From assembly GCF_000526195.1 (NCBI RefSeq), contig NZ_JAFP01000001.1, positions 470,001 to 534,000 of the forward strand: a DNA stretch of 64,000 nt, in the 5' to 3' direction. The DNA is from Hippea sp. KM1 (GTDB lineage Bacteria; Campylobacterota_A; Desulfurellia; Desulfurellales; Hippeaceae). Of this stretch, positions 1 to 64,000 are shown in pieces (the first letter of the stretch is position 1; each line of letters opens with the position of its first letter). A model generated the notes under the pieces. The model saw only the letters and a list, made by a program, of their open reading frames with translations, had not been told where the DNA came from and made no database searches. The position numbers and the translations under genes were made by a program.

Positions 1-62
1 CAGGTGGAAGCCCAGCAATGGGTGGAGCTGAGCAGTACTAATAGACCGTGAGGCTTAGGCTC
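1..62 (+). rRNA. 23S rRNA, 3' end (partial)
   Basis: The first ~60 bases read like the extreme 3' end of bacterial 23S rRNA: the AGCAGTACTAATAGACCG segment matches the conserved ACTAATAG-CCG block that precedes the terminal GAGGCTTA. The rest of the gene lies upstream of the window. The exact 3' end is estimated. It is followed by a 5S gene and a tRNA on the same strand, as in a normal rRNA operon tail. Confidence 0.85.
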
Positions 63-99
63 ATATCCATGTTCTTTAATGGTTAGGTGCTTGAGTTTT

Positions 100-219
100 C
101 CCCCTGGTGAGGATAGCATGCAGGGAAACACCCGTTCCCATTCCGAACACGGCAGTTAAGCCTGCATGCGCCGATGGTACTGCGGGAGAGCCCGTGGGAG
201 AGTAGGTATTGCCAGGGGG
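100..219 (+). rRNA. rrf: 5S rRNA
   Basis: A ~120-base 5S rRNA. The ends CCCCCTGG and CCAGGGGG pair as the closing helix I, and the interior holds the conserved CCCGTTCCCATTCCGAACAC segment and the GGGAGAGTAGG segment near the 3' end. It lies ~40 bases after the 23S end and ahead of a tRNA-Met, consistent with one rRNA transcript. Confidence 0.93.
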
Positions 220-275
220 TAAAAAGTTTTAACTTCAATTAATACTTATTTTTCTCATTTCTTCTTTTCTAAAGG

Positions 276-352
276 GGCGGCGTAGCTCAGTTGGTTAGAG
301 CATGCGGCTCATATCCGCAGTGTCCGGGGTTCGAGTCCCTGCGCCGCTACCA
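276..352 (+). tRNA. tRNA-Met (anticodon CAT)
   Basis: A full 77-base cloverleaf. The acceptor stem GGCGGCG pairs with CGCCGCT (one G-T wobble), the D arm contains GCTCAGTTGGTTAGAGC, and the anticodon stem TGCGG/CCGCA encloses the loop CTCATAT with anticodon CAT. The T arm contains GGTTCGAGTCC, and ACCA is encoded at the 3' end. The first acceptor pair is not the C-A mismatch of initiator tRNA, so elongator Met is most likely. A lysidine-modified Ile tRNA cannot be excluded from sequence alone. Confidence 0.93.
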
Positions 353-409
353 TCTTTTATTTTTGGCAATCATGAATCTTAAAATCAAAATGCCTGAATG
401 GGTGGATGG

Positions 410-2215
410 TTAGGCGTCATCTGTTTCTACATCTTCTACAACTGGCTCTATTACTATAGACTCTTTGCCTTGAATCTCTCTTACATATATCTTGACTTTT
501 TTGTGCTCTTTGTCTAACACTTGTTTGAGGTTATCATCAAATTCTATAATGTTGTTGGAAGGGATGGTGTCTTTTATTATAATATGGCCGTCTTTATAGC
601 TATTTCTTAGATTTTCTATCTGTTTATGGAGGTTTTCCACCTCTTTTTTTATGCTATCATATTCTTCTTTTTCTTTTTTGAATGTTTCCTGAAGCTCTTT
701 AAACTTTTTAACGGCTACAAGTAAAGCATTAGGCACATTTTTACCGTCTTTTTTTAGTTTCTGTATAGTTTTTAGAATGTCCTCCTGCTTTTCTTTTTCT
801 GCTTCTATCTTATCCCTGATTGCGAAGAATTTTTTTTCTTGACCCTTGAGAATTGTTTTGGCATATTTTTCCTTCATTAATAGTTCTTTGTATTTTTCTT
901 TTATCCATGGGAGCTCTAATGGTTTTATCGATATTATGTTATCCCCACCCTCTACTTTATTTATTAATACACTATCTGAAGATGTGGTTATGCAGGATGA
1001 CATCATGACATCGTTTATCTGGACTTTGGGTGCAAATATCCTTGTTGCCACAGCCTTGTTTATGTTTACCTTGTTTTTTGCCGTAAGGCGTGCATGCTCT
1101 GATAGGTCTACATCTATCTCGTCTGCTTCCACCCTTCCCCTGCATATAGCTATTTTGGCCTTTTTTGCCTTTATGAATGCATCTTGATGGACGCTCCCTT
1201 TTATCTCCACCTCTTCTGCCTCGATTGTTGCCTTGGGGCCTACATCACCGTTTACCACTACTTTTTTCCCTTTAACCTTCATGCCTGCTGCTATGGTGTC
1301 TTCTATGCCGCTATTTAGGCCACTTCCAATTTCTAATTCTACATCGCCGTCGGCATTTAGATTTCCTGTTGTTTTTATGTCGACTTTATCTATGGATACG
1401 GAGGTGTCTATTTCGTATATGCCGTTTTTAAATACTATGACACCGTCTTTGTTGGATATTACCTTTACAACTCTTCCTTCTTCTATTTTTTCAACGGAGT
1501 CTGGTGAGAATTTCACTTCCTCTAAGTCATCAATCATTACACCGACATCTTGCACTAATATATTACCCAAGACATCATATCCTTCCTCGCCCTGGGTGGG
1601 TTTGAAAAATTCTATCAATAATTGACCCTTTTTTACTGGCACAAGGAAGTTTTTGTTTTTATAGTCTATCTTGCCATTTTTGTATATAGTGCCTGCTGCT
1701 TTGTATTTGTCAAAGTGGAAGATAAGCTTACTGTTTTCTCCTCTTACGGGTTTTTTCCCTTCTGCTATAAGTATTTTAAATGGTTTAAAAGATGGTGATA
1801 GTCTTTTTCTTATTTCCTGTGCTATGGCTGGCAGTATTTTGGATTTTACACCGAATACTATGCCGTTTTTGGCTATCTCTTTTTTTAGCAGTTCTATTAT
1901 CCTTGATTCATCTATATCCGTTAACGGTTCATCGAGTTTTAGTGTGTCCACGCAAACAAAGGCCTTCATCGGATGCTTTCCTGGTTCTGTTTCGATGGAT
2001 ATTATGCTGTTTAGTTTGTCTTTTGCTTTTTTCTCGTTTATGAAAATTTTTATTTTATATACTTTTTTTATATTGCCTACATTGTCTTTTTCTTCTCTCT
2101 CTTGTAATATCTCAAAGTCTAAAAATTTTTTAGGGTATCCTAATGTAGTGGCAGCTTCCTCTATCGCTTCTTGTATGTTGTCTGTTTCTCTTTCTATCGT
2201 TTGGAACTCTTCCAT
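410..2215 (-). CDS. FapA / DUF342 family protein
   Basis: A 601-residue protein of the FapA (DUF342) family, known from polar flagellated bacteria where members influence flagellar assembly or polarity. The N-terminal ~150 residues are a mixed alpha/beta region. Residues ~190-420 carry the glycine- and valine-rich repeats of the DUF342 beta-helix (KVKGKKVVVNGDVG, IKGSVHQDAFIKAKKAKI). Residues ~440-545 form a lysine/glutamate-rich coiled coil. It stands alone on the minus strand between two tRNA genes. AGGTGA just before the ATG is a good ribosome-binding site. The family assignment is firm; the exact role here is inferred from the flagellar and chemotaxis genes elsewhere in the window. Confidence 0.82.
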   Translation of the reverse strand: MEEFQTIERETDNIQEAIEEAATTLGYPKKFLDFEILQEREEKDNVGNIKKVYKIKIFINEKKAKDKLNSIISIETEPGKHPMKAFVCVDTLKLDEPLTDIDESRIIELLKKEIAKNGIVFGVKSKILPAIAQEIRKRLSPSFKPFKILIAEGKKPVRGENSKLIFHFDKYKAAGTIYKNGKIDYKNKNFLVPVKKGQLLIEFFKPTQGEEGYDVLGNILVQDVGVMIDDLEEVKFSPDSVEKIEEGRVVKVISNKDGVIVFKNGIYEIDTSVSIDKVDIKTTGNLNADGDVELEIGSGLNSGIEDTIAAGMKVKGKKVVVNGDVGPKATIEAEEVEIKGSVHQDAFIKAKKAKIAICRGRVEADEIDVDLSEHARLTAKNKVNINKAVATRIFAPKVQINDVMMSSCITTSSDSVLINKVEGGDNIISIKPLELPWIKEKYKELLMKEKYAKTILKGQEKKFFAIRDKIEAEKEKQEDILKTIQKLKKDGKNVPNALLVAVKKFKELQETFKKEKEEYDSIKKEVENLHKQIENLRNSYKDGHIIIKDTIPSNNIIEFDDNLKQVLDKEHKKVKIYVREIQGKESIVIEPVVEDVETDDA

Positions 2216-2248
2216 TTTTTCACCTGCCTTCTGTTCATGATCTTGTTA

Positions 2249-2278
2249 TCTATAGCAAAAAAATGTCCCTTTTATCAA
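2249..2278 (-). promoter_or_regulatory. Candidate sigma-70 promoter for the FapA gene
   Basis: On the minus strand TTGATA (2273-2278) is followed after 18 bases by TATAGA (2249-2254). A TGC directly before it makes an extended -10 element. It lies 34 bases upstream of the FapA start codon. Pattern-based only. Confidence 0.5.
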
Positions 2279-2286
2279 GTAAAATA

Positions 2287-2314
2287 TTGACACAGGTCAA
2301 TAAATGTATATAAT
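2287..2314 (+). promoter_or_regulatory. sigma-70 promoter of tRNA-Leu
   Basis: A consensus -35 TTGACA (2287-2292), a 16-base spacer and a consensus -10 TATAAT (2309-2314) sit immediately upstream of the tRNA-Leu gene. This predicts transcription starting near 2321, about 7 bases before the mature tRNA. Confidence 0.85.
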
Positions 2315-2327
2315 CGCTTCTTGTTAA

Positions 2328-2414
2328 GCCGGGGTGGTGAAACTGGTAGACGCGCTGGACTCAAAATCCAGTGGGGGCGACCCCGTGCGGGTTCGAGTCC
2401 CGCCCCCGGCACCA
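2328..2414 (+). tRNA. tRNA-Leu (anticodon CAA)
   Basis: An 87-base class II tRNA. The acceptor stem GCCGGGG pairs with CCCCGGC and the 3' end ACCA is encoded. The anticodon stem CTGGA/TCCAG encloses the loop CTCAAAA with anticodon CAA, and a long variable arm (GGGGGCGACCCC) is typical of leucine tRNA. It reads UUG codons. It has its own strong promoter just upstream. Confidence 0.95.
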
Positions 2415-2719
2415 TTCTTGAGATGAATTCAGTTTTTATATGTGGATATATTGAGTTAAAAGTTGATATGTGGCTTTTTGCAGTTATGAGCATCAATAGG
2501 GGTGAGTAGTGGATAAATTAAGATATAGAGACATTTATCCTGTATAATTTTTTAGGCCATCTCAAAGAGGAATATTTTAAGCTTTATCCTCACATAAAGC
2601 AGCCTTGATAAGGTGTGCAAAAAGCAAGGTATTTAAATAATCAATCTATAGGTTAGAACAAACTAAGATCCTGTACAGGTCAACTTGAAAATGTCTTTAA
2701 ACATACCTATACTTTCCTT
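2415..2719. other. Intergenic stretch without a supported gene
   Basis: About 300 AT-rich bases between tRNA-Leu and a small membrane ORF. All frames are broken by stops, no RNA gene is recognisable, and no clear promoter or terminator is seen. One plus-strand frame has longish runs interrupted by stops, which may be decayed coding sequence, but I cannot name a family. Confidence 0.4.
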
Positions 2720-2917
2720 ATGGAGCATTTGTTAAAAATGTTTGGGTATTTTATACTTTCCTTCTTTATCTCATACATTGCATTAAGAGCAGGCATGGGC
2801 TTAACAAATGCCATCGTCAAGCCAGATGAGCTTGAGTTGAAGATGCAAAAGATATCATACATCATCATTCCATTTCTAAGCGCCATTTTGAGCGTTTACC
2901 TCTTTTTCAACAGCTGA
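2720..2917 (+). CDS. Small hypothetical membrane protein
   Basis: A 65-codon ORF encoding two hydrophobic segments (residues ~8-26 and ~45-63) separated by a charged linker (KPDELELKMQK), which suggests a two-helix inner-membrane protein. There is no good ribosome-binding site before its ATG. Its 3' end overlaps, on the opposite strand, a phage tail-chaperone fragment. It lies at the edge of a decayed prophage. It could be a genuine small gene, a truncated gene, or a chance ORF. I do not recognise the family. Confidence 0.35.
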   Translation: MEHLLKMFGYFILSFFISYIALRAGMGLTNAIVKPDELELKMQKISYIIIPFLSAILSVYLFFNS

Positions 2918-3004
2918 GTTTTCTCTCTCCAACCTCTCCAACTCTCCACGCCAGAACCCAAACTCATCCAGGCTCATCGAAAGCACCTCGCCCATGCCGA
3001 AGTA
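2876..3004 (-). pseudogene. Phage tail assembly chaperone-like C-terminal fragment
   Basis: In the minus-strand frame just beyond the baseplate J fragment, ~43 codons read YFGMGEVLSMSLDEFGFW and continue as a charged helix to a TAG at 2876-2878. The aromatic-Gly, V-L-x-(M/L)-x-L-(D/S)-E-F-x-F-W pattern resembles the C-terminal part of tail assembly chaperones in Mu/P2-like phages. There is no start codon with a ribosome-binding site, so this is a 5'-truncated relic. It begins immediately after the orphan CRISPR-repeat sequence. The family call is by pattern only. Confidence 0.4.
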
Positions 3005-3357
3005 ACATAAATCCCACGATAGGGTGCTAAAGCCCTTGTCCCTTTTGGTATAACAACATCAAAAGAAAGAGGCTCGCTCACTGAAAATTTGAGAGTCGTA
3101 ATTGCACTTGTGGCTTGAAGTCTCTTTACGCCAAGTAGCTCACCGAGTTTATCTAAGTGCTCCCCTTTTGCATAAGCAAGGAGATTCTGTTTACCTGTAT
3201 AGTTTATGTCGTTTTTTAAAATAGCAACAACATAAGCAACTGTTTCGAGTATAAGTCTTACAGGATCTGCAGGATAAAGCTTCTTGTTGGAAATGGTCTC
3301 GTATATTTTCAGAATCTCGGCCTCGATCTGGGATGTATCAATATTTACAAAATTCAT
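2974..3357 (-). pseudogene. Baseplate J-like protein, N-terminal fragment
   Basis: A 127-codon ORF matching the N-terminal part of phage baseplate J (Mu gp47/P2 J type): an ARLILETVAYV-like helix (here PVRLILETVAYVVAI), LDKLGELLGVKRL, and FDVVIPKGTRA, the conserved P-K-G-T-R at the start of the beta domain. Full members run to ~300-400 residues; this one stops soon after KGTR. The break coincides with a sequence almost identical to the CRISPR repeat (3005-3033), after which a different phage gene continues in another frame. It is a clear truncation, part of a degraded Mu-like prophage. Confidence 0.7.
3005..3033 (-). repeat. Orphan degenerate CRISPR repeat
   Basis: This 29-base segment matches the repeat of the array at 6499-9652 in 24 of 29 positions, in the same orientation. 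It is identical from repeat position 4 to 27 except position 17; the other mismatches are positions 1-3 and 28. It lies ~3.47 kb beyond the leader-distal end of the array, exactly where a baseplate J fragment stops and a tail-chaperone fragment begins. A match this long is far beyond chance. It may be an ancient terminal repeat separated from the array by inserted phage DNA, or repeat sequence captured at a phage-gene junction. Confidence 0.75.
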
Positions 3358-3418
3358 ACAATAATGCTATTTATTGATGCTTGTTTTTCCAATAAAGATG
3401 TGAAATATAACTTTATGG

Positions 3419-3778
3419 CTATTTCAGGTGAGGGTGAAGCTTAAAATATTCTTCTTTGAGATAATCTGGCAAAAGCTCCGACGGATAGGTGCCCTTTTGT
3501 ATCTTATCCAAATGCCACCACCATTTTTTAATATCATCATTCTCAACATATCTCCTATTAAGTTCGGCGATATATTGTTTTAAACCTCTGATGATTTTCT
3601 TATCCAATTTTTTTAAATCTTCTGTGATTGGATAGTGAAATAAGAGTTCTCTCGTTTCCAAAGCGATATAACTCTCATAAAAATTATAAACAGCCGGCCA
3701 ATTTTCCGGCCAATCGAGATAGGCGTCTAATTCCTTTAATAGATTCTGATAACTGCTTTTCTCTCTTTTTTTAACCAT
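3419..3778 (-). CDS. Hypothetical phage-region protein (possible partner of the upstream nuclease domain)
   Basis: A 119-residue, tryptophan-rich soluble protein (DWPENWPAVYNFYESY, IKKWWWHLDKIQKG) of no family I recognise. Its ATG (3776-3778) lies inside the 3' end of the upstream nuclease-like domain, overlapping it by 43 bases, so the two were translationally coupled before the ISL3 insertion. Small proteins directly downstream of phage-borne toxin domains are often immunity or antitoxin proteins. That role is an inference from position only. The frame is intact even though flanking phage genes are broken. Confidence 0.55.
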   Translation of the reverse strand: MVKKREKSSYQNLLKELDAYLDWPENWPAVYNFYESYIALETRELLFHYPITEDLKKLDKKIIRGLKQYIAELNRRYVENDDIKKWWWHLDKIQKGTYPSELLPDYLKEEYFKLHPHLK

Positions 3779-3999
3779 TGAGTATCCTCTGTTTTATACA
3801 TACTATTTATAGACATGTTATCGTCAGAAGTTATCACAAGCACATCTTCTTTAAAAAAAGCAAAATAGTAATTTCCGTCTCGAGCAACTTCAACATACAC
3901 TTTATCCGGTTTTCTTATAATACTATAAGCCTTATCCTTAAACTCTTCAACTGTATTAATTCCGGCAAACTCTTTTTGTTCGAGCACATGTTTTCTAAA
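3736..3999 (-). pseudogene. C-terminal part of Mu gpF-like head protein: nuclease-like domain
   Basis: This is the 3' part of the gene whose 5' part lies at 5490-6470; the two are separated by the ISL3 element. Removing the element and one T8 duplication joins HIQKK directly to FRKHVLEQKEF in the same frame. The tail (HVLEQKEF, then TVEEFKDKAYSIIRKPDKVY and YYFAFFKEDVLVITS) resembles the PBECR group of barnase/EndoU/colicin/RelE-like phage nucleases that occur fused to Mu F proteins. A GTG at 3985-3987 opens an 83-codon ORF, but no convincing ribosome-binding site precedes it. The nuclease assignment is tentative; the gene split is certain. Confidence 0.6.
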
Positions 4000-4007
4000 T
4001 TTTTTTT
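4000..4007. repeat. ISL3 target-site duplication, left copy (T8)
   Basis: Eight T residues flank the left inverted repeat. The same eight T residues follow the right inverted repeat at 5490-5497. An 8-bp AT-rich duplication is the expected ISL3-family signature. Confidence 0.85.
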
Positions 4008-4027
4008 GGCTCTTTCCAAAAATCTAT

Positions 4028-4122
4028 GGGTAATTCAGACTCTGTTGGAGATGTTAAACTATGCAAAGAATAATTGGCAAATTATTCTTTGCATTCTTCT
4101 CTTTAAGAAGTTAGAATTACCC
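4028..4122. repeat. Nested palindromes in the ISL3 5' region
   Basis: A perfect 15-bp inverted repeat, ATGCAAAGAATAATT (4061-4075) against 4080-4094 with a 4-base loop, is enclosed by a second one: GGGTAATTC (4028-4036) against GAATTACCC (4114-4122). The outer arm reuses the inner part of the left terminal repeat. In RNA this would form a long hairpin ahead of the transposase start. A role in limiting transposase expression from read-through transcripts is inferred. Confidence 0.75.
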
Positions 4123-4186
4123 AGAATTATGTTGTTATTGGCTGCATCTGTTGTGTTGCATTCATTTATTACCTTTTTATTGGAGG

Positions 4187-5452
4187 ATGAGCTCTGTGGC
4201 TAATGTTATGCAGGAACTGTTTGAAAAGGCATTGGGTATTGCACCACCCTGGTTTATAGAAAGGATAGAGTTTAGTCAAGATGAGAAAAGATTGGACATA
4301 TACATAAATTTCAAAAGAGGTTCCAAATTCAGCTATTTCGATAATAAAAACAACAAAGAGTTCTCTAATTTAAGCGCTTATGATACTACAACAAAGAAGT
4401 GGAGACATCTGAATTTCTTTGAGCATGAGTGTTATCTTCATGCAAGAATCCCAAGGGTAAAACTGCCGGATGGAACTATAAAAACAATAAAAGCTCCCTG
4501 GGAGGGTGTAAGCAGTGGATTTAGTCTGCTTTTTGAAGCTTTACTTTTGCAGCTATGCTCATCCATGCCTGTTAATCAGGTATCTAAACTCATCAATGTC
4601 CATAATGATAAAATATGGGATATGCTTGATAAATATGTGAATAAAGCAAAAGAATATGAAGATTCCTCCAATATTGATTCTGTAGGTATAGATGAAACAA
4701 GTATAGCCAAGGGACATGAATACATCACCCTGTTTGTGGATTTAAACAAAAGGAGAACACTGTTTGTGGCAGAGGGCAAAGATGCATCAACAGTCAAAGA
4801 GTTTGTAAAAGACTTTAAAGAGCATAAAGCAGAGATAGACAACATTAGAAATGTCAGTTGCGATATGTCGCCTGCATTTATCAAAGGAGTAAGAGAATAC
4901 ATACCCAATGCCGATATTACATTCGATAAATTTCATATCCTTAAGATTATCAATGAGGCAGTGGATAGTGTAAGAAAACAAGAATCCAAAGAAAATAAAC
5001 TGCTGAAAGGAACCAAATATATCTGGCTTAAGAATAAACAGAATCTCACAAGAAAACAGAGAGAGGCTTTGAAAGAATTGACAATATCAAATATGAATCT
5101 GAAAACTATAAGGGCATATAACATAAGACAGTCTTTTCAAGACATCTATAATGCAGAAACAGAAGAAGAGTTTACAGCCTACCTGAAAAAATGGTATTTC
5201 TGGGCAACCCATTCAAGATTAAAACCCATAATAGAGTCTGCAAAAACAATTAAAAAACACTGGAATGGAATCATAAATTGGTTTAGAAGCAGAATCAACA
5301 ATGGAATACTTGAGGGATTAAACTCTGTTATTCAGGCAGCAAAGGCAAAAGCAAGAGGATATAGGACATTTAAAAACTACAGAATTATAGTATACCTTCT
5401 AACAGGCAAACTTGATTTCAGTCTGGTCAACAAGAGTTTGAGGGGGATTTAG
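4187..5452 (+). CDS. ISL3-family transposase
   Basis: About 420 residues with ISL3 hallmarks: N-terminal IAPPWF and RLDIYINFKRGSKF, and the DDE catalytic region with first Asp in SVGIDETSIAKGHEY, second in VSCDMSPAFIKG followed by DITFDKFHILK, and Glu in NNGILEGLNSVIQAAK. The start is uncertain: GGAGG (4182-4186) touches the ATG at 4187, so the GTG at 4196 or ATG at 4208 (MQELFEKALGI) are better spaced. The frame is intact, so the enzyme may be active. It catalyses movement of the surrounding element. Confidence 0.93.
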   Translation: MSSVANVMQELFEKALGIAPPWFIERIEFSQDEKRLDIYINFKRGSKFSYFDNKNNKEFSNLSAYDTTTKKWRHLNFFEHECYLHARIPRVKLPDGTIKTIKAPWEGVSSGFSLLFEALLLQLCSSMPVNQVSKLINVHNDKIWDMLDKYVNKAKEYEDSSNIDSVGIDETSIAKGHEYITLFVDLNKRRTLFVAEGKDASTVKEFVKDFKEHKAEIDNIRNVSCDMSPAFIKGVREYIPNADITFDKFHILKIINEAVDSVRKQESKENKLLKGTKYIWLKNKQNLTRKQREALKELTISNMNLKTIRAYNIRQSFQDIYNAETEEEFTAYLKKWYFWATHSRLKPIIESAKTIKKHWNGIINWFRSRINNGILEGLNSVIQAAKAKARGYRTFKNYRIIVYLLTGKLDFSLVNKSLRGI

Positions 5453-6470
5453 TGTTGTGGGAGTTACCCATAAGAAAGTGGAAAGAGCCTTTTTTTTGGA
5501 TATGATTATCGAGAAAATTTTTGATATGTTTATCTTTTGGTTTTACAGGTGGCCTCGCCCAGACATCTCCAAGATGGGCCTTCACCTTGTTATGTATTTC
5601 ATCATTTGACAGGTTGTTAAACATCTCTTCAAGTTCAAGTTGCTCAGAAGTAATTGGAGCATCAGCAGGCCTACCTACTTTGTATTTTACAGGAGTGCTT
5701 TCAAACTCTGCCGCTACTGTGCACCTGCATAGAGGGTGCATGGGCGGGGTTTTGAGAGGGAAGTTAGATGTTTTGCCTTTATAGTAATTTGTTGCTATAG
5801 GTCTGATATTTGGCAAATCTTCAGGTTTTGAATTTATCACAAGGTCTATTTGTTCTTTCGCAGCCTTTGTCTCAATAATCCTGCCGTCCATACTGCGGCA
5901 AGCTGGGCAGGTCAGTCTGTCATTTGTGGCATCCCATCTAAACCGCTCAACACCTGCTTCAATAAAAGAGTTAATGCGTGCAAAATTTCGCATCGTGTTC
6001 ATTGTGGTATCTATTATTTGCCTTGCTTTTAATTCGCTTTTTTCAGACAGATAACCACCGAACTTATCCAAAAACTCAGCTATCCCTTTCTGACCTTTAC
6101 CAATAGGGTTGCCGTTTTTAAGATAATACTTACTCATCCAGGATAATACCTCTTTTTTTACTCTGGAATCTGCCTGAAAAAACCTTCCAAGATAATAATC
6201 ATTTAAACTATCTACAAACGCAATTGCTTGCTCGTCAGACTGCCGAAAGCTGTATTCCGCATCAAAAGATTTTAATGCATCCTTTTTCTCTTTTTCATAA
6301 AATTTCCGAAATATTTTAAGCAACTCACTCCTCGTCCTGTCATCAAGGGCCGTCTTTTCCTCGATTTTGTATAGTAGATACTTAGCGAATTCATCAAAAA
6401 CAACAAAATTTCTATAAAAACGCAAAACTTCTTTTAAAGCCTCATCTTTTTTTCTATTAAAAAAGCGCAT
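5427..6470 (-). pseudogene. Mu gpF-like (SPP1 gp7) head morphogenesis protein, N-terminal part
   Basis: Residues 1-325 belong to a minor capsid/head-morphogenesis protein of the Mu gpF/SPP1 gp7 type. They show the conserved zinc-like core CPACRSMDGRIIE, then PLKTPPMHPLCRCTVAAEF. After HIQKK the frame runs into the ISL3 element and ends 63 bases inside it, so the last ~21 residues are IS-derived. The original continuation is at 3736-3999. The gene starts only 28 bp from the leader-distal CRISPR repeat. Neighbouring phage genes expected between a head gene and baseplate J are missing, so the prophage has lost most of its body. Confidence 0.85.
5490..5497. repeat. ISL3 target-site duplication, right copy (T8)
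   Basis: Eight T residues directly follow the right inverted repeat of the ISL3 element and match 4000-4007. Confidence 0.85.
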
Positions 6471-6498
6471 AAAAACTTTAATAAGTTCTTTTAAGGTG

Positions 6499-9400
6499 CT
6501 TTAAATCCCACGATTGGGTGCTAAAACTGCGACCCCGCCAGAGGCGGGCAAAGCCACAATCGCCTTTAAATCCCACGATTGGGTGCTAAAACTATCTCGA
6601 GCCGAATTCCGCAAGGATAGTAGGCAGGCTTTAAATCCCACGATTGGGTGCTAAAACAGTGAGTGAGGCGGATAGCCCCGTGTAGCGAAGCGGTCTTTAA
6701 ATCCCACGATTGGGTGCTAAAACGATAGCGCGTGTCCTTGTGTTTTGGTGGGGAGATGACTTTAAATCCCACGATTGGGTGCTAAAACTGCGACCCCGCC
6801 AGAGGCGGGCAAAGCCACAATCGCCTTTAAATCCCACGATTGGGTGCTAAAACTATCTCGAGCCGAATTCCGCAAGGATAGTAGGCAGGCTTTAAATCCC
6901 ACGATTGGGTGCTAAAACAGTGAGTGAGGCGGATAGCCCCGTGTAGCGAAGCGGTCTTTAAATCCCACGATTGGGTGCTAAAACGACTTGGGCGGTCGAT
7001 TTCTTAATTTGCCCGTATTTACTTTAAATCCCACGATTGGGTGCTAAAACCGGCAAGGGCTATGATCTTGTCCATAAACTTGTCCTTTAAATCCCACGAT
7101 TGGGTGCTAAAACAGGATGGGCTGGGTGTAAAGTTTTATGTGAGGTATACTTTAAATCCCACGATTGGGTGCTAAAACTCTCGAATGTTGCATCATAAGC
7201 CTCTCCCCACTTTGCTTTAAATCCCACGATTGGGTGCTAAAACGCAGGACACCATTTTTGATAGCATCCTTGATCGTGTCTTTAAATCCCACGATTGGGT
7301 GCTAAAACCTGGTCGGCTTTTAAAGCCAGATTGACGATAATCGCCTTTAAATCCCACGATTGGGTGCTAAAACATTGCCAGAGATATAAACGCCATCTGC
7401 AGGCTATTCTTTAAATCCCACGATTGGGTGCTAAAACGTCAGGGGCAACTCAATGTCCCCAACCATAAAAGACTTTAAATCCCACGATTGGGTGCTAAAA
7501 CCGCATTTGACAAGGAGCTTTATAAAAAGTGGTCTGCTTTAAATCCCACGATTGGGTGCTAAAACGAGGATTTTCTGATATTCGGCAAACTCTGCGCTGC
7601 ACCTTTAAATCCCACGATTGGGTGCTAAAACGAAACATACGATTTAGATGATTTAAGAAAAGACTCAGCTTTAAATCCCACGATTGGGTGCTAAAACGAA
7701 ACATACGATTTAGATGATTTAAGAAAAGACTCAGCTTTAAATCCCACGATTGGGTGCTAAAACGTCAGAGCAAGGAACGCCTTTGCAGCCTCTTGATCCT
7801 TTAAATCCCACGATTGGGTGCTAAAACGACATACGACCAGGCTGTTTCATACTGCAAAAACACTTTAAATCCCACGATTGGGTGCTAAAACCACAAACTC
7901 GTTGGGATTGTTGAAGTTTAACTCTTCAACTTTAAATCCCACGATTGGGTGCTAAAACCCGCAGTGTTTTGTCCGAGCGCTTCACGACTTTTGTCCTTTA
8001 AATCCCACGATTGGGTGCTAAAACAAGGCACGGGGTAAAAACAAAGACAAAGATAAAGAACTTTAAATCCCACGATTGGGTGCTAAAACCCTAAAATAAC
8101 TTTAAATTAAAGTAAATTCTACGCCCTTTAAATCCCACGATTGGGTGCTAAAACTTACCCCTTTTTCCTTTGAATAGACTATGTCTTTGATCTTTAAATC
8201 CCACGATTGGGTGCTAAAACAGGGACAGGGACTATTCTGTATTGGTTCTTTTTCTTCTTTAAATCCCACGATTGGGTGCTAAAACTTTTTGTGCTAAATT
8301 ATACATAATACCTGTAAGTTCTTTAAATCCCACGATTGGGTGCTAAAACCCGCTTAAGTATTTTGGCGCAAGACAGACGCAAAACTTTAAATCCCACGAT
8401 TGGGTGCTAAAACTCAATGTGGTTATCTTGTAACTTATGTTTGTCCTTCCTTTAAATCCCACGATTGGGTGCTAAAACTAGTTCGCCGATTATTTCAGTT
8501 GCAACATTAATTTCTTTAAATCCCACGATTGGGTGCTAAAACTTATAGTAATGAGGACAAGAGAACTTGCTTGAATACCTTTAAATCCCACGATTGGGTG
8601 CTAAAACGTAGAAAATCTAAACATCAAAGCCATGCAGAGACGCCTTTAAATCCCACGATTGGGTGCTAAAACGACATGTAAACCCAACTCTATCTGTTGC
8701 CACTTTTGACTTTAAATCCCACGATTGGGTGCTAAAACACAGGCCAGAACAGCCCAAAACAAACACTAAGACTGTCTTTAAATCCCACGATTGGGTGCTA
8801 AAACTGCAAGCAATTAAGACTATAGCCATATCTCTTGTTGCTTTAAATCCCACGATTGGGTGCTAAAACTAGGCAAATCCTCTGGGAATACGGCAAAATG
8901 AGCCTCCTTTAAATCCCACGATTGGGTGCTAAAACAGGTCGCCTGGAGCCCAGACATCCTGCCTTTTAGCAACTTTAAATCCCACGATTGGGTGCTAAAA
9001 CAATGACGGCAATTTGCTGTCAAGTGCTGTCAAAGTGCTTTAAATCCCACGATTGGGTGCTAAAACTACTCATTTGCGAACTCAAGCCGTGGGAGCTTCT
9101 TTACTTTAAATCCCACGATTGGGTGCTAAAACCGTAAACGATGGCAGCTGCACCACCAACAAAACCGATCTTTAAATCCCACGATTGGGTGCTAAAACGT
9201 ATATTCCTGTCCTGACCGCTCAGCTGCTTCCTTGCTTTAAATCCCACGATTGGGTGCTAAAACGAAATTTTTAGTTTCTGTCAGATGAAAAGTAAAGTCC
9301 TTTAAATCCCACGATTGGGTGCTAAAACCTCAACCTGCTAATGGCCATAGAGGAGATACAACACACTTTAAATCCCACGATTGGGTGCTAAAACGAACAC

Positions 9401-9652
9401 GATAGTCCTCACTGGTGAATGCGTCCTTACTTTAAATCCCACGATTGGGTGCTAAAACTTTCTTGGCAAGCGCAGTAAGGCTTTTCTTAACCTTCCTTTA
9501 AATCCCACGATTGGGTGCTAAAACTGTAAGCATTGTCCATAATTTGAACGATGCGGTCTCTTTAAATCCCACGATTGGGTGCTAAAACATCCTTCCAATG
9601 ACGCTTTTTGTCTCCTCTGTCTCCTTTAAATCCCACGATTGGGTGCTAAAAC
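6499..9652 (-). CRISPR. Type I-B CRISPR array, 49 repeats / 48 spacers
   Basis: A 29-bp repeat (plus strand begins CTTTAAATCCCACG and ends GGGTGCTAAAAC) occurs 49 times essentially without variation, with 48 spacers of 34-38 bp. The minus-strand form ends ATTTAAAG, which fits the 8-base 5' handle of type I-B crRNA. The cas genes and the leader lie at the high-coordinate end, so transcription is on the minus strand and the oldest spacers are near 6500. Three oldest spacers (6528-6694) recur in the same order at 6789-6955, separated by one different spacer. The spacers at 7632-7668 and 7698-7734 are identical. Several spacers read as open coding sequence, as expected for phage-derived DNA. Confidence 0.98.
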
Positions 9653-9751
9653 CCATCTTCCCGAACAACGAAATTCCTTTTTGCGTAAGGCTTTTTCTAA
9701 AATCAAACTTACAGTTTTGCTTCCGAAAATTCTCCAACCTCAAGTAGTGCA
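9653..9751 (-). promoter_or_regulatory. CRISPR leader region
   Basis: The 99 bp between the cas2 stop codon and the first (youngest) repeat are AT-rich with A/T runs and are the only candidate leader. I see no convincing -35/-10 pair, so the array may be read from the cas operon, from a weak promoter here, or both. Confidence 0.6.
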
Positions 9752-10033
9752 TTAGATAAAATTATCAGTTGGGTCGAAATCCAAACCCACTGTTATTCTA
9801 TCCACATTGCGGGGGTTGTCAATTCTGTAAAATACAATGTAATCCTCTTTGGGGTTTATTATCTTTTCAGATTCCCTCTTTAGCGAGAAAAATTTTGCTT
9901 CGCTCAACTCACCCTCAAAAACCGATTTTTGCGTATGGTGAAGGTACTTTCTGAACAGCTTCATTATTCTATTTAACCTTCTTTGACCTGATTTTTCTAT
10001 AGTCGATATGTCATAAACAGCAACAATGTACAT
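9752..10033 (-). CDS. cas2: CRISPR-associated endoribonuclease Cas2
   Basis: A 93-residue Cas2 with the ferredoxin-like fold pattern. It starts MYIVAVYDIS, where Asp8 is the conserved metal-binding residue, followed by RRLNRIMKLFRKYLHHTQKSVFEG, a hallmark of the family. Cas2 forms the Cas1-Cas2 spacer-integration complex. Its ATG follows the cas1 stop directly (TAGATG), so it was translationally coupled to cas1. With cas1 split by an IS256 element, Cas2 probably has no working partner unless another cas1 exists in the genome, and its expression now depends on read-through of the IS. Confidence 0.95.
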   Translation of the reverse strand: MYIVAVYDISTIEKSGQRRLNRIMKLFRKYLHHTQKSVFEGELSEAKFFSLKRESEKIINPKEDYIVFYRIDNPRNVDRITVGLDFDPTDNFI

Positions 10034-10325
10034 CTACCACCAAATCCTGAAGCTCTTGTAAACCTTCTCTTTTAAAAGGTGCTTTATAAGCTTGTATAGC
10101 TCAAGCCGGATTAACCTCCTATAGCTTACTCTTCTTCTCAATTGTTTATGCAAAATGGTTTTATTTAGCTTGTTTTCTATCTCTTGAACCACTATTTTTC
10201 TGCCCTCTTCCAACAGATACGCAAAATTAAGGCTCTTATCGAAATGCTTTTTACTCAACTTGCCATCATTTAAAAGCTCGAATATCACTCTATCTCCAAA
10301 AATTGGCTTAAAAATCTCTGAAACA
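10034..10325 (-). pseudogene. cas1: cas1, C-terminal fragment
   Basis: This encodes the C-terminal ~97 residues of Cas1: EIFKPIFGDRVIFELL, KKHFDKSLNFAYLLEEGRKI, and the terminal SYRRLIRLELYKLIKHL and FRIWW typical of type I-B Cas1. An ATG inside the IS256 element (10382-10384) abuts the transposase stop (TAGATG) and opens a 116-codon frame that adds ~19 IS-encoded residues. A fusion of this fragment could thus be translated by re-initiation. The helical fragment alone carries none of the full Glu-His-Asp catalytic set and should be inactive. Confidence 0.92.
10318..10325. repeat. IS256 target-site duplication, left copy (CTGAAACA)
   Basis: CTGAAACA directly precedes the left end of the IS256 element and is repeated exactly at its right end (11584-11591). 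The 8-bp length fits the IS256 family. Confidence 0.92.
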
Positions 10326-10384
10326 GGCAATGTCAACTTTTTTGTGTCACCCCTCTTCCTGTTTGGTTCACTTAGTTTCCCCAT

Positions 10385-11488
10385 CTATCCAAAAGCCTCC
10401 ATCAGGTATTCAGAGTATCTGAGCTTTCTTGATGAATACTTCTCATCCTTATCTTTGAAGAAAAGGTAAAGGAACTTTTCAGCACTGTCCTCAGAATGGA
10501 GATAACCCCTAATTCTTAAAGAATCCTTTAATTCCTTGAAACACCTCTCCATCCAGTTTGTTGTTGAAAAGTATACCTTTATCTTTTCATTGAGGTTTGA
10601 GAAGTGTGTATAGTTCTTGACTTTACTTTTTAGGCTGTTTAGGGATTTATAGAGCCTACTCCATTTGTCGATGAACTCATTCATCAAGAGTTCTGCCTCC
10701 TCTTGGGTCTTAGCCTCCATTATCTGGTTTAGCTCTTTCAGCATCTCATCCCAGTGTCTCTTTCTCACCTTGCTTTTTATGTTCTTCTTCAGATGAAACC
10801 AGCATAGCTGATGCTTTGCTTTGGGGAATGCCTCCTCTATTGATCTTGAGAGCCCTTTTAGATCATCGCTGATTATCATTCTGACATTCTTTAGTCCCCT
10901 TGATTTTAGGTCCTCAAATATCTCTCTCCACATCTGTGTATTCTCATTGCCTCCAGGTAGGAAGTATGCAAGTATGTTTCTTCTGCCGTCGTATCTCAAT
11001 CCCAGAACAGCATAAACTGCTTCTTTTTCTACACTGTCCCTCTTCAGAGGCAGGTATGTTGCATCTATGTATAGGACTGGATACTCATCATCCAACCTTC
11101 TGTTTTTGAACTCCTCTATGACCTCTTTTGGTATGTCGGAAATATAGCTTGCAAACTGGGATGATATGGAACATCCAATGAGATTTTCTAAAACCTTGCC
11201 TGCCTTCCTTGATGAGACTCCAGACACGAACATTGCCCTTATTATGTCATCAAGGAGAAACATCACCCTCTTTCTCTCAGGCAATACATCGCTTTTGAAC
11301 TTGCCGTCCCTTGTTCTGGGGATGGAAAGCTCCATCTGACCTAATATTGTTTTTGGTGACCTTGTGTAATATCCATTTGCCCTTGTTGATTTGTTCTCTT
11401 CTAAGTACCTGTCTCTTTCCTCTTTCATGATCCTTTCAATCATTGACTTGAATTCTTCCTTCAATTGTGTAAAAATCAAATCATACAT
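10385..11488 (-). CDS. IS256-family (mutator-type) transposase
   Basis: A 367-residue transposase with the mutator DDE motifs: first Asp in VLYIDATYLP, second in MIISDDLKGL followed by KHQLCWFHLKKNI (the family C-x2-H block), and Glu in STTNWMERCFKELKD. It is slightly shorter than typical ~390-400-residue members but has all three catalytic blocks and an intact frame. A strong ribosome-binding site AAAGGAGG precedes the ATG, and part of it falls inside a nested palindrome (11501-11557). It mobilises the surrounding element. Confidence 0.95.
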   Translation of the reverse strand: MYDLIFTQLKEEFKSMIERIMKEERDRYLEENKSTRANGYYTRSPKTILGQMELSIPRTRDGKFKSDVLPERKRVMFLLDDIIRAMFVSGVSSRKAGKVLENLIGCSISSQFASYISDIPKEVIEEFKNRRLDDEYPVLYIDATYLPLKRDSVEKEAVYAVLGLRYDGRRNILAYFLPGGNENTQMWREIFEDLKSRGLKNVRMIISDDLKGLSRSIEEAFPKAKHQLCWFHLKKNIKSKVRKRHWDEMLKELNQIMEAKTQEEAELLMNEFIDKWSRLYKSLNSLKSKVKNYTHFSNLNEKIKVYFSTTNWMERCFKELKDSLRIRGYLHSEDSAEKFLYLFFKDKDEKYSSRKLRYSEYLMEAFG

Positions 11489-11500
11489 GTGTTTTTCCTC

Positions 11501-11557
11501 CTTTGAAGGGTTAGTGTCAAAGAGGGGTTATAACATATAACCCCTCTCCCTTCAAAG
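11501..11557. repeat. Nested palindrome upstream of the IS256 transposase
   Basis: An outer pair CTTTGAAGGG (11501-11510) and CCCTTCAAAG (11548-11557) encloses an inner perfect 11-bp pair, GAGGGGTTATA (11522-11532) and its complement (11536-11546), with loop ACA. On a minus-strand transcript entering from cas1, the outer stem would cover part of the transposase ribosome-binding site. Such hairpins are a known way for insertion sequences to stay silent under read-through; that role is inferred here. Confidence 0.75.
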
Positions 11558-11578
11558 GGTGACACAAGTAATTTTACA

Positions 11579-12292
11579 CTACCCTGAAACATCCAAAGAT
11601 AGCGAAAATCTCCTAAACCCAGGCTCGTGGAGATAACTTATTGTAGGGTTGAGTTGGGTTTTATAGATTTCTTTTAAGATTTCTGAGTAAATAATGCTAT
11701 TAACGAACGAAATCAAGGCATTCATCATATTATCCGGCGGATTTTTAACCCGCCTTTTGAAGTCTATATCCTGCTCAATTATCTTTTCAAACGTCGAATA
11801 ATACAAATCTTTTGCGTTGCCCTCTATGCCCATGAGTTGCTCAACCGAATCCTGAACAGCCGAGGCTTCGTATAACTGCGTTAACTTTTCAATCTCATCG
11901 CCAAGCTTATGCTTGTACCTTTTTAAGTTTTGAATGCTACCGTAAATAGCGCCTCTAACAAACTCTTTTGCCAAAAGTAATCGCTTGTTTCTATCGAGAT
12001 AGTGCTCAACCTGCCTTACAATAACCTCTCCGGAGTTTAGAAACTCTTTAGGATAGAATGTCCCTGTGTAAAATCCGTAATAGTTGAAAAAATGGACCAT
12101 AATGTTGTTCTGTGACAAAAAGTTTAAAAGTTTTGTGTTTAGGTCTATTTCACCAAATAGGTATATGGAATCTATGTCATTTATCGGCAATGGTATTCTT
12201 TCTCCCTCCTGGGTTTCGAAAAATATCGTGTTGTCCTTTCTTTTTATGCGCCCTGATCTGAAAATATAGTAGTTACGCATAGCAAAACTCAA
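11579..12292 (-). pseudogene. cas1: cas1, N-terminal fragment
   Basis: The N-terminal ~235 residues of Cas1 (type I-B): NYYIFRSGRIKRKDNTIFFE, the glutamate block MGIEGNAKDLYY, the histidine block SYLHEPGFRRFSLSLD, then a stop. The TAG stop comes from the first bases of the IS256 end, one codon after the target duplication. It lacks the C-terminal helical region at 10034-10325, so the integrase should not fold or function. It overlaps the end of cas4 by 20 bases, as in an intact coupled operon. The missing function would be spacer acquisition; interference does not need Cas1. Confidence 0.93.
11584..11591. repeat. IS256 target-site duplication, right copy (CTGAAACA)
   Basis: An exact copy of 10318-10325, directly after the right inverted repeat of the IS256 element. 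Confidence 0.92.
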
Positions 12293-12812
12293 AATAGCTG
12301 CACTTTTTGCAAAGACTTGCGTTTATAGGCTCAGGTGGTGTGGAGTTAGCTACTATCTGTCTTATTTGTCTCAGAATTTCCTCAAGTCTTATTTCGTCTT
12401 CTTCTGTAAGTTCCACTTTTAATGTTTTTCTTAAGAGCGGATAATTTAAAACGCCGCTAATCTGCAAGCCTAACAGCTTGAAGTGATACAGGTAGTACTT
12501 CAGCTGCCAAATATGGGCATCTTCTATCGCCCTTGATTTCTTTACTTCATGGATCAAACCCCTCGTTTTCTCAAAAAAATCTATCTTTATACCTTCAAGC
12601 TCGATCTCCTTCCTCTTCCTTGAGTAAGATGATTCGTGTATAACAGAGCCAATCTGCACAAGTTCAGAAGTATGCTCCATGCCGATCTGCTTGCTAAAAA
12701 GCCACAACTTCCTTTTGCATACAAAAAAGTAATTCACCTGTGTGCCAGTGATTATCGGCGAGCGGTCAAGGGTTAATAAGTTTCTATCAAATGATGTTTG
12801 ACAATTCTTCAT
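12273..12812 (-). CDS. cas4: CRISPR-associated exonuclease Cas4
   Basis: A 179-residue Cas4 of the RecB-like nuclease family. ITGTQVNYFFVCKRKLWLF holds the first Fe-S cysteine, GSVIHE, the KIDFF and HEVKKSR nuclease motifs follow, QLKYYLYHF is the QhxxY-type motif, and the C-terminal CKKCSYFEFCY supplies three more cysteines for a 4Fe-4S cluster. Cas4 trims pre-spacers and helps choose PAMs with Cas1-Cas2. The ATG at 12812 has AGGTG at good spacing and overlaps the end of cas3 by 26 bases. It is intact, but its partner Cas1 is interrupted. Confidence 0.95.
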   Translation of the reverse strand: MKNCQTSFDRNLLTLDRSPIITGTQVNYFFVCKRKLWLFSKQIGMEHTSELVQIGSVIHESSYSRKRKEIELEGIKIDFFEKTRGLIHEVKKSRAIEDAHIWQLKYYLYHFKLLGLQISGVLNYPLLRKTLKVELTEEDEIRLEEILRQIRQIVANSTPPEPINASLCKKCSYFEFCYA

Positions 12813-15033
12813 CTGTTACACCTTTTTCCGGATCGTATCTAAGGTTCACAGTAAACAGCTTTCCTTTCGCTATTTGCTCAGGGGGAGTCTTTACTTTAAA
12901 AAACGGAATACTAACCGTAAATTGGTTTAATTTGTAAAGAGCTAAAATTCTGTCACGATAATCTTTAGACTTATCAAGTGCTGTCTCGGTTAATTTTTCT
13001 ATCAACTCAATATTTTCTTTGTAAACATTTCCAGGAATAGCATTTATATTCATAACATTTCTAAAGAATTTTTGAGCCTCTCTTTTATCTTCGGACTCAA
13101 AACCCAAGTTCAGTAACTCTAAATTTTTCTGAAATTTTCCGTAAAACTCAGTACTTTCTATTCTGCTTAAATCATACACTTCTTCCATAAGGCGCTGCTT
13201 GTCCTGTTCGGTTAAGACCTTGTTATCAAACTCTCTCAAGGCCTCAAGCGTACGTTGTATTATATCCTTGTCATAGATTTTTCCACTGCCAGACGGTTCA
13301 TCAGTGGCTACGATGACATTAGGCTCATCATCCCCATTTATTTTTCTTCCTATCTTCCTGAAAACCCTTCCCATTCTTTGAATTAAGGAATCGAGTGTAG
13401 CAATTTCTGTGAAAAGAATATCATAATCAATATCCAACGATGCCTCCACAATTTGTGTAGATATCCATATGACAGGAATTGAATGATGCGGATATCTTCT
13501 TATTAACATTTCCCTTTTCTGTCTGTCCTTTTGTATAAAAAGCGAGTGTAGTAGTTTCACATTTAAATCGAAATCTTTCTTCAGTTTTTTCAAGTTCTCA
13601 AAGATGCTTTGTGCCTCTTTCACTGTGTTAACCAGTACAAGCACCTTTTTTCCTTTTTTGAATTCCTTTATAATTTGATTCTTCAGCTCACTTATGGGTC
13701 TATTTTCAAGTTTTATTCTGTGTTTTGTCTCTTGGCTCAAAACAGGTGGTAAGATATCAACACCAAATTCCTTTAACTGCTCCATCAAAAAAGGCTGAAC
13801 TGTAGCACTCATGATACAAAACTTCCCGCCAAGCCTCGCTACATCTTTCAAGCCTTTAACTATTATAGCCAATGTGTCGGGCGAATAGCTCTGCGGCTCA
13901 TCTAAAACAACCTTTGAGTAGGCAAGCGTAGCATAGATCTTCTCATAGTTGGGATACTTTAGTGTGGAGGTGAATATCTGATCTGCAGTAGTTACCGTGA
14001 TCGGCATTGAATACTGACGGGTAGCCTCTACACGTGATAGATGCTCCTCCAAAGATAAGGCATCCTCAAATCTCTCTAAGCCTTCGAAACCGTAAAAAAG
14101 TGCGTCGCTGTGAAGCAACCCTATGTGTTCTTTATCAAAAATATCACAAAGCCTCTTATACATTGCATTTACAGAAACCCTTACGGGGAGCGTGTAAAAG
14201 GCTTTGTCCTTTCCTATCCAGTTAATTGCAAATTCTGTTTTTCCCATGCCTGTTGAGGCGATCAGTAAAACATTTTTATCTCTTAATTCACTCGCCTTTT
14301 GCTGAAAGGGTTTTAAGCCTCTAAAATCGGGTTTTCGCGATAGGTAGTCCAAAAGTTTCCCATCCGGGTCCTTTATTCTTTCCTGTTCAACTGGTAGGTG
14401 TGCTGATGCTGAATGATCCAATCTATGCAATAGTCCCTTTAAAAGAATAAAGGTTTTGCATTTTTTAAGTTCTGGAATTTCGTCCCTGTTGTTATAAAAC
14501 TTTTCTATCTTTTTATAAACTATCCTAGCTTTTTCCCTTGGAAGTTCAGGTATTTCTACACCAAGATTCTTCAGCCAACTCAAATATTTAATGTTTTTGC
14601 TTAGGTCGTGCTCTACAACATTCTTATAATCCTCTTCATCAAAATCCAGACTCCTGCTATGGTGAAACAAAACCGAATATAAAACCTTAGCAAATAATTC
14701 TTTGTTGATCGCTTTCCTCGCCTCTGGAGTGTACAAAAAAATCCCCGACAAAAAATTATGGGGTATCTCTCTATCAAGCTCTGTCGGTATTTCATGCTTT
14801 TCCTTCAACAGCCTTTTTATCTTTGCCTGAAAGTGTGAGGATATCTTACCTAAATCATGGAATATACAGGCTATCCTTAAGGCTTCCCAAAAATTGCTCT
14901 CTCTGCCTATCTCTCGCCCGTAGATCTCTTTCAGTCTATTCAGCTCAACGAGAAGGTTTAAAGTATGCTCCTTCAAGGTTTCAGGGCGCGCCTTCTTATT
15001 TTTGTAATAAACTTTCGCATAAAATTCACTCAT
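12787..15033 (-). CDS. cas3: CRISPR-associated helicase/nuclease Cas3 (HD domain N-terminal)
   Basis: About 748 residues. The N-terminal HD nuclease (HTLNLL at ~25, IACIFHDLGKISSHFQ at ~60-70, YSVLFHHSR) is followed by a superfamily 2 helicase: Walker A STGMGKTEF, box II VVLDEPQS, SATVQ (motif III), and STQIVEASLDIDYD with QRMGRVFRK (motifs V-VI). Cas3 is recruited by Cascade to degrade target DNA. ATG at 15033 (MSEFYAK) is preferred over upstream ATG/GTG codons because AGGTGATG lies just before it. It overlaps cas5 by 8 bases. All motifs are intact, so interference should be possible. Confidence 0.96.
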   Translation of the reverse strand: MSEFYAKVYYKNKKARPETLKEHTLNLLVELNRLKEIYGREIGRESNFWEALRIACIFHDLGKISSHFQAKIKRLLKEKHEIPTELDREIPHNFLSGIFLYTPEARKAINKELFAKVLYSVLFHHSRSLDFDEEDYKNVVEHDLSKNIKYLSWLKNLGVEIPELPREKARIVYKKIEKFYNNRDEIPELKKCKTFILLKGLLHRLDHSASAHLPVEQERIKDPDGKLLDYLSRKPDFRGLKPFQQKASELRDKNVLLIASTGMGKTEFAINWIGKDKAFYTLPVRVSVNAMYKRLCDIFDKEHIGLLHSDALFYGFEGLERFEDALSLEEHLSRVEATRQYSMPITVTTADQIFTSTLKYPNYEKIYATLAYSKVVLDEPQSYSPDTLAIIVKGLKDVARLGGKFCIMSATVQPFLMEQLKEFGVDILPPVLSQETKHRIKLENRPISELKNQIIKEFKKGKKVLVLVNTVKEAQSIFENLKKLKKDFDLNVKLLHSLFIQKDRQKREMLIRRYPHHSIPVIWISTQIVEASLDIDYDILFTEIATLDSLIQRMGRVFRKIGRKINGDDEPNVIVATDEPSGSGKIYDKDIIQRTLEALREFDNKVLTEQDKQRLMEEVYDLSRIESTEFYGKFQKNLELLNLGFESEDKREAQKFFRNVMNINAIPGNVYKENIELIEKLTETALDKSKDYRDRILALYKLNQFTVSIPFFKVKTPPEQIAKGKLFTVNLRYDPEKGVTDEELSNII

Positions 15034-15745
15034 CAACATCACCTATTAAATCAATCAAACGCCCGTCTTGTTCGTCAAACAGAAACTCTCCCTCTTCGAT
15101 CAATCCGTTGTCTATGTAGACTACATCCCTCTTTTCAAAATACCTGACCCCCAATTTATTTAGAAGATCCCCATCGTATTTAAAACTCATCCTGTAATTT
15201 ATGCCCCTGAGCCTGACTTTATTTGCGGTTTCTTTGTTTAAATAGATTCCGTAGTCTATTATATGTTCGTCTTCAGAGAAATCATGCAGTACGGGCTCAA
15301 TAAAATCTAAATAGTCTATTCGGAGCAAATCTTCTCTTCTTCCCAAGGATGGATACTCTATCTTTAGCAGATTTTCCTTGAATTTTTCAAGATACCCAAC
15401 TTCCGCCTCCAGGTAAATGGTCAGATTTACATCGTAAACATTCGCCACATAAGTTGGAGACTTATTTAAGGTTTTATTAAAATCTTCAAGTATTGGATAG
15501 CCTTTCTCTTTTGCTTTGCCTTTCCTGTCGAACTTTATAATCTTTTGCAGGTCTTGAACAACACTATTAAAACTTCCCTGTATACTCATAGCCATCGGTA
15601 TATATCTATCGGCCCTCAATACCGTATGAAACCAACCCCTTATTGTCGACAATGGTGGCAAGGGATACGTGTCCCAGTAGTTGAAGCACATGGGCTTTCT
15701 ATAATTTGCAAAAACCTGATAAGCCTTGATCTTTAGCAGTTTCAT
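15026..15745 (-). CDS. cas5: Cascade subunit Cas5 (type I-B)
   Basis: A 239-residue Cas5 RAMP protein. It begins MKLLKIKAYQVFANYRKPMC and has the family signature PLPPLSTIRGWFHTVL, the loop region used in crRNA handle recognition. Cas5 caps the 5' handle of the crRNA in Cascade. It sits between cas7 and cas3 with short overlap to cas3, the usual type I-B (Tneap/Cst) order. The length is normal and no damage is visible. Confidence 0.92.
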   Translation of the reverse strand: MKLLKIKAYQVFANYRKPMCFNYWDTYPLPPLSTIRGWFHTVLRADRYIPMAMSIQGSFNSVVQDLQKIIKFDRKGKAKEKGYPILEDFNKTLNKSPTYVANVYDVNLTIYLEAEVGYLEKFKENLLKIEYPSLGRREDLLRIDYLDFIEPVLHDFSEDEHIIDYGIYLNKETANKVRLRGINYRMSFKYDGDLLNKLGVRYFEKRDVVYIDNGLIEEGEFLFDEQDGRLIDLIGDVDE

Positions 15746-15779
15746 TTTCTCACACCGTAGTAATCTCTGATTTGTTGCT

Positions 15780-16673
15780 TTATGGTCTCAAAAAGTCGTT
15801 TATGTTGTGATAATTGCCCTCACTAACAAGTTTTCTGATTTCTTCCTCATTTTCCCAAAACCCCTTCACTATACCTATATGGGTTCTGTCTTTAATATTT
15901 TCCCCTCCAAAAGACATCTCAAGAGCAGACTCTATAATGGGTGTCTCTAAAATATGTTTCCTTGTTTCCCTGTTATATCTTACCCTTAGTCTCCCCATGA
16001 AAAACGGATTCTTTACATTATAAACACCGCCAATTGCAAACAATGGGTTTAAATTTTCTGTTCTTCCTTTTATGTTTCTGTTTAAAACCTTTAAAACATC
16101 CAGAACCATGTTTACCCTTCTTGCCTTTTCTTCTGGCTCAATAGAGATGACATCATTTGGGTCTTCCCCTACTCTGTCCAGTTCTATTGTTACAGTGTAT
16201 GAATAAAGAGACAAATGATGCTCAAACTGAAATGGATTTGGATTCGCGCCCGTTCTTTGAGCAAAGTTGAGGTTTGTTCCAAATTCAATGTCGGAAAGCA
16301 TAGGTTCAAGAGAAATAGCCGGCGTTATTCTAACAACCGCTGGTCTTGTAAGCGAACTCTTGCTTTTTGCCGTTTTCATATATCCAAAGAGATCAGCCTC
16401 TATGTAATCCCTTATATTTGCCTCGGATTTGAATTGAACCACATCTTGCTCAGCCGTTAACGGATCTTCTCTATCAGAGTCTATACCAAATTGTTCCTTA
16501 AGCATTCTATAAACATCGTATCTCAAGGCCTGTCTGGATTCATAGGATAGAAATTCACCGGATCTTGAAAGCTTTTTAAGCTCAGAAATATTGCCCACAC
16601 CTTCACCATAATTTAGACTCATCGCCTCAAAGATCAAAGAAACAGTTAGACCCTGCGGTTTTAAATTAATCAT
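15780..16673 (-). CDS. cas7: Cascade backbone subunit Cas7 (Cst2/DevR family)
   Basis: About 297 residues of the DevR/Cst2 Cas7 family: GLTVSLIFEAMSLNYGEGVGN, SRQALRYDVYRML, and the later RTGANPNPFQFEHHLSLYSY and NVKNPFFMGRLRV. Several Cas7 copies form the Cascade filament that binds the crRNA. I place the start at 16673 (MINLKPQGL), because AAGGAGG sits 9 bases upstream inside the end of cas8. An upstream ATG at 16694 would add seven arginine-rich residues. It overlaps cas8 by 8 bases. Confidence 0.92.
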   Translation of the reverse strand: MINLKPQGLTVSLIFEAMSLNYGEGVGNISELKKLSRSGEFLSYESRQALRYDVYRMLKEQFGIDSDREDPLTAEQDVVQFKSEANIRDYIEADLFGYMKTAKSKSSLTRPAVVRITPAISLEPMLSDIEFGTNLNFAQRTGANPNPFQFEHHLSLYSYTVTIELDRVGEDPNDVISIEPEEKARRVNMVLDVLKVLNRNIKGRTENLNPLFAIGGVYNVKNPFFMGRLRVRYNRETRKHILETPIIESALEMSFGGENIKDRTHIGIVKGFWENEEEIRKLVSEGNYHNINDFLRP

Positions 16674-18390
16674 TCTCCTCAACCTCCTTTTCATTTGCTA
16701 TCTGATTTGAGTAGCTTTCACCCAAAAGGCCGTTTAGAAAACTATATCCTAAAGCATAAAAGGTTTCCTTATCTTGAAGTGCCTTGACAAAAGATGATGG
16801 GATTTCCCTTCCATAGGCCATATATGTTCTAATTAAAACATCCATAAACTGTCTTGTATCTCCAATCCTCAAAGAATTTAAAAGCTTATATGAAACAGAA
16901 GAAATCTTATTTTCCGCATTTCTTGATTTAAGCAAACTTGCCATCTCCTCTCCTTTCTTGTATACATGCCACATCTCTTTTTCTGAAGTGTTCATTTTGG
17001 CACCTCCGTCTATTTTTGTAGTAAAATTAAAAACCAGTCTATTTAAGATCTGAAGTTGGTATGCATTTATTTTTGCTTCGTAATTCCTTGAATTGTTTCG
17101 AGCCGCTATATACAATTTTGTAAGTTTATTTAGGTAATCAAAGTAAAATTTACCTTCCAACATCAAATGCATCACCTCAGGCAACACAGAAATCTTTACA
17201 TCCTTTATCTTGTAGTAGCACCGTGAGAGCGCCTTAAGATCGTCTTTGTTTTTAGAATCCCTTAAGAATTTGGCTTTTTCTGTTGATAGATTAAACGAGT
17301 AAACCTTTGGAGTTGTATCGCTTGAAAGATCGAGCTCCATCACGGCAATGTTTTGTAGCGTATAAATCGCTTCCCTGTATGAGCTTTCCAAAACTATTTG
17401 TGTAAAGAAATCCAAAAGGGCGTTTTGGGAAACATCCATTGTCAAAACATTCTTTAGCAACAGATTCTCTTTCACCAAGTCATATATGGAACTATCGGAA
17501 TTCACAAAATAAAAGATCGTTTTGTTGTCTCTCCTTACAGGCGTTAACCCTGCAAAATACGAAAAGTAGGTAATTTCACAAATATCACATAAGGGAAGCT
17601 TTGGAGCAAAGTTCCATACAAAATTTATAGAATCGGGATTGAGGCCATAAAACTTTGAAATACCGGTATCAAAAAGGGTATTGCTTTTTGCTTTTCTCTC
17701 CATGCAAAAAATACAACGAAGTTCAGGATCTCGTTTTGTTTTATTCTTGCTCAGCGGCTCCTCAAAATCTTTATAAAATTTATCAAATCGATTTTTATTT
17801 ACGGATCTGTTTAGAAAGCTCTTTTGACCGTATATTTTTCTTAAATAAATCTGAACATCGCTCTCCCACAGTTCCCCTTTGTTTTCTTTCATAATTTCAA
17901 TGGCCTTTATAAGTGTCGATACAAGAACAGAAGGGTCATTTTTGATCTCGTTCTTCGTCGGCACTTTCCCAATTCTATTTTTTAAGAAGCTGAATCCGTT
18001 TAATATTTTTTTCAACCTATCCAACAATTCATTGGGCAGCTTAGTTGCTATTTCTTCGCCTTTCAATTTCTCATTAAAGTATTTCTTATTCAACCTGCCC
18101 AGATCTTCCTTATTGTTTAGAGCTTTTAGGTCTTCTATGTACTCGTTAAATAGTTTCAATAAACTCTCGTATCTCCCGTACTGCTCAAAAGCATAATCAA
18201 AAAACCTCTTTGCAAACCCTTCAAATATCCTTCTATCGAACTCTATATAATTATCACCAAAATATAAAACATCTTTATCCTTCGAAAGCAATCTATCTTC
18301 CTTCAACTCCCACAGATGAGAATTTATATTTAGAAAGCCCACTATTCCCGCATTGTAAAGCCAATCACCAATGTAAACCCTCTCTTTCAC
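16666..18390 (-). CDS. cas8b: Cascade large subunit Cas8b1 (Cst1 type)
   Basis: A 574-residue Cst1-type large subunit. It begins MKERVYIGDWLYNAGIVGFL, as in the Cst1 family, and carries a zinc-finger-like pair in the middle: CIFCMER (~229) and LCDICEITYFSYFAG (~275). The large subunit recognises the PAM and positions the Cascade complex. Subtype I-B (Tneap/Hmari-like, Cas8b1) follows from the combination of this protein with the Cst2-type Cas7. It overlaps cas6 by four bases (ATGA). Confidence 0.88.
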   Translation of the reverse strand: MKERVYIGDWLYNAGIVGFLNINSHLWELKEDRLLSKDKDVLYFGDNYIEFDRRIFEGFAKRFFDYAFEQYGRYESLLKLFNEYIEDLKALNNKEDLGRLNKKYFNEKLKGEEIATKLPNELLDRLKKILNGFSFLKNRIGKVPTKNEIKNDPSVLVSTLIKAIEIMKENKGELWESDVQIYLRKIYGQKSFLNRSVNKNRFDKFYKDFEEPLSKNKTKRDPELRCIFCMERKAKSNTLFDTGISKFYGLNPDSINFVWNFAPKLPLCDICEITYFSYFAGLTPVRRDNKTIFYFVNSDSSIYDLVKENLLLKNVLTMDVSQNALLDFFTQIVLESSYREAIYTLQNIAVMELDLSSDTTPKVYSFNLSTEKAKFLRDSKNKDDLKALSRCYYKIKDVKISVLPEVMHLMLEGKFYFDYLNKLTKLYIAARNNSRNYEAKINAYQLQILNRLVFNFTTKIDGGAKMNTSEKEMWHVYKKGEEMASLLKSRNAENKISSVSYKLLNSLRIGDTRQFMDVLIRTYMAYGREIPSSFVKALQDKETFYALGYSFLNGLLGESYSNQIANEKEVEEND

Positions 18391-19109
18391 CCCATCACCT
18401 CCAGCATGCCAAAACCCTGTGAACGCTTTGCGCCGATACCGGCATGGTATATAAGCTCCAATATGGGTATAGGCGCATTGATTGTTATTAGCCCCTTATT
18501 TGCTATCTCACCGCCATACAGACTTGCTATGCTATATGTCAGATTGTGATCCACAACATTAAATTCATCTTTTTGAAGGTCATATTTTAAGAACTCCCGC
18601 GCCATGCTTTTTACATTAAAAAAGAGGTTTTCAAAGAACATTGGATCTTTAGCCTTTAAAAAGCCCTTCCCCTTTTTATCTTCTATGTTTCTGACAAGAA
18701 TCGGCGATAGCGTCTTGAAGGTTATGGTGGTGTATGTGATGCTTCTTGTGTTAACATAAAAAATTTTTGATACGGACAGTTCGTTGTTAAAGTAACTCAA
18801 GCTCTTGTTTTTTGACATCTCTTTAATACCGTTGTACAAGGCAATTAAAGTTGCTGCATCAAAGGACGAGAAGTAAAATACAACATCTTGCGACTGTAGG
18901 TAGATTTTGCCCTTCTCCTTCTTTTGGGACGGTTTAAAGCTTAACGAGAATGTGAAAGGCTTTTGTTTGTTCTGCTTTGAATAGTACTGCTCAAACAACT
19001 CCTCATCCGCTGTTTTTAGGGCTTCTTTGATAAACGATAGTGCATGTCTGCGATAATCCGAAGGCAAAAACTCCCCAGGATTTAGTCTAAACCTCACACC
19101 AAACCGCAT
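18387..19109 (-). CDS. cas6: CRISPR RNA endoribonuclease Cas6
   Basis: A 240-residue Cas6. The N-terminal LPSDYRRHALSFIKEAL fits the family's LP-x-x-Y pattern (His22 lies in the region of the usual catalytic histidine, not verified), and the C-terminal glycine-rich loop GIGAKRSQGFGMLEV is diagnostic. Cas6 cuts the array transcript within each repeat, leaving the 8-base handle ATTTAAAG. It is the first cas gene and lies only 20 bases downstream of a diguanylate cyclase gene on the same strand, so the cas promoter may lie inside or upstream of that gene. Confidence 0.94.
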   Translation of the reverse strand: MRFGVRFRLNPGEFLPSDYRRHALSFIKEALKTADEELFEQYYSKQNKQKPFTFSLSFKPSQKKEKGKIYLQSQDVVFYFSSFDAATLIALYNGIKEMSKNKSLSYFNNELSVSKIFYVNTRSITYTTITFKTLSPILVRNIEDKKGKGFLKAKDPMFFENLFFNVKSMAREFLKYDLQKDEFNVVDHNLTYSIASLYGGEIANKGLITINAPIPILELIYHAGIGAKRSQGFGMLEVMG

Positions 19110-19129
19110 AGTTTATCCCCTTCTTGGTT

Positions 19130-20908
19130 TTATTGAGAGGTGTTTGCTGTTAGATGGCAATACATCTGATAAAACCTATCCCGTTTGTCCTTATTCTTTT
19201 TTGCTTCATACATAGCTATATCGCTGTTGCGTAAAAGCAGGTCGGGATTGTCAGGTGTGGCTTTAGGATACACGCAAACACCCATGCTCAAACCCACATT
19301 TACTTTTCTTTGTCCGTCTATGTAAATAGGTTCCCTTACAGCTTTTTCTATTTTTTTGAATATGGACTCAAGACATTCTTGTCCCTTTATGTTTTCTAAA
19401 AGCAAAACGAATTCATCCCCTCCAAACCTTGCAAGAAAGTCTGATTTTCTTATCGTTGCCTTTAGTCTTTTGGCGATGGTTTTTAGAACAATATCTCCAA
19501 CCTCATGTCCATATTTATCGTTTATGGGTTTGAAGTTATCCAAATCTATAAGGCAAACGGCAAGCAATGTGTTGTTTCTCTTTGCCCTTTCTATGGCTCT
19601 TGTTAGCTCTTCTTCTAATGCATATCTGTTGTATAGGTCTGTTAATTGGTCGTGCATTGCCTGATGTTTCAGTTGTTCCTTTAGTTGGTGGATTTGCGTT
19701 GTATCTATCGCACTCCAGATAATGCCCGTCTTGCCTTCTGATAGTTTTATATACGATCCCTTAACCTCGGCCCACAGCAGTGTGTTGTCTTTTCTTTTGA
19801 AACAGAACTCGGTTGTATCTGTTTCCCTCTTTCCATCGAGTATGTCTTTGTATTGCAGAAAGAATTTTTCGTAATACTCTTTGTTTATGTGGAGGATTGA
19901 TGTGTTTTTGCCTACCAACTCTTCTTTTGTGTATTTGAATGCCTTAAGAAAAGCCGGGTTTACATCTATGATTGTTCTTTTTTCATCTACCACGAGCATC
20001 ATAGCGGCGTTATTTTTAAACAGGGCTTTGTGATAGGATAGCGATTGTTTGAGCTCTTCTTGCGTTTTCTTTAGTTCGTTTTCTATTAGTTTCTGTTTTG
20101 TTATATCCCTTGCTGTGCCTATTATGCCCTTTAGGGAGCCGTTTTCTTCAAACCATGGAACCTTTATGACATCGAGGTATACCCTTTTACCCTTTATGTT
20201 TCCCGCTTCTTCAAACTGCTCAGCTTTTTTGGATGCCAGGACCTTGTTATCTGTTTGGTTGCAGATCTTGTCTATTGTGTAATAGCTATCATCAGAAGGC
20301 CTTTTTTGTTTTATCTTTCTAACGAAGTAATCTAATGTTTTGCCTATCGGCTCGTCGGTGTTTTCTGTGTTTAGAAGTGTTTTGCATGTGGCTTTGTTTG
20401 TGAAGATAAATCTTTTGTTTACATCCTTTGCCCATATTAAATCCGGCACCAGGTCTGCTATCTGCCTGAGGAATTTCTCCGATTCCCTGTATTTTTCTTC
20501 GCTCTCTTTGATTTTTGTTATGTTTATGAAATAGTGAAGGAATATATCGTCGGTTATGGGCACCCACCACGATTCCCAATAGTTGTTAGCCAGCTTTAAC
20601 TCTTTCATTATGGGCTTTTTCTCATCAAGGGCCCTGTCTGACTCGCAAAATGTGCAACGCATATCGTCTGTTATTATGCCATGCCTGTATAGGTTTTTCT
20701 GATGATCTGGGAGTGTTTTACCACCCCAGAACTCCTCCCAGCAGATACCGCCAATCTTTGCCCCGAATAACCGCCTTGACATGTTGTTCTGAAAGAGTAT
20801 CTCGTGCTTTCTGTTTATTAGAAGAGATGGTATTTGAAGGGCATTAAGAAGCATCCGCATCTGTTTGCATTCTTTCTTGCTAAACAAACCAAAAGACCTA
20901 TCTTCCAT
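19130..20908 (-). CDS. PAS-domain diguanylate cyclase
   Basis: About 592 residues with at least two or three PAS segments (~20-100, ~140-270 with the PAC-like GTARDITKQK, ~285-400 with IDVNPAFLKAF) and a C-terminal GGDEF domain (~420-590). The active site is RFGGDEFVLLLE, preceded by RKSD, a match to the RxxD inhibitory site. It should make cyclic di-GMP and be product-inhibited. There is no membrane segment, so sensing is cytoplasmic. ATG at 20908 (MEDRSFG) is chosen for its AAGGTGAG site. It lies between NfeD and cas6 on the minus strand with short gaps. Confidence 0.92.
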   Translation of the reverse strand: MEDRSFGLFSKKECKQMRMLLNALQIPSLLINRKHEILFQNNMSRRLFGAKIGGICWEEFWGGKTLPDHQKNLYRHGIITDDMRCTFCESDRALDEKKPIMKELKLANNYWESWWVPITDDIFLHYFINITKIKESEEKYRESEKFLRQIADLVPDLIWAKDVNKRFIFTNKATCKTLLNTENTDEPIGKTLDYFVRKIKQKRPSDDSYYTIDKICNQTDNKVLASKKAEQFEEAGNIKGKRVYLDVIKVPWFEENGSLKGIIGTARDITKQKLIENELKKTQEELKQSLSYHKALFKNNAAMMLVVDEKRTIIDVNPAFLKAFKYTKEELVGKNTSILHINKEYYEKFFLQYKDILDGKRETDTTEFCFKRKDNTLLWAEVKGSYIKLSEGKTGIIWSAIDTTQIHQLKEQLKHQAMHDQLTDLYNRYALEEELTRAIERAKRNNTLLAVCLIDLDNFKPINDKYGHEVGDIVLKTIAKRLKATIRKSDFLARFGGDEFVLLLENIKGQECLESIFKKIEKAVREPIYIDGQRKVNVGLSMGVCVYPKATPDNPDLLLRNSDIAMYEAKKNKDKRDRFYQMYCHLTANTSQ

Positions 20909-20982
20909 CTTCTCACCTTGTTTATATGGTGTAATTTTACAACTCCCACTATACACCTTTTTTGGAGAAATGCAAGGTTTTA

Positions 20983-21441
20983 TTAGGGATTTTGCTGATC
21001 GGTGAGCTTTCCGACCCTTACCTTGAGTGAATCCTGATCGATTATAACAACCTTTTCGCCTTTATCGATGGCCTCTTCTGCTGTGGCTGTCCAGATTTCG
21101 CCGTCCACCTCTATCTGTCCTTCAGTCTGGGGGGTTATAGGTTTTGTGCATACGGCCGTCTTGCCGATGATCTGTTTTCCATCGATAATGGGTTTCCTTT
21201 TTTGGGCTTTGTAGGCGAGATATACACTTATCAGGCTTAGTGATGCGAGTATTATGAAGGATGGTATAGCGACATCCAAAACAATTCTTGGTATGGTTAT
21301 ATCCATTATGAACAAAAGCACCATGCTTAAAATAAAGGCTGTTATGCCCGAAAAAGCAAATATGCCTCCGCTGCTTATGAGGAATTCTATGATTATCAGT
21401 ATGAATGCAAACACCATCAGAAATTCTATAAAGGAACACAT
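20983..21441 (-). CDS. NfeD-like membrane protein
   Basis: A 152-residue NfeD-type protein. Three or four hydrophobic segments (~5-25, ~28-47, ~52-75) are followed by a C-terminal OB-like soluble domain (IIGKTAVCTKPITPQTEGQIEVDGEIWTA in two stretches, then VVIIDQDSLKVRVGKL). NfeD proteins usually partner a stomatin/SPFH protein or a ClpP-like protease and affect membrane quality control, but no such partner is adjacent here. It is divergent from the sulfur-carrier gene. The family call rests on the G-x-A ... EGQIxVDGEIW pattern. Confidence 0.85.
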   Translation of the reverse strand: MCSFIEFLMVFAFILIIIEFLISSGGIFAFSGITAFILSMVLLFIMDITIPRIVLDVAIPSFIILASLSLISVYLAYKAQKRKPIIDGKQIIGKTAVCTKPITPQTEGQIEVDGEIWTATAEEAIDKGEKVVIIDQDSLKVRVGKLTDQQNP

Positions 21442-21503
21442 CAGGTAATAATTACCACAAATTATCTTGAAAATGCAATATTTTATGATTAAATAGAGGG
21501 GCT

Positions 21504-21701
21504 ATGGTTAAGGTAATGATAGAAGGGAAGACTGGGGTTTTTGAATTTAGAACGCCTGTGAGTGTGGGTAAAATCTTAAAAGAGTTGGGTTTTTTGCCGT
21601 TTGAGGTATTGGTGATCTGCAAGGATAGGCTTCTAACGAGGGATGTTGTTATTCGTGGAGATGAAAAGATTCTGTTGAGGGTGGTGTATTCTAAAGGATG
21701 A
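21504..21701 (+). CDS. ThiS/MoaD/TtuB-like sulfur carrier protein
   Basis: A 65-residue beta-grasp protein: MVKVMIEGKTG, then VSVGKILKELGF and DVVIRGDEKILLRVV, as in ThiS/MoaD. It overlaps the downstream TtuA-like thiolase by four bases (ATGA), so it is probably the sulfur donor for tRNA thiolation (TtuB role). It ends in SKG, with only one C-terminal glycine; known carriers end in GG, needed for adenylation and thiocarboxylate formation. It may be a variant tail or use a different activation route. GAGGGG precedes the ATG. Confidence 0.82.
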   Translation: MVKVMIEGKTGVFEFRTPVSVGKILKELGFLPFEVLVICKDRLLTRDVVIRGDEKILLRVVYSKG

Positions 21702-22582
21702 AGTGTAGAAGGTGTAAGAAAGAGGCTGAGGTTGAATTAAGAAGCCACAATGCTGCGTTCTGTAGGGACTGCTTTTTGCTGTTTTTTTACAATCAGCTAA
21801 ACAAGGCTATAAAACAGTTTAGAATGTTTACCAAAAAGCAGAGGATACTTCTTGCTGTGTCGGGTGGCAAGGATAGCATGTCGTTGTGGCTTGCTTTAGT
21901 TGAGCTTGGCTATGATGTAACGGCCTTATTTGTGGATTTGGGTATATCGGGATTTAGTGAGCTGGCAAGAAAGAAGGTTGTGGCCTTTTCAGAAAGATTC
22001 AATGCTCCGCTTAGGGTTGTTGATTTAAAAGAAGAGGGTATACCCATACCCGAGGTGGTTAAAAAGCTAAAAAGGCCTGCATGTGCTGTTTGCGGAAGGA
22101 TTAAGCGCTATTACTTCAATATGGAGGGCTTAAGGGGCGGTTTTGATGTATTGGCAACCGGTCATAATTTAGACGATGAGACATCGAGGCTCTTTTCCAA
22201 TGTTTTGCATTGGAAGATGGAATACCTCGAGGATCAGGCGCCGGTTTTACCTGACGAAGATGGACTTTTAAGGAAGGTTAAGCCGTTTTTTAGACTGACT
22301 GAGTTTGAGATTGCGGCCTATGCATTCTTCAAAGGCATCGATTATTTAACAAGCGGATGTCCCTTTAGCAAGGGGGCGACATTCTCCTCTTACAAGAGGC
22401 ACCTAAACAGGATAGAGTATGAATCGCCCGCCACAAAGATAGACTTCTATCAGGGTTTTTTGAAAAACTTAAGGCCTCTTTTGAAGAAAAAGGCAAAAGA
22501 GGAGCTTCACCACTGCAGGGTTTGCGGCTATCCCACATTTGGCGATGTTTGTTTTGTTTGCAGGCTTAAGGGTTTTGAATAG
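21698..22582 (+). CDS. TtuA-type tRNA 2-thiouridine synthetase (TtcA superfamily)
   Basis: A 294-residue PP-loop protein. It has an N-terminal zinc site (CRRCKK, CRDC), the ATP-binding SGGKDSMS, CAVCGRIKR and SGCPFS cysteines that would bind a Fe-S cluster, and a C-terminal zinc site (CRVCGYPTFGDVCFVC). In the TtuA group this enzyme makes 2-thio-ribothymidine at tRNA position 54, a thermophile stabilising modification. The five-cysteine-motif layout and the coupled ubiquitin-like gene favour TtuA over TtcA (position 32). It overlaps priA by one base. Confidence 0.82.
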   Translation: MKCRRCKKEAEVELRSHNAAFCRDCFLLFFYNQLNKAIKQFRMFTKKQRILLAVSGGKDSMSLWLALVELGYDVTALFVDLGISGFSELARKKVVAFSERFNAPLRVVDLKEEGIPIPEVVKKLKRPACAVCGRIKRYYFNMEGLRGGFDVLATGHNLDDETSRLFSNVLHWKMEYLEDQAPVLPDEDGLLRKVKPFFRLTEFEIAAYAFFKGIDYLTSGCPFSKGATFSSYKRHLNRIEYESPATKIDFYQGFLKNLRPLLKKKAKEELHHCRVCGYPTFGDVCFVCRLKGFE

Positions 22583-24528
22583 TGTTTTTCTATAGCGTGC
22601 TCTTTCCTTTGGCTATAGATGAAGGTTTTGTCTATAGGTCGGATAAAAGGTTGAAGGTTGGCCAGAGGGTGCTGGTTGATTTTAAGGGCAGGGTCAGGAT
22701 AGGTGTTGTTTTAAAAGAAGAAGATGAACCCGATTATCAAACAAAGCCTGTAATTGAGCAATTAGATGAAGAACCCGTTGTAAGTTGTGAGCTTATTAAG
22801 ACCCTTGAGTTTTTCTCCTTCTATTTCATGGCAGCCAAAGGCATGCTCCTTAGGAGTGCTCTTCCTAAAAAGCTGTTCGAAACAAAAAAACCCATAGATT
22901 TAAAACCCGTCGTTGCCTCATTAGAATTCAGAGAAAGGCCTTTTAAGCTGAACATGCAGCAAGAGGAGATTGTAAATAGCATAGATACGGAAGGCTTTTC
23001 TGTGAATCTAATCTTCGGGGTTACTGGAAGCGGCAAAACAGAGGTGTATTTAAGCCTTATAGAGAGGGTTTTGAGGAGGGGTAAAAAGGCCGTTGTTTTG
23101 GTGCCAGAGATCGCTCTGACACCTCAATACATAGATGTTTTTTCTCAGCGTTTCTCCAATGAGGCCATTAGTGTTATACACTCCAGGCTTACCGGAAGGC
23201 AGAAGTTTGACAACTGGATTGATTTCAATACAGGCAGAAGGCCTATTCTTATTGGCACCCGATCGGCTGTGTTTGTCAATTTCAAGGATGTGGGGATTGT
23301 TGTTGTTGATGAAGAGAACGACGAGTCGTATAAACAGGAGAGCCAGCCGCTATACAACGCAAAGGATGTTGCCATCTATCGGGCAAAAAGCGTGGGGATT
23401 CCCGTTATCTTGAGCTCTGCAACACCCTCCTTTGAAACATATTACAAGGCAAAAACGGGGAAGTTCAGGATGTTTGAAATGCATCAAAGGGTCGGCGGGA
23501 TAAGGTTGCCCGAGGTGGAGTTTGTTAGGCCCGATGGCGATGAGTTATTTGCTAAAGAGACGCTTGAGGCCATCGGTGATACCCTGAACTCAAAAAAGAC
23601 GGTGGCGGTGCTCATAAACAGGAGGGGTTTTTCTAACTATCTGGTCTGCGGCGATTGCGGCTATGTGTTTCTTTGCCCGAATTGCAGTGTATCGTTGAAG
23701 TTTCACAAGAAGGAGGATGTCTTAAAGTGCCACTGGTGCGACGGTGTATTTGAGGTTTTTAGGAGTTGCCCTAAGTGCGGTTCTTTGAATGTGCTCCATA
23801 GGGGTGTGGGTTCTCAGATGATTGAGGAGGAGCTAAAAAGGGCCTTTCCTGGGGCTGTTATAGAGAGGTTTGATAGGGACTCCACGGCTAAAAAAGGCGA
23901 ATTCAACAGGATTATAAATAGCCTGAGGGATGGGAAGATAGACATACTCATAGGCACCCAGATGTTATCCAAGGGGCATGATATATCGCAGATAGGGCTT
24001 GTTGTGGTTTTTGATTTTGAATCGCTGTTTGTTATGCCGGATTTTAGGGCTGAGGAGAGGGCGGTCTCTTTAATCATGCAGACAGCCGGCAGAAGCGGCA
24101 GAAGGGAGCCGGGCAGGGTTATAATACAGCTGAATAGCCAGGATAACCCCTTTCTAAAATACATAAAGGAGCATGATTATGAGGGTTTTGTTGAGAGTGG
24201 CCTCAAAATTAGGAGGCTTATGAATTATCCCCCCTTTAGCAGGCTTATCAGGGTGGTTTCTGAGTCCACCAATAAAGATAAGGCCTGGGAGTTGATAGGT
24301 TTGGTGAAGGAGAGGCTTGAGGGTAGGTTTGATTTTCTTGGGCCTTCACGATGCCCTATTTTTAGGTTGAGAAATAGATACAGGTATCATATAATCATAA
24401 AAAGCAGTTCTATTATTGAGGATATAGCATACCTGAAGGGTAGTGTTTATAATGAACTTATGAAAGGTAAGCAAAAGGGTGGGCAGGGTGGACTGTATTT
24501 TGATGTTGACCCTATAAGCTTTTTTTAA
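22582..24528 (+). CDS. priA: Primosomal protein N' (replication restart helicase PriA)
   Basis: A 648-residue PriA. It has the N-terminal 3'-end-binding domain, Walker A GVTGSGKTEVY, a helicase box II reading DEEN rather than the usual DEEH, TRSAVF, and the zinc-binding insert CGDCGYVFLCPNC ... CHWC ... CPKCG (four CxxC pairs). QTAGRSGRR is motif VI. It restarts stalled replication forks. It begins with GTG overlapping the upstream stop. It is shorter than E. coli PriA but normal for this type. The His-to-Asn change in box II is noteworthy but may be tolerated. Confidence 0.95.
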   Translation: MFFYSVLFPLAIDEGFVYRSDKRLKVGQRVLVDFKGRVRIGVVLKEEDEPDYQTKPVIEQLDEEPVVSCELIKTLEFFSFYFMAAKGMLLRSALPKKLFETKKPIDLKPVVASLEFRERPFKLNMQQEEIVNSIDTEGFSVNLIFGVTGSGKTEVYLSLIERVLRRGKKAVVLVPEIALTPQYIDVFSQRFSNEAISVIHSRLTGRQKFDNWIDFNTGRRPILIGTRSAVFVNFKDVGIVVVDEENDESYKQESQPLYNAKDVAIYRAKSVGIPVILSSATPSFETYYKAKTGKFRMFEMHQRVGGIRLPEVEFVRPDGDELFAKETLEAIGDTLNSKKTVAVLINRRGFSNYLVCGDCGYVFLCPNCSVSLKFHKKEDVLKCHWCDGVFEVFRSCPKCGSLNVLHRGVGSQMIEEELKRAFPGAVIERFDRDSTAKKGEFNRIINSLRDGKIDILIGTQMLSKGHDISQIGLVVVFDFESLFVMPDFRAEERAVSLIMQTAGRSGRREPGRVIIQLNSQDNPFLKYIKEHDYEGFVESGLKIRRLMNYPPFSRLIRVVSESTNKDKAWELIGLVKERLEGRFDFLGPSRCPIFRLRNRYRYHIIIKSSSIIEDIAYLKGSVYNELMKGKQKGGQGGLYFDVDPISFF

Positions 24529-24572
24529 TATAATTCCTATTAAGATAAAGAACAGAAAGCGGGGTGATTTGG

Positions 24573-24773
24573 TTGCCGGGCGTTATTGTAAGGGAGGATG
24601 AGAACTTCGAGGAGGCTCTGAAGAGGTTTAAGAAGCAGTGTGAAAGGGCTGGGATACTCTCAGAAATCAAAAAGAGGGAGAGATACGAGAAACCCAGCGA
24701 GAGAAGGAAGAAGAAGGCTTTAGCAGCAAGAAAGAAGCTCCTTAAACGCCTCAAGATGATGAAAAAGAGGTAG
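24573..24773 (+). CDS. rpsU: 30S ribosomal protein S21
   Basis: A 66-residue S21 with start [22 protein letters not shown], then [20 protein letters not shown] and a lysine/arginine-rich tail. The TTG at 24573 is chosen over a GTG nine bases upstream because GGGGTGAT (24561-24568) is spaced correctly for it and because S21 proteins start at this point. S21 sits near the anti-Shine-Dalgarno end of 16S rRNA. A strong terminator overlaps its stop codon. Confidence 0.95.
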
Positions 24774-24793
24774 CTTGATGCTGCCTCTTTTTT
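24767..24793 (+). terminator. Rho-independent terminator after rpsU
   Basis: An 8-bp stem GAGGTAGC (24767-24774) against GCTGCCTC (24780-24787, one G-T pair), loop TTGAT, followed by TTTTTT. The rpsU stop codon lies within the stem. The rqcH start is only 7 bases beyond, so some read-through or a promoter inside rpsU must serve the downstream genes. Confidence 0.9.
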
Positions 24794-24800
24794 GCTTTTC

Positions 24801-26396
24801 ATGAATCACTATCTTTTTAAATACGCCATAGAGCAATCAAGGGATATATTCTTAGAAAAAAAAGTTAGATCCCTTCATTGTCATCCTTTTGGTATTTACT
24901 CTATCTCGTTTTACGATACTAATAAAAGATTGTATTTTAGCCTATCACCCCAGAACAGCTTTTTGATGCCCTTTGAAGATAAGCTAAAGGATGAGATTAA
25001 GGATTGCCCTAACTTTATGATGTTTCTGTCTAAGAAACTAAAGGGGCTAAGGCTTACAGGGATTCAGCAGAGCTATTCTGAAAGGGTTGTGTATTTTATC
25101 CTTGAGGACAAAAGGGGCCATATTGTTTATGAGTATAGATTGGTCTTTGAGATAATGGGAAGACTGGCCAATCTGATATTAACCGATGGGGAAGGGGCTG
25201 TTATTCAGGCGTATAAATACACAGATTCATCGAGGCAGATTGCCCCCAAAAAGCCTTACATTCCGCCTGTATCCAATATGCCCGATATTTTAAAGGATGA
25301 TGAGGCCCTCCTGGTGTTAAAGTATAGGCATAATGAAGATATATTGGGGCTTTCTGGGCATTTGAGGAGGTTTTTGACCGATGAACGGATGTTTTTAGGG
25401 TTTGTTAGGTCTGCAAGGGATGCCTTTGAAAAAAGAAGCTTTGAGCTGCACCTGTATCCTAAAAATGAGGTCTATCCGTTTTATATGCCCATATCCGTTC
25501 GCCGTGTTGATAATGGGTTTCTCTACAATATGTTCATAGAAAAGCCGCAAAGGGTTGAGTTTGACAATATAAAATCGAACTTAAGGAGGGTCTTTACAAG
25601 AAGGCTTAACTCCTTAAAGAGGAGGCTTGAGAAGGTTAGGGGTGAGCTTAAAAAGGCGGAGGATTACGATAAATTCAGGATTTATGCAGAAAATCTCTTT
25701 GCAAGGCCCAATCTCAAGGTGGGTTATGAGGGTTTTGTCGAGGTTGAGGATCTCTATACGAAGGAAAGTATCAAAATACCCATAAATCCAGAGTTGAACA
25801 TCTTTGAGAATGCTCAGAATTTCTATAAAAAGTACAAGAAGGCCAAACACAGTATAGAGATAGTAAAACAGAGGCTTATTCAAACTGAAGAGGAGATAGG
25901 ATTTATCAGGCAGCTCTTGTTTGACCTTGAGCAGGCCACAACGGTTGATGATGTTGAAAGTATAAAGTCTATCGCGCAGAAGGAGGGTTTGATAAAGCTC
26001 CCTCTGAAACCAAAAAAACGCAAGGGGCTTGATTACTTACCGTATGAACACATGGTAATAGAGGGGTATGATGCCTATGTGGGCAAGAATGCATATGGCA
26101 ACGATATAGTCAGCCTTAAACTTGCCTCAAAGAACGATTTATGGTTTCATGCAAAGGGTATTGCGGGCTCTCATGTGGTTTTAAAGGTGCCCTCGAAGTT
26201 GCAAGATGTTGATGATAGTGTTAAAATAAAGGCAGCAAGAATAGCGGCATGCAGAAGCGGGGCTAAAAAATTAGAGATGGTCGATGTGGATTATACGCAG
26301 GCTAAGTATGTGAAAAAGCCCAAGAATGCCAAAACGGGAATGGTTATTTACTCTAACTTTAAAACAATCAGGGTGAGGAAGGATGAATGTAGTTGA
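24801..26396 (+). CDS. rqcH: RqcH / NFACT-family ribosome quality control protein
   Basis: About 531 residues of the NFACT family. It has an N-terminal NFACT-N region (FEIMGRLANLILTD, the conserved EIMGR-x-x-N-x-I-L), a long coiled coil (~270-400, RRLEKVRGELKKAEDY and later), and the C-terminal NFACT-R domain (KNDLWFHAKGIAGSHVVLK). RqcH binds stalled 50S subunits and adds C-terminal alanine tails that mark nascent chains for degradation. ATG at 24801 (MNHYLF) is chosen; no ribosome-binding site is visible because the rpsU terminator precedes it directly. It overlaps cvpA by 14 bases. Confidence 0.9.
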   Translation: MNHYLFKYAIEQSRDIFLEKKVRSLHCHPFGIYSISFYDTNKRLYFSLSPQNSFLMPFEDKLKDEIKDCPNFMMFLSKKLKGLRLTGIQQSYSERVVYFILEDKRGHIVYEYRLVFEIMGRLANLILTDGEGAVIQAYKYTDSSRQIAPKKPYIPPVSNMPDILKDDEALLVLKYRHNEDILGLSGHLRRFLTDERMFLGFVRSARDAFEKRSFELHLYPKNEVYPFYMPISVRRVDNGFLYNMFIEKPQRVEFDNIKSNLRRVFTRRLNSLKRRLEKVRGELKKAEDYDKFRIYAENLFARPNLKVGYEGFVEVEDLYTKESIKIPINPELNIFENAQNFYKKYKKAKHSIEIVKQRLIQTEEEIGFIRQLLFDLEQATTVDDVESIKSIAQKEGLIKLPLKPKKRKGLDYLPYEHMVIEGYDAYVGKNAYGNDIVSLKLASKNDLWFHAKGIAGSHVVLKVPSKLQDVDDSVKIKAARIAACRSGAKKLEMVDVDYTQAKYVKKPKNAKTGMVIYSNFKTIRVRKDECS

Positions 26397-26907
26397 TATA
26401 GCTTTGGGGTTGTTTTTGTTAGTGCTTGCTATAAGGGGCCTAATCAGGGGGCTTATAAGGGAGGTGTTTGGTCTGGCTGCCCTTGTTGGTGGTGTTCTGG
26501 CTGCCCATATGTTTGGCAGGGGGGTTGGCAGCTATATTGAACACACATTCCCTGTTGCCCCTGTTGTTGCATACGGGTTTGCGTTTTTCTCTATATTCTT
26601 GATTGTGTATCTGGTCTTGATCTTTGTCGGTTTTATTCTGTCTTCTATGGCAAAGAAGATCGAGCTTGGTGGTCTGGATATGTTTTTTGGTTTTATATTC
26701 GGAGCCTTTAAGGGGCTTTTGATGATAGCCGTTGTGGCGTTTGTTTTGAATGCCTTTCCCTCTTTTTATGGTTTATCTATGAACCTTAAAAAGGAGTCGT
26801 ATATATACGGTTTTGTTGATAGAAATCTAAATAAGATGGATATAACTCAGCTTATAAATAGATTGAAACAGAAAAAAGCCAGGGTGAATAACGGGGGTAA
26901 GAAATGA
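26383..26907 (+). CDS. CvpA family membrane protein
   Basis: A 174-residue CvpA-type protein with four hydrophobic helices: ~4-20, ~27-43, ~62-86 and ~103-122. The opening NVVDIALGLFLLVLAIRGLIRGLIREV is the CvpA signature (cited as two overlapping parts: VVDIALGLF and RGLIRGLIREVFG). Family members are linked to colicin V production, cell-envelope integrity and biofilm. It overlaps rqcH upstream and the M23 peptidase downstream (ATGA), forming an envelope-related operon. Confidence 0.85.
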   Translation: MNVVDIALGLFLLVLAIRGLIRGLIREVFGLAALVGGVLAAHMFGRGVGSYIEHTFPVAPVVAYGFAFFSIFLIVYLVLIFVGFILSSMAKKIELGGLDMFFGFIFGAFKGLLMIAVVAFVLNAFPSFYGLSMNLKKESYIYGFVDRNLNKMDITQLINRLKQKKARVNNGGKK

Positions 26908-28274
26908 AAAAGGGTAGGGTGCTGCTTTTTCTTGTGATTCTCATTGCTGCTGTATATGCGGTTTATCAATACACGCCCCTTGTGAGGGGTAATGGCATCT
27001 TTATATCGGTCGATAGTCCAAAGGCCTATTACTCTTCGAATAAGGATATCGTTATACATGTGAAGGATAGATATGCTCCCCTTAAGCAGATTACCGTTAA
27101 GATAGTCTCTTTAAATACCGATGTTGTCCTGTTTAAGAAGACCTTTACTGAGCCTTTTCTGAAGAGTTTTGATTTAAGCTTTAGGGCTAATAAGGTTGTT
27201 CCTGAGGGTAAGGCAACCTTTGTTGTCGAGGTGGAGGATTACAGCAAGGGCAATTACTTAAATGGTTTTAAGAAGACCGTCTCTTTTCCTGTTATAGTCG
27301 ATTCAACCCCACCGAAGGTGATACTTTTAAGCGGAACAAGCAGGATAACGATAGGCGGCAGTGCCCTGGCTGTGTATTATGTTAAGGATGAGAATCTATC
27401 AAGGGTGTATCTAACCGTCAGGCACGATGGCAAGGAGTATCCATTCAGGGCTTACAAGGCCAGCAGTGTGTTTTCAGACCCAAATGTGTATTTGAGTTTC
27501 TTTACCTATGAATTATCCAAGCTTAGGGATTATTCGACGGATATTCATGCTATAGACAAGGCAGGCAACGAGACGATTGTTCATATACCCGTCTATTACA
27601 ATAGAAGGCCTATAAGGAAGAGTAAGATAAATATCACCGATAGTTTCATAAAGACCAAGGTCTGGACTATACTTCAAAGGGAGGGGATTCAAAAGAAGGA
27701 GAACCTCATTCAGGATTTCTTGTATGTTAACAGAAAGATAAGGGAGAAAAACACAGAAACAATCAGAAAGATATGTTCGAACTCTGAGCCCCGCTTCTTG
27801 TGGAAGGGTAGGTTTTTACAGCTTAAGGATTCAAAGGTTACAGCCAAGTTTAACGATGAGAGGCTGTATTATTACAAGGGTGAGCTTAAGGATACAAAGT
27901 TTCATAAGGGGTATGATCTTGCAAGTATTAGGAACGCAAGGGTGAATGCCGCCAATTCGGGTAAGGTGGTGTTTGAGGGCTATTTAGGTGTTTATGGCAA
28001 CACAATAATTATAGATCACGGGTTCGGCGTGTTTAGTCTGTATGGCCACCTTCAAAGCTTTCTGGTTAAGGAGGGCGATTTTGTAAAGAGGGGTCAGTAT
28101 ATAGCAATCACGGATACAACGGGTTTGGCAGGAGGGGATCATTTGCACTTTGATATAATCGTGGATGGTTATTATGTTGACCCTATAGAGTGGTGGGATA
28201 GGCACTGGATCAAGACCCACATTTATAAGGTTATAGATGAATCCAAAACCCGCCTTTCACTCTTGAGTCAATAG
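26904..28274 (+). CDS. M23-family metallopeptidase (LytM-type)
   Basis: A 456-residue cell-wall protein. It has an N-terminal signal/anchor helix (residues ~6-20, VLLFLVILIAAVYAVY), a long beta-rich periplasmic region, and a C-terminal LytM domain (~330-440). Zinc ligands are visible in FHKGYDLAS (H and D) and DHLHFDI (H-x-H). It probably cleaves peptidoglycan cross-links or, if periplasmic and regulated, controls cell shape. It overlaps cvpA by four bases. The catalytic motifs look complete. Confidence 0.9.
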   Translation: MKKGRVLLFLVILIAAVYAVYQYTPLVRGNGIFISVDSPKAYYSSNKDIVIHVKDRYAPLKQITVKIVSLNTDVVLFKKTFTEPFLKSFDLSFRANKVVPEGKATFVVEVEDYSKGNYLNGFKKTVSFPVIVDSTPPKVILLSGTSRITIGGSALAVYYVKDENLSRVYLTVRHDGKEYPFRAYKASSVFSDPNVYLSFFTYELSKLRDYSTDIHAIDKAGNETIVHIPVYYNRRPIRKSKINITDSFIKTKVWTILQREGIQKKENLIQDFLYVNRKIREKNTETIRKICSNSEPRFLWKGRFLQLKDSKVTAKFNDERLYYYKGELKDTKFHKGYDLASIRNARVNAANSGKVVFEGYLGVYGNTIIIDHGFGVFSLYGHLQSFLVKEGDFVKRGQYIAITDTTGLAGGDHLHFDIIVDGYYVDPIEWWDRHWIKTHIYKVIDESKTRLSLLSQ

Positions 28275-28277
28275 GTT

Positions 28278-29606
28278 GTGTTCAAAAGCGTTGATCCTAC
28301 GAAAGAGCCGCTTCTAAAAAGCATAGTTTTGCTTTCTATACCCATGATGCTTGAGATGGCGGCTCAGAACCTCTTTAATTTGGTCGATACATACTTTGTT
28401 TCAAGAATATCGTATAAGGCCATAGGTGCACTCGTAAGCTCCAGCATAACCATGATGGTCATATATTCCATATCCATAGGCATATCAACGGCATGCGGCA
28501 TGTATATTGCCTATTTCTGGGGGGCTAAAAAGTTCAGCAGGGCCTATTTTTTTTACTCCAACGCCTTTGGGTTTATAGTTGTTCTCTCCCTTGTTCTTGT
28601 TGCCGTATTTTACTTCTTTTTAAGGGATATTGTATCCCTTGTAGGTTTAAAGGGGGATGTTTTTGTGTATGCCTATAACTATCTTTCTGTCTCGGTTTTG
28701 GGTTTGGGGCTAAACTTCTTATTCAGCCTCAATAACTCCTCGTTGAGGTCTATATCGTTGCCGTCTTTAGCTTTGATTGTTATGGTTTTAACCAACTCAC
28801 TCAATGCCGTATTGGATCCGTTGTTTATCTTTTATTTGAAGATGGGTATAAAAGGAGCTGCCTTTTCAACGATAGTGTCTGTTTTCTTGGGGCTTGCTTT
28901 GCAACTTTACTTTCTCTTCAGGCGAGGGTTTTATATAGCCTTTAGAGTCAGGCTTGAGATTATCAAAAGAATAGTGAAAAAAGGCGTTTATGCCAGCCTC
29001 CATCTGTTTTTCCGTATAGTTAGCATGCTTGTTTTAATAAGGATAATAGGCGGCATATCGCAGATGGCCATCTCTGGTTATTCTGTGGTAATAAGGATAT
29101 ATCAGGTACTTCTGTTTTTGGTCTTTGGGATTGCCAATGCATCCTTTGTTGTTGTGGGTCAGAACTTTGGTGCAAAGAGGGTTGATAGACTAAAGAGGGC
29201 CCCCTGGTATGCTATACTCTTTGGCGTATGCTTTGTGGGGTTGTTGAATGTGGTTTTGTATTTGAATAGGGATTTTATGCTGGGTTTGTTTGTTAATGCA
29301 TCAGGTGTTTTCAGTATTGCAAGGGATGTGTTGTTCTTTTACTTTTTGAGCTATCCGTTTGTTATAGCCTCAACCATTGCAGCAAGGTCGTCCATGGCTT
29401 TGCACGATACAAAGAGACCGAGTATGATTAACCTGTTTAACCTGTGGTTTTTCCTTCTGCCTTTAGCCTATATTCTTTCTAAGCATTACGGCGTTAAGGG
29501 GGTTTGGGCCTCTATAGCCGTATCCAACCTTACTGCTTTTTTAGCAAATATGGTTTTGTTAAAACTCAACATAAGAAGGGCTATTTATGAGACTGCTAAG
29601 GGCTAA
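28278..29606 (+). CDS. MATE family multidrug/Na+ antiporter
   Basis: A 442-residue protein with twelve predicted transmembrane segments and typical MATE elements: PMMLEMAAQNLFNLVDTYFV in the first helices, and NLFNLWFFLLPLAYIL near the C-terminus with the repeat of the two six-helix halves (break near ~225-235). It exports cationic compounds in exchange for Na+ or H+. It starts with GTG four bases after the peptidase stop and overlaps the following amidohydrolase by 20 bases. The substrate cannot be told from sequence. Confidence 0.92.
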   Translation: MFKSVDPTKEPLLKSIVLLSIPMMLEMAAQNLFNLVDTYFVSRISYKAIGALVSSSITMMVIYSISIGISTACGMYIAYFWGAKKFSRAYFFYSNAFGFIVVLSLVLVAVFYFFLRDIVSLVGLKGDVFVYAYNYLSVSVLGLGLNFLFSLNNSSLRSISLPSLALIVMVLTNSLNAVLDPLFIFYLKMGIKGAAFSTIVSVFLGLALQLYFLFRRGFYIAFRVRLEIIKRIVKKGVYASLHLFFRIVSMLVLIRIIGGISQMAISGYSVVIRIYQVLLFLVFGIANASFVVVGQNFGAKRVDRLKRAPWYAILFGVCFVGLLNVVLYLNRDFMLGLFVNASGVFSIARDVLFFYFLSYPFVIASTIAARSSMALHDTKRPSMINLFNLWFFLLPLAYILSKHYGVKGVWASIAVSNLTAFLANMVLLKLNIRRAIYETAKG

Positions 29607-30759
29607 ATACATATTCGACGGTTTAAGGTTGTCCGTTGATAAAGGTGTCGTTATAGATGGCGATATTGTTGTTGATGTGGATGGTTTTTCTGTATTGAAG
29701 AGGGCGTACCCGGATATAGATGTGGTTGATTACGGTGAGGGTGTTCTGTTTTGCGGTTTCGTCAATGCCCATACGCATATAGAGTTGACTTACACGAAAA
29801 ACAGGATAGAGCCGTTTGGTGGGTTTATCCGCTGGCTATCGTCCATTATGAACATAAAATCGATAGATGTTGATGATAAGGATATTGAGAGGGGTATAAA
29901 CGAGGCCGTAAAGGAGATTAAGGGGTCTGGTGTTTTTGCCGTTGGTGATATATCAAATACGCTTAAGACGGTTAATATATTGTCAAGTGAACTTCCTCGC
30001 TCCGTTGTGTTTTGTGAGAATTACTCCTTGAATCTGGAAAGGGCAAGGGGGGTTGTTGAAAGGCTTAAAAGGGAGATTGAGCATATAAACTCTTTTCCTG
30101 TAAGGGTTTTTGTAAGCCCGCATTCTGTGTATTCCTCCCATCCTGAGCTTATGCGCTTTATCTGTAATTTGCCCGGCATTAAGAGTCTTCATTTTTTGGA
30201 GAGTGAACACGAGAGGGCGTTTGTCTGTAAAAAAGGCGAACTGTATGGGTTTTTGGATGGTCTTGGTTTGGTTGATTGTGAATTTGATTATGGAGATGTC
30301 TGGGATTATCTAAAGGATGTGGGTTGCATAAAGAGGGGTATGTTGTTTGTTCATGCCGTTTTTGCCAACAGGGATGACTTTAAAAAGATCAAGGATATAG
30401 GCGGCAGTGTGGTCCTTTGTCCAAGGAGCAACTGGTATATATCAAAAAAATTGCCCGATGTGTATAAAATAAGGGAAAGCGGTGTGAATATTGCCATCGG
30501 CACAGATAGCTTATCCAGTAATTGGGATTTAGATATATTAAAAGAGATAGCCCTTATAAAGCAGGCCTTTCCTTTGATTGATAGTGAGGAGTTGTTTGGA
30601 TGGGTAAGCAGTGGTGGAGCTAAGGCTTTGGGGATACGGCTGGGTTTCTTTAGGGGCTATTATGCAAGGCCGTATTTCTTAGGGGCTTCAGGCTCAAAGC
30701 CCTTGGATGGGATATTGGAAGAAAAAAAGAGGGGGTTGCCCCCTCCCTTTAACGCTTGA
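29587..30759 (+). CDS. Amidohydrolase; possible aminofutalosine deaminase (MqnX-like)
   Basis: A 390-residue metal-dependent deaminase/hydrolase of the ATZ/TRZ type. It has the H-x-H metal site FVNAHTHIELTY, then VSPHSVYSSHPEL, HFLESEHE, a later metal histidine in FVHAVF and the catalytic Asp in IGTDSLSSNWDLD. The short length and the start resemble aminofutalosine deaminase (MqnX) of epsilonproteobacterial-type menaquinone synthesis. Together with MenG at 43549 this suggests the futalosine pathway. Function at substrate level is tentative. The 3' end overlaps flgE on the other strand and holds that operon's terminator. Confidence 0.75.
   Translation: MRLLRAKYIFDGLRLSVDKGVVIDGDIVVDVDGFSVLKRAYPDIDVVDYGEGVLFCGFVNAHTHIELTYTKNRIEPFGGFIRWLSSIMNIKSIDVDDKDIERGINEAVKEIKGSGVFAVGDISNTLKTVNILSSELPRSVVFCENYSLNLERARGVVERLKREIEHINSFPVRVFVSPHSVYSSHPELMRFICNLPGIKSLHFLESEHERAFVCKKGELYGFLDGLGLVDCEFDYGDVWDYLKDVGCIKRGMLFVHAVFANRDDFKKIKDIGGSVVLCPRSNWYISKKLPDVYKIRESGVNIAIGTDSLSSNWDLDILKEIALIKQAFPLIDSEELFGWVSSGGAKALGIRLGFFRGYYARPYFLGASGSKPLDGILEEKKRGLPPPFNA
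30722..30745 (-). terminator. Rho-independent terminator of the flagellar hook operon
   Basis: Read on the minus strand: stem GAGGGGG, loop CAA, stem CCCCCTC, followed by seven T residues (the A-run 30722-30728 on the plus strand). It lies just past the flgE stop codon (30749) and within the 3' end of the convergent amidohydrolase gene. Confidence 0.9.
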
Positions 30760-32911
30760 GATTCAGAAGCTCCTGAATCATCTGATCCGATGTTGTTATA
30801 CTTCTTGAATTGGCCTGGAATGCCCTCTCGTAAATTATCATATTGGTGAATTCCTCTGCTAAATCCACATTGCTCATCTCGAGATGGCTTGGTGCAAATG
30901 TCCCCCTGCCGCCTGTCCCTGCAGTGCCTATTAAAGGTGCTCCGGAGTTTGCTGTTTCTGAATACATGGAACCCCCTTCCTTCATCAATCCCTCGTTGTT
31001 TGCGAACTTGGCCATAGCTATTTGTGCAAGGGGATAGCTTTTTCCGTTTGAGAAGATGCCCACAATAACACCGTCCTGGTTGATCATGATTCTCTGCAGG
31101 CTTCCTCCAGGATAACCGTCTTGTGTCTGGGCTGTTGTCTGGGATGGTAATGAGAACTGTGTCAGGCCGTCAAATGAACCTATATCCCCAAAGTCTAAGT
31201 TTATAACCTGAGATGCCGTTCCGTTTCTCCAATCCACGGTTATAGCCAGGGGACTTGAAAGATACACAAGCTTACCGGTTTGGTCAAACTGTATCTCTCC
31301 CTCATCGTTTGACACCTCTCCTGGCTCAGGAACCGAGGCTTTCCAAGACCATGTTGTGTAGTTTGTTATGGGATCAAATGACTTCTTTCTGAAGGTAAAT
31401 GTAACCGTATGTTTGTTTCCCAAAGAGTCGTATACATCTATTGAGGTGACATGGACGGCAGCCTCAAATGGCTGTGATGTTACCTCAGAACCGCTTCCCA
31501 CCAAGCCTGATAGGGTTCCCATGATTGTTGCAAATTTTAGATTGTTTGAGTAAACAGCACCGATAACATGATCCTCTGTGCCGTTATTTTTTATAACTAT
31601 CTCTCCCGATTTTGGATCTATCGTGACCCAATCGGATGATGAGCCTGAGGTTGCCCAGGCCTCTCCATTTCCTCCATTTACAATATCGTTGTTTATCTCT
31701 GCCCTTAAATCCTCTATGGTGTGAAAGTCATTGTTTCCCACTCCTGTGTCGGACTGGACATATCGATATGCGTCGTAATTGGCACCCCCATCAAAGCTCA
31801 TTGCAAGAACATCGCCTTTTGCCGAAAGGAACGGCAGCGTTGTGCGTGTCTTGCCTGCTGCTATTGTGGCGCTTCTGCCCTCTCCACCTTGCAGGTTTAT
31901 GAGGGCGTGTTTTAGATAGCTGTTTAGATCGTTTGTTGTTGCAATATTTGCAATCGTTACATTGGCAGAGGCTGTTAGGTTTTTTACCTGAATCATGCCG
32001 TCATCTGTAACATTAAAGCTTAGTATATTTGTACCTATTGCTGAGGTTACAGCATTACTTAAAGCAGCTGCAAAGCTTCCAAGAGTTTTGAAGTCAGAGG
32101 GGTAGCTTACGGTTGCGGTTGATGTTATACCTCCGTATGTTATATCCATGGATATTGTTGCCCCACTTGATAGCTGGATTTGGTTGCCGTTTATGTCGTA
32201 TAGGCTACCAAAAGAAGTGCTGTCTTCTGCGAATGTTGCCAATTCCTTTCCCAAATTTATAGCTTCACCGTTTACATCAAACAGAACGGACATATCGTCC
32301 GGTTCAACTGTGTTGTTGTTCTCATCCACAGTCCCGTGGGCCGGAGCCATTTCCTCTATGGTATCACCGCCGTTTAGATTGGCTTTGATTGTTATGTTTT
32401 TAGTTACACCTGCAGGCACTGTTTTGTCTTGCGGTACCACTATGTTTTCTATGCTTGCAGCCGTGTTTATCTTGTGGGTTTCTTCGTTTGCAAGCCAACC
32501 CTGAACGATGAAGCCCTCGGGATTAACCAAGTTTCCATTGGCATCGAATGTAAAATCACCAGCCCTTGTGTATCTATAGGTTTTTCCTCCATCGTCGCTC
32601 ACAATGAAGAATCCGTCGCCTTGGATTGCTAAGTCTGTTATTTTGCTTGTTGCCTGGAGGCTTCCTTGGGAGAATATGTTGTCTACGACGGCCACTGTTG
32701 TGCCCAATCCTATCTGTGTTGCATTCTTTCCTCCTATGTTTCCTTCGGGTCCTGTTGCTGCACTCATGGTTTGACTCAATACATCCACAAAGTTTATTCT
32801 GCCCTTTTTAAAGCCGATGGTGTTTACATTCGCCACATTGTTTCCCACAACATCCATTCCCTGTTGTTCGGATTTTAACCCGGAAACGCCGCTCCAGAGC
32901 GATCTTAACAT
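30749..32911 (-). CDS. flgE: Flagellar hook protein FlgE (large copy)
   Basis: A 720-residue hook protein. The N-terminal rod-type motif LRSLWSGVSGLKSEQQGMDV and NNVANVNTIGFKKGRINF are followed by LAIQGDGFFIV, long variable central domains (~190-560), and the C-terminal SNVDLAEEFTNMIIYERAFQ with ANSRSITTSDQMIQELLNL (cited in parts). FlgE forms the curved joint between basal body and filament. It is the last gene of the fliK-flgD-flgE-flgE operon and is unusually long. A second, distinct hook gene lies directly upstream, so this bacterium carries two tandem paralogues. Confidence 0.93.
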   Translation of the reverse strand: MLRSLWSGVSGLKSEQQGMDVVGNNVANVNTIGFKKGRINFVDVLSQTMSAATGPEGNIGGKNATQIGLGTTVAVVDNIFSQGSLQATSKITDLAIQGDGFFIVSDDGGKTYRYTRAGDFTFDANGNLVNPEGFIVQGWLANEETHKINTAASIENIVVPQDKTVPAGVTKNITIKANLNGGDTIEEMAPAHGTVDENNNTVEPDDMSVLFDVNGEAINLGKELATFAEDSTSFGSLYDINGNQIQLSSGATISMDITYGGITSTATVSYPSDFKTLGSFAAALSNAVTSAIGTNILSFNVTDDGMIQVKNLTASANVTIANIATTNDLNSYLKHALINLQGGEGRSATIAAGKTRTTLPFLSAKGDVLAMSFDGGANYDAYRYVQSDTGVGNNDFHTIEDLRAEINNDIVNGGNGEAWATSGSSSDWVTIDPKSGEIVIKNNGTEDHVIGAVYSNNLKFATIMGTLSGLVGSGSEVTSQPFEAAVHVTSIDVYDSLGNKHTVTFTFRKKSFDPITNYTTWSWKASVPEPGEVSNDEGEIQFDQTGKLVYLSSPLAITVDWRNGTASQVINLDFGDIGSFDGLTQFSLPSQTTAQTQDGYPGGSLQRIMINQDGVIVGIFSNGKSYPLAQIAMAKFANNEGLMKEGGSMYSETANSGAPLIGTAGTGGRGTFAPSHLEMSNVDLAEEFTNMIIYERAFQANSRSITTSDQMIQELLNLKR

Positions 32912-32930
32912 GGTTTTTCACCTCCTATTC

Positions 32931-34700
32931 CTATCTTTTTAGTTGAATGGCCACCTGAAGCATTTGATCGGCTGTCGTTACACCTTTTGAATTGGCCTCA
33001 AACCCCCTCTGAAACTCTATGAGATTGACAAATGCTTCTCCTAAATCTACATTGCTTGATTCTAAGTGTTTGGATAGAACGCTTCCCCTGCCGCCTTCGT
33101 TTGCAACACCTATAAAACCGTTTGACGATAATACATCTCCTGAATCGGCATTTGGTGTTATCCTAAAAAGGGTTTTGCCAACTCTTTTTAAGCCTTGAGG
33201 ATTCATGAATTTTGAAATGGCTAACTTGGCTATTGAATAAGATTTACCGTTGGAATATGTTCCTATTATGCTTCCGTTTTGATCTACATACACTTTTTTT
33301 AGCAACCCCGATGTTGAACCGTCTTGCGTTTGGAAGCTCGTATCTGAATCCATGGCAAATTGAGTAAGACCGGTAAATTGGTTGCCTTCGTATTGACCAC
33401 TGTCTGTATTCCACAGATTGATCAGTAGTTGCGTGGGTTGGGCTCCGTTGTTTAATGATACATCTACGGTTGGCGAGGTGGTTGATGTTGAAAGCCCTCC
33501 GCCGCTATCAAAATTTATTATGCCCGTGTTGTTGGTTAATGTGCCGTCATTATCCGGTAAAACAACCTCATAAGACCACCTGTTTTGATTGATTCTTTTG
33601 AATATTACATCTATTTTGTGTTTCTCTCCTGTTGAATCGTAAAATATGGAATGAACAGTGTGCGTTGCTACCTCCATTTGTTGTGTTGAGGCAGTTTTTC
33701 CTGGCTCTATGATTTGATTCAGATTCTCAAATATCGTGGTTAGTTTTTGGTTTTCCTGTGGATTTGGAAATGTTGGATCCTCTGTGGTTGGCCTTACCCT
33801 TATGTTTATATCTGAACTTCCCGTGTTTTCTATAACTATCATGCCGTTTTCAAGGGAGGCTGTTGCTGTAATACCTGAGGATGATAGGTCGTTTTGTATG
33901 TCGCTTAAGAGATCGTCTATGGTTGTAAACCCCTCTGCTCCTGTGCTTACAGTTCCATCGCTATCGTATTCGTATGTATGCCAGGTATTTCCGCCATCAT
34001 AGCTGATCTGGAAGTTGTCTCCGTCTTGAACATTCAATAGCTTGCCGTCGTCGTTGAATACAGAATTAAAGTTTACCCGGAGGTTGGGGTCGCTGTATGT
34101 GGATAATGGCGTATACTCCTCCACCTCGCTTGAGGAGTTTAAGTTGGCTTTGAACCTTATGTATGTTGAGGCCACAGCCGGGACGCTTTCATAGTTGGAT
34201 ATGTTGATGGGCTCAACCGTGCCGGTTGGCAGGCCCGTATTTGGATCCTCAGGGATATAGTATCCTGTGCCTGTTTGAGACTGTTCTGCAAGCCATCCAA
34301 CAACCTTATATCCATCTGGGTTTACCAGATCGCCGTTTGCATCGAATGAAAAATCACCCGCCCTGGTGAATAGATAAGATGTCCCTTCCCTGTTGGTTGG
34401 GTCTAAAAGCGTAAAGAAGCCATCACCCTCAATAGCCAGATCCGTATCCTTATCACCGCTTATTATGGTGCCTTCGGTCATTATTGTATCTGTGGACTGA
34501 AGTTTTGTGCCCAATCCTATCTGCATAGGGTTTTGGCCGGGTAGCCCGATTTGCTGGGTCTGATATAGAAGGGATGCGAATGTTGGTCTGGTTTTTTTAT
34601 ACCCCACCGTATTGATATTGGCTATGTTGTTTGTTATGCTGTCCACCCCCAACTGTTGCTCAAATAGCCCGTTGCTTGAGGTATACAGCGCCCTTATCAT
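32931..34700 (-). CDS. flgE: Flagellar hook protein FlgE paralogue
   Basis: A 589-residue second FlgE-type protein. Its start, MIRALYTSSNGLFEQQLGVD, and NNIANINTVGYKKTRPTF look more like FlgG, but it has the large central hook domains (DSTGEKHKIDVIFKRI, NRWSYEVVLPDNDG) and the C-terminal SSNVDLGEAFVNLIEFQRGF typical of hook proteins. It may be the main hook subunit, an alternative hook subunit or a hook-rod junction form. It overlaps flgD by four bases and is followed by the second flgE after 19 bases. The two paralogues are clearly different in sequence, so they are not a recent duplication. Confidence 0.88.
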   Translation of the reverse strand: MIRALYTSSNGLFEQQLGVDSITNNIANINTVGYKKTRPTFASLLYQTQQIGLPGQNPMQIGLGTKLQSTDTIMTEGTIISGDKDTDLAIEGDGFFTLLDPTNREGTSYLFTRAGDFSFDANGDLVNPDGYKVVGWLAEQSQTGTGYYIPEDPNTGLPTGTVEPINISNYESVPAVASTYIRFKANLNSSSEVEEYTPLSTYSDPNLRVNFNSVFNDDGKLLNVQDGDNFQISYDGGNTWHTYEYDSDGTVSTGAEGFTTIDDLLSDIQNDLSSSGITATASLENGMIVIENTGSSDINIRVRPTTEDPTFPNPQENQKLTTIFENLNQIIEPGKTASTQQMEVATHTVHSIFYDSTGEKHKIDVIFKRINQNRWSYEVVLPDNDGTLTNNTGIINFDSGGGLSTSTTSPTVDVSLNNGAQPTQLLINLWNTDSGQYEGNQFTGLTQFAMDSDTSFQTQDGSTSGLLKKVYVDQNGSIIGTYSNGKSYSIAKLAISKFMNPQGLKRVGKTLFRITPNADSGDVLSSNGFIGVANEGGRGSVLSKHLESSNVDLGEAFVNLIEFQRGFEANSKGVTTADQMLQVAIQLKR

Positions 34701-35377
34701 TGATTACCTCCCTCTGATATGCTTTGAACCTCAGAGAGCGGAATGGATTTGCCTGTGTCGGTTATAAGGATGGTTTTATCTGCTTCAAATTTTACAGAAA
34801 CCACCCTTCCAACGCTTTTATCCAGTGTTACGGGTATGCCATTCCCGTAATCGGCATCTATCCTTACACTGTATTCGCCGTTTGCCACGCTGTTGCCCTT
34901 GTTGTCCTTACCGTTCCAGGTAAACGAATGTGTGCCTGCCTTTAGTTTACCTAAATCAATATCTGCTATGTCCTCTCCCTTTGAGTTTGATATGTGTATT
35001 GTGACCTTTGCGTCTTTGTTGAGATTGAAACTTAGGCTATCGATATGGCTTGAGCTTACATTGATCTTATTCTCGCCTGTGGATATGTATTTGCCCAAAT
35101 AGCTTGCTGCATACTCTCTTGGGTTTGTTGTGAGACTTTCTTGCAGCGTTGATATTGTTTTGTTCATGTTCATCAATTGTTCGAGTTGGGAGAACATCGT
35201 ATTTTCCTGTATAAATTGGTCGTTGTTCATTGGATTTAAGGGATCCTGATAACGCAGCTGGGCAACCAGCAGCTTTAAGAACCCATCCTTATCCAGCGTG
35301 GCCTTGGGGTTCTCTACCTTATCCGATCTCATGCTTTCTGCAATATTTGCCTGGTTTGCTATGTTTGCTATATCCAT
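34697..35377 (-). CDS. flgD: Flagellar hook assembly scaffold protein FlgD
   Basis: A 226-residue FlgD. The N-terminal LDKDGFLKLLVAQLRYQDPL and NDQFIQENTMFSQLEQLMNM are the family core; the C-terminal half has the FlgD tudor/Ig-like part (THSFTWNGKDNKGNSVANGE). FlgD caps the growing hook and adds FlgE subunits. It lies between fliK (9-base gap) and the first flgE (four-base overlap). Confidence 0.95.
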   Translation of the reverse strand: MDIANIANQANIAESMRSDKVENPKATLDKDGFLKLLVAQLRYQDPLNPMNNDQFIQENTMFSQLEQLMNMNKTISTLQESLTTNPREYAASYLGKYISTGENKINVSSSHIDSLSFNLNKDAKVTIHISNSKGEDIADIDLGKLKAGTHSFTWNGKDNKGNSVANGEYSVRIDADYGNGIPVTLDKSVGRVVSVKFEADKTILITDTGKSIPLSEVQSISEGGNQ

Positions 35378-35386
35378 ATCTCCACC

Positions 35387-37402
35387 TCATGCGGTTATGT
35401 CCAGACCCTTCTTGATAGGATCCGGTTTTGTGTTTTTTATAAAATCCATCCCCTTTTCTTTGGCCTCAAACGGTGAATAGCTGGAGAAATTAAACTCCTG
35501 TTGGGAATTGTGATGCGTTTGTTGCCCAAAGCCTCCTGACCCGTTTGAGAATTGGTTGCTTAGGTTTTCGTTAAATGAGTTGTGGACATCTATGTTATTT
35601 ATCTTTATGCCCTGCGATGTCAGATACTCTTTTAGGCTATCGATGTGGCTTGATATTGTTTTGTATATATTTTTGTCGTGCACCGTAATTGTTGCTGTTA
35701 TGGACTTTGCTTTATCTAAAGCAACTTTTAGGTCTATCTTTCCTAATTGGGGTGGGTTTAGACTTATGCTTAGACTTCTTGTAAAGGGTGGTTTGTTCTT
35801 TATGATTTTGTCTATATGCTCTATGATCTTATCCATGGGGTATGCAACCTTGTTTGGTTGTGTGTTATCTTGATTTTGGTTGTTTGTTTGTTGAATGTGC
35901 GATACAAGCGTGGCCTGATTGTCCTGTTTTTCTGTTTTTGGGGTCTCTTTCGTATCTATCTCTTTATGCGAGTAAGCCTCTTTGCTATCTGGTTTTTCCT
36001 TGTGTTTTACCCTTTCGTTGATGGTTTTAACGGCTTCTTTCTTGCGTTCTGTTTTTGTTAGGTATTGATCCTTTTGCTGAGTCTGGTCTGTTTCTGCTAA
36101 ATTCCTTGGGTTTACTTTTGTTGCTGTCTTGTTTTTGGTTTTCTGTGTCTTTGTTGGTTTTGCCTCTTTGTTGTTTGTTTTTAGCTGTTTTGTGTGAAGT
36201 GTGTATTGCTGGGCTTGTTTTTGTTGAACCTCTTTGTTGTCAGAGGTGTTTTCTGTATTATTCTTCTGTATTTCTTCTGTGAGTTTGTTTTTTGGTTGTG
36301 CGGCCTTGATTTTAGTTTTTTCTGTGCTTTGATCGATGGCATGTTGATAAGCTTTGGCTGTTTTTATTGTTTCTTTGGGGGGTTTATCCTCTTTTATCTT
36401 TATTGATGCTTTCTCTTTCTGTGTGTTTTTTGTCTGTTCTGTTCCGATTTTTGGTTTGTCCTCTGAAACCGTATGCTTTTCTGTATTTTCTTTTTTGTGT
36501 GTTTGCAGTTTTTGATGTAATTCTGCCAGAGCCGAGTTCTCCTTTGGATTTGGGCCATCGACCTTTATTGGGTTTTTCGATGAATCCACAGCTTTGTGCT
36601 GTTTTGGCTTTGTATTGGCAACACTGCTTTTATCCTGTTTGTCTGTGCGGATTTTTAGGCTATCTTCTTTTTGTTTGCTATCTGTGTTTGTTGGGTGTTT
36701 TTCATTCTCAATCCTTGGGTTTGTTTTTTTGATGGTGTTTGCAACCCTGTTATCCCCTGTTTTCTTGTCTTCTGTTTTTTGAGCTTCCCTCTCTATCTTT
36801 TGTTTTATGTCTGCTTTAGCAGAAATTATCTTGTTGGTGTTTGTTGTTTTATCTTGTGTTTTTTGTTCTTTGCTTTCTTTCTGTTTATTTAGTAAAACCT
36901 CAAGCTTTTTATCTTTAATGCCCTTAATTGATTCTTCTGTTTGTTTAGGTTTTGCTGTTGTATTTTTGCCGTCATGGTGTATTTTTGTGGCTATTTTTGC
37001 TGAATTTTCAGATTGATGATTTTGCAATTTGACCTTGGCTGTTATCTTTAGACCTTCCTTTGTTATTTTGTGTGTTGGCCTGTCTTGGTTGTCTGTGATT
37101 TTTACGGCTTTACCTTCCGTTTTATCTGTTTTTTTATCGCTTTTTTGGTCTTTGGGTTTTGTCTGAGAAACTGCTCCTATGGGTGTCTGTTCGCTGTCTT
37201 GTTCTTTTTTAACATGCTTTTCTTTTTTATCCTTTTCTTGTTTTTCTACTGTCGAGTTTGTTATTTCTTTTGTTGGTTTTTCTGTTTGCGATTTTATTGC
37301 GCTCTCCAGCGTGCTTTTGAAATCGCTCGATGTTTTCGTCTCTTTTTGGCTTGATGTTGCCTGCTTTGGTGCTATACTTTCAATTAAAGCTACTTTTAGC
37401 AT
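35387..37402 (-). CDS. fliK: Flagellar hook-length control protein FliK
   Basis: A 671-residue FliK-type protein. Residues ~15-520 are extremely rich in lysine, threonine, glutamine, glutamate and asparagine, a low-complexity disordered stretch that suits a molecular ruler. The conserved C-terminal domain (~540-640) reads LSISLNPPQLGKIDLKVAL and LKEYLTSQGIKINNIDV, which triggers the export switch. It is much longer than the ~400 residues of Salmonella FliK, consistent with an extended ruler. It is first in the operon, behind a candidate sigma-54 promoter. Its antisense strand holds long meaningless ORFs because of the composition. Confidence 0.9.
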   Translation of the reverse strand: MLKVALIESIAPKQATSSQKETKTSSDFKSTLESAIKSQTEKPTKEITNSTVEKQEKDKKEKHVKKEQDSEQTPIGAVSQTKPKDQKSDKKTDKTEGKAVKITDNQDRPTHKITKEGLKITAKVKLQNHQSENSAKIATKIHHDGKNTTAKPKQTEESIKGIKDKKLEVLLNKQKESKEQKTQDKTTNTNKIISAKADIKQKIEREAQKTEDKKTGDNRVANTIKKTNPRIENEKHPTNTDSKQKEDSLKIRTDKQDKSSVANTKPKQHKAVDSSKNPIKVDGPNPKENSALAELHQKLQTHKKENTEKHTVSEDKPKIGTEQTKNTQKEKASIKIKEDKPPKETIKTAKAYQHAIDQSTEKTKIKAAQPKNKLTEEIQKNNTENTSDNKEVQQKQAQQYTLHTKQLKTNNKEAKPTKTQKTKNKTATKVNPRNLAETDQTQQKDQYLTKTERKKEAVKTINERVKHKEKPDSKEAYSHKEIDTKETPKTEKQDNQATLVSHIQQTNNQNQDNTQPNKVAYPMDKIIEHIDKIIKNKPPFTRSLSISLNPPQLGKIDLKVALDKAKSITATITVHDKNIYKTISSHIDSLKEYLTSQGIKINNIDVHNSFNENLSNQFSNGSGGFGQQTHHNSQQEFNFSSYSPFEAKEKGMDFIKNTKPDPIKKGLDITA

Positions 37403-37435
37403 CTTTCACCTCGCACTCTTGTGCTGGGGATTAGT

Positions 37436-37453
37436 TAGCAAAAAATGTTCCTT
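37436..37453 (-). promoter_or_regulatory. Candidate sigma-54 promoter for the fliK-flgD-flgE-flgE operon
   Basis: The minus strand reads AGGAACATTTTTTGCTA: GG and GC separated by exactly ten bases, and TTGC matching the -12 element. The -24 box GGAAC deviates from GGCAC in one position. It predicts a start near 37426, ~24 bases before the fliK ATG. Sigma-54 control of hook genes is usual in polar flagellates, which supports but does not prove it. No regulator gene is in the window. Confidence 0.55.
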
Positions 37454-37466
37454 TAGGAGGTTTAAA

Positions 37467-38999
37467 ATGAAGCTATCCACCGCTGCTCAAATGAGGGAGA
37501 TGGATAAGAAGGCCATCGAAGCCGGCATACCGGACATAGTTCTAATGGAGAACGCCTCCATTAAGTCTTTCTATAAGATATTGGATTATTACGGCAGCGT
37601 TGAGGGCTCCTTGGCTGTTGTCTTTGTTGGTGCGGGCAACAACGGCGGTGATGCTTTGGCTATCTCAAGGCATCTTTACAACAACGGCGCCAATGTGTTT
37701 GTTTATATGTTGATTGATGAGGCAAAGCTCAACCCATCACCCAAAACCAACTTTGAGATAATAAAAAACATGGGGATAGAATTTAGGTTTGTTCAGAATG
37801 AGGATGATTTCAACGAGGAACTCATAAGAGAGTGCGATATAATCATAGACGGCATATTTGGAACAGGCTTATCCCGAGCGGTTGAGGGCAGGTTTAAAAG
37901 GGCTATTGAACTAATAAATTCCTCACCTGCATTTATCGTTAGCGTTGATATTCCAAGTGGTATAAAGGCCGATACAGGCGAGGTTATGGGTATAGCCGTT
38001 GAGGCCGATCTGACCCCGACTTTTGCTTTGGCAAAACCGGGCCATTTTTTATATCCGGGCAGGGCGTATGCAGGCGATGTTGAAGTTGTGGATATATCGA
38101 CACCAAGGCATGTGATAGATGAATTTGAACCGAATTTCCTTGCTCTAAATAGTGATGAGATATACTTGGACTTTAGAAGCCCAACTTCACACAAGGGCGA
38201 TTTTGGTCATTTGGCCATAGTCGGCGGTTCTATAGGTAAATCCGGTGCGGTGATTATGGCCTCTAAGGCTGCATTAAAAACAGGCGTTGGCCTTGTGAGT
38301 GCCGTTGTGCCAAAATCCATAAACACGGCCTTTGAATCAAGACTCCTTGAGGCCATGAGCTATCCTGTTGATGATGAGTCTGGCTTTTTCTCAATCGACT
38401 CCATAGACAGCGTTGTTGAATTTGTATCAGATAAATCGGCTATCTGCTTCGGTATGGGTCTTGGCATAACCGACTCGACCAAAAAGCTAACGGAGGAGTT
38501 GCTCCAGATCAACAAACCTATGATAATAGATGCAGAGGGCTTAAACTGTCTGTCCTTCTGTGTCGATAAGCTAAAGAGCAGAAAGGCCCCGACCATACTA
38601 ACCCCGCATCCCAAGGAGTTTTCACGCCTAAGGGGCATTCAGACAAAGGATGTGCTTAAAGATAGGCTGAATTTGGCTGTTGAGTTTGCCAAGGAATACG
38701 GTGTCTATCTTGTTTTGAAGATGGCAGACACACTGATTGCAACACCAGACGGTAAGCTCTATATCAACACAACCGGCAATCAGGGTCTTGCAACAGGCGG
38801 CAGCGGCGATGTATTAGGTGGCATGATTGGCGCCTTTTTAGCAGAAGGTTACGATGCACTGCAGGCAGCCCTAAACGGTGTTTATCTGCACGGTTTGGCA
38901 GCCGATTTAGCTGTTGATAGTGGCATAACCTATGAAAGCCTAACGCCTTCAGATGTTATAGACCACATAAATCAAGCCATAAGAACGATGAGGGAATGA
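37467..38999 (+). CDS. nnrDE: Bifunctional NAD(P)H-hydrate repair enzyme (epimerase + ADP-dependent dehydratase)
   Basis: A 510-residue fusion. The N-terminal epimerase domain (~1-215) has MENASIKS, GAGNNGGDALAISRHL and SVDIPSGI. The C-terminal dehydratase (~225-505) has GHLAIVGGSIGKSGAV, TPHPKEFSRL and the ADP-binding NQGLATGGSGDVLGGMI. It repairs NADHX/NADPHX, damaged cofactors that form readily at heat. TTAGGAGG seven bases before the ATG at 37467 fixes the start; the open frame further upstream is antisense to fliK and not coding. It is divergent from fliK. Confidence 0.95.
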   Translation: MKLSTAAQMREMDKKAIEAGIPDIVLMENASIKSFYKILDYYGSVEGSLAVVFVGAGNNGGDALAISRHLYNNGANVFVYMLIDEAKLNPSPKTNFEIIKNMGIEFRFVQNEDDFNEELIRECDIIIDGIFGTGLSRAVEGRFKRAIELINSSPAFIVSVDIPSGIKADTGEVMGIAVEADLTPTFALAKPGHFLYPGRAYAGDVEVVDISTPRHVIDEFEPNFLALNSDEIYLDFRSPTSHKGDFGHLAIVGGSIGKSGAVIMASKAALKTGVGLVSAVVPKSINTAFESRLLEAMSYPVDDESGFFSIDSIDSVVEFVSDKSAICFGMGLGITDSTKKLTEELLQINKPMIIDAEGLNCLSFCVDKLKSRKAPTILTPHPKEFSRLRGIQTKDVLKDRLNLAVEFAKEYGVYLVLKMADTLIATPDGKLYINTTGNQGLATGGSGDVLGGMIGAFLAEGYDALQAALNGVYLHGLAADLAVDSGITYESLTPSDVIDHINQAIRTMRE

Positions 39000-39002
39000 C
39001 CC

Positions 39003-40289
39003 TTAGCAGGCCGAAATGGAACCATCACTAAAAAAGCTTCTGTTTCGGCCTGCCTCTTTGGCCTTATACAGGGCATCATCGGCCCTCTTTATGAGGCTAT
39101 TTATATCATCTTTCTCCTTTAACGATGAAACGCCTATCGAGATGGTTATGCGTATTTGACTGCCCTCTATGTCTATTGTTGTCTTTTCTGTTGCCTCTCT
39201 TATCTTTTCTGCCACACCGCAGGCATCCTTTAGGGATGTATCTATCAGGAGAACGGAAAATTCCTCCCCGCCAAACCTGCAGGCAATATCGGTTTTCCTG
39301 ATGTTTGCCCTTATGATATTGGCAAGTTCCTTTAAAACCTCGTCGCCTGTCTGGTGTCCATAGGTGTCGTTAACCACTTTAAATTTGTCTATGTCTATCA
39401 TTAAAAACGATAGCTCTTCGTTGTTTCTCCTGCTTAACTCTATGTGGTGTTTTAGGAATCTAAACATCAGCCTGCGGTTATACAGCTTTGTTAGAAAATC
39501 CAGCTCGGCTTCCTCTTTCAGCTGCTCAACGAGTTTTCCCCTGTGTATGTTGGCCTTGATTCTTGCATAGAACTCCACCATCGAGTATGGTTTTGTAAGG
39601 AAATCGTCAACCCCGCTCTCGAATGCCTTTTTCATTGTTTCTATGCCTTCTTCTCCCTTTGTTGCCGTGATGCCTATTATGGGGATCCAGCTAAACCTCG
39701 AATCGTCTTTTAGGGCTTTGGCCACCTCAAACCCGCTTGCCCCGGGCAGATTGATGTCCAACAGTATCGTGTCAACCTTAACCCCTTCAAGCAAAAGCCT
39801 TAAGGCCTCCTCACCGCTGTATGCGCTTATGGGCAGTATGCTCTTTTCCTTTAGCTGATGGGATATGGTTTTATTCTGAAGCTTCGAATCCTCAACCACC
39901 AAAACCCTTCCTGTGGAGAATCCGTCGGATTTGAAAAATACCTTTATGTAATCGTAAAGCTCACCCTGTTTAAACGGTTTTTTTAGGTAATCGAAGGCTC
40001 CAAGATCGAATGCCTGATTCTTAAAATAGTCCCCATCGCTGGCTGTAAGCATAACCACAGGCAGATCTATGAGCCCTAATTCGCCTTTTATCTTTTTGAT
40101 TAGCTCCCAGCCGTCCATATTCGGCATCTCACCGTCTATTATTGCAAAATCGAAGTTTGGATCCTCTTTAAGGTGTCTGTATGCCTCCTCACCGTCTGAG
40201 AAGATCATAACCTCAAATGAGCTTTCGAGTTCCCTTTTGACCATTTTCTGTATGAAAGAGCTGTCATCACAAACCAGTATTCTCTTCAT
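39003..40289 (-). CDS. Response regulator with two receivers and GGDEF (PleD-like diguanylate cyclase)
   Basis: A 428-residue PleD-like protein. Receiver 1 (~1-120: LVCDDSSF, FAIIDGEMPNMDGW, LKKPF), receiver 2 (~130-250: VLVVEDSKLQN, TILLDINLPGASG, FLTKPYS) and a C-terminal GGDEF domain (~260-428: RKTDIACRFGGEEFSVLLID). The active site reads GGEEF, a functional variant, and RKTD before it matches the RxxD inhibitory site. It would make cyclic di-GMP upon phosphorylation. It ends the operon deacetylase-glycosyltransferase-hemB-this gene; two bases separate it from hemB. Confidence 0.93.
   Translation of the reverse strand: MKRILVCDDSSFIQKMVKRELESSFEVMIFSDGEEAYRHLKEDPNFDFAIIDGEMPNMDGWELIKKIKGELGLIDLPVVMLTASDGDYFKNQAFDLGAFDYLKKPFKQGELYDYIKVFFKSDGFSTGRVLVVEDSKLQNKTISHQLKEKSILPISAYSGEEALRLLLEGVKVDTILLDINLPGASGFEVAKALKDDSRFSWIPIIGITATKGEEGIETMKKAFESGVDDFLTKPYSMVEFYARIKANIHRGKLVEQLKEEAELDFLTKLYNRRLMFRFLKHHIELSRRNNEELSFLMIDIDKFKVVNDTYGHQTGDEVLKELANIIRANIRKTDIACRFGGEEFSVLLIDTSLKDACGVAEKIREATEKTTIDIEGSQIRITISIGVSSLKEKDDINSLIKRADDALYKAKEAGRNRSFFSDGSISAC
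39006..39053. repeat. Inverted repeat between convergent nnrDE and PleD-like gene
   Basis: GCAGGCCGAAA (39006-39016) is perfectly complementary to 39043-39053, an 11-bp stem with a 26-base loop. It lies within the 3' codons of the PleD-like gene and just after the nnrDE stop. No T-run follows on either side, so a terminator role is possible but not clear. Confidence 0.55.
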
Positions 40290-40291
40290 TG

Positions 40292-41272
40292 TTAACCTCC
40301 GAGTATCTTTGCTATGTCTTTTGCAAAGTATGTGATTATGATGTCTGCGCCGGCTCTTTTAATCGCCGTTAGTATTTCGACCATTATGGCCCTTTCATCG
40401 ATCCAGCCCATTTGACTGGCTGCCTTTACCATCGAATACTCACCACTCACATTGTAGGCAGCAAGGGGTATATAAGGGAACTGATCTTTTGCCATTCTGA
40501 TCACATCCAAATACGCTAAAGCCGGTTTGACCATCAAAAAGTCGGCGCCTTCCTCTATATCAAGCATCATCTCCTTAATTGCCTCGTTTGCATTTCTAAA
40601 GTCCATCTGGTAAGACTTTCTATCACCAAAGGCGGGTGCAGACTCTGCCGCATCCCTAAAAGGTCCATAAAAGTTCGATGAGTATTTCGCAGAGTACGAC
40701 ATAATTGCTACATCCTCAAAACCGTTTTCGTCCAGCGATTTCCGTATTGCTTTGACCATGCCGTCCATCATGCCGCTTGGCGCTATGATATCTGCACCCA
40801 TCTTGGCGTAAACATAGGCCTCTTTTTTCAATAGCTCAAGTGTCGCATGGTTCAGCACATTGCCGTTTTTGTCTAAAACACCACAGTGGCCGTGGGATGT
40901 GTACTCACACAGGCAGGCATCGGCTATAACGATTAGCTCGGGTAAGTTGGATTTTATCTTTTGTATTGCCCTTGCGATGATGCCATCCTCTGCGTAGGCC
41001 TCACTGCCCATCTCATCCTTTTTCTCTGGTATACCAAAGAGGATTATTGACCTTATTCCCAAGTTAAATACTTCTTTTGCCTCCTCAATCGCATGTTCTA
41101 AGGACAATTGATATATGCCCGGCATCGATTTGACGGGGTTTTTGATGTCTTTGCCCTCGATTACGAATATGGGATAGACAAAATCGTCGATGGATAGTGT
41201 GGTTTCTGCCACCATATCCCTTATTATTTGATTTCTCCTCAACCTTCTTGGTCTTACTGTTGGAAAGTTCAT
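40292..41272 (-). CDS. hemB: Delta-aminolevulinic acid dehydratase (porphobilinogen synthase)
   Basis: A 326-residue HemB that condenses two 5-aminolevulinate molecules into porphobilinogen in heme/tetrapyrrole synthesis. The zinc-type cysteines are in [15 protein letters not shown]. The Schiff-base lysines lie in [18 protein letters not shown] and [12 protein letters not shown]. The N-terminal [14 protein letters not shown] is typical. Its ATG overlaps the glycosyltransferase stop by four bases. Confidence 0.97.
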
Positions 41273-42336
41273 CGCTTTACCTCCATCAACTGCTCATACA
41301 ATTCTACATATTTTTCAACCATTTTATCAACGGAAAAATTTTCTTTGACCAATTTATATGCGTTCTCTATGATTTTTTCTCCCAAATCCCTATCGTCAAG
41401 CACGATTTCTATAGCTTCTGCCAGATCTTCAGGCCTGTTTCTTTCAACCAGAATCCCTGTTTCCCTATTAAACACAGCCTCGCTCAAGCCACCCGCATCC
41501 GTTGATACAACAGGCACTTTTAACAGCATGGCATTCAAGACCGCCCCGCTTAAACCCTCATAGTCGGATGGCAATACAAACAGATCAAACGCCTTTATGT
41601 AATTCTCTATGTCCTTTTTAAAGCCCATAAACCTAAATCTGTTCTCTAAACCCTTCCTTTTTACCAAGCCTTCAAGCTTTTCCCTTAAGTGCCCCTCACC
41701 CAAAACCAGAAACACAATATCCTTGCGCTTTCTTAAGATGATCTCGGCTGCACTTATAAGATTGGGTATGTTTTTTTGCTCCGTCAATGCCGTTGCCGTT
41801 CCTATGATTGTTGAGTGTTTAAACTGTCCTTTAATAGATTCAACCTTTTCTAAATCAACGCTTTCTTCCAACAGTGGGTTTGTTGCAGAGTGTATCACTT
41901 CAAATTCTTCAATGCCTATTGTGTGTCTTAAGACCTCACAGACATATCGAGCAACACAGGCGATTTTATCCGTGTTTCTGTATTTGAATTTTGTGATTGG
42001 GTCTTTTTTGGGTTTGTAATCGACACGGCGCGTGTAGATCAGGGGCTTTTTGTTGTGTACTTTTGAGAATGCGCAGATTGTATGGGCATGTGAGGCATGG
42101 GCATGTATGATGTCAAAATTTTTGCCTATCCTTGCAACCTCTAAGATGTTTTTAAGCCTGTTTCTGCTAAGTTTAATTGTTTTTATGCCGTTTTCTAAAC
42201 ACCTTGAGTAAAGCTCATCCTCTATACATGCAACCGCCGTTTCAATGCCCCTATTTTTTAATCCAACGGCAAGCCACAACAACTGCTGCTCACCGCCTCT
42301 AAACCCCCTTTGCGTATCCACATGGAGTATTCTCAT
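41269..42336 (-). CDS. GT4-family glycosyltransferase
   Basis: A 355-residue GT-B glycosyltransferase. The N-terminal [19 protein letters not shown] holds the glycine-rich nucleotide-sugar loop. The C-terminal half has [20 protein letters not shown] and the E-x7-E motif [20 protein letters not shown] of family GT4. It transfers a sugar from an activated donor, likely in lipopolysaccharide or surface polysaccharide. It is coupled (ATGA overlap) to the deacetylase upstream and to hemB downstream. The donor and acceptor cannot be read from sequence. Confidence 0.88.
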
Positions 42337-43448
42337 ATCTTCCTATAAACCGCCCCGTAGGCCTTCGATAGGAGCTTGTTTGAATACAGCCTTACCCGTG
42401 ATTTGAACCAGTCTAAATCCTTCTTCCATACACCGAAACGCTTGATCTCAAGGGGTGAATCGCCTGGTGAGTTTGACCCCCGTTTTGTTGTGAATAGGTA
42501 TTTAAAGCCCACCTCTTTGGCTATCTCCAACGACAGTGGCGTGTATGCCCCCCAGGGCCACGAGAATGCCTCGCAGATCTTCCTTACCTCATACCCAACT
42601 TCACCCTTTGCCACCTCAAGCTCAGTCTTTATTCTTCTTCTTTGTTCTTCTTCTGATTCAAACTCTCCTATTTTTTCACTCCCCTTTTCCTTTTTGTAAT
42701 CCTCGACAATCTTAAAAAGTTCATCCCTCCATGATGGTTTTTTGAAGAACCTTATAAACCCGTTGTCTATGACATGCTTGTATAATCTGTTTCTTAATTC
42801 CTCATCGGCGGTAAACTCCCTGGCGGCAAGCTCGGGTTTTCTTTCAAAATCCGGCGTTCCAAAGCGTTCATCGCCCCTTATCATTGTCCAGGCCGATAGC
42901 CTATCCCTTGGATGGTTGAAGTCTATAATGTTGTCTGAGGCGTATATCTTTCTATGGGTTTTGCTGTGGGGCTGTATGTCTATGATGCCGCTTCGCTCCA
43001 TCTCCCTTACCTCTTCCCAGCATAGCCTCCTCACAGTTTTTATCTTGTATCCATGCTCTATAGAATAGGTCGATGAGCAGTTTGGGATGTTTTCCTTTTT
43101 TATCTTACCGTTCCAGTAATCCTCAAGGTTGAAGCCGCAATACTCATCCTCCTCGATTGTCCATGTAACGATAAAGGCCATAGCCTGAAAGCCGTATTTT
43201 TTAAGTAAGGGATAGGCGTACACCCATGTATCCAGATACCCGTCATCAAAGGTTATCAAAACGGCCTTATCCTTCCAGCTCTTCTTTCCGTCAATCAAAT
43301 ACTGGCCGAGTTGCTCCTTTGTAATACCCTCATACCCCTCGCTTTTTAAAAACTTCAAGTGTTCCTCAAACAGCTCGGGTGGTATCGAAAGCACATCGTC
43401 ATCGTAATTTATGTGGTGATAAAGCAAAACCGGAATGCTTGTTTGCAT
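42333..43448 (-). CDS. Polysaccharide deacetylase (NodB-like, CE4)
   Basis: About 371 residues. The NodB core has LLYHHINYDDD, VLITFDDGYLDTWVYAYPLL (the D-D metal motif) and IDIQPHSKTHRKIY (the H-x4-H metal motif), with a long insert between ~180 and 290 and SWPWGAYTPLSLEIA near the end. Two ATG codons are close: the first (43454) is only a base from the ribosome-binding site GGGGAGGT, so the second (43448, MQTSIPVLLYHH) is preferred. It probably removes acetyl groups from a surface polysaccharide, with the glycosyltransferase downstream in the same operon. Confidence 0.88.
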   Translation of the reverse strand: MQTSIPVLLYHHINYDDDVLSIPPELFEEHLKFLKSEGYEGITKEQLGQYLIDGKKSWKDKAVLITFDDGYLDTWVYAYPLLKKYGFQAMAFIVTWTIEEDEYCGFNLEDYWNGKIKKENIPNCSSTYSIEHGYKIKTVRRLCWEEVREMERSGIIDIQPHSKTHRKIYASDNIIDFNHPRDRLSAWTMIRGDERFGTPDFERKPELAAREFTADEELRNRLYKHVIDNGFIRFFKKPSWRDELFKIVEDYKKEKGSEKIGEFESEEEQRRRIKTELEVAKGEVGYEVRKICEAFSWPWGAYTPLSLEIAKEVGFKYLFTTKRGSNSPGDSPLEIKRFGVWKKDLDWFKSRVRLYSNKLLSKAYGAVYRKI

Positions 43449-43548
43449 ACCCATACCTCCCCGTTAGTTCTTGTTTTTTTATACTATTTTTTTTGAAGGA
43501 TTGCTATTTTTCTTGCTTTGTTTTGTTATTTTTGTTAGAAACTCTAAC

Positions 43549-44232
43549 ATGTTAAGTGCGAAGAACAGAGAGATTGCCTCCATGTTTTCGTCCATAGCAC
43601 CCACCTACGACCTCTTAAACCACCTGTTGAGCTTTAACATAGATAAGATGTGGCGCAAAAAGGCCGTCTCGTTGCTTGAGGGTAGCCTGTTTTTGGATGT
43701 TGCCACAGGCACAGGCGATGTTGCTATTCAGATTACAAAAGACAAGAAGGATTCAAGGGTTGTTGGGGTGGATTTGAGCCTAAATATGCTAAAGGTCGGG
43801 AAAAAGAAGACCAAAAACAGGAATATAGAGCTTGTATGTGCACCTGCAGAGCATCTACCTTTTAAGGATAATACCTTCGATGGGGCTATCATAGCCTTTG
43901 GCATAAGGAATGTGGTTGATAGGGTGTCTGCCCTGTTTGAGTTTAAAAGGGTTCTAAAAAGCGGGGGCAGGCTGGTTATATTGGAGTTTAATACGCCGAC
44001 CAATAGGGTTTTTGGCAAGCTGTATGAGTTTTACTCCTTTACTGTTATGCCTTTTTTGGGTAAAATAATCTCGGGCAATCCAGATGCCTACACCTATTTG
44101 CCCAATTCTATCAGGCGGTTTCCCGATGTTGAGTTCTTAAAGGGTATGATGGAGAGGGTGGGTTTTGTTGATGTTGACTATTTTGCCTTAACCTTTGGAG
44201 TCTCCTTCATACACACGGGCGTTAAGCCTTAA
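43549..44232 (+). CDS. menG: Demethylmenaquinone methyltransferase (UbiE/MenG)
   Basis: About 227 residues of the UbiE/MenG class I methyltransferases: SIAPTYDLLNHLLSFNID, the AdoMet motif LDVATGTGDVAIQI, and the diagnostic SGNPDAYTYLPNSIRRFPD. It performs the final C-methylation of menaquinone. The start is taken at ATG 43549 (MLSAKNREIASMF), where family proteins begin; the open frame upstream is a hydrophobic, T-rich stretch unlikely to be translated. No strong ribosome-binding site is seen. It fits a futalosine-type menaquinone route with the deaminase at 29587. Confidence 0.93.
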   Translation: MLSAKNREIASMFSSIAPTYDLLNHLLSFNIDKMWRKKAVSLLEGSLFLDVATGTGDVAIQITKDKKDSRVVGVDLSLNMLKVGKKKTKNRNIELVCAPAEHLPFKDNTFDGAIIAFGIRNVVDRVSALFEFKRVLKSGGRLVILEFNTPTNRVFGKLYEFYSFTVMPFLGKIISGNPDAYTYLPNSIRRFPDVEFLKGMMERVGFVDVDYFALTFGVSFIHTGVKP

Positions 44233-44243
44233 AAAGGGGTGCC

Positions 44244-44459
44244 ATGAAAAAGAGTATAGAGTGTAAGATTGGGTTTCATTTTTGCGGAACTCAACAGGAG
44301 AAGGAGGCCTTTGTTTATAAGCTAAAACAACTCGGTGGTGGGGCTGAGATCGTCATAAACGAGGATAACAACTGCTGGGATGTTATCGTGTATAACAGGT
44401 TCTTTTACGATAAGGAGCAAGAAGAAGACTGTTTAAATGACGAGATACTCCTTCGGTGA
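44244..44459 (+). CDS. Small hypothetical protein, putative antitoxin of the MazF-like toxin
   Basis: A 71-residue protein: MKKSIECKIGFHFCGTQQEK, then a mixed acidic C-terminus (YDKEQEEDCLNDEILLR). It does not look like MazE/AbrB, PHD or ribbon-helix-helix antitoxins. It overlaps the following MazF-like gene by 23 bases, the classic coupling of antitoxin and toxin, and AAAGGGG precedes its ATG. The antitoxin role is inferred only from position. I do not recognise the family. Confidence 0.6.
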   Translation: MKKSIECKIGFHFCGTQQEKEAFVYKLKQLGGGAEIVINEDNNCWDVIVYNRFFYDKEQEEDCLNDEILLR

Positions 44460-44763
44460 TATTGTTATCATAGGCTTCCCGTTTACCAATATGAATAACG
44501 CCGTTATGCGGCCTGCCATGGTGCTTGTTGATATAGGGGATGAGGATGTCATAGTCTGCAAGATTACATCGCAGAAAAGGGATATTGAGACCGACCTTTA
44601 CATAAGCAATTGGCAAAAGAAGGGGCTTCTGAGGGAAAGCTATGTTAGACTATCCAAGATAGCTACCCTGAATAGAAAGGATATAAAGAAGAAGATGAGC
44701 CGTTTAGACGACAGGGATATAAAAAACGCCAAACAGATATTGAAGAAGCTATTTGAACTGTGA
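44437..44763 (+). CDS. PemK/MazF-family toxin (endoribonuclease)
   Basis: A 108-residue PemK/MazF-type protein: YSFGDIVIIGFPFTN followed by MRPAMVLVDI, the family's GDIV...PFT...RPA(L/M)VL core with the arginine and a later threonine/serine (KITSQKR) that form the RNase site, and SYVRLSKIATLN near the C-terminus. Such toxins cut mRNA at short sequences. It is coupled to the 71-residue protein upstream, which should neutralise it. It lies between menG and prfB. Confidence 0.85.
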   Translation: MTRYSFGDIVIIGFPFTNMNNAVMRPAMVLVDIGDEDVIVCKITSQKRDIETDLYISNWQKKGLLRESYVRLSKIATLNRKDIKKKMSRLDDRDIKNAKQILKKLFEL

Positions 44764-44776
44764 GGAGGTGCGCAAG

Positions 44777-45857
44777 ATGAAAGATGAGATCGTTCAGCTT
44801 GCCGATAAAATAAACAAGATAAAGGAGTATCTTTGACCCTCCAAAGAGGGAAGAGGAGTTAAAAGAGATACAGAAGCAACTTGAGGATAGCTCTGTCTGG
44901 AATAACTATGAGCTTCTGCAGAGCCTAAAGAGAAAGCAGAGTTCCATAGAACAGAAGCTAAAGATGATAAAGGAATTAGAAGACGATGTTAATACGCTAT
45001 TGGAGTTGAGTGATTTTATTGAGGATGATGAGGAATACAAAAGGGAGTTGGAGAACAACCTAAAGGATTTGAAGGAGAGGGTTGAAAAGGCAGAAACCGA
45101 AACCTTCTTAAGCGGTGAGCATGATTTTAGCAATGCTATAGTAACGATACATTCAGGTGCAGGCGGAACCGAATCGTGCGATTGGGTTTCTATGTTGTTC
45201 AGGATGTATTCTATGTGGTGTGATAATAACGGCTATGAGATAGAGATAATGGATCTGCAGCCGGGCGATGAGGCGGGCTATAAATCCATCACCTTTCTTG
45301 TGAATGGTGAGAAGGCTTATGGATATTTGAAGAACGAAAACGGTGTCCACAGGCTTGTCAGGATTTCGCCGTTTGATGCCAACAAGCGCAGGCACACCAG
45401 CTTTGCCTCTGTTTCTGTTCTGCCTGAGATAGAAGACGATACGGAGATAGAGATAGACCCAAAGGATTTGAAGATAGATACATTCAGGGCATCGGGGGCT
45501 GGCGGTCAGCATGTTAATAAGACCGATTCTGCCATCAGGATAACTCACATACCCACGGGCATTGTGGTAAGCTGTCAGAATGAGAGGAGTCAGCATAAAA
45601 ACAAGGCGTTTGCCTTGAAAATTCTTAAGGCTAAGCTATATCAATTAGAACAGGAGAAGAAGAAAAAAGAGCTTGAAAGGTTGGAGGGTGAAAAGAAAAA
45701 GATAGAGTGGGGCAGTCAAATACGCTCCTATGTTTTGCATCCGTATAAGATGGTCAAGGATCACAGAACAGGCGTTGAAAAAAAGGATGTTGCCGCTTTG
45801 GCGGTTTTAAACGGAGAAATAGATGAGTTTATAAGGGAGGCGTTGAAGAGGTTATGA
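44777..45857 (+). CDS. prfB: Peptide chain release factor 2 (programmed +1 frameshift)
   Basis: RF2, read as 44777-44833 joined to 44835-45857 (359 residues). The first 19 codons (MKDEIVQLADKINKIKEYL) end at CTT followed by TGA; slipping one base gives GAC and continues DPPKREEELK. The protein has the peptide-anticodon region SPF..., the SPF-type loop (ISPFDANKRRHTSFAS) and the catalytic GGQ in RASGAGGQHVNKTDSA. RF2 terminates at TGA/TAA and its own TGA autoregulates it. AGGAGGTG precedes the ATG. It overlaps lysS by four bases. Confidence 0.96.
44824..44837 (+). promoter_or_regulatory. prfB recoding site (CTTTGAC with upstream SD-like GGAG)
   Basis: GGAG (44824-44827) lies three bases before CTT TGA C (44831-44837). 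This is the standard prfB arrangement: an internal Shine-Dalgarno-like element pulls the ribosome, CTT slips to TTT, and TGA is bypassed when RF2 is low. Confidence 0.95.
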
Positions 45858-47365
45858 GTGATAAGGTTAATATTCAAGAGGCTGAGAATAAGCTTATAGC
45901 AAGAAGGATAGAAAAGCTGAATCAACTAAAGGAAGAAGGCATTGATCCGTATTTTAACGGGTTTGAGCCCGACAGCTTTGCTTCTGATCTGCACGATGAG
46001 TTTGACGATAAGGATAAGGATGAGCTTGAAGGGCTGAATAAGCAGGTTAGGGTTGCAGGCAGGATCATGGCTTACCGCAGCTTTGGTAAGGCCGGCTTCT
46101 TAAAGCTTAAGGATTTCACAGGCATCATACAGGTTTATGCCGAGAAGAAGAGCCTATCTGAGGATGACTTTAAGCTTTACAAAAAGCTCGATATAGGAGA
46201 CATCATAGGCGTTGAGGGTGTGCTATTTAAGACAAAAACCGGCGAATTGACGGTTAAGGCACAAAAGATCGTTATGCTTACAAAATCCCTAAGGCCACTG
46301 CCAGAGAAGTGGCACGGTCTGAAGGATAAAGAGCTTAGATACAGGCAGAGATATTTGGATCTTATAGTAAATGATCAGACGAAGCAGACCGTAATAAAGC
46401 GGGCTAAGATCATAAGCGCCATCAGGGAATTTATGATAAAGAACAGGTTTATTGAGGTTGAGACCCCTATGCTGCACAAACTCGTTACAGGTGCAGCGGC
46501 AAAACCGTTTATAACGCACCTCAATGCCCTCGATATGACGCTATATCTTAGGATTGCACCGGAGCTTTACCTCAAGAGGCTGGTTGTCGGTGGCCTTGAG
46601 CGCATATTCGAGATAAACAGGAACTTCAGGAACGAGGGTATGGATCTAAAGCACAATCCAGAGTTTACAATGATGGAGTTTTATATTGCATACAAGGATT
46701 ACAACTTCTTGATGGATTTCACAGAGGAGTTGTTTGAACATGTCTTAAACAGCCTGGGTATAGAGGATAAAAAGGTGGAGTTTGATGGCAACACGATAGA
46801 CTTCTCTCGCCCCTGGAGGAGACTCGATTTTTATGAGGGTCTTAAAGAGATAGCCGGTGTGGGCGATGATATATTAAACGACAAGAAAAAGGCATTGGAG
46901 TATGCGCTGAAGCTTGAAAAGAAGGTGGATGAGAGCTTTAGCCATGAAAAGATATTGGCTGAGATATTCGATGCCCTTGTTGAGCCTAAACTCATAAACC
47001 CGACATTTGTTGTTGGATACCCCGTGGCGATAAGTCCGCTTGCAAAGAGAAACAGGGATAATCCGAATATTACCGATAGGTTTGAGCTTTATATAGGTGC
47101 GATGGAGATAGCAAATGCCTTTAGTGAGCTGAACGATCCGTTTGACCAGAGGGAGAGGTTTTTGAATCAGCTTGAGGAGAGAAAGAGGGGTGATGAGGAG
47201 GCCTCTATGTATGATGAGGATTACATCAGGGCGCTTGAGTATGGATTGCCTCCAACAGCGGGTGAGGGCATAGGCATAGATAGGCTTGTTATGCTCCTGA
47301 CGGGCAATAGCTCGATAAGGGATGTTATACTCTTTCCGCTGATGAGGGATAAGAAAGAGGATTGA
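45854..47365 (+). CDS. lysS: Lysyl-tRNA synthetase (class II)
   Basis: A 503-residue class II LysRS. It has an N-terminal OB-fold anticodon domain (~60-150, VRVAGRIMAYRSFGKAGFLKL), motif 1 around IEVETPMLHKLVTGAAAKPF, motif 2 FEINRNFRNEGMDLKHNPEF, and motif 3 GEGIGIDRLVMLLTG near the C-terminus. It charges tRNA-Lys. It is coupled to prfB (ATGA overlap), a common gene pair. Its stop codon abuts that of the convergent trkH. Confidence 0.97.
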   Translation: MSDKVNIQEAENKLIARRIEKLNQLKEEGIDPYFNGFEPDSFASDLHDEFDDKDKDELEGLNKQVRVAGRIMAYRSFGKAGFLKLKDFTGIIQVYAEKKSLSEDDFKLYKKLDIGDIIGVEGVLFKTKTGELTVKAQKIVMLTKSLRPLPEKWHGLKDKELRYRQRYLDLIVNDQTKQTVIKRAKIISAIREFMIKNRFIEVETPMLHKLVTGAAAKPFITHLNALDMTLYLRIAPELYLKRLVVGGLERIFEINRNFRNEGMDLKHNPEFTMMEFYIAYKDYNFLMDFTEELFEHVLNSLGIEDKKVEFDGNTIDFSRPWRRLDFYEGLKEIAGVGDDILNDKKKALEYALKLEKKVDESFSHEKILAEIFDALVEPKLINPTFVVGYPVAISPLAKRNRDNPNITDRFELYIGAMEIANAFSELNDPFDQRERFLNQLEERKRGDEEASMYDEDYIRALEYGLPPTAGEGIGIDRLVMLLTGNSSIRDVILFPLMRDKKED

Positions 47366-48802
47366 TCACTTCTTCCAGAATGCCGGGGTGAACAAAACAA
47401 AAACGGTATATATCTCCAACCTGCCAGATAGCATTGCAAAACTCAGAACCCACTTGGCCGGGCTTGGCAACCAGGCATAGTTATCGGTTGGGCCAATGCC
47501 ACCAAAGCCCGGGCCAATATTACCCAATGTTGCAGCCGAGGCTGAAAGAGAGGTTAGAAGATCAACGCCAAATACCGAAACCAATAAGGCGACAACAAAG
47601 AATGTGGCTATGTATAAGAAAAAGAATCCGGCTATTGAATAGACTATGTTTTTCCTGATTGTTTGACCGTTTATGGTTAGACTGAATACACCCTTTGGAT
47701 GGATGTTGTATTTTAGCTCGTTTACTGCCTGTTTTAGGAGCGTGTAAATCCTTATAACTTTAATGCTTCCACCCGTTGAGCCTGCACATCCGCCAATGAA
47801 CATCAAAATGAACAGTATGACTTTAGAGAGCGAGTGCCACTTCTCATAGTCGGCTGTGGCATAACCGGTTGTTGTTATGATTGATACAACCTGAAAGGCA
47901 CTAAACCTTAAGGAGTTTAAGAAATCTTTGTATGTAGCCAGATTATCTAAGCTGACCAGGAGTATTGCTATAATAACTATAGCCGAATAGGCCAAAAACT
48001 CCTCATCCTTTAAAGAAGAAAACCTGCCGGTTATGACCTTGAAGTGTATGGAGAAGTTTGCTCCAGCTATGAACATAAACAGGGTTATGACCCAATCTAT
48101 ATAAGCGGAGTGAAAATAGGCAACAGAGCTGTTTTTGGGTGAGAAGCCGCCTGTGGCCATTGTGCCAAATGTGTGGGTTAGTGCATCAAAAAGATCCATG
48201 CCGCCGATGAGAAGAAGGATTGTCTCTATGCCGCTAAGCAATATGTATGCAAACCAGAGGTATTTGGCTGTTTCTGTTATGCGTGGCGAGATCTTCTCCA
48301 CACTTGGGCCTGGGGCTTCGGCCTTTATGAGTTTTATTCCTCCAATGCCCAGCATGGGCAGTATGGCAACGGCTAAAACGACTATACCCATTCCGCCAAG
48401 CCAGTGCGTCAAGGAGCGCCAGAATAGAAGGGATTTGGGCATGGCTTCGATATCTTTTAGTATCGAGGCCCCGGTCGTTGTAAAGCCGGACATGGTTTCA
48501 AAGAATGCATCCGTAAAGCTTAGATTGCCTATGATTACATAGGGGATGCTCCCAAATATAGACACCACAACCCAGCTTAATACGACCAGTATAAAGCCCT
48601 CTTTTCTTGATAGACTCCTGGGTGGGTTTCTTGTTAGAACAAATCCAAACAGCCCAACGGACACATTAAGCAGTATGGTAATGATAAACCCGGTGCTTGC
48701 GCCGTCTTTGTAATAAAACGAGAAAGCCAAAGGCACAATTAGAAAAAGAGCGGTGATAATCAACAGTATGCTTATGAATCTGCCAATGAGCTTAAGTTTC
48801 AT
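47366..48802 (-). CDS. trkH: Trk-type potassium uptake membrane protein TrkH
   Basis: A 478-residue K+ channel-like transporter with ~10-12 membrane helices. The pore loops contain the TTTGAS (FETMSGFTTTGASIL), GTMATGGFS, TTTGYATADY and GNIGPGFGGIG selectivity-filter glycines of the four-repeat TrkH family. It works with TrkA, encoded one base upstream in the same operon. It takes up potassium across the inner membrane. Confidence 0.95.
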   Translation of the reverse strand: MKLKLIGRFISILLIITALFLIVPLAFSFYYKDGASTGFIITILLNVSVGLFGFVLTRNPPRSLSRKEGFILVVLSWVVVSIFGSIPYVIIGNLSFTDAFFETMSGFTTTGASILKDIEAMPKSLLFWRSLTHWLGGMGIVVLAVAILPMLGIGGIKLIKAEAPGPSVEKISPRITETAKYLWFAYILLSGIETILLLIGGMDLFDALTHTFGTMATGGFSPKNSSVAYFHSAYIDWVITLFMFIAGANFSIHFKVITGRFSSLKDEEFLAYSAIVIIAILLVSLDNLATYKDFLNSLRFSAFQVVSIITTTGYATADYEKWHSLSKVILFILMFIGGCAGSTGGSIKVIRIYTLLKQAVNELKYNIHPKGVFSLTINGQTIRKNIVYSIAGFFFLYIATFFVVALLVSVFGVDLLTSLSASAATLGNIGPGFGGIGPTDNYAWLPSPAKWVLSFAMLSGRLEIYTVFVLFTPAFWKK

Positions 48803-50137
48803 CTATATTATCTGTTCTATCTGCGGAATATGCTCCTTCTTGGTAAATATAACAGCCCTGTCATTCTCCTTAATTACGAAGCTTCCGTCTGGTATGATGT
48901 TTTTGTTTTGCCTGTTTATTGCCACTATCAGGCTGCCCTTGGGCAGGTCGAGATCCTTCAATGCCCTGTTTTTTATCCTTGAGTTGGGAGAGACGATGAA
49001 TTCAAGCGCCTCAGCCTCGCCACCAAATATCGAATAGACCCCCACAATCTTGCCTTTCCTTATAAATCGTAAGATGCTGTTTACCGTGGCAAGCTTCGGG
49101 CTTATTACTATGTCTATGTTGAGTTTGTTGGACATGGCTATGTAATTTGCCTTATCGGCCAATGCTATCGATCGCTTGACCCCGAGGTTTTTTGCATATA
49201 TGGCCGATAGCAGGTTTACCTCCTCATTATCCGTTGCGGTTATAACCACATCGAATTCCCCTATGTTTTCCTCTTCAAACAGTTCTGCATCGTCTGCATC
49301 ACCGTGGATTACCGTGGCTTTTTTACAGATGCTTGCCACCTTCTTGCACCGTTCATAATCCTTATCTATCAATTTTATGTTTCTTTTTCTGCCAGAAAGC
49401 CCCTTGGCTATGGTTAAGCCTATGTTGCCCGCACCGAATATGGCTATATCCCTTATTCTGATTTTGGTTTTGCCTGCAAGTTCAACTATGTCGTTTATCG
49501 TGTCGCTTTTTGCCACAACATAGAGATAATCCCCTTCCTTTACCCTATCAAAACCGCTGGGTATTATAAGCTGACCTTCTTCCCTCTTTATGGCCGATAT
49601 TATGAAGTTTCTGTTGATTTTGGCCTTGATCTCTGAGATGGTTTTGTTTCTGAAGGGTGATTCCTCGTCAATGTGTATGCCCCTCATCTGTATGTCTATG
49701 TCGAATGTTATAACATCGGTCGATGCACCTAAGTTTACCGTGTTGATAATGGTTTTTGCCGCCTCAATCTCTGGATTTATGACAAAATCTATGCCTATGT
49801 TTTTGAATGATGAGAAGCTCTGGGTGTATTGAATGTTCCTGAGCCTGACTATTTTCTTCTCTATATTGAAGTTGTTGGCTGCCACAAAGCAGGAAACCAT
49901 GTTGACCTCATCCGAATCGGTGACGGCTATGAACATGTCTGCTTTGTCGCAGCCTGCTTCTTTTAACACATTGACATCGGTTGCCTCACCTTGAACGACA
50001 AGGCAATCCAACCTCTCACTGGCAAAGTTGGCCTTATCAACATCCTTTTCTATGATGGATACATCCTTTTTCTCCTCGCTTAAATGCTTTGCTATGTGGA
50101 AACCAACCCCACCAGCACCGGCTATTACTATGTTCAT
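48803..50137 (-). CDS. trkA: Trk potassium uptake regulatory subunit TrkA
   Basis: A 444-residue protein with two RCK units: N-terminal NAD-binding MNIVIAGAGGVGFHIAKHL, then TrkA-C, and a second IAIFGAGNIGLTIAKGL followed by another TrkA-C (~370-444). It gates TrkH in response to NAD(H)/ATP. The gene precedes trkH directly and overlaps fbp by one base. Confidence 0.95.
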   Translation of the reverse strand: MNIVIAGAGGVGFHIAKHLSEEKKDVSIIEKDVDKANFASERLDCLVVQGEATDVNVLKEAGCDKADMFIAVTDSDEVNMVSCFVAANNFNIEKKIVRLRNIQYTQSFSSFKNIGIDFVINPEIEAAKTIINTVNLGASTDVITFDIDIQMRGIHIDEESPFRNKTISEIKAKINRNFIISAIKREEGQLIIPSGFDRVKEGDYLYVVAKSDTINDIVELAGKTKIRIRDIAIFGAGNIGLTIAKGLSGRKRNIKLIDKDYERCKKVASICKKATVIHGDADDAELFEEENIGEFDVVITATDNEEVNLLSAIYAKNLGVKRSIALADKANYIAMSNKLNIDIVISPKLATVNSILRFIRKGKIVGVYSIFGGEAEALEFIVSPNSRIKNRALKDLDLPKGSLIVAINRQNKNIIPDGSFVIKENDRAVIFTKKEHIPQIEQII

Positions 50138-51123
50138 TAGCCGTATTTTTCCTTAAACTCTAAATACTTTTCGACCTCGTATTTTGAGCCGATGATCAAT
50201 GGCACCCTTTGATGCAGGCTCTGGGGTTTAATGTCTAAGATTCTCTGTTTGCCGTCTGTTGCCATTCCGCCTGCGTTTTCTATGATAAAGGCCATTGGGT
50301 TTGCCTCATAAACCAGCCTGAGTTTGCCGTTTTTGTTCTTTGAGTCCTCAGGATATAAAAATACACCGCCCTTTAGGAGGTTTCTGTGAAAATCGGCAAC
50401 GAGTGAGCCTATCCATCTGAGCGTGTATTGCCTGTCTGGGTGTTGCTTTATGAAGTTTACATACTCTTGAATGCCCTTTGGCCATCTAAAGTAGTTCGAT
50501 TCGTTGATGCTGTAAATCTTGCCGTATTCGGGTATCTTTATATTTGGGTGTGAAAGCAGAAACTCACCTATACTTGGGTCAAGTGTAAAGCCGTTTACGC
50601 CCTGTCCGGTTGTATAGACAAACATAGTGCTTGAACCGTAAATAACATAGCCTGAACAGACGAGGTTCTTACCGCACTGAAGCAGCGATTTTTCACAGTC
50701 CTCATCCTCTAAGCGCTTATATATACCGAATATTGTACCTATGCTTACATTTACATCGATATTGCTTGAGCCATCAAGCGGATCAAAGACAACGGCGTAT
50801 TTGCCCTCCAGGCTCTTATCGCTGACAGGCAGCATCTCCTCTATCTCCTCAGATGCCATTGCGCAAACCTTACCCGTTGGGTCTAAGGCCTTTACCATCT
50901 GCTCGTTTGAATATACATCCAATTTCTGTTGCGTCTCACCGTGCACATTTTTGCTTTCAATACTGCCCAGGATATTCACCAGGCCGGCCTTGTTTACCTC
51001 TCTTGAGATTATTTTAGCGGCAAAGGCAATCTGCTCCAAAATCAGGGTAAAGTCACCAACGGCTTCGGGGTATTTTCTCTGCTCCTCCAAGATAAATCTG
51101 CTTAAGCTTACAGCCTCAGACAT
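50137..51123 (-). CDS. fbp: Fructose-1,6-bisphosphatase class 1
   Basis: About 328 residues. The class 1 core has the metal-binding motif YAVVFDPLDGSSNIDVNVSI, ASEEIEEM, and KGGVFLYPEDSKNKNGKLRL plus LVYEANPMAFIIENAGG. It hydrolyses fructose 1,6-bisphosphate in gluconeogenesis. ATG at 51123 (MSEAVSLSR) is chosen because AAGGAGG lies five bases upstream; the open frame extends 13 codons further without a ribosome-binding site. First gene of fbp-trkA-trkH. Confidence 0.95.
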   Translation of the reverse strand: MSEAVSLSRFILEEQRKYPEAVGDFTLILEQIAFAAKIISREVNKAGLVNILGSIESKNVHGETQQKLDVYSNEQMVKALDPTGKVCAMASEEIEEMLPVSDKSLEGKYAVVFDPLDGSSNIDVNVSIGTIFGIYKRLEDEDCEKSLLQCGKNLVCSGYVIYGSSTMFVYTTGQGVNGFTLDPSIGEFLLSHPNIKIPEYGKIYSINESNYFRWPKGIQEYVNFIKQHPDRQYTLRWIGSLVADFHRNLLKGGVFLYPEDSKNKNGKLRLVYEANPMAFIIENAGGMATDGKQRILDIKPQSLHQRVPLIIGSKYEVEKYLEFKEKYG

Positions 51124-51142
51124 ACCTCGCCTCCTTAAGAGT

Positions 51143-51171
51143 TTGTCCTTAAATGTTATCAAAGGTTATAT
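51143..51171 (+). promoter_or_regulatory. Candidate sigma-70 promoter of the 6S-like RNA
   Basis: TTGTCC (51143-51148), 17-base spacer, TTATAT (51166-51171). The predicted start is near 51178-51180, about a dozen bases before the closing stem of the RNA. Confidence 0.45.
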
Positions 51172-51191
51172 GGCAATACAAATAAAAAAAG

Positions 51192-51322
51192 GAGTGTGGG
51201 CCTCTCTTGCGAAGCGGGTCTTAATTTGAGCGGACACATTGGAGGGCAAAAAGAGAGGAAATTGAAGAGATGTGCGAACCCTTGCGGGTTCTTCTTGCAG
51301 GAAGGCTACCACCCCCACACTC
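51192..51322 (+). ncRNA. ssrS: Candidate 6S RNA (ssrS)
   Basis: A GC-rich island in AT-rich intergenic DNA. The ends GAGTGTGGG (51192-51200) and CCCACACTC (51314-51322) are perfectly complementary, forming a closing stem. Just inside is TTGCGAAGCGGG, close to the TTCGCAAGCGGG of E. coli 6S RNA. On the 3' side GAACCC-TTGC-GGGTTC forms a hairpin like the GAACC-AAG-GGTTC hairpin of E. coli 6S, and CACAT/ATGTG could close the apical arm. At ~131 bases it is shorter than the usual 180, so I rate it as probable only. 6S RNA binds the sigma-70 holoenzyme. Confidence 0.5.
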
Positions 51323-51563
51323 GGCAGGTAAGTTTAATAAAAAGAACACAGAAGTCAAGTAAAATCGTCAAAAAAATTGCAAAAAAATTTTCTTTTTTTA
51401 CCCAAAGCCCATAATCGCATATTTTTTGATATAAAAAATTTTACTTTTTTTCTCGGTTTTCTGAATATGGTTAAAGGAATTTCAATATACAGGAACAAAA
51501 AAGGGCAAAATGAAATTATCCAGTTGGCTTGAAAAAAGGGTATGCTTTTGATAGTTTTTACCT
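51323..51563. other. AT-rich intergenic region
   Basis: About 240 bases between the 6S-like RNA and the permease gene, with many A and T runs and no open frame of note. It presumably holds the promoter of the following operon, but I see no unambiguous -35/-10 pair. Confidence 0.4.
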
Positions 51564-52349
51564 GTGAAAAGGGATGCTTTGTTCTGGTTGTCTTTATCTT
51601 ATATAGGACTTGTGGTGATCCTTGCCGTATTTGCCTCTCATATTGCTCCGTATAGCCCCTATGAGATAGACCCGAACAACATACTTAAGCCCCCTAACAT
51701 ACACCATCTGTTCGGCACGGATAGGCTTGGCAGGGATGTGTTCTCAAGGGTGGTTTACGCTTCAAGGATATCGATGGAGGTCTCCTTTATCGCCGTTGGT
51801 ATTTCAACATCGATAGGTGTGATTTACGGAGCTGTAAGCGGTTATTTTGGCGGCTGGGTGGATGCTTTAATGATGCGATTTGTGGATGTTATGCTTACAT
51901 TCCCCGTTTTCTTTTTGATATTGGCTGTGGTGGTGGTTCTTGGGCCGAGTATATTCAATGTTATGGTTGTTATAGGCCTGACCGGCTGGATGGGTATAGC
52001 CAGGATAGTAAGGGCTGAAAGTTTAAAGATAAGGGAGTTGGGCTATGTGCAGGCGGCTAAACTGTTAAACAAAAGCGATATATACATACTCTTTAGGCAT
52101 ATAATACCAAACTGTTTATCGCCTGTTGTTGTCTATGCGACGCTGGGTGTGGGTTCTGCCATACTTGCAGAATCGGCTTTGAGTTTCTTGGGTTTAGGTG
52201 TGCAGCCGCCGACTGCAAGCTGGGGAAGTATTCTGTCTGAGGGTAAGGATGTAATAGAGGTTGCCTGGTGGATGAGTTTTTTCCCGGGCATGGTTATTTT
52301 TCTAACGGTTATCTCCTTCACCATTATAGGCGAGAAGCTTAAGAAGTAA
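51564..52349 (+). CDS. ABC transporter permease, DppC/OppC family
   Basis: A 261-residue permease with six predicted membrane helices: ~8-25, ~75-95, ~110-135, ~137-150, ~185-205 and ~235-255. LFGTDRLGRDVFSRVVYASR and SALSFLGLGVQPPTASWG are diagnostic of DppC/OppC. In complete systems it pairs with DppB, two ATPases and a binding protein to import peptides or nickel; none of these lies beside it. It begins with GTG and its stop overlaps the rodA start by one base. The partner genes may lie elsewhere. Confidence 0.9.
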   Translation: MKRDALFWLSLSYIGLVVILAVFASHIAPYSPYEIDPNNILKPPNIHHLFGTDRLGRDVFSRVVYASRISMEVSFIAVGISTSIGVIYGAVSGYFGGWVDALMMRFVDVMLTFPVFFLILAVVVVLGPSIFNVMVVIGLTGWMGIARIVRAESLKIRELGYVQAAKLLNKSDIYILFRHIIPNCLSPVVVYATLGVGSAILAESALSFLGLGVQPPTASWGSILSEGKDVIEVAWWMSFFPGMVIFLTVISFTIIGEKLKK

Positions 52350-53434
52350 TGTTTCAGATAGACAGAAAGAAGTTAAAATACTTCGATTATTTTCTATTCT
52401 TTATTGTCATCGCTATTTCCGCTGTGGGCATAATCACCATTTCATCCACCACAAACGGGGTTCTATTTGCAAAAAGGCAGATTTTGTGGGTATCCATAGG
52501 CATAGTTGTGATGCTTATCAGTGCCAATCTGGATACAAGGCATATAAAGAGAAACGCCTGGTTGTTCTATCTGCTTGTTATGGCTATGTTGATCTTTGTG
52601 TTTGTTAAGGGTATCTTAAGCCACGGGGCGAGGCGGTGGATAGCCGTATCGTTTATACATATACAGCCGTCTGAGTTTGTTAAGATTGCGGTTATATTTA
52701 TGCTGGCGGCCTATTTTGATGAAAATCCGAAGACTCAGCCGTATTCTATAAAAGAGCTTGCCTATCCCTTGGGAGTTGTTCTTTTGCCCGTTTTGCTTAT
52801 AATTAAGCAGCCGGATTTGGGCACTGCCATAGCGGTGTTTGTTATTGCCTTGAGCATGATTTTGGCAAGCGGTGTTAATAGGTCTTTGGTGTTGAAGGGT
52901 ATATTGGTTGCTTTGGTGTTTATGCCCTTTGCATGGAGTAAGCTTAAACCGTATCAGAAGGATAGAATTATGGGCTTTTTGGATCCATACAGTGCTCCGA
53001 CCACCTATGGATACAACACCATACAATCGGAGATTGCCGTGGGTTCTGGTGGTCTTTGGGGTAAGGGGTTGCATAACGCCACACAGACCCAGTTGAGCTT
53101 TCTGCCAGAAAGCCACACCGATTTCATATTCTCTGTGTTCTCAGAGCAGTGGGGATTTGTTGGCTGCATGGTTATCTTGGGGCTTTACTTTGTTTTGCTT
53201 TACAGGGCGTTTTCCATTGCAAGGGCTGCGGATAATGACTTTGATAGATTGGTTTGTGTGGGTATAATTACATATTTGTGGATCTCGGTGGTTTTCAACA
53301 TAGGCATGACACTTGGTCTTTTGCCTGTTGTGGGTATACCGTTGGTGTTTTTTAGTTATGGTGGCAGTTCAACATTAACGGCGTTCTTTTCTGTGGGTGT
53401 TTTACTATCCGTTGCATTGAGGAGTAAGGTATGA
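52349..53434 (+). CDS. rodA: RodA peptidoglycan glycosyltransferase (SEDS family)
   Basis: A 361-residue SEDS protein with ten membrane helices. Diagnostic stretches are GARRWIAVSFIHIQPSEFVK, PDLGTAIAVF, GLWGKGLHNATQTQLSFLPE and SHTDFIFSVFSEQWGFVG, and GIPLVFFSYGGSSTL near the C-terminus. It polymerises lipid II for cell elongation. RodA rather than FtsW is indicated by the short length and HTDFIF..EQWGF pattern. It is coupled at both ends to the permease and RNase G genes. Confidence 0.92.
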   Translation: MFQIDRKKLKYFDYFLFFIVIAISAVGIITISSTTNGVLFAKRQILWVSIGIVVMLISANLDTRHIKRNAWLFYLLVMAMLIFVFVKGILSHGARRWIAVSFIHIQPSEFVKIAVIFMLAAYFDENPKTQPYSIKELAYPLGVVLLPVLLIIKQPDLGTAIAVFVIALSMILASGVNRSLVLKGILVALVFMPFAWSKLKPYQKDRIMGFLDPYSAPTTYGYNTIQSEIAVGSGGLWGKGLHNATQTQLSFLPESHTDFIFSVFSEQWGFVGCMVILGLYFVLLYRAFSIARAADNDFDRLVCVGIITYLWISVVFNIGMTLGLLPVVGIPLVFFSYGGSSTLTAFFSVGVLLSVALRSKV

Positions 53435-54837
53435 CGAGGCTTCTTATCTCATCCGACCCGTTTGTTTTGAGGGCGGCAAAGGTTGAGGGTAATAGATTGA
53501 CGGTTTTTGTTATGAAGAGGAAAGATAAATCCGCCTCTTCCATCATCGGCAACATATACAAGGGTGTCATTGAGAATATAGCCCCTCAACTGGGTGCGGC
53601 ATTTGTCAATATAGGCCTGGACAAGAACGCCTTTTTGTGTTTAGATACGGCTTGTGTTGAATCCATAAAATCGCTGGGGATCAAGATAGAAGAGAATCAG
53701 GAGGTTATGGTTCAGGTTCTAAAGCCCATAGCCTCCAGCAAAGGCCCAAAGGTGAGCCTGAATATCACCATCCCGGGCAATTACCTTGTTCTGCTTAAGG
53801 GTACGGATTTTGTTGGTGTGTCCAAACACATTACAGACAGGCAGAAGAATAAACAGTTGAGGGAGATGCTTTCTGAGTTGAAGGAGGAAGGAATAGGATT
53901 TATAGCAAGAACTGCCTCGAGGTTTGCCTCTATAGATGAGCTTAGGTCTGAGGCGAATTATCTGAAGAGGCTTGCAAAGCGCATAGATGAGAGTTTTGCC
54001 TCATCCAGGGCGCCGGCTCTGTTGTATGAGGAGCCGCAGCTGCCCCTTAAGGTGATAAGGGAGTATTGCGATGATGATACCGATGAGATCATATTTGACG
54101 ATGAGGAGACCTACCATAAAACAGAGTCATACTTAAGGGAGATGTATAACGCCTGCAAGAATAAATTGATCCTGTTTGATAAGAACAGGCCGTTGTTTGA
54201 GTATTACGGAATAGATAAGGACATCAAACAGCTTCAGGATAATGTGGTGCACCTAAGAAGCGGCGGTTATATAATTATCGAAAAGACCGAGGCGTTTTTT
54301 GCTATAGATGTCAATGCGGGCAGCTATCATTACAGGGATTACAATGCGGATGAGGCTATATTTAAGGTTAATCTTGAGGCTGCCTATGAGATATTCAAGC
54401 AGATAAACTTAAGGGATTTGGGCGGGTTGATAGTTGTGGACTTTATAGATATGAACAATCCCGAGTATAAAAAGAAGATAGAAGAGGTGCTCTGCAGGCT
54501 TGCAAAGGAGGATAAAAGAAAAACCTATGTAAGCAAGATGAGCGAGTTGGGTGTGGTTGAGATATCAAGGAGAAAGAACAATACAGATATATTTGATGAG
54601 ATGTTTGAGAAGTGCCCCGACTGTTATAACGGCGGGCTTATAAAGAGCACGACATTTATATGTTCTGAGATTTATCAGAAGATTAAATACTCCAACAAAA
54701 CGCGGTTTAGGCTTAAGGCCACACCGGGTGTGATTGATCAGTTTAAAAGGTATGCAGACTTTAAGGATAAATCCATAGAGTATCAGATAAGCAATAGTTG
54801 CAATGCAGAAGAATATATTTTAGAGGTGGTGGGATGA
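53431..54837 (+). CDS. rng: Ribonuclease G/E family protein
   Basis: A 468-residue RNase G-type enzyme. The N-terminal S1 domain starts with IGNIYKGVIENIAPQLGAAF; the catalytic aspartates are in AFFAIDVNAGSYHY and GGLIVVDFIDM; CPDCYNGG is the zinc-link CPxC motif for dimerisation. It lacks the long C-terminal scaffold of RNase E, so RNase G fits best. It cuts single-stranded RNA in 5' rRNA processing and mRNA decay. It overlaps rodA and purB by four bases each. Confidence 0.93.
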   Translation: MTRLLISSDPFVLRAAKVEGNRLTVFVMKRKDKSASSIIGNIYKGVIENIAPQLGAAFVNIGLDKNAFLCLDTACVESIKSLGIKIEENQEVMVQVLKPIASSKGPKVSLNITIPGNYLVLLKGTDFVGVSKHITDRQKNKQLREMLSELKEEGIGFIARTASRFASIDELRSEANYLKRLAKRIDESFASSRAPALLYEEPQLPLKVIREYCDDDTDEIIFDDEETYHKTESYLREMYNACKNKLILFDKNRPLFEYYGIDKDIKQLQDNVVHLRSGGYIIIEKTEAFFAIDVNAGSYHYRDYNADEAIFKVNLEAAYEIFKQINLRDLGGLIVVDFIDMNNPEYKKKIEEVLCRLAKEDKRKTYVSKMSELGVVEISRRKNNTDIFDEMFEKCPDCYNGGLIKSTTFICSEIYQKIKYSNKTRFRLKATPGVIDQFKRYADFKDKSIEYQISNSCNAEEYILEVVG

Positions 54838-56129
54838 TTGAAAGGTATACCCGAAAAGAGATGGGTCAGTTGTGGACGGAAGAGGCCAAGTTCTCACGCT
54901 GGCTTGAGGTCGAGATCGCCGTTTGCGAGGGTTGGGAAAGCATTGGCGAGATCCCTAAAGGCACAGCCGACAAGATCAGGCAGAACGCCAGGTTCGATAT
55001 AAAGAGGATAGAGGAAATAGAAAGGACAACACGCCACGATGTGGTGGCATTCTTGGAGAATGTCAAGGAGAGCTTGGGTAATGAGGGCGATTATTTGCAC
55101 TTTGGTATAACGAGTTCTGACACAATTGACACAGCGATGGCATTGGCCTTGAAGCGTTCGGCTCAGATTATTATAGAAGACATAAGGATGGTTATGGATA
55201 CGCTGAAAAAGAGGGCGTTTGAGTTTAAGGATACGCTGATGATTGGCAGATCACACGGCATTCACGGTGAGCCCATCAGTTTTGGTTTTGTCCTGGCACT
55301 CTGGTATGCCGAGATGAAGAGAAACCTAAAGCGCATGGAGGAGGCAAAGGAGATTATCTCTTACGGGAAGATCTCTGGTTCAATGGGGACATTTGCCAAT
55401 GTGCCTATAGAGGTGGAAGAGTATGCCTGTAAGAAGTTGGGTCTAAAGCCCGCACCGATATCCAGCCAGATTATTCAGCGTGATAGGTATGCGCAATACA
55501 TGACGACCCTTGCCATCATAGCTTCGACCATTGAGAAGATTGCAACCCAGATCAGGCACTATCAGAGGACAGAGGTGAGGGAGGCAGAGGAGTTCTTCCA
55601 CAAGGGTCAGAAGGGCTCATCGTCCATGCCGCACAAGAGAAACCCTGTTTTGAGTGAGAATTTGTGCGGTTTGGCAAGGCTTGTAAAATCAAACTCCATT
55701 GCGGCGCTTGAAAATGTTGCCTTATGGCATGAGAGGGACATAAGCCATTCATCCAATGAAAGGATCATCCTGCCCGATTCCAATATCGCCATCGATTTTA
55801 TGTTGCACAGGCTGAACAATGTCCTTTCCAATCTTACCGTTTATAAGGACAACATGATGAAGAACCTCAATCTGACAAGGGGGGTTATATATTCCCAGAG
55901 GTTGATGCTTAAGCTTGTTGAGGCTGGTGCTGACAAGATTGATGCCTATGAGGCTGTTCAGAAGAACGCTATGGACTCCTGGGAGAACGAGCGTGATTTT
56001 AAACAGCTGGTGCTTAACGATGAGTTTATTAACAAATATTTAAGTAGAAGCCAGATAGAGGAGTGTTTCGACCCCAACTATTATATTAGAAGGATGGATG
56101 ACATATTCAGAAGAGTTTTTGACGGATAG
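54834..56129 (+). CDS. purB: Adenylosuccinate lyase
   Basis: A 431-residue fumarase-superfamily lyase. The signature loop GQKGSSSMPHKRNPVLSEN holds the catalytic serine; HFGITSSDTIDTAMA and MIGRSHGIHGEPISFG hold the other active-site residues. It cleaves SAICAR and adenylosuccinate in purine synthesis. The start at 54834 (MIERYTRKEMG) has AGGTGGTGGG just upstream and overlaps the RNase G stop (ATGA). Confidence 0.97.
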   Translation: MIERYTRKEMGQLWTEEAKFSRWLEVEIAVCEGWESIGEIPKGTADKIRQNARFDIKRIEEIERTTRHDVVAFLENVKESLGNEGDYLHFGITSSDTIDTAMALALKRSAQIIIEDIRMVMDTLKKRAFEFKDTLMIGRSHGIHGEPISFGFVLALWYAEMKRNLKRMEEAKEIISYGKISGSMGTFANVPIEVEEYACKKLGLKPAPISSQIIQRDRYAQYMTTLAIIASTIEKIATQIRHYQRTEVREAEEFFHKGQKGSSSMPHKRNPVLSENLCGLARLVKSNSIAALENVALWHERDISHSSNERIILPDSNIAIDFMLHRLNNVLSNLTVYKDNMMKNLNLTRGVIYSQRLMLKLVEAGADKIDAYEAVQKNAMDSWENERDFKQLVLNDEFINKYLSRSQIEECFDPNYYIRRMDDIFRRVFDG

Positions 56130-56193
56130 TTTTATTTTTAGTAAAATTTATCAGTTTAAGAGTTTTTTATTTTGGGGTGAGTAAAAGGGGTTT

Positions 56194-57234
56194 ATGAACT
56201 CTTTAGTAAAGGATTTCATAGATAAATTAAATGACGGTATAGTTGTATTTAATTCAGACGGGGTTGTATTGACTCTAAATAGGTCGGCCCAGGAGAAGTT
56301 TGGCTTAAAAGAGGGCGATAGTATTAGCAGCATACTGAAGGATGACGATAGGGAGATATTCTTAGACAATGTGTTGAGCTTGGCCAAGAAAGGCAAACCC
56401 TACTCCAACTTTATGCGTTTTATTGACAAAGACGGCGATCTGATTTTCTGCTGGCTCAATGTGTTTGTGTATGAGGATGCGTTTGTCTTTGAGATATTTG
56501 ACCTAAGCCCGATGGAGAAGAGGGTTTCAACCATAAGCGACTCCAGCTATGCCAAGGTGTTGAAATACATGAGCCAGGGCATAGCCCATTCCATAAGAAA
56601 CCCGATCATGTCGGCTGGTGGCATGTTGTCAAGGATAAGGGCAAAACTATCGCAAGAGGGTGATGAGAAGCTGATAAAGTATATAGAGGTGGTTGAAAAA
56701 AGCCTCTATAGAATTATTAGTATAATAGCTAACATAGAGGTTGTGAGCAACTCGTTTCCCGTAAGCTTAGAGAGAATCAACTTGGTGGATCTTGCCGATG
56801 AGATTGCTAAAAAGTATGCAGACAGGGGCGTATATGTATCAAGGGATAGCCTAAAGAGTGTATGTGTGTATGCCAATCGTATGCATTTGAGCTTTGTGAT
56901 TGAGGAGATTGTGAAAAACGCCATAGATGCGACAGAGGGCATGGATAACCCGCAGATAGAGATAAGGGTATTTAAAGAGGGCAAGAACGCATTTGTGGTT
57001 GTAAAGGATAACGGCAAGGGGATTGAAGAGGAGGAGTTGCCGTTGACAACCATTCCGTTTTATTCCACAAAGCCGTCGAATATGGGCATTGGCCTTTCCC
57101 TGGCCAAGTTCCTTATAGAGGGTTATCACGGGGAGCTGCTCATTGAGTCCAAGAAGGGCGAAGGCACCAGTGTCAGTATAACCATACCGATGGAAAAGAG
57201 GGACGACATAAGGATAAAGAGGCTGTATGATTAA
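56194..57234 (+). CDS. Soluble PAS-domain sensor histidine kinase
   Basis: A 346-residue cytoplasmic kinase. It has a PAS domain (~1-110, DGIVVFNSDGVVLTLNRSA), the H-box QGIAHSIRNPIMSAGGML (~130), then HATPase_c with the N box EEIVKNAIDATEG, G1 VKDNGKGIEEEELP, and the F/G2 region PFYSTKPSNMGIGLSLAKF. It has no membrane segment. Its stop lies 8 bases inside the next gene, a Cache-HAMP membrane protein without kinase, so the two may form a split two-component sensor. It is first in the che operon. No separate response regulator lies beside it except CheY/CheV. Confidence 0.92.
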   Translation: MNSLVKDFIDKLNDGIVVFNSDGVVLTLNRSAQEKFGLKEGDSISSILKDDDREIFLDNVLSLAKKGKPYSNFMRFIDKDGDLIFCWLNVFVYEDAFVFEIFDLSPMEKRVSTISDSSYAKVLKYMSQGIAHSIRNPIMSAGGMLSRIRAKLSQEGDEKLIKYIEVVEKSLYRIISIIANIEVVSNSFPVSLERINLVDLADEIAKKYADRGVYVSRDSLKSVCVYANRMHLSFVIEEIVKNAIDATEGMDNPQIEIRVFKEGKNAFVVVKDNGKGIEEEELPLTTIPFYSTKPSNMGIGLSLAKFLIEGYHGELLIESKKGEGTSVSITIPMEKRDDIRIKRLYD

Positions 57235-58420
57235 GAGGCTTTCGACCAAGGTTGTTGTATATACCACAACCCTTGTGTTGATAACACTTTTCATATTTAG
57301 CATGAGTTCTATCTTCACCATCATGGCACTGAAGAAGTATGCCCTTAAGAAGACGGAGAATGTATTTAAGGAAAATGCCGATGAGAATTTAGAAAGAGAG
57401 GTCGTCTCCTATGCGAAGATATTGAAGGATGCTATGGATGCCAAAGAGAGCATCTCGTATATGTTTGGCGAGGCGGTGGAAAAGGAGATAACCTCAAATA
57501 AACACCAGCTTCCTGAGCTGCTTCAGAGCGTTTTTAGCGAGATGAACAATGTGTTGGATATGCGAGTGATAGCCATATTTGACTCAAATGGTAAGCTGTT
57601 GGATAGATACCCCACTTTCGAGTGTGTGGATGTGCTTAAAAGGTATGTAAGCAAGCTTGCAAAATCTGAGGCTGTAAACAGGATTAAATATATAGATTTC
57701 CACATAAACAAGGACGAGAGCGTGTCTTTTTCCTTTGTGTATTTTGGCAGGGATAGTAAAAAGAAGCCCATTTACATAGTGTTTGATTACAAGCCGTATG
57801 ATATGTATTCACTCATCAGGACGGCCCAGCTTTACCCGTATTCCCAGAAGTATTTGTGGGTTATAAACAGAGAGGGTGTTTTGATTTACGATCCGCCATC
57901 AAAACAACATCCGCTGATTACCCTTACAGACCATGTGGATTTGACCGATCCAAAAAACGGCAAGCTGTTGGCCGAGGTGGTGAAGGATAAGATCCTGAAG
58001 GGCGAAACCGGCGTTGCAAGGTATGTATTTAGAGGGGTGGATAAGTTTGTGGGTTATACCTATGTGGAGAAATACGGCTGGGGGCTTGGTTTGACTTTAC
58101 CTACCGAGATATTTTACAAGCCTATACAGGATCTATCGAAGGATATAGCCTCAAAGACCATATACACGCTCGCCTTATTTGGTTTGTTTAGCGTTATAAT
58201 GATACTATCGACTATAGTTCTTGCGTTCTTTATCAGCAGGCGCATAACGGTGCCGATAAATGAAACGGCCAACGCCGTTGAAGCTATACTAAAGGGTGAT
58301 TATTCAAGGAGACTGAAGCCTTCAGGCACAGAGGAGCTGGATAAGTTGGCAGAGGTTGTGAATAGATTGTTGGATTACTTTAGTAATAGAGAAAATAATG
58401 AAGGGGAGGGCAGCAAATGA
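57227..58420 (+). CDS. Cache-HAMP membrane sensor without output domain
   Basis: A 397-residue membrane protein. TM1 (~9-33) precedes a periplasmic double-Cache-like ligand domain (~35-310, with SQKYLWVINREGVLIYDPP and KYGWGLGLTLPTEIFY as the Cache-type core). TM2 (~312-340) precedes a HAMP domain (~341-392, SRRITVPINETANAVEAI and DYSRRL). It ends there: no methyl-accepting, kinase or GGDEF domain follows. The upstream kinase overlaps it by 8 bases and cheA starts four bases before its end. It could pass signals through HAMP to that kinase or to CheA; that is inferred. Confidence 0.9.
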   Translation: MIKRLSTKVVVYTTTLVLITLFIFSMSSIFTIMALKKYALKKTENVFKENADENLEREVVSYAKILKDAMDAKESISYMFGEAVEKEITSNKHQLPELLQSVFSEMNNVLDMRVIAIFDSNGKLLDRYPTFECVDVLKRYVSKLAKSEAVNRIKYIDFHINKDESVSFSFVYFGRDSKKKPIYIVFDYKPYDMYSLIRTAQLYPYSQKYLWVINREGVLIYDPPSKQHPLITLTDHVDLTDPKNGKLLAEVVKDKILKGETGVARYVFRGVDKFVGYTYVEKYGWGLGLTLPTEIFYKPIQDLSKDIASKTIYTLALFGLFSVIMILSTIVLAFFISRRITVPINETANAVEAILKGDYSRRLKPSGTEELDKLAEVVNRLLDYFSNRENNEGEGSK

Positions 58421-60795
58421 GTGAGAATATGGAGGAGATGCAGGAGATAATACAGGACTTCTTGGTTGAGGCAGACGAGCTGTTGGAGGAGTTAGATGAG
58501 GATTTAGTAAGGCTTGAGAATGAAAGCGACGATGAGGATCTGCTCAATAAGATATTCAGGGCCTTCCATACGATAAAGGGGTCTGCCAGCTTTTTGGGTT
58601 TTGAAAAGCTAACAGAGCTAACGCATAAGCTGGAGGATGTCCTAAATAGGCTCAGGAAGTTTGAAATTAGACTCAATACAGAGATGATGGATGCAATCTT
58701 GGCCGGTGTTGATAAGGCCAAGATGATTATTGAGGCCATCAAAAACGGCGAGGATCCAGAGGCTATAGATATAGAGGACAACATATCGCAGCTGGCCAAA
58801 TTCTTGGATGATAACTATACGCAGTCTGAAGGTGAAGCCAAACAGGAAGCCAAGGAGGAGCCGAAAGAGGAAAAGGCAGAGGAGGAGTTGAGCGAAGAGG
58901 AGCTTATAAAGGCCCAAGAGCAGGAGATGATAGAGGAAGAGGGTATAAACCCCGAAGAGGAGAAGAAGGAATCAAAGAGCAAGGACGATATAGATGCCGA
59001 GATAGAAAGGCTTTTGGCCTGGAGGATGGAAGAAGATAAAAAGAGGAGGATGCAAAAGAAACAACAGCCTGCTGAAGAGGAGTCAAAACAAAAAGAGGAA
59101 ACGCAAGCCAAAGAGCAACCCAAGCCGCAGCAGCAACAGAAGAAGACAACAGCCCTTGCAAGCAAGAAGACCAAGCCTGTTATCGAGCAGACCATAAGGG
59201 TTGATGTTGAAAGGCTCGATGATTTGATGAATCTTGTTGGAGAGCTTGTTTTGGGCAAAAACAGGCTGGTTAGTGTTACACAGAGGGCTGAGGAGAAGTT
59301 TGGCGGCGATGAGATAGTTGAGGAGTTAAGTGAGGTGGCAAGCCAGATAACGCTTGTCACGACCGATCTGCAGATGGGTGTAATGAAGACAAGGATGGTT
59401 CAAATAGGTAAGGTTTTCAATAAGTTCCCCCGCGTTGTCAGGGATATAGCCAGAGAGCTCAACAAGGAGGTTGAGCTTGTAATAAAGGGTGCAGAAACCG
59501 AATTGGACAAAAGCGTTGTTGAGGAGATAAACGATCCGCTTGTCCATATTGTAAGGAACGCCATAGACCACGGTATCGAGCCACCTGAGGAGAGGAAAAA
59601 ACTCGGTAAACCGCCAAAAGGGACGGTAATACTTTCTGCATACCACGAGGGCAATTACATCGTTATTGAGACCACGGACGACGGAAGGGGCATGGATCCT
59701 GAAAAGCTCAAGCAGAAGGCGCTTGAGAAGGGTCTTATAACCGAGACAGAAGCCAGGCAGATGAGCAAGGAGGAGGCATACGCCTTGATATTCAAGCCGG
59801 GCTTTTCCACAGCAGCTCAGGTGACAAACATCTCCGGCCGTGGTGTGGGTATGGATGTTGTTAAGACCAATGTGGAAAAACTCAACGGTATTATAGAGGT
59901 TAAATCCGAGATCGGTAAGGGCACAACAATAATCCTCAAGATTCCGTTGACGCTTGCAATCATCCAGGCACTGCTTGTTAAGGTGGCCAAGGAATTCTTT
60001 GCCGTTCCGCTTGTCAGTGTTGTTGAGACGGTCAGAATATCCAAGGATGATATAGACAAGGTTGAGAATAAGGATGTCTTAAGACTCAGGGATAACATAA
60101 TACCGCTTGTGTATTTGGGTGATACACTCGGCATAGGTGATAACAAACGCACACTCGATGGCAGGGAAATATATGTTGTTGTGGTTGCCGTGGCTGAAAA
60201 GAGGATAGGCCTGATAGTGGATGAGCTTATAGGAAGGGAAGAGATAGTTATTAAATCTTTGGGTAATTATCTAACCAACATCAAGGGTATCTCTGGTGCA
60301 ACGATAATGGGCGATGGATCTGTGACATTGATCCTTGATGTGGCCAATGTGGTAAACGAGGCCTCCATAATAACAACAAATATCGAGGATCATTTGATTG
60401 AGCTGTATGAAAAGGACAAGCCGGTTGTGCTTGTTGCAGCAAGGGAATGCGATATGACTCAAGAGCTTAAGAAGTATCTAAAGGAGAGGGGATACGATGT
60501 TGTATTCGCCTATTCCGACAAAGAGGCTCTGGATTTAGCCTGTGAGAACATAGCCGATCTAATAATGGTTGATCTGGGCATATACATAAATGACGGCTAT
60601 AATTTAGCAAAGACCCTAAGGAGGATGCCGGCCTATAAGACAACGCCGATCATAGGCATCTCCACCGATGGGACATTCGATAAAGAGAAGCTAAAGGAGG
60701 CCAAGATTAACAAGCTTGTGTTTGCTCCGTTTACGGGTGAGGAATTGGATGCGGCCATTGAGGCTGCCTCTAAAAAGAATATACTTGTGACTTGA
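58417..60795 (+). CDS. cheA: Chemotaxis histidine kinase CheA with C-terminal receiver-like domain
   Basis: A 792-residue CheA. The HPt domain has phospho-acceptor His51 in AFHTIKGSASF. A long acidic/lysine/glutamine-rich linker (~135-255) replaces a clear CheY-binding P2. The dimerisation/ATPase core follows (NAIDHGIEPPEER, ETTDDGRGMDPEKL, FSTAAQVTNISGRGVGMDVV), then a CheW-like domain (~520-650). The C-terminal ~115 residues are receiver-like but degenerate: the paired acids near its start are missing and the usual lysine reads Ala (FAPFTG); the acceptor-position Asp remains (MVDLG). It feeds CheY and CheV in this operon. Confidence 0.96.
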   Translation: MSENMEEMQEIIQDFLVEADELLEELDEDLVRLENESDDEDLLNKIFRAFHTIKGSASFLGFEKLTELTHKLEDVLNRLRKFEIRLNTEMMDAILAGVDKAKMIIEAIKNGEDPEAIDIEDNISQLAKFLDDNYTQSEGEAKQEAKEEPKEEKAEEELSEEELIKAQEQEMIEEEGINPEEEKKESKSKDDIDAEIERLLAWRMEEDKKRRMQKKQQPAEEESKQKEETQAKEQPKPQQQQKKTTALASKKTKPVIEQTIRVDVERLDDLMNLVGELVLGKNRLVSVTQRAEEKFGGDEIVEELSEVASQITLVTTDLQMGVMKTRMVQIGKVFNKFPRVVRDIARELNKEVELVIKGAETELDKSVVEEINDPLVHIVRNAIDHGIEPPEERKKLGKPPKGTVILSAYHEGNYIVIETTDDGRGMDPEKLKQKALEKGLITETEARQMSKEEAYALIFKPGFSTAAQVTNISGRGVGMDVVKTNVEKLNGIIEVKSEIGKGTTIILKIPLTLAIIQALLVKVAKEFFAVPLVSVVETVRISKDDIDKVENKDVLRLRDNIIPLVYLGDTLGIGDNKRTLDGREIYVVVVAVAEKRIGLIVDELIGREEIVIKSLGNYLTNIKGISGATIMGDGSVTLILDVANVVNEASIITTNIEDHLIELYEKDKPVVLVAARECDMTQELKKYLKERGYDVVFAYSDKEALDLACENIADLIMVDLGIYINDGYNLAKTLRRMPAYKTTPIIGISTDGTFDKEKLKEAKINKLVFAPFTGEELDAAIEAASKKNILVT

Positions 60796-60806
60796 AGGGG
60801 GGATAA

Positions 60807-61397
60807 ATGAGTGCAAAAGAGGTTGATCTATTCGATAAAAGCCTGGCTTTGAATGAGGATTTAGAGGAAGAGATAGTAAAGAAGAGTCAAAAATCCAATG
60901 CCATTATAATGAAGGATGAATATGAGCAGGTGGTGGGCTTCCTTTTGAATAAGGAGCTCTTTGGCGTTGACATTCTGGATGTTGAGGAGATTATAAAGCC
61001 CGTTGATTACACATTTGTGCCAAATACCAGGCCGTTTGTGCTTGGTGTGATCAATTTGAGGGGTAAGATTATCCCTATAGTGGATTTGAGGATTAAGTTC
61101 GGTTTTAAGGTTAAACCCATCAACGCCGATACCAGAATCATAATAATATCCCACGATGAATACAATGTGGGATTTGTTGTGGATAAGATAGAGAAGGTTT
61201 ACTATGTGGAGAAGAAGAACATAGAGCCCACACCGCCCAATATACCCCCCAACATAGAGAAGTATGTAAAGGGCGTGGGAAAGATGCCAAAGAAGATCAT
61301 TACACTTCTAAACATAGAGGAGCTTTTGAATGAGGGTGGAAGTCTCTATTCTAAATCTTCATCTTCAAACAATCCTGCGGAGGTAGAAAATGGCTGA
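60807..61397 (+). CDS. cheW: Chemotaxis coupling protein CheW
   Basis: A 196-residue CheW. The domain starts at ~40 (QVVGFLLNKELFGVDILDVEE), with VINLRGKIIPIVDLRIKFGF as the core and VGFVVDKIEKVYYV before the C-terminus. It links receptors to CheA. A ~35-residue acidic/lysine-rich N-terminal extension is unusual for the family. It is separated from cheA by 11 bases and overlaps the CheV gene by 8. Confidence 0.95.
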   Translation: MSAKEVDLFDKSLALNEDLEEEIVKKSQKSNAIIMKDEYEQVVGFLLNKELFGVDILDVEEIIKPVDYTFVPNTRPFVLGVINLRGKIIPIVDLRIKFGFKVKPINADTRIIIISHDEYNVGFVVDKIEKVYYVEKKNIEPTPPNIPPNIEKYVKGVGKMPKKIITLLNIEELLNEGGSLYSKSSSSNNPAEVENG

Positions 61398-62349
61398 TAA
61401 AAAGAACGAGGATAAAATAGATATTTTACAAGTCGGCACCAACCAGATGGAGCTTGTCGACTTCAGGATGTATGAGCTTAAAGAGGACGGCAAGATCTAT
61501 GAGGGTATATACGGCATAAACATAGCAAAGGTGAAGGAGATAATAAAATACCCCAACCTTATAAAGATACCCACGAAGGATTCCTTAATTGAAGGCATCT
61601 ATAACTTAAGGGGTGAGGTCATACCGATAGTCAGCTTGGCCAAGTGGTTGGGTATTAATGAGCCACCGGATATAAAGACAAGGAAGGTTATAATAACGAT
61701 CTTTAACAATATAACGGTGGGTTTCATCGTCCATGACGCAAAAAGGATCAGGCGTGTATCGTGGAGATTCGTTAAGCCACCAAGCGAGGTATTGATTCAT
61801 CAATACGGCAATAAGATCGTAGGAACCATCAACCTGGATGAGGAACATGTTATGATTATACTCGACTTTGAGAGCATCTGCGAAGAGCTTGGTATATTCT
61901 CAGAGGACGATATTAAGAGGATCAGGGATACGGCATTGGAGGGTGCAAAGGATAAGCAAAAGAAGGTTAAGATACTCATTGCAGACGACTCAGCCACAGC
62001 AAGGAAGATCATCAAGGCGGCCGTGGAGCCTCTGGCCGAAAGGATCATTGAGGTTAAGGACGGCCAGGAAGCGTGGGATACGCTTAACAAGCTTTATGAT
62101 GAGACAAACGGGAATATAGAGGAGGCTGTTGATATAATCATAACCGATGTGGAGATGCCCAACATGGACGGTTATAGGTTTACCAAGTTGGTCAAGGAGG
62201 ATGACAGGTTTAGAAAGATTCCCGTAATCATGAATACATCGCTATCTGGTAATGCCAACCTGCAGAAGGCCAAAGAGGTCGGTGTTGATGATTTCTGCAC
62301 GAAGTTCATAGCCGAGGAGTTTACTCAGGCTGTGTTGAAACATATATAA
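61390..62349 (+). CDS. cheV: CheV-type coupling protein (CheW + receiver)
   Basis: A 319-residue protein: CheW-like domain (~15-165; GIYNLRGEVIPIVSLAKWLG, VGFIVHDAKRIRRVSW) and receiver domain (~195-319; KILIADDSATARKII with the acidic pair, IITDVEMPNMDGYRF with the phospho-acceptor Asp, and CTKF with the lysine). CheV provides phosphorylation-dependent coupling between receptors and CheA, often a phosphate sink or adaptation aid. It overlaps cheW by 8 bases. CheB and CheR, the usual adaptation enzymes, are not in the window. Confidence 0.94.
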   Translation: MADKKNEDKIDILQVGTNQMELVDFRMYELKEDGKIYEGIYGINIAKVKEIIKYPNLIKIPTKDSLIEGIYNLRGEVIPIVSLAKWLGINEPPDIKTRKVIITIFNNITVGFIVHDAKRIRRVSWRFVKPPSEVLIHQYGNKIVGTINLDEEHVMIILDFESICEELGIFSEDDIKRIRDTALEGAKDKQKKVKILIADDSATARKIIKAAVEPLAERIIEVKDGQEAWDTLNKLYDETNGNIEEAVDIIITDVEMPNMDGYRFTKLVKEDDRFRKIPVIMNTSLSGNANLQKAKEVGVDDFCTKFIAEEFTQAVLKHI

Positions 62350-62367
62350 GAGAAAGGAGCTTAAGGT

Positions 62368-62856
62368 ATGGCGGCTAAGTTAAGTGTTGAATGGATAAAT
62401 CCCTTTATCGAGGCAACCGAGGAGATATTGGAAACGGTGGCCATGATTTCACCAAAGAGGGGTCAATTAGCCTTAAAGAAGGACAGCACCGTGGAATACG
62501 ATGTCAGTGGTATAATAGGTATCACGGGTGAGGCCATAGGCTCCATAGCGCTTTCTTTCCCAAAGAAGACAGCTATAAAGGTTGTCAGTAATTTTACAGG
62601 TGAAGAGGTGCTTGGTATAGATAATGATACAGCGGATGCTATTGGTGAGTTAACGAACATGATAGCCGGCAGAGCCAAAAAGATCTTCTCTGACAAGGGC
62701 GTAAAGTTGAAAATATCCGTCCCAAATGTGGTTATAGGAAAAAACCACACCATTGCATCGCCCAAAGGGACGCCGACGATTGTTATACCGTTCACATCGG
62801 ATGAGGGTGAGTTTGCCATACAGGTGTCGTTAGTTCCAAATCCATCGGAGGAGTAA
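62368..62856 (+). CDS. cheX: CheX-type CheY-P phosphatase
   Basis: A 162-residue protein of the CheX/CheC/FliY phosphatase family. The phosphatase motif E-x2-N is in AIGELTNMIAGRAKKIF, and the N-terminal WINPFIEATEEILETVAMI is the CheX dimer helix. It removes phosphate from CheY-P. It follows cheV by 18 bases, with GAGAAAGGAG before its ATG. Having this and a CheZ-type protein next to each other gives the operon two unrelated CheY-P phosphatases. Confidence 0.92.
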   Translation: MAAKLSVEWINPFIEATEEILETVAMISPKRGQLALKKDSTVEYDVSGIIGITGEAIGSIALSFPKKTAIKVVSNFTGEEVLGIDNDTADAIGELTNMIAGRAKKIFSDKGVKLKISVPNVVIGKNHTIASPKGTPTIVIPFTSDEGEFAIQVSLVPNPSEE

Positions 62857-62860
62857 TGTT

Positions 62861-63586
62861 ATGGGCCATCAAGATGATATTGATGCATTGATTGCCGAAT
62901 TTAACAAGACCGATAAGAACGAGGTCAATTCGGTAATAGATGAGTTTGTGGAAAAAAGCGACGATGAGATCGTCGAAAAGGCCATGAGGCCTAAAGCCGA
63001 GAAGGAAGCGACCGATAAGGTTGAGGATGAAGAAGCAGAAAAACTAAGGGGCGTGAGGCTTCCGCCAAAGGAGCATAGGGTAATCGACAGGTTAGATGAG
63101 ATAAACAAGGAGAGCGAGGAGAAGGTCAATAAGCTTTTTGAAAAGCTTGAGGCTATATGTGCAGAGGTGGATGAGGTTGAGGGCATGATAGAAGAGATCA
63201 AGCCCTATGTTAATAAACATAAAGAGTTTATGGATTTCTTTGTGGAGCACTTCCCCAGAACCGTTGTGAAGAACAACTATGAGTATTTCAAAAACATAAT
63301 AAACATACTAAACGACATAGAGAATAAGGTCAACAGCGTCAGGGACAACACATACGAAGCAATGGACATACTGCAGTTTCAGGATATTACCAGGCAGAAG
63401 ATTGAAAGGGTTATCTCTGTTATCAAGGCGCTTCACGATTATCTTAACAACTGGTTTGCATCCTCCTATGAGGATGTGCCCAGGGCGAGGGTTGCCCATA
63501 CAATAGTGGATGAATCTGAGAAGGAGAAAGTCGATCAAGAGGTTGAAGAAATAATAAAGCAAATGCAAAGGGGTGAGGTAAAATGA
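62861..63586 (+). CDS. cheZ: CheZ-like CheY-P phosphatase
   Basis: A 241-residue, almost all-helical protein. The C-terminal active-site block LQFQDITRQKIERVI (~171-185) keeps Asp175 and Gln179, equivalent to the DFQDLTGQ catalytic motif of CheZ. The middle (~75-165) is a long coiled coil suitable for the four-helix dimer. The N-terminus, HQDDIDALIAEF, resembles the SQ-x-EIDALL CheY-P-binding peptide of FliM, which in E. coli CheZ is at the C-terminus instead. It overlaps cheY by four bases. Confidence 0.88.
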   Translation: MGHQDDIDALIAEFNKTDKNEVNSVIDEFVEKSDDEIVEKAMRPKAEKEATDKVEDEEAEKLRGVRLPPKEHRVIDRLDEINKESEEKVNKLFEKLEAICAEVDEVEGMIEEIKPYVNKHKEFMDFFVEHFPRTVVKNNYEYFKNIINILNDIENKVNSVRDNTYEAMDILQFQDITRQKIERVISVIKALHDYLNNWFASSYEDVPRARVAHTIVDESEKEKVDQEVEEIIKQMQRGEVK

Positions 63587-63957
63587 AGATTATAACCATT
63601 GACGATTCTTCAACTATGAGAAGGATTATCAAGAATACATTAAAGAGAATTGGATACGGCGATGAGATATTGGAGGCCGAAAACGGCAAGGAAGCGCTGG
63701 ATATCCTTGCCAACAACGATGTCGATTTGATTATAACAGACTGGAATATGCCTGTTATGGACGGGTTGACATTTGTAAAGAAGATCAGGTCAGACCACAA
63801 ATACGACGATGTGCCTATTATTATGGTCACAACGGAGGCTGCAAAGGAGGACATTATCACGGCTCTTAAGGCCGGTGTGAACAACTATATTGTTAAGCCG
63901 TTCACGCCTCAGGTGTTGAAGGAGAAAATAGAGGCCGTTTTGGGTTTGAAGGATTGA
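63583..63957 (+). CDS. cheY: Chemotaxis response regulator CheY
   Basis: A 124-residue stand-alone receiver. The acidic pair is in TIDDSSTMRRII, the phospho-acceptor in IITDWNMPVMDGL, the threonine in IIMVTTEAAKED, and the lysine in NYIVKPFTPQVL. It binds the flagellar switch when phosphorylated by CheA. It ends the che block, directly after the CheZ-like phosphatase. The next gene starts within its stop codon. Confidence 0.96.
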   Translation: MKIITIDDSSTMRRIIKNTLKRIGYGDEILEAENGKEALDILANNDVDLIITDWNMPVMDGLTFVKKIRSDHKYDDVPIIMVTTEAAKEDIITALKAGVNNYIVKPFTPQVLKEKIEAVLGLKD

Positions 63958-64000
63958 TAGAGCTCAGTGGTGTATGTAAGTATTACAGGAAGGGCTCATA
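63954..64000 (+). CDS. ABC transporter ATP-binding protein, N-terminus (partial)
   Basis: Starting with TTG at 63954, overlapping the cheY stop, the frame reads MIELSGVCKYYRKGS, which matches the N-terminal strand of LolD/FtsE/MacB-type ABC ATPases (I-x-L-x-x-V-x-K-x-Y). The Walker A lies beyond the window. The exact start and subfamily are uncertain. Confidence 0.6.
   Translation, partial: MIELSGVCKYYRKGS

Follow-up and report, generated by a model that had tools for sequence, protein, structure and literature searches.

The window analyzed here, a 64,000-nt stretch of the Hippea sp. KM1 genome (contig NZ_JAFP01000001.1, positions 470,001 to 534,000), contains a CRISPR array and an adjacent cas operon encoding Cas8b1/Cst1, Cas7/Cst2, Cas5b, Cas3, Cas4, Cas1b, Cas2, and Cas6, which identifies the system as type I-B (Table 1). 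The operon is transcribed towards the array, and the low-coordinate end of the array is therefore its old end. Beyond that end, the minus strand reads, in order, the last array repeat, a phage F gene that is truncated at its 5' end and split by an ISL3 element, a gene for a small phage protein of unknown function, a baseplate J gene fragment, and a lone degenerate repeat. This order matches that of a phage locus (L025) from a metagenome-assembled genome of the Aquificaceae, which encodes portal, F, the small protein, gp25, and J, except that gp25 is missing from the window.

The modal length of the 48 spacers is 36 nt. Spacers s1–s3 are repeated as s5–s7 in a 261-bp tandem duplication (6528–6955) right beside the junction with F, and the identity of s18 and s19 (7632–7734) is a second sign of recombination in the array. 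Repeats of the same family, with two mismatches in the core, were found in two Desulfurella-like genomes (G016 and G018), while no related array was found in the other eight genomes of the same genus or the seven of the same family that were searched, and no sister strain carrying the array was found among 24 relatives. At the leader side, the sequence (9653–9751) is unlike the leaders of G016 and G018, which have ACTATACAAAT...AATGG ahead of the first repeat; the leader of this array may have been lost. The cas1 gene is split by an IS256-family transposase gene (10385–11488) into an N-terminal part (11579–12292) and a C-terminal part (10034–10384), and with cas1 interrupted in this way spacer acquisition is probably dead.

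Table 1. Coordinates of the features at the array and at its old end, as positions in the window.
Feature	Position	Strand	Remarks
Inverted scrap of the 3' end of the small phage protein gene	2559..2604	+	85% identical to 3417–3462 of the minus strand
59 bp separating the lone repeat from chromosomal sequence (part of the 'tail chaperone' frame)	2946..3004	.	No family or phage match
Lone degenerate CRISPR repeat	3005..3033	-	24/29, 24/26 in the core; outer three bases altered as in G018
36 nt of J touching the lone repeat, candidate for the original terminal spacer and now running on into phage DNA	3034..3069	-	Modal spacer length; preceded by CCT; putative
Baseplate J gene, 5' part (codons 1–108)	3034..3357	-	PF04865, E 7e-9; phrog_6, E 2e-25; J profile lost after codon 108
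Small phage protein	3419..3778	-	Lies between F and J in the colinear L025 too
F (minor head) gene, 3' part	3736..4007	-	Continues L025 F across the IS
ISL3-family IS within F	4008..5489	+	DDE_Tnp_ISL3, E 4e-76
F (minor head) gene, 5' part, first codons missing	5490..6498	-	Phage_Mu_F PF04233, E 3e-10; 45% identical to L025 F
CRISPR array (49 identical 29-bp repeats, 48 spacers of 34–38 nt)	6499..9652	-	
Type I-B cas operon: cas2, cas1 (split), cas4, cas3, cas5b, cas7, cas8b1, cas6	9752..19109	-	NCBIfam

The lone repeat at 3005–3033 (ACATAAATCCCACGATAGGGTGCTAAAGC; GCTTTAGCACCCTATCGTGGGATTTATGT in the crRNA sense, on the minus strand) shares 24 of its 29 bases with the array repeat (CTTTAAATCCCACGATTGGGTGCTAAAAC), lies on the same strand as the array, and is separated from it by 3,465 bp. 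Our searches of the window and the genome thus bear out the sequence-only reading, which had noticed a 29-base segment with 24 matches in the same orientation 3.47 kb past the array. Only two mismatches fall within the 26-base core (24/26), and the runner-up site for the array repeat in the window reaches 18/29. When the 1,742,311-bp genome was searched with the core, this was the sole match outside the array at up to three mismatches; the reversed-pattern control gave none. Based on composition, matches of at least 24/29 are expected 1.7e-5 times per window and 4.5e-4 times per genome, and core matches of at least 24/26 are expected 2e-6 times per genome. The chance of a repeat-like match on the right strand within 30 bp of the break in J is about 8e-9. 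Given the uniqueness of the match and these low expectations, the segment is a CRISPR repeat and not a chance resemblance.

The minus-strand frame 3357–2974 begins as baseplate J (PF04865, phrog_6), with a J part 61% identical to vent phage contigs, and stays open to residue 127. The similarity to J ends at KGTR/A, in agreement with the earlier statement that J stops after KGTRA. On a J profile made from 33 distinct sequences and covering the 12 residues after GTR, the window scores -13.2 bits, a value that 32% of random 12-mers from the window equal or exceed, while family members typically score about +20 bits, most of them between 14 and 30. By this profile, J homology ends at codon 108/109 (3034/3033), that is, at the repeat edge to within one codon. 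Some BLAST and HMM alignments extend to residues 119–123, because T119 coincides with a conserved threonine; there is no profile signal there.

A reading in which a stretch of J codons resembles the repeat by chance, or is the origin of the repeat, had also been put forward. The open frame and the position of T119 are in its favor. The search of homologous J genes for a repeat-like stretch, as had been suggested, covered 44 J loci gathered from IMG/VR, GTDB genomes, and one Hippea relative, and the stretch was absent from all of them. The best match to the array repeat anywhere in the 41 J loci of the larger IMG/VR search was 15–19/29. In addition, the residues encoded by the repeat carry no J-family signal, the chance figures given above are very low, and the repeat family is common to Desulfurella-like genomes. 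Based on the J loci and the profile test, we rejected a J-codon origin, which is now extremely improbable.

On the far side of the lone repeat, the sequence-only reading had placed a phage tail-chaperone fragment. This identity found no support: the frame has no Pfam match, a single insignificant PHROG match (E 0.07, unknown function), and no tblastn match in phages or IMG/VR. Most of the frame overlies a chromosomal segment, from 2682 to about 2945, that has a counterpart of 81% identity beside rpsF in another Hippea genome (G002). A small membrane-protein gene (2720–2917, plus strand) lies within this segment, and its flanks are included in the identity to G002. Synteny with a near Hippea relative (G007) ends at the 3' end of a tRNA-Leu gene (2330–2415), and the region that follows appears to be an insertion hot spot housing phage scraps and the CRISPR locus. 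The inverted scrap at 2559–2604 indicates that phage debris reached the locus more than once, which weakens any single-event story.

On the side of the array, the phage DNA likewise ends in a gene that breaks off at a repeat (F at 6498), a junction that was absent from the first account of the locus. Followed upstream, the reading frame of F stays open as far as the last array repeat (6499), which is complete, and meets a stop inside that repeat. The first ~18 residues of F align weakly with L025 F, and for this reason the break in F is less exactly placed than that in J. The ISL3 element is flanked by a target duplication (TTTTTTTT) at 4000–4007 and 5490–5497, its ends having been read by eye. 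With J cut at the lone repeat and F open to the array, the segment 3034–6498 is phage DNA lying between two repeats of the same orientation; it measures 3,465 bp, of which 1,975 bp remain once the IS and one target copy are subtracted. The best explanation is that the array now holds a piece of a Mu/P2-like phage, from F to J, between its terminal repeat and the next repeat. No second J gene was found in this genome, nor was an L025-type portal, the latter in a search that had no positive control and is hence weak.

The lone repeat sits on the old, cas-distal side, as cas2 (9752 onwards) is at the opposite end of the array. In the crRNA sense, its 3' end is GGGATTTA followed by TGT, versus GGGATTTAAAG in the array repeat. 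In G018, the terminal repeat has GGGATTTA followed by GGA at this end, so that the identical three positions are altered, with an unrelated trailer, while the terminal repeat of the G016 array is complete and the altered end is thus not universal in the repeat family. Substitutions at the 3' end that loosen the dyad symmetry are typical of terminal repeats (PMC8047081). The lone copy resembles these in being distal in the array, on the same strand, and altered at its 3' end, with a weakened dyad symmetry (the 5-bp outer stem of its hairpin is lost and the inner stem is shorter), and because its outermost three bases are altered as in G018 it is best read as a terminal repeat. It differs from them in its position: a terminal repeat is expected one spacer length from the next repeat, whereas 3.47 kb of phage and IS DNA intervene here. 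We therefore call it displaced, a term that makes a claim about its origin and does not describe a normal array end. Overall, the displaced repeat is very probably genuine, with phage DNA lodged in the array, and is best taken as the leader-distal terminal repeat; the terminal status itself is supported but not proved.

The altered hairpin also bears on the possibility that the lone repeat is a solitary repeat unit carried by the phage, akin to the RNA anti-CRISPRs known as Racr, and possibly the site at which phage and array recombined. Host-like solitary repeats occur commonly in viruses, and a role in integration into arrays has been suggested for them (PMC8616872, PMC10651486); the lone copy resembles such units in being a single repeat beside phage genes. 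It differs from them in interrupting J and in being absent from J-bearing relatives (the 44 J loci). Moreover, the outer stem is lost, no sigma-70-like promoter site was found in the 250 bp upstream (3034–3283, minus strand), and an IMG/VR search gave no exact match to the core pattern. We regard this origin as quite improbable. Similarly, the antitoxin RNA gene creA of CreTA is a degenerate repeat-like element near a type I-B array (PMC8501985), but the lone copy has no second repeat-like unit nearby (best 13/29), and its 5' handle is degraded, with ATTTAAAG appearing as ATTTATGT; no toxin gene was noticed either.

A further feature of the J junction emerged from the spacers. The spacer at 7114–7149 agrees at 32 of 36 positions with a protospacer that lies in a J-bearing Hippea phage contig (L027, from genome G005), within the gene for reverse transcriptase. 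This is the only identifiable protospacer of the array, no further convincing one having been found in the 602 kb of G005 contigs, L027 included, and CCA stands 5' of it. In J, CCT stands exactly 36 nt inward from the lone repeat; the reference PAM for this comparison, CCA, comes from that one protospacer. The chance of CC at a 36-nt offset is 3%, or 8–9% if lengths of 35–37 are allowed. The J end can thus be read as repeat, candidate spacer, possible PAM, and continuing phage DNA, which is the form expected from recombination between a terminal spacer and its protospacer.

Phage DNA flanked by two repeats, the one on the array side being complete, could also be a giant spacer, a fragment of ~2 kb integrated by Cas1–Cas2. 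The Cas1–Cas2 complex sets a fixed spacer length, and all 48 of the 48 spacers here are 34–38 nt; CCT at 36 nt would moreover be a coincidence. We consider a giant spacer very improbable and, like a solitary phage repeat, less likely than the mechanism that we prefer.

Our preferred route, held with moderate confidence, is that phage DNA recombined with the array at a spacer and its protospacer and later decayed. This phage would have supplied the oldest spacer or spacers, at least one of them from J (about codons 97–108), and homologous recombination between a spacer and the matching phage DNA during an infection would have brought phage sequence into the array. Either crossovers occurred at two spacers, one matching F and one matching J, with replacement of the units between them, or a single crossover occurred at the J spacer and the remaining phage was subsequently lost. 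The insert would have decayed afterwards, as gp25 is absent and ISL3 has inserted. In this way, two options that the sequence-only reading had kept apart, phage DNA landing within a once-longer array and phage–array recombination fusing the pieces, are both supported and become one event.

This mechanism is favored by the unique repeat match in the same orientation, the loss of J signal at the repeat, the colinear L025 phage, the results of the second-J and portal searches, and the recombination of the array near the phage end (s1–s3 and s5–s7). On the J side, phage homology starts no more than one codon from the edge of the repeat; on the F side, the frame is open to the repeat and the break is not placed to the base. 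Against it, the PAM is based on one protospacer, the uninterrupted DNA is not seen in any close phage relative, and the inverted scrap suggests a possibly messier history. Recombination over 36 bp of homology is also inefficient in many bacteria. It should be noted that the PAM side of the F end is gone, and this end may have arisen at a second spacer or by a later deletion. In the two-spacer version, put forward only tentatively and by itself unlikely, the host would have captured phage DNA through double recombination, at two spacers against one phage, with array units swapped for the 2-kb stretch between the protospacers.

Alternatively, phage DNA may have entered with no role for spacer homology, either by end joining into a broken array or by prophage insertion at a repeat and large deletions that ended near repeats by chance; the lone repeat would still be terminal. 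The F boundary, which is not assignable to a protospacer, and the scrap at 2559–2604, as a trace of other illegitimate events at the locus, are consistent with such an entry. In Haloferax, type I-B self-targeting activates microhomology end joining (PMC7521656), and prophage integration into Streptococcus pyogenes CRISPR loci, likewise phage DNA within an array and flanked by repeats, has been reported, judging by the title of Varble et al. 2020 as cited in PMC9071438. In the window, both ends are truncated structural genes and not attachment sites, and only ~2 kb of phage DNA is left. The S. pyogenes elements are reportedly whole prophages placed by an integrase. Homology-free entry would also have to accommodate the loss of J homology at the repeat edge within one codon, and it leaves the PAM-at-36 coincidence with no explanation; we judge it somewhat unlikely.

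The closest known phenomena are already established. Recombination between a spacer and its target is documented in staphylococci (Varble et al. 2019, as described in PMC8616872 and PMC9071438), and the likeness lies in a spacer and its target forming the point at which phage DNA and a CRISPR locus are joined. In the staphylococcal case as described there, the phage gains and moves the CRISPR locus, whereas here phage DNA appears to have been left in the array of the host, a type I-B thermophile, and we infer the mechanism from the junctions alone. Spacer–target recombination has mainly been described as a means by which phages acquire CRISPR loci. A natural case on the host side, in a type I-B array, would mean that arrays are open to disruption by the phages that they remember and, if double recombination was involved, that multi-spacer immunity to one phage is a route to lost memories and gained phage genes. 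The signature would be searchable: phage genes that break off at the edge of a repeat and have a PAM one spacer length inward from the break. The locus also indicates that the ends which software assigns to arrays can be false, the true terminal repeat possibly lying kilobases off.

Finally, the region of L027 that contains the protospacer (3794–6523) resembles, by eye, a diversity-generating retroelement, with a possible target protein (3794–4876), an accessory-like small ORF (4906–5238), and the reverse transcriptase gene (5669–6523) that the window spacer targets.
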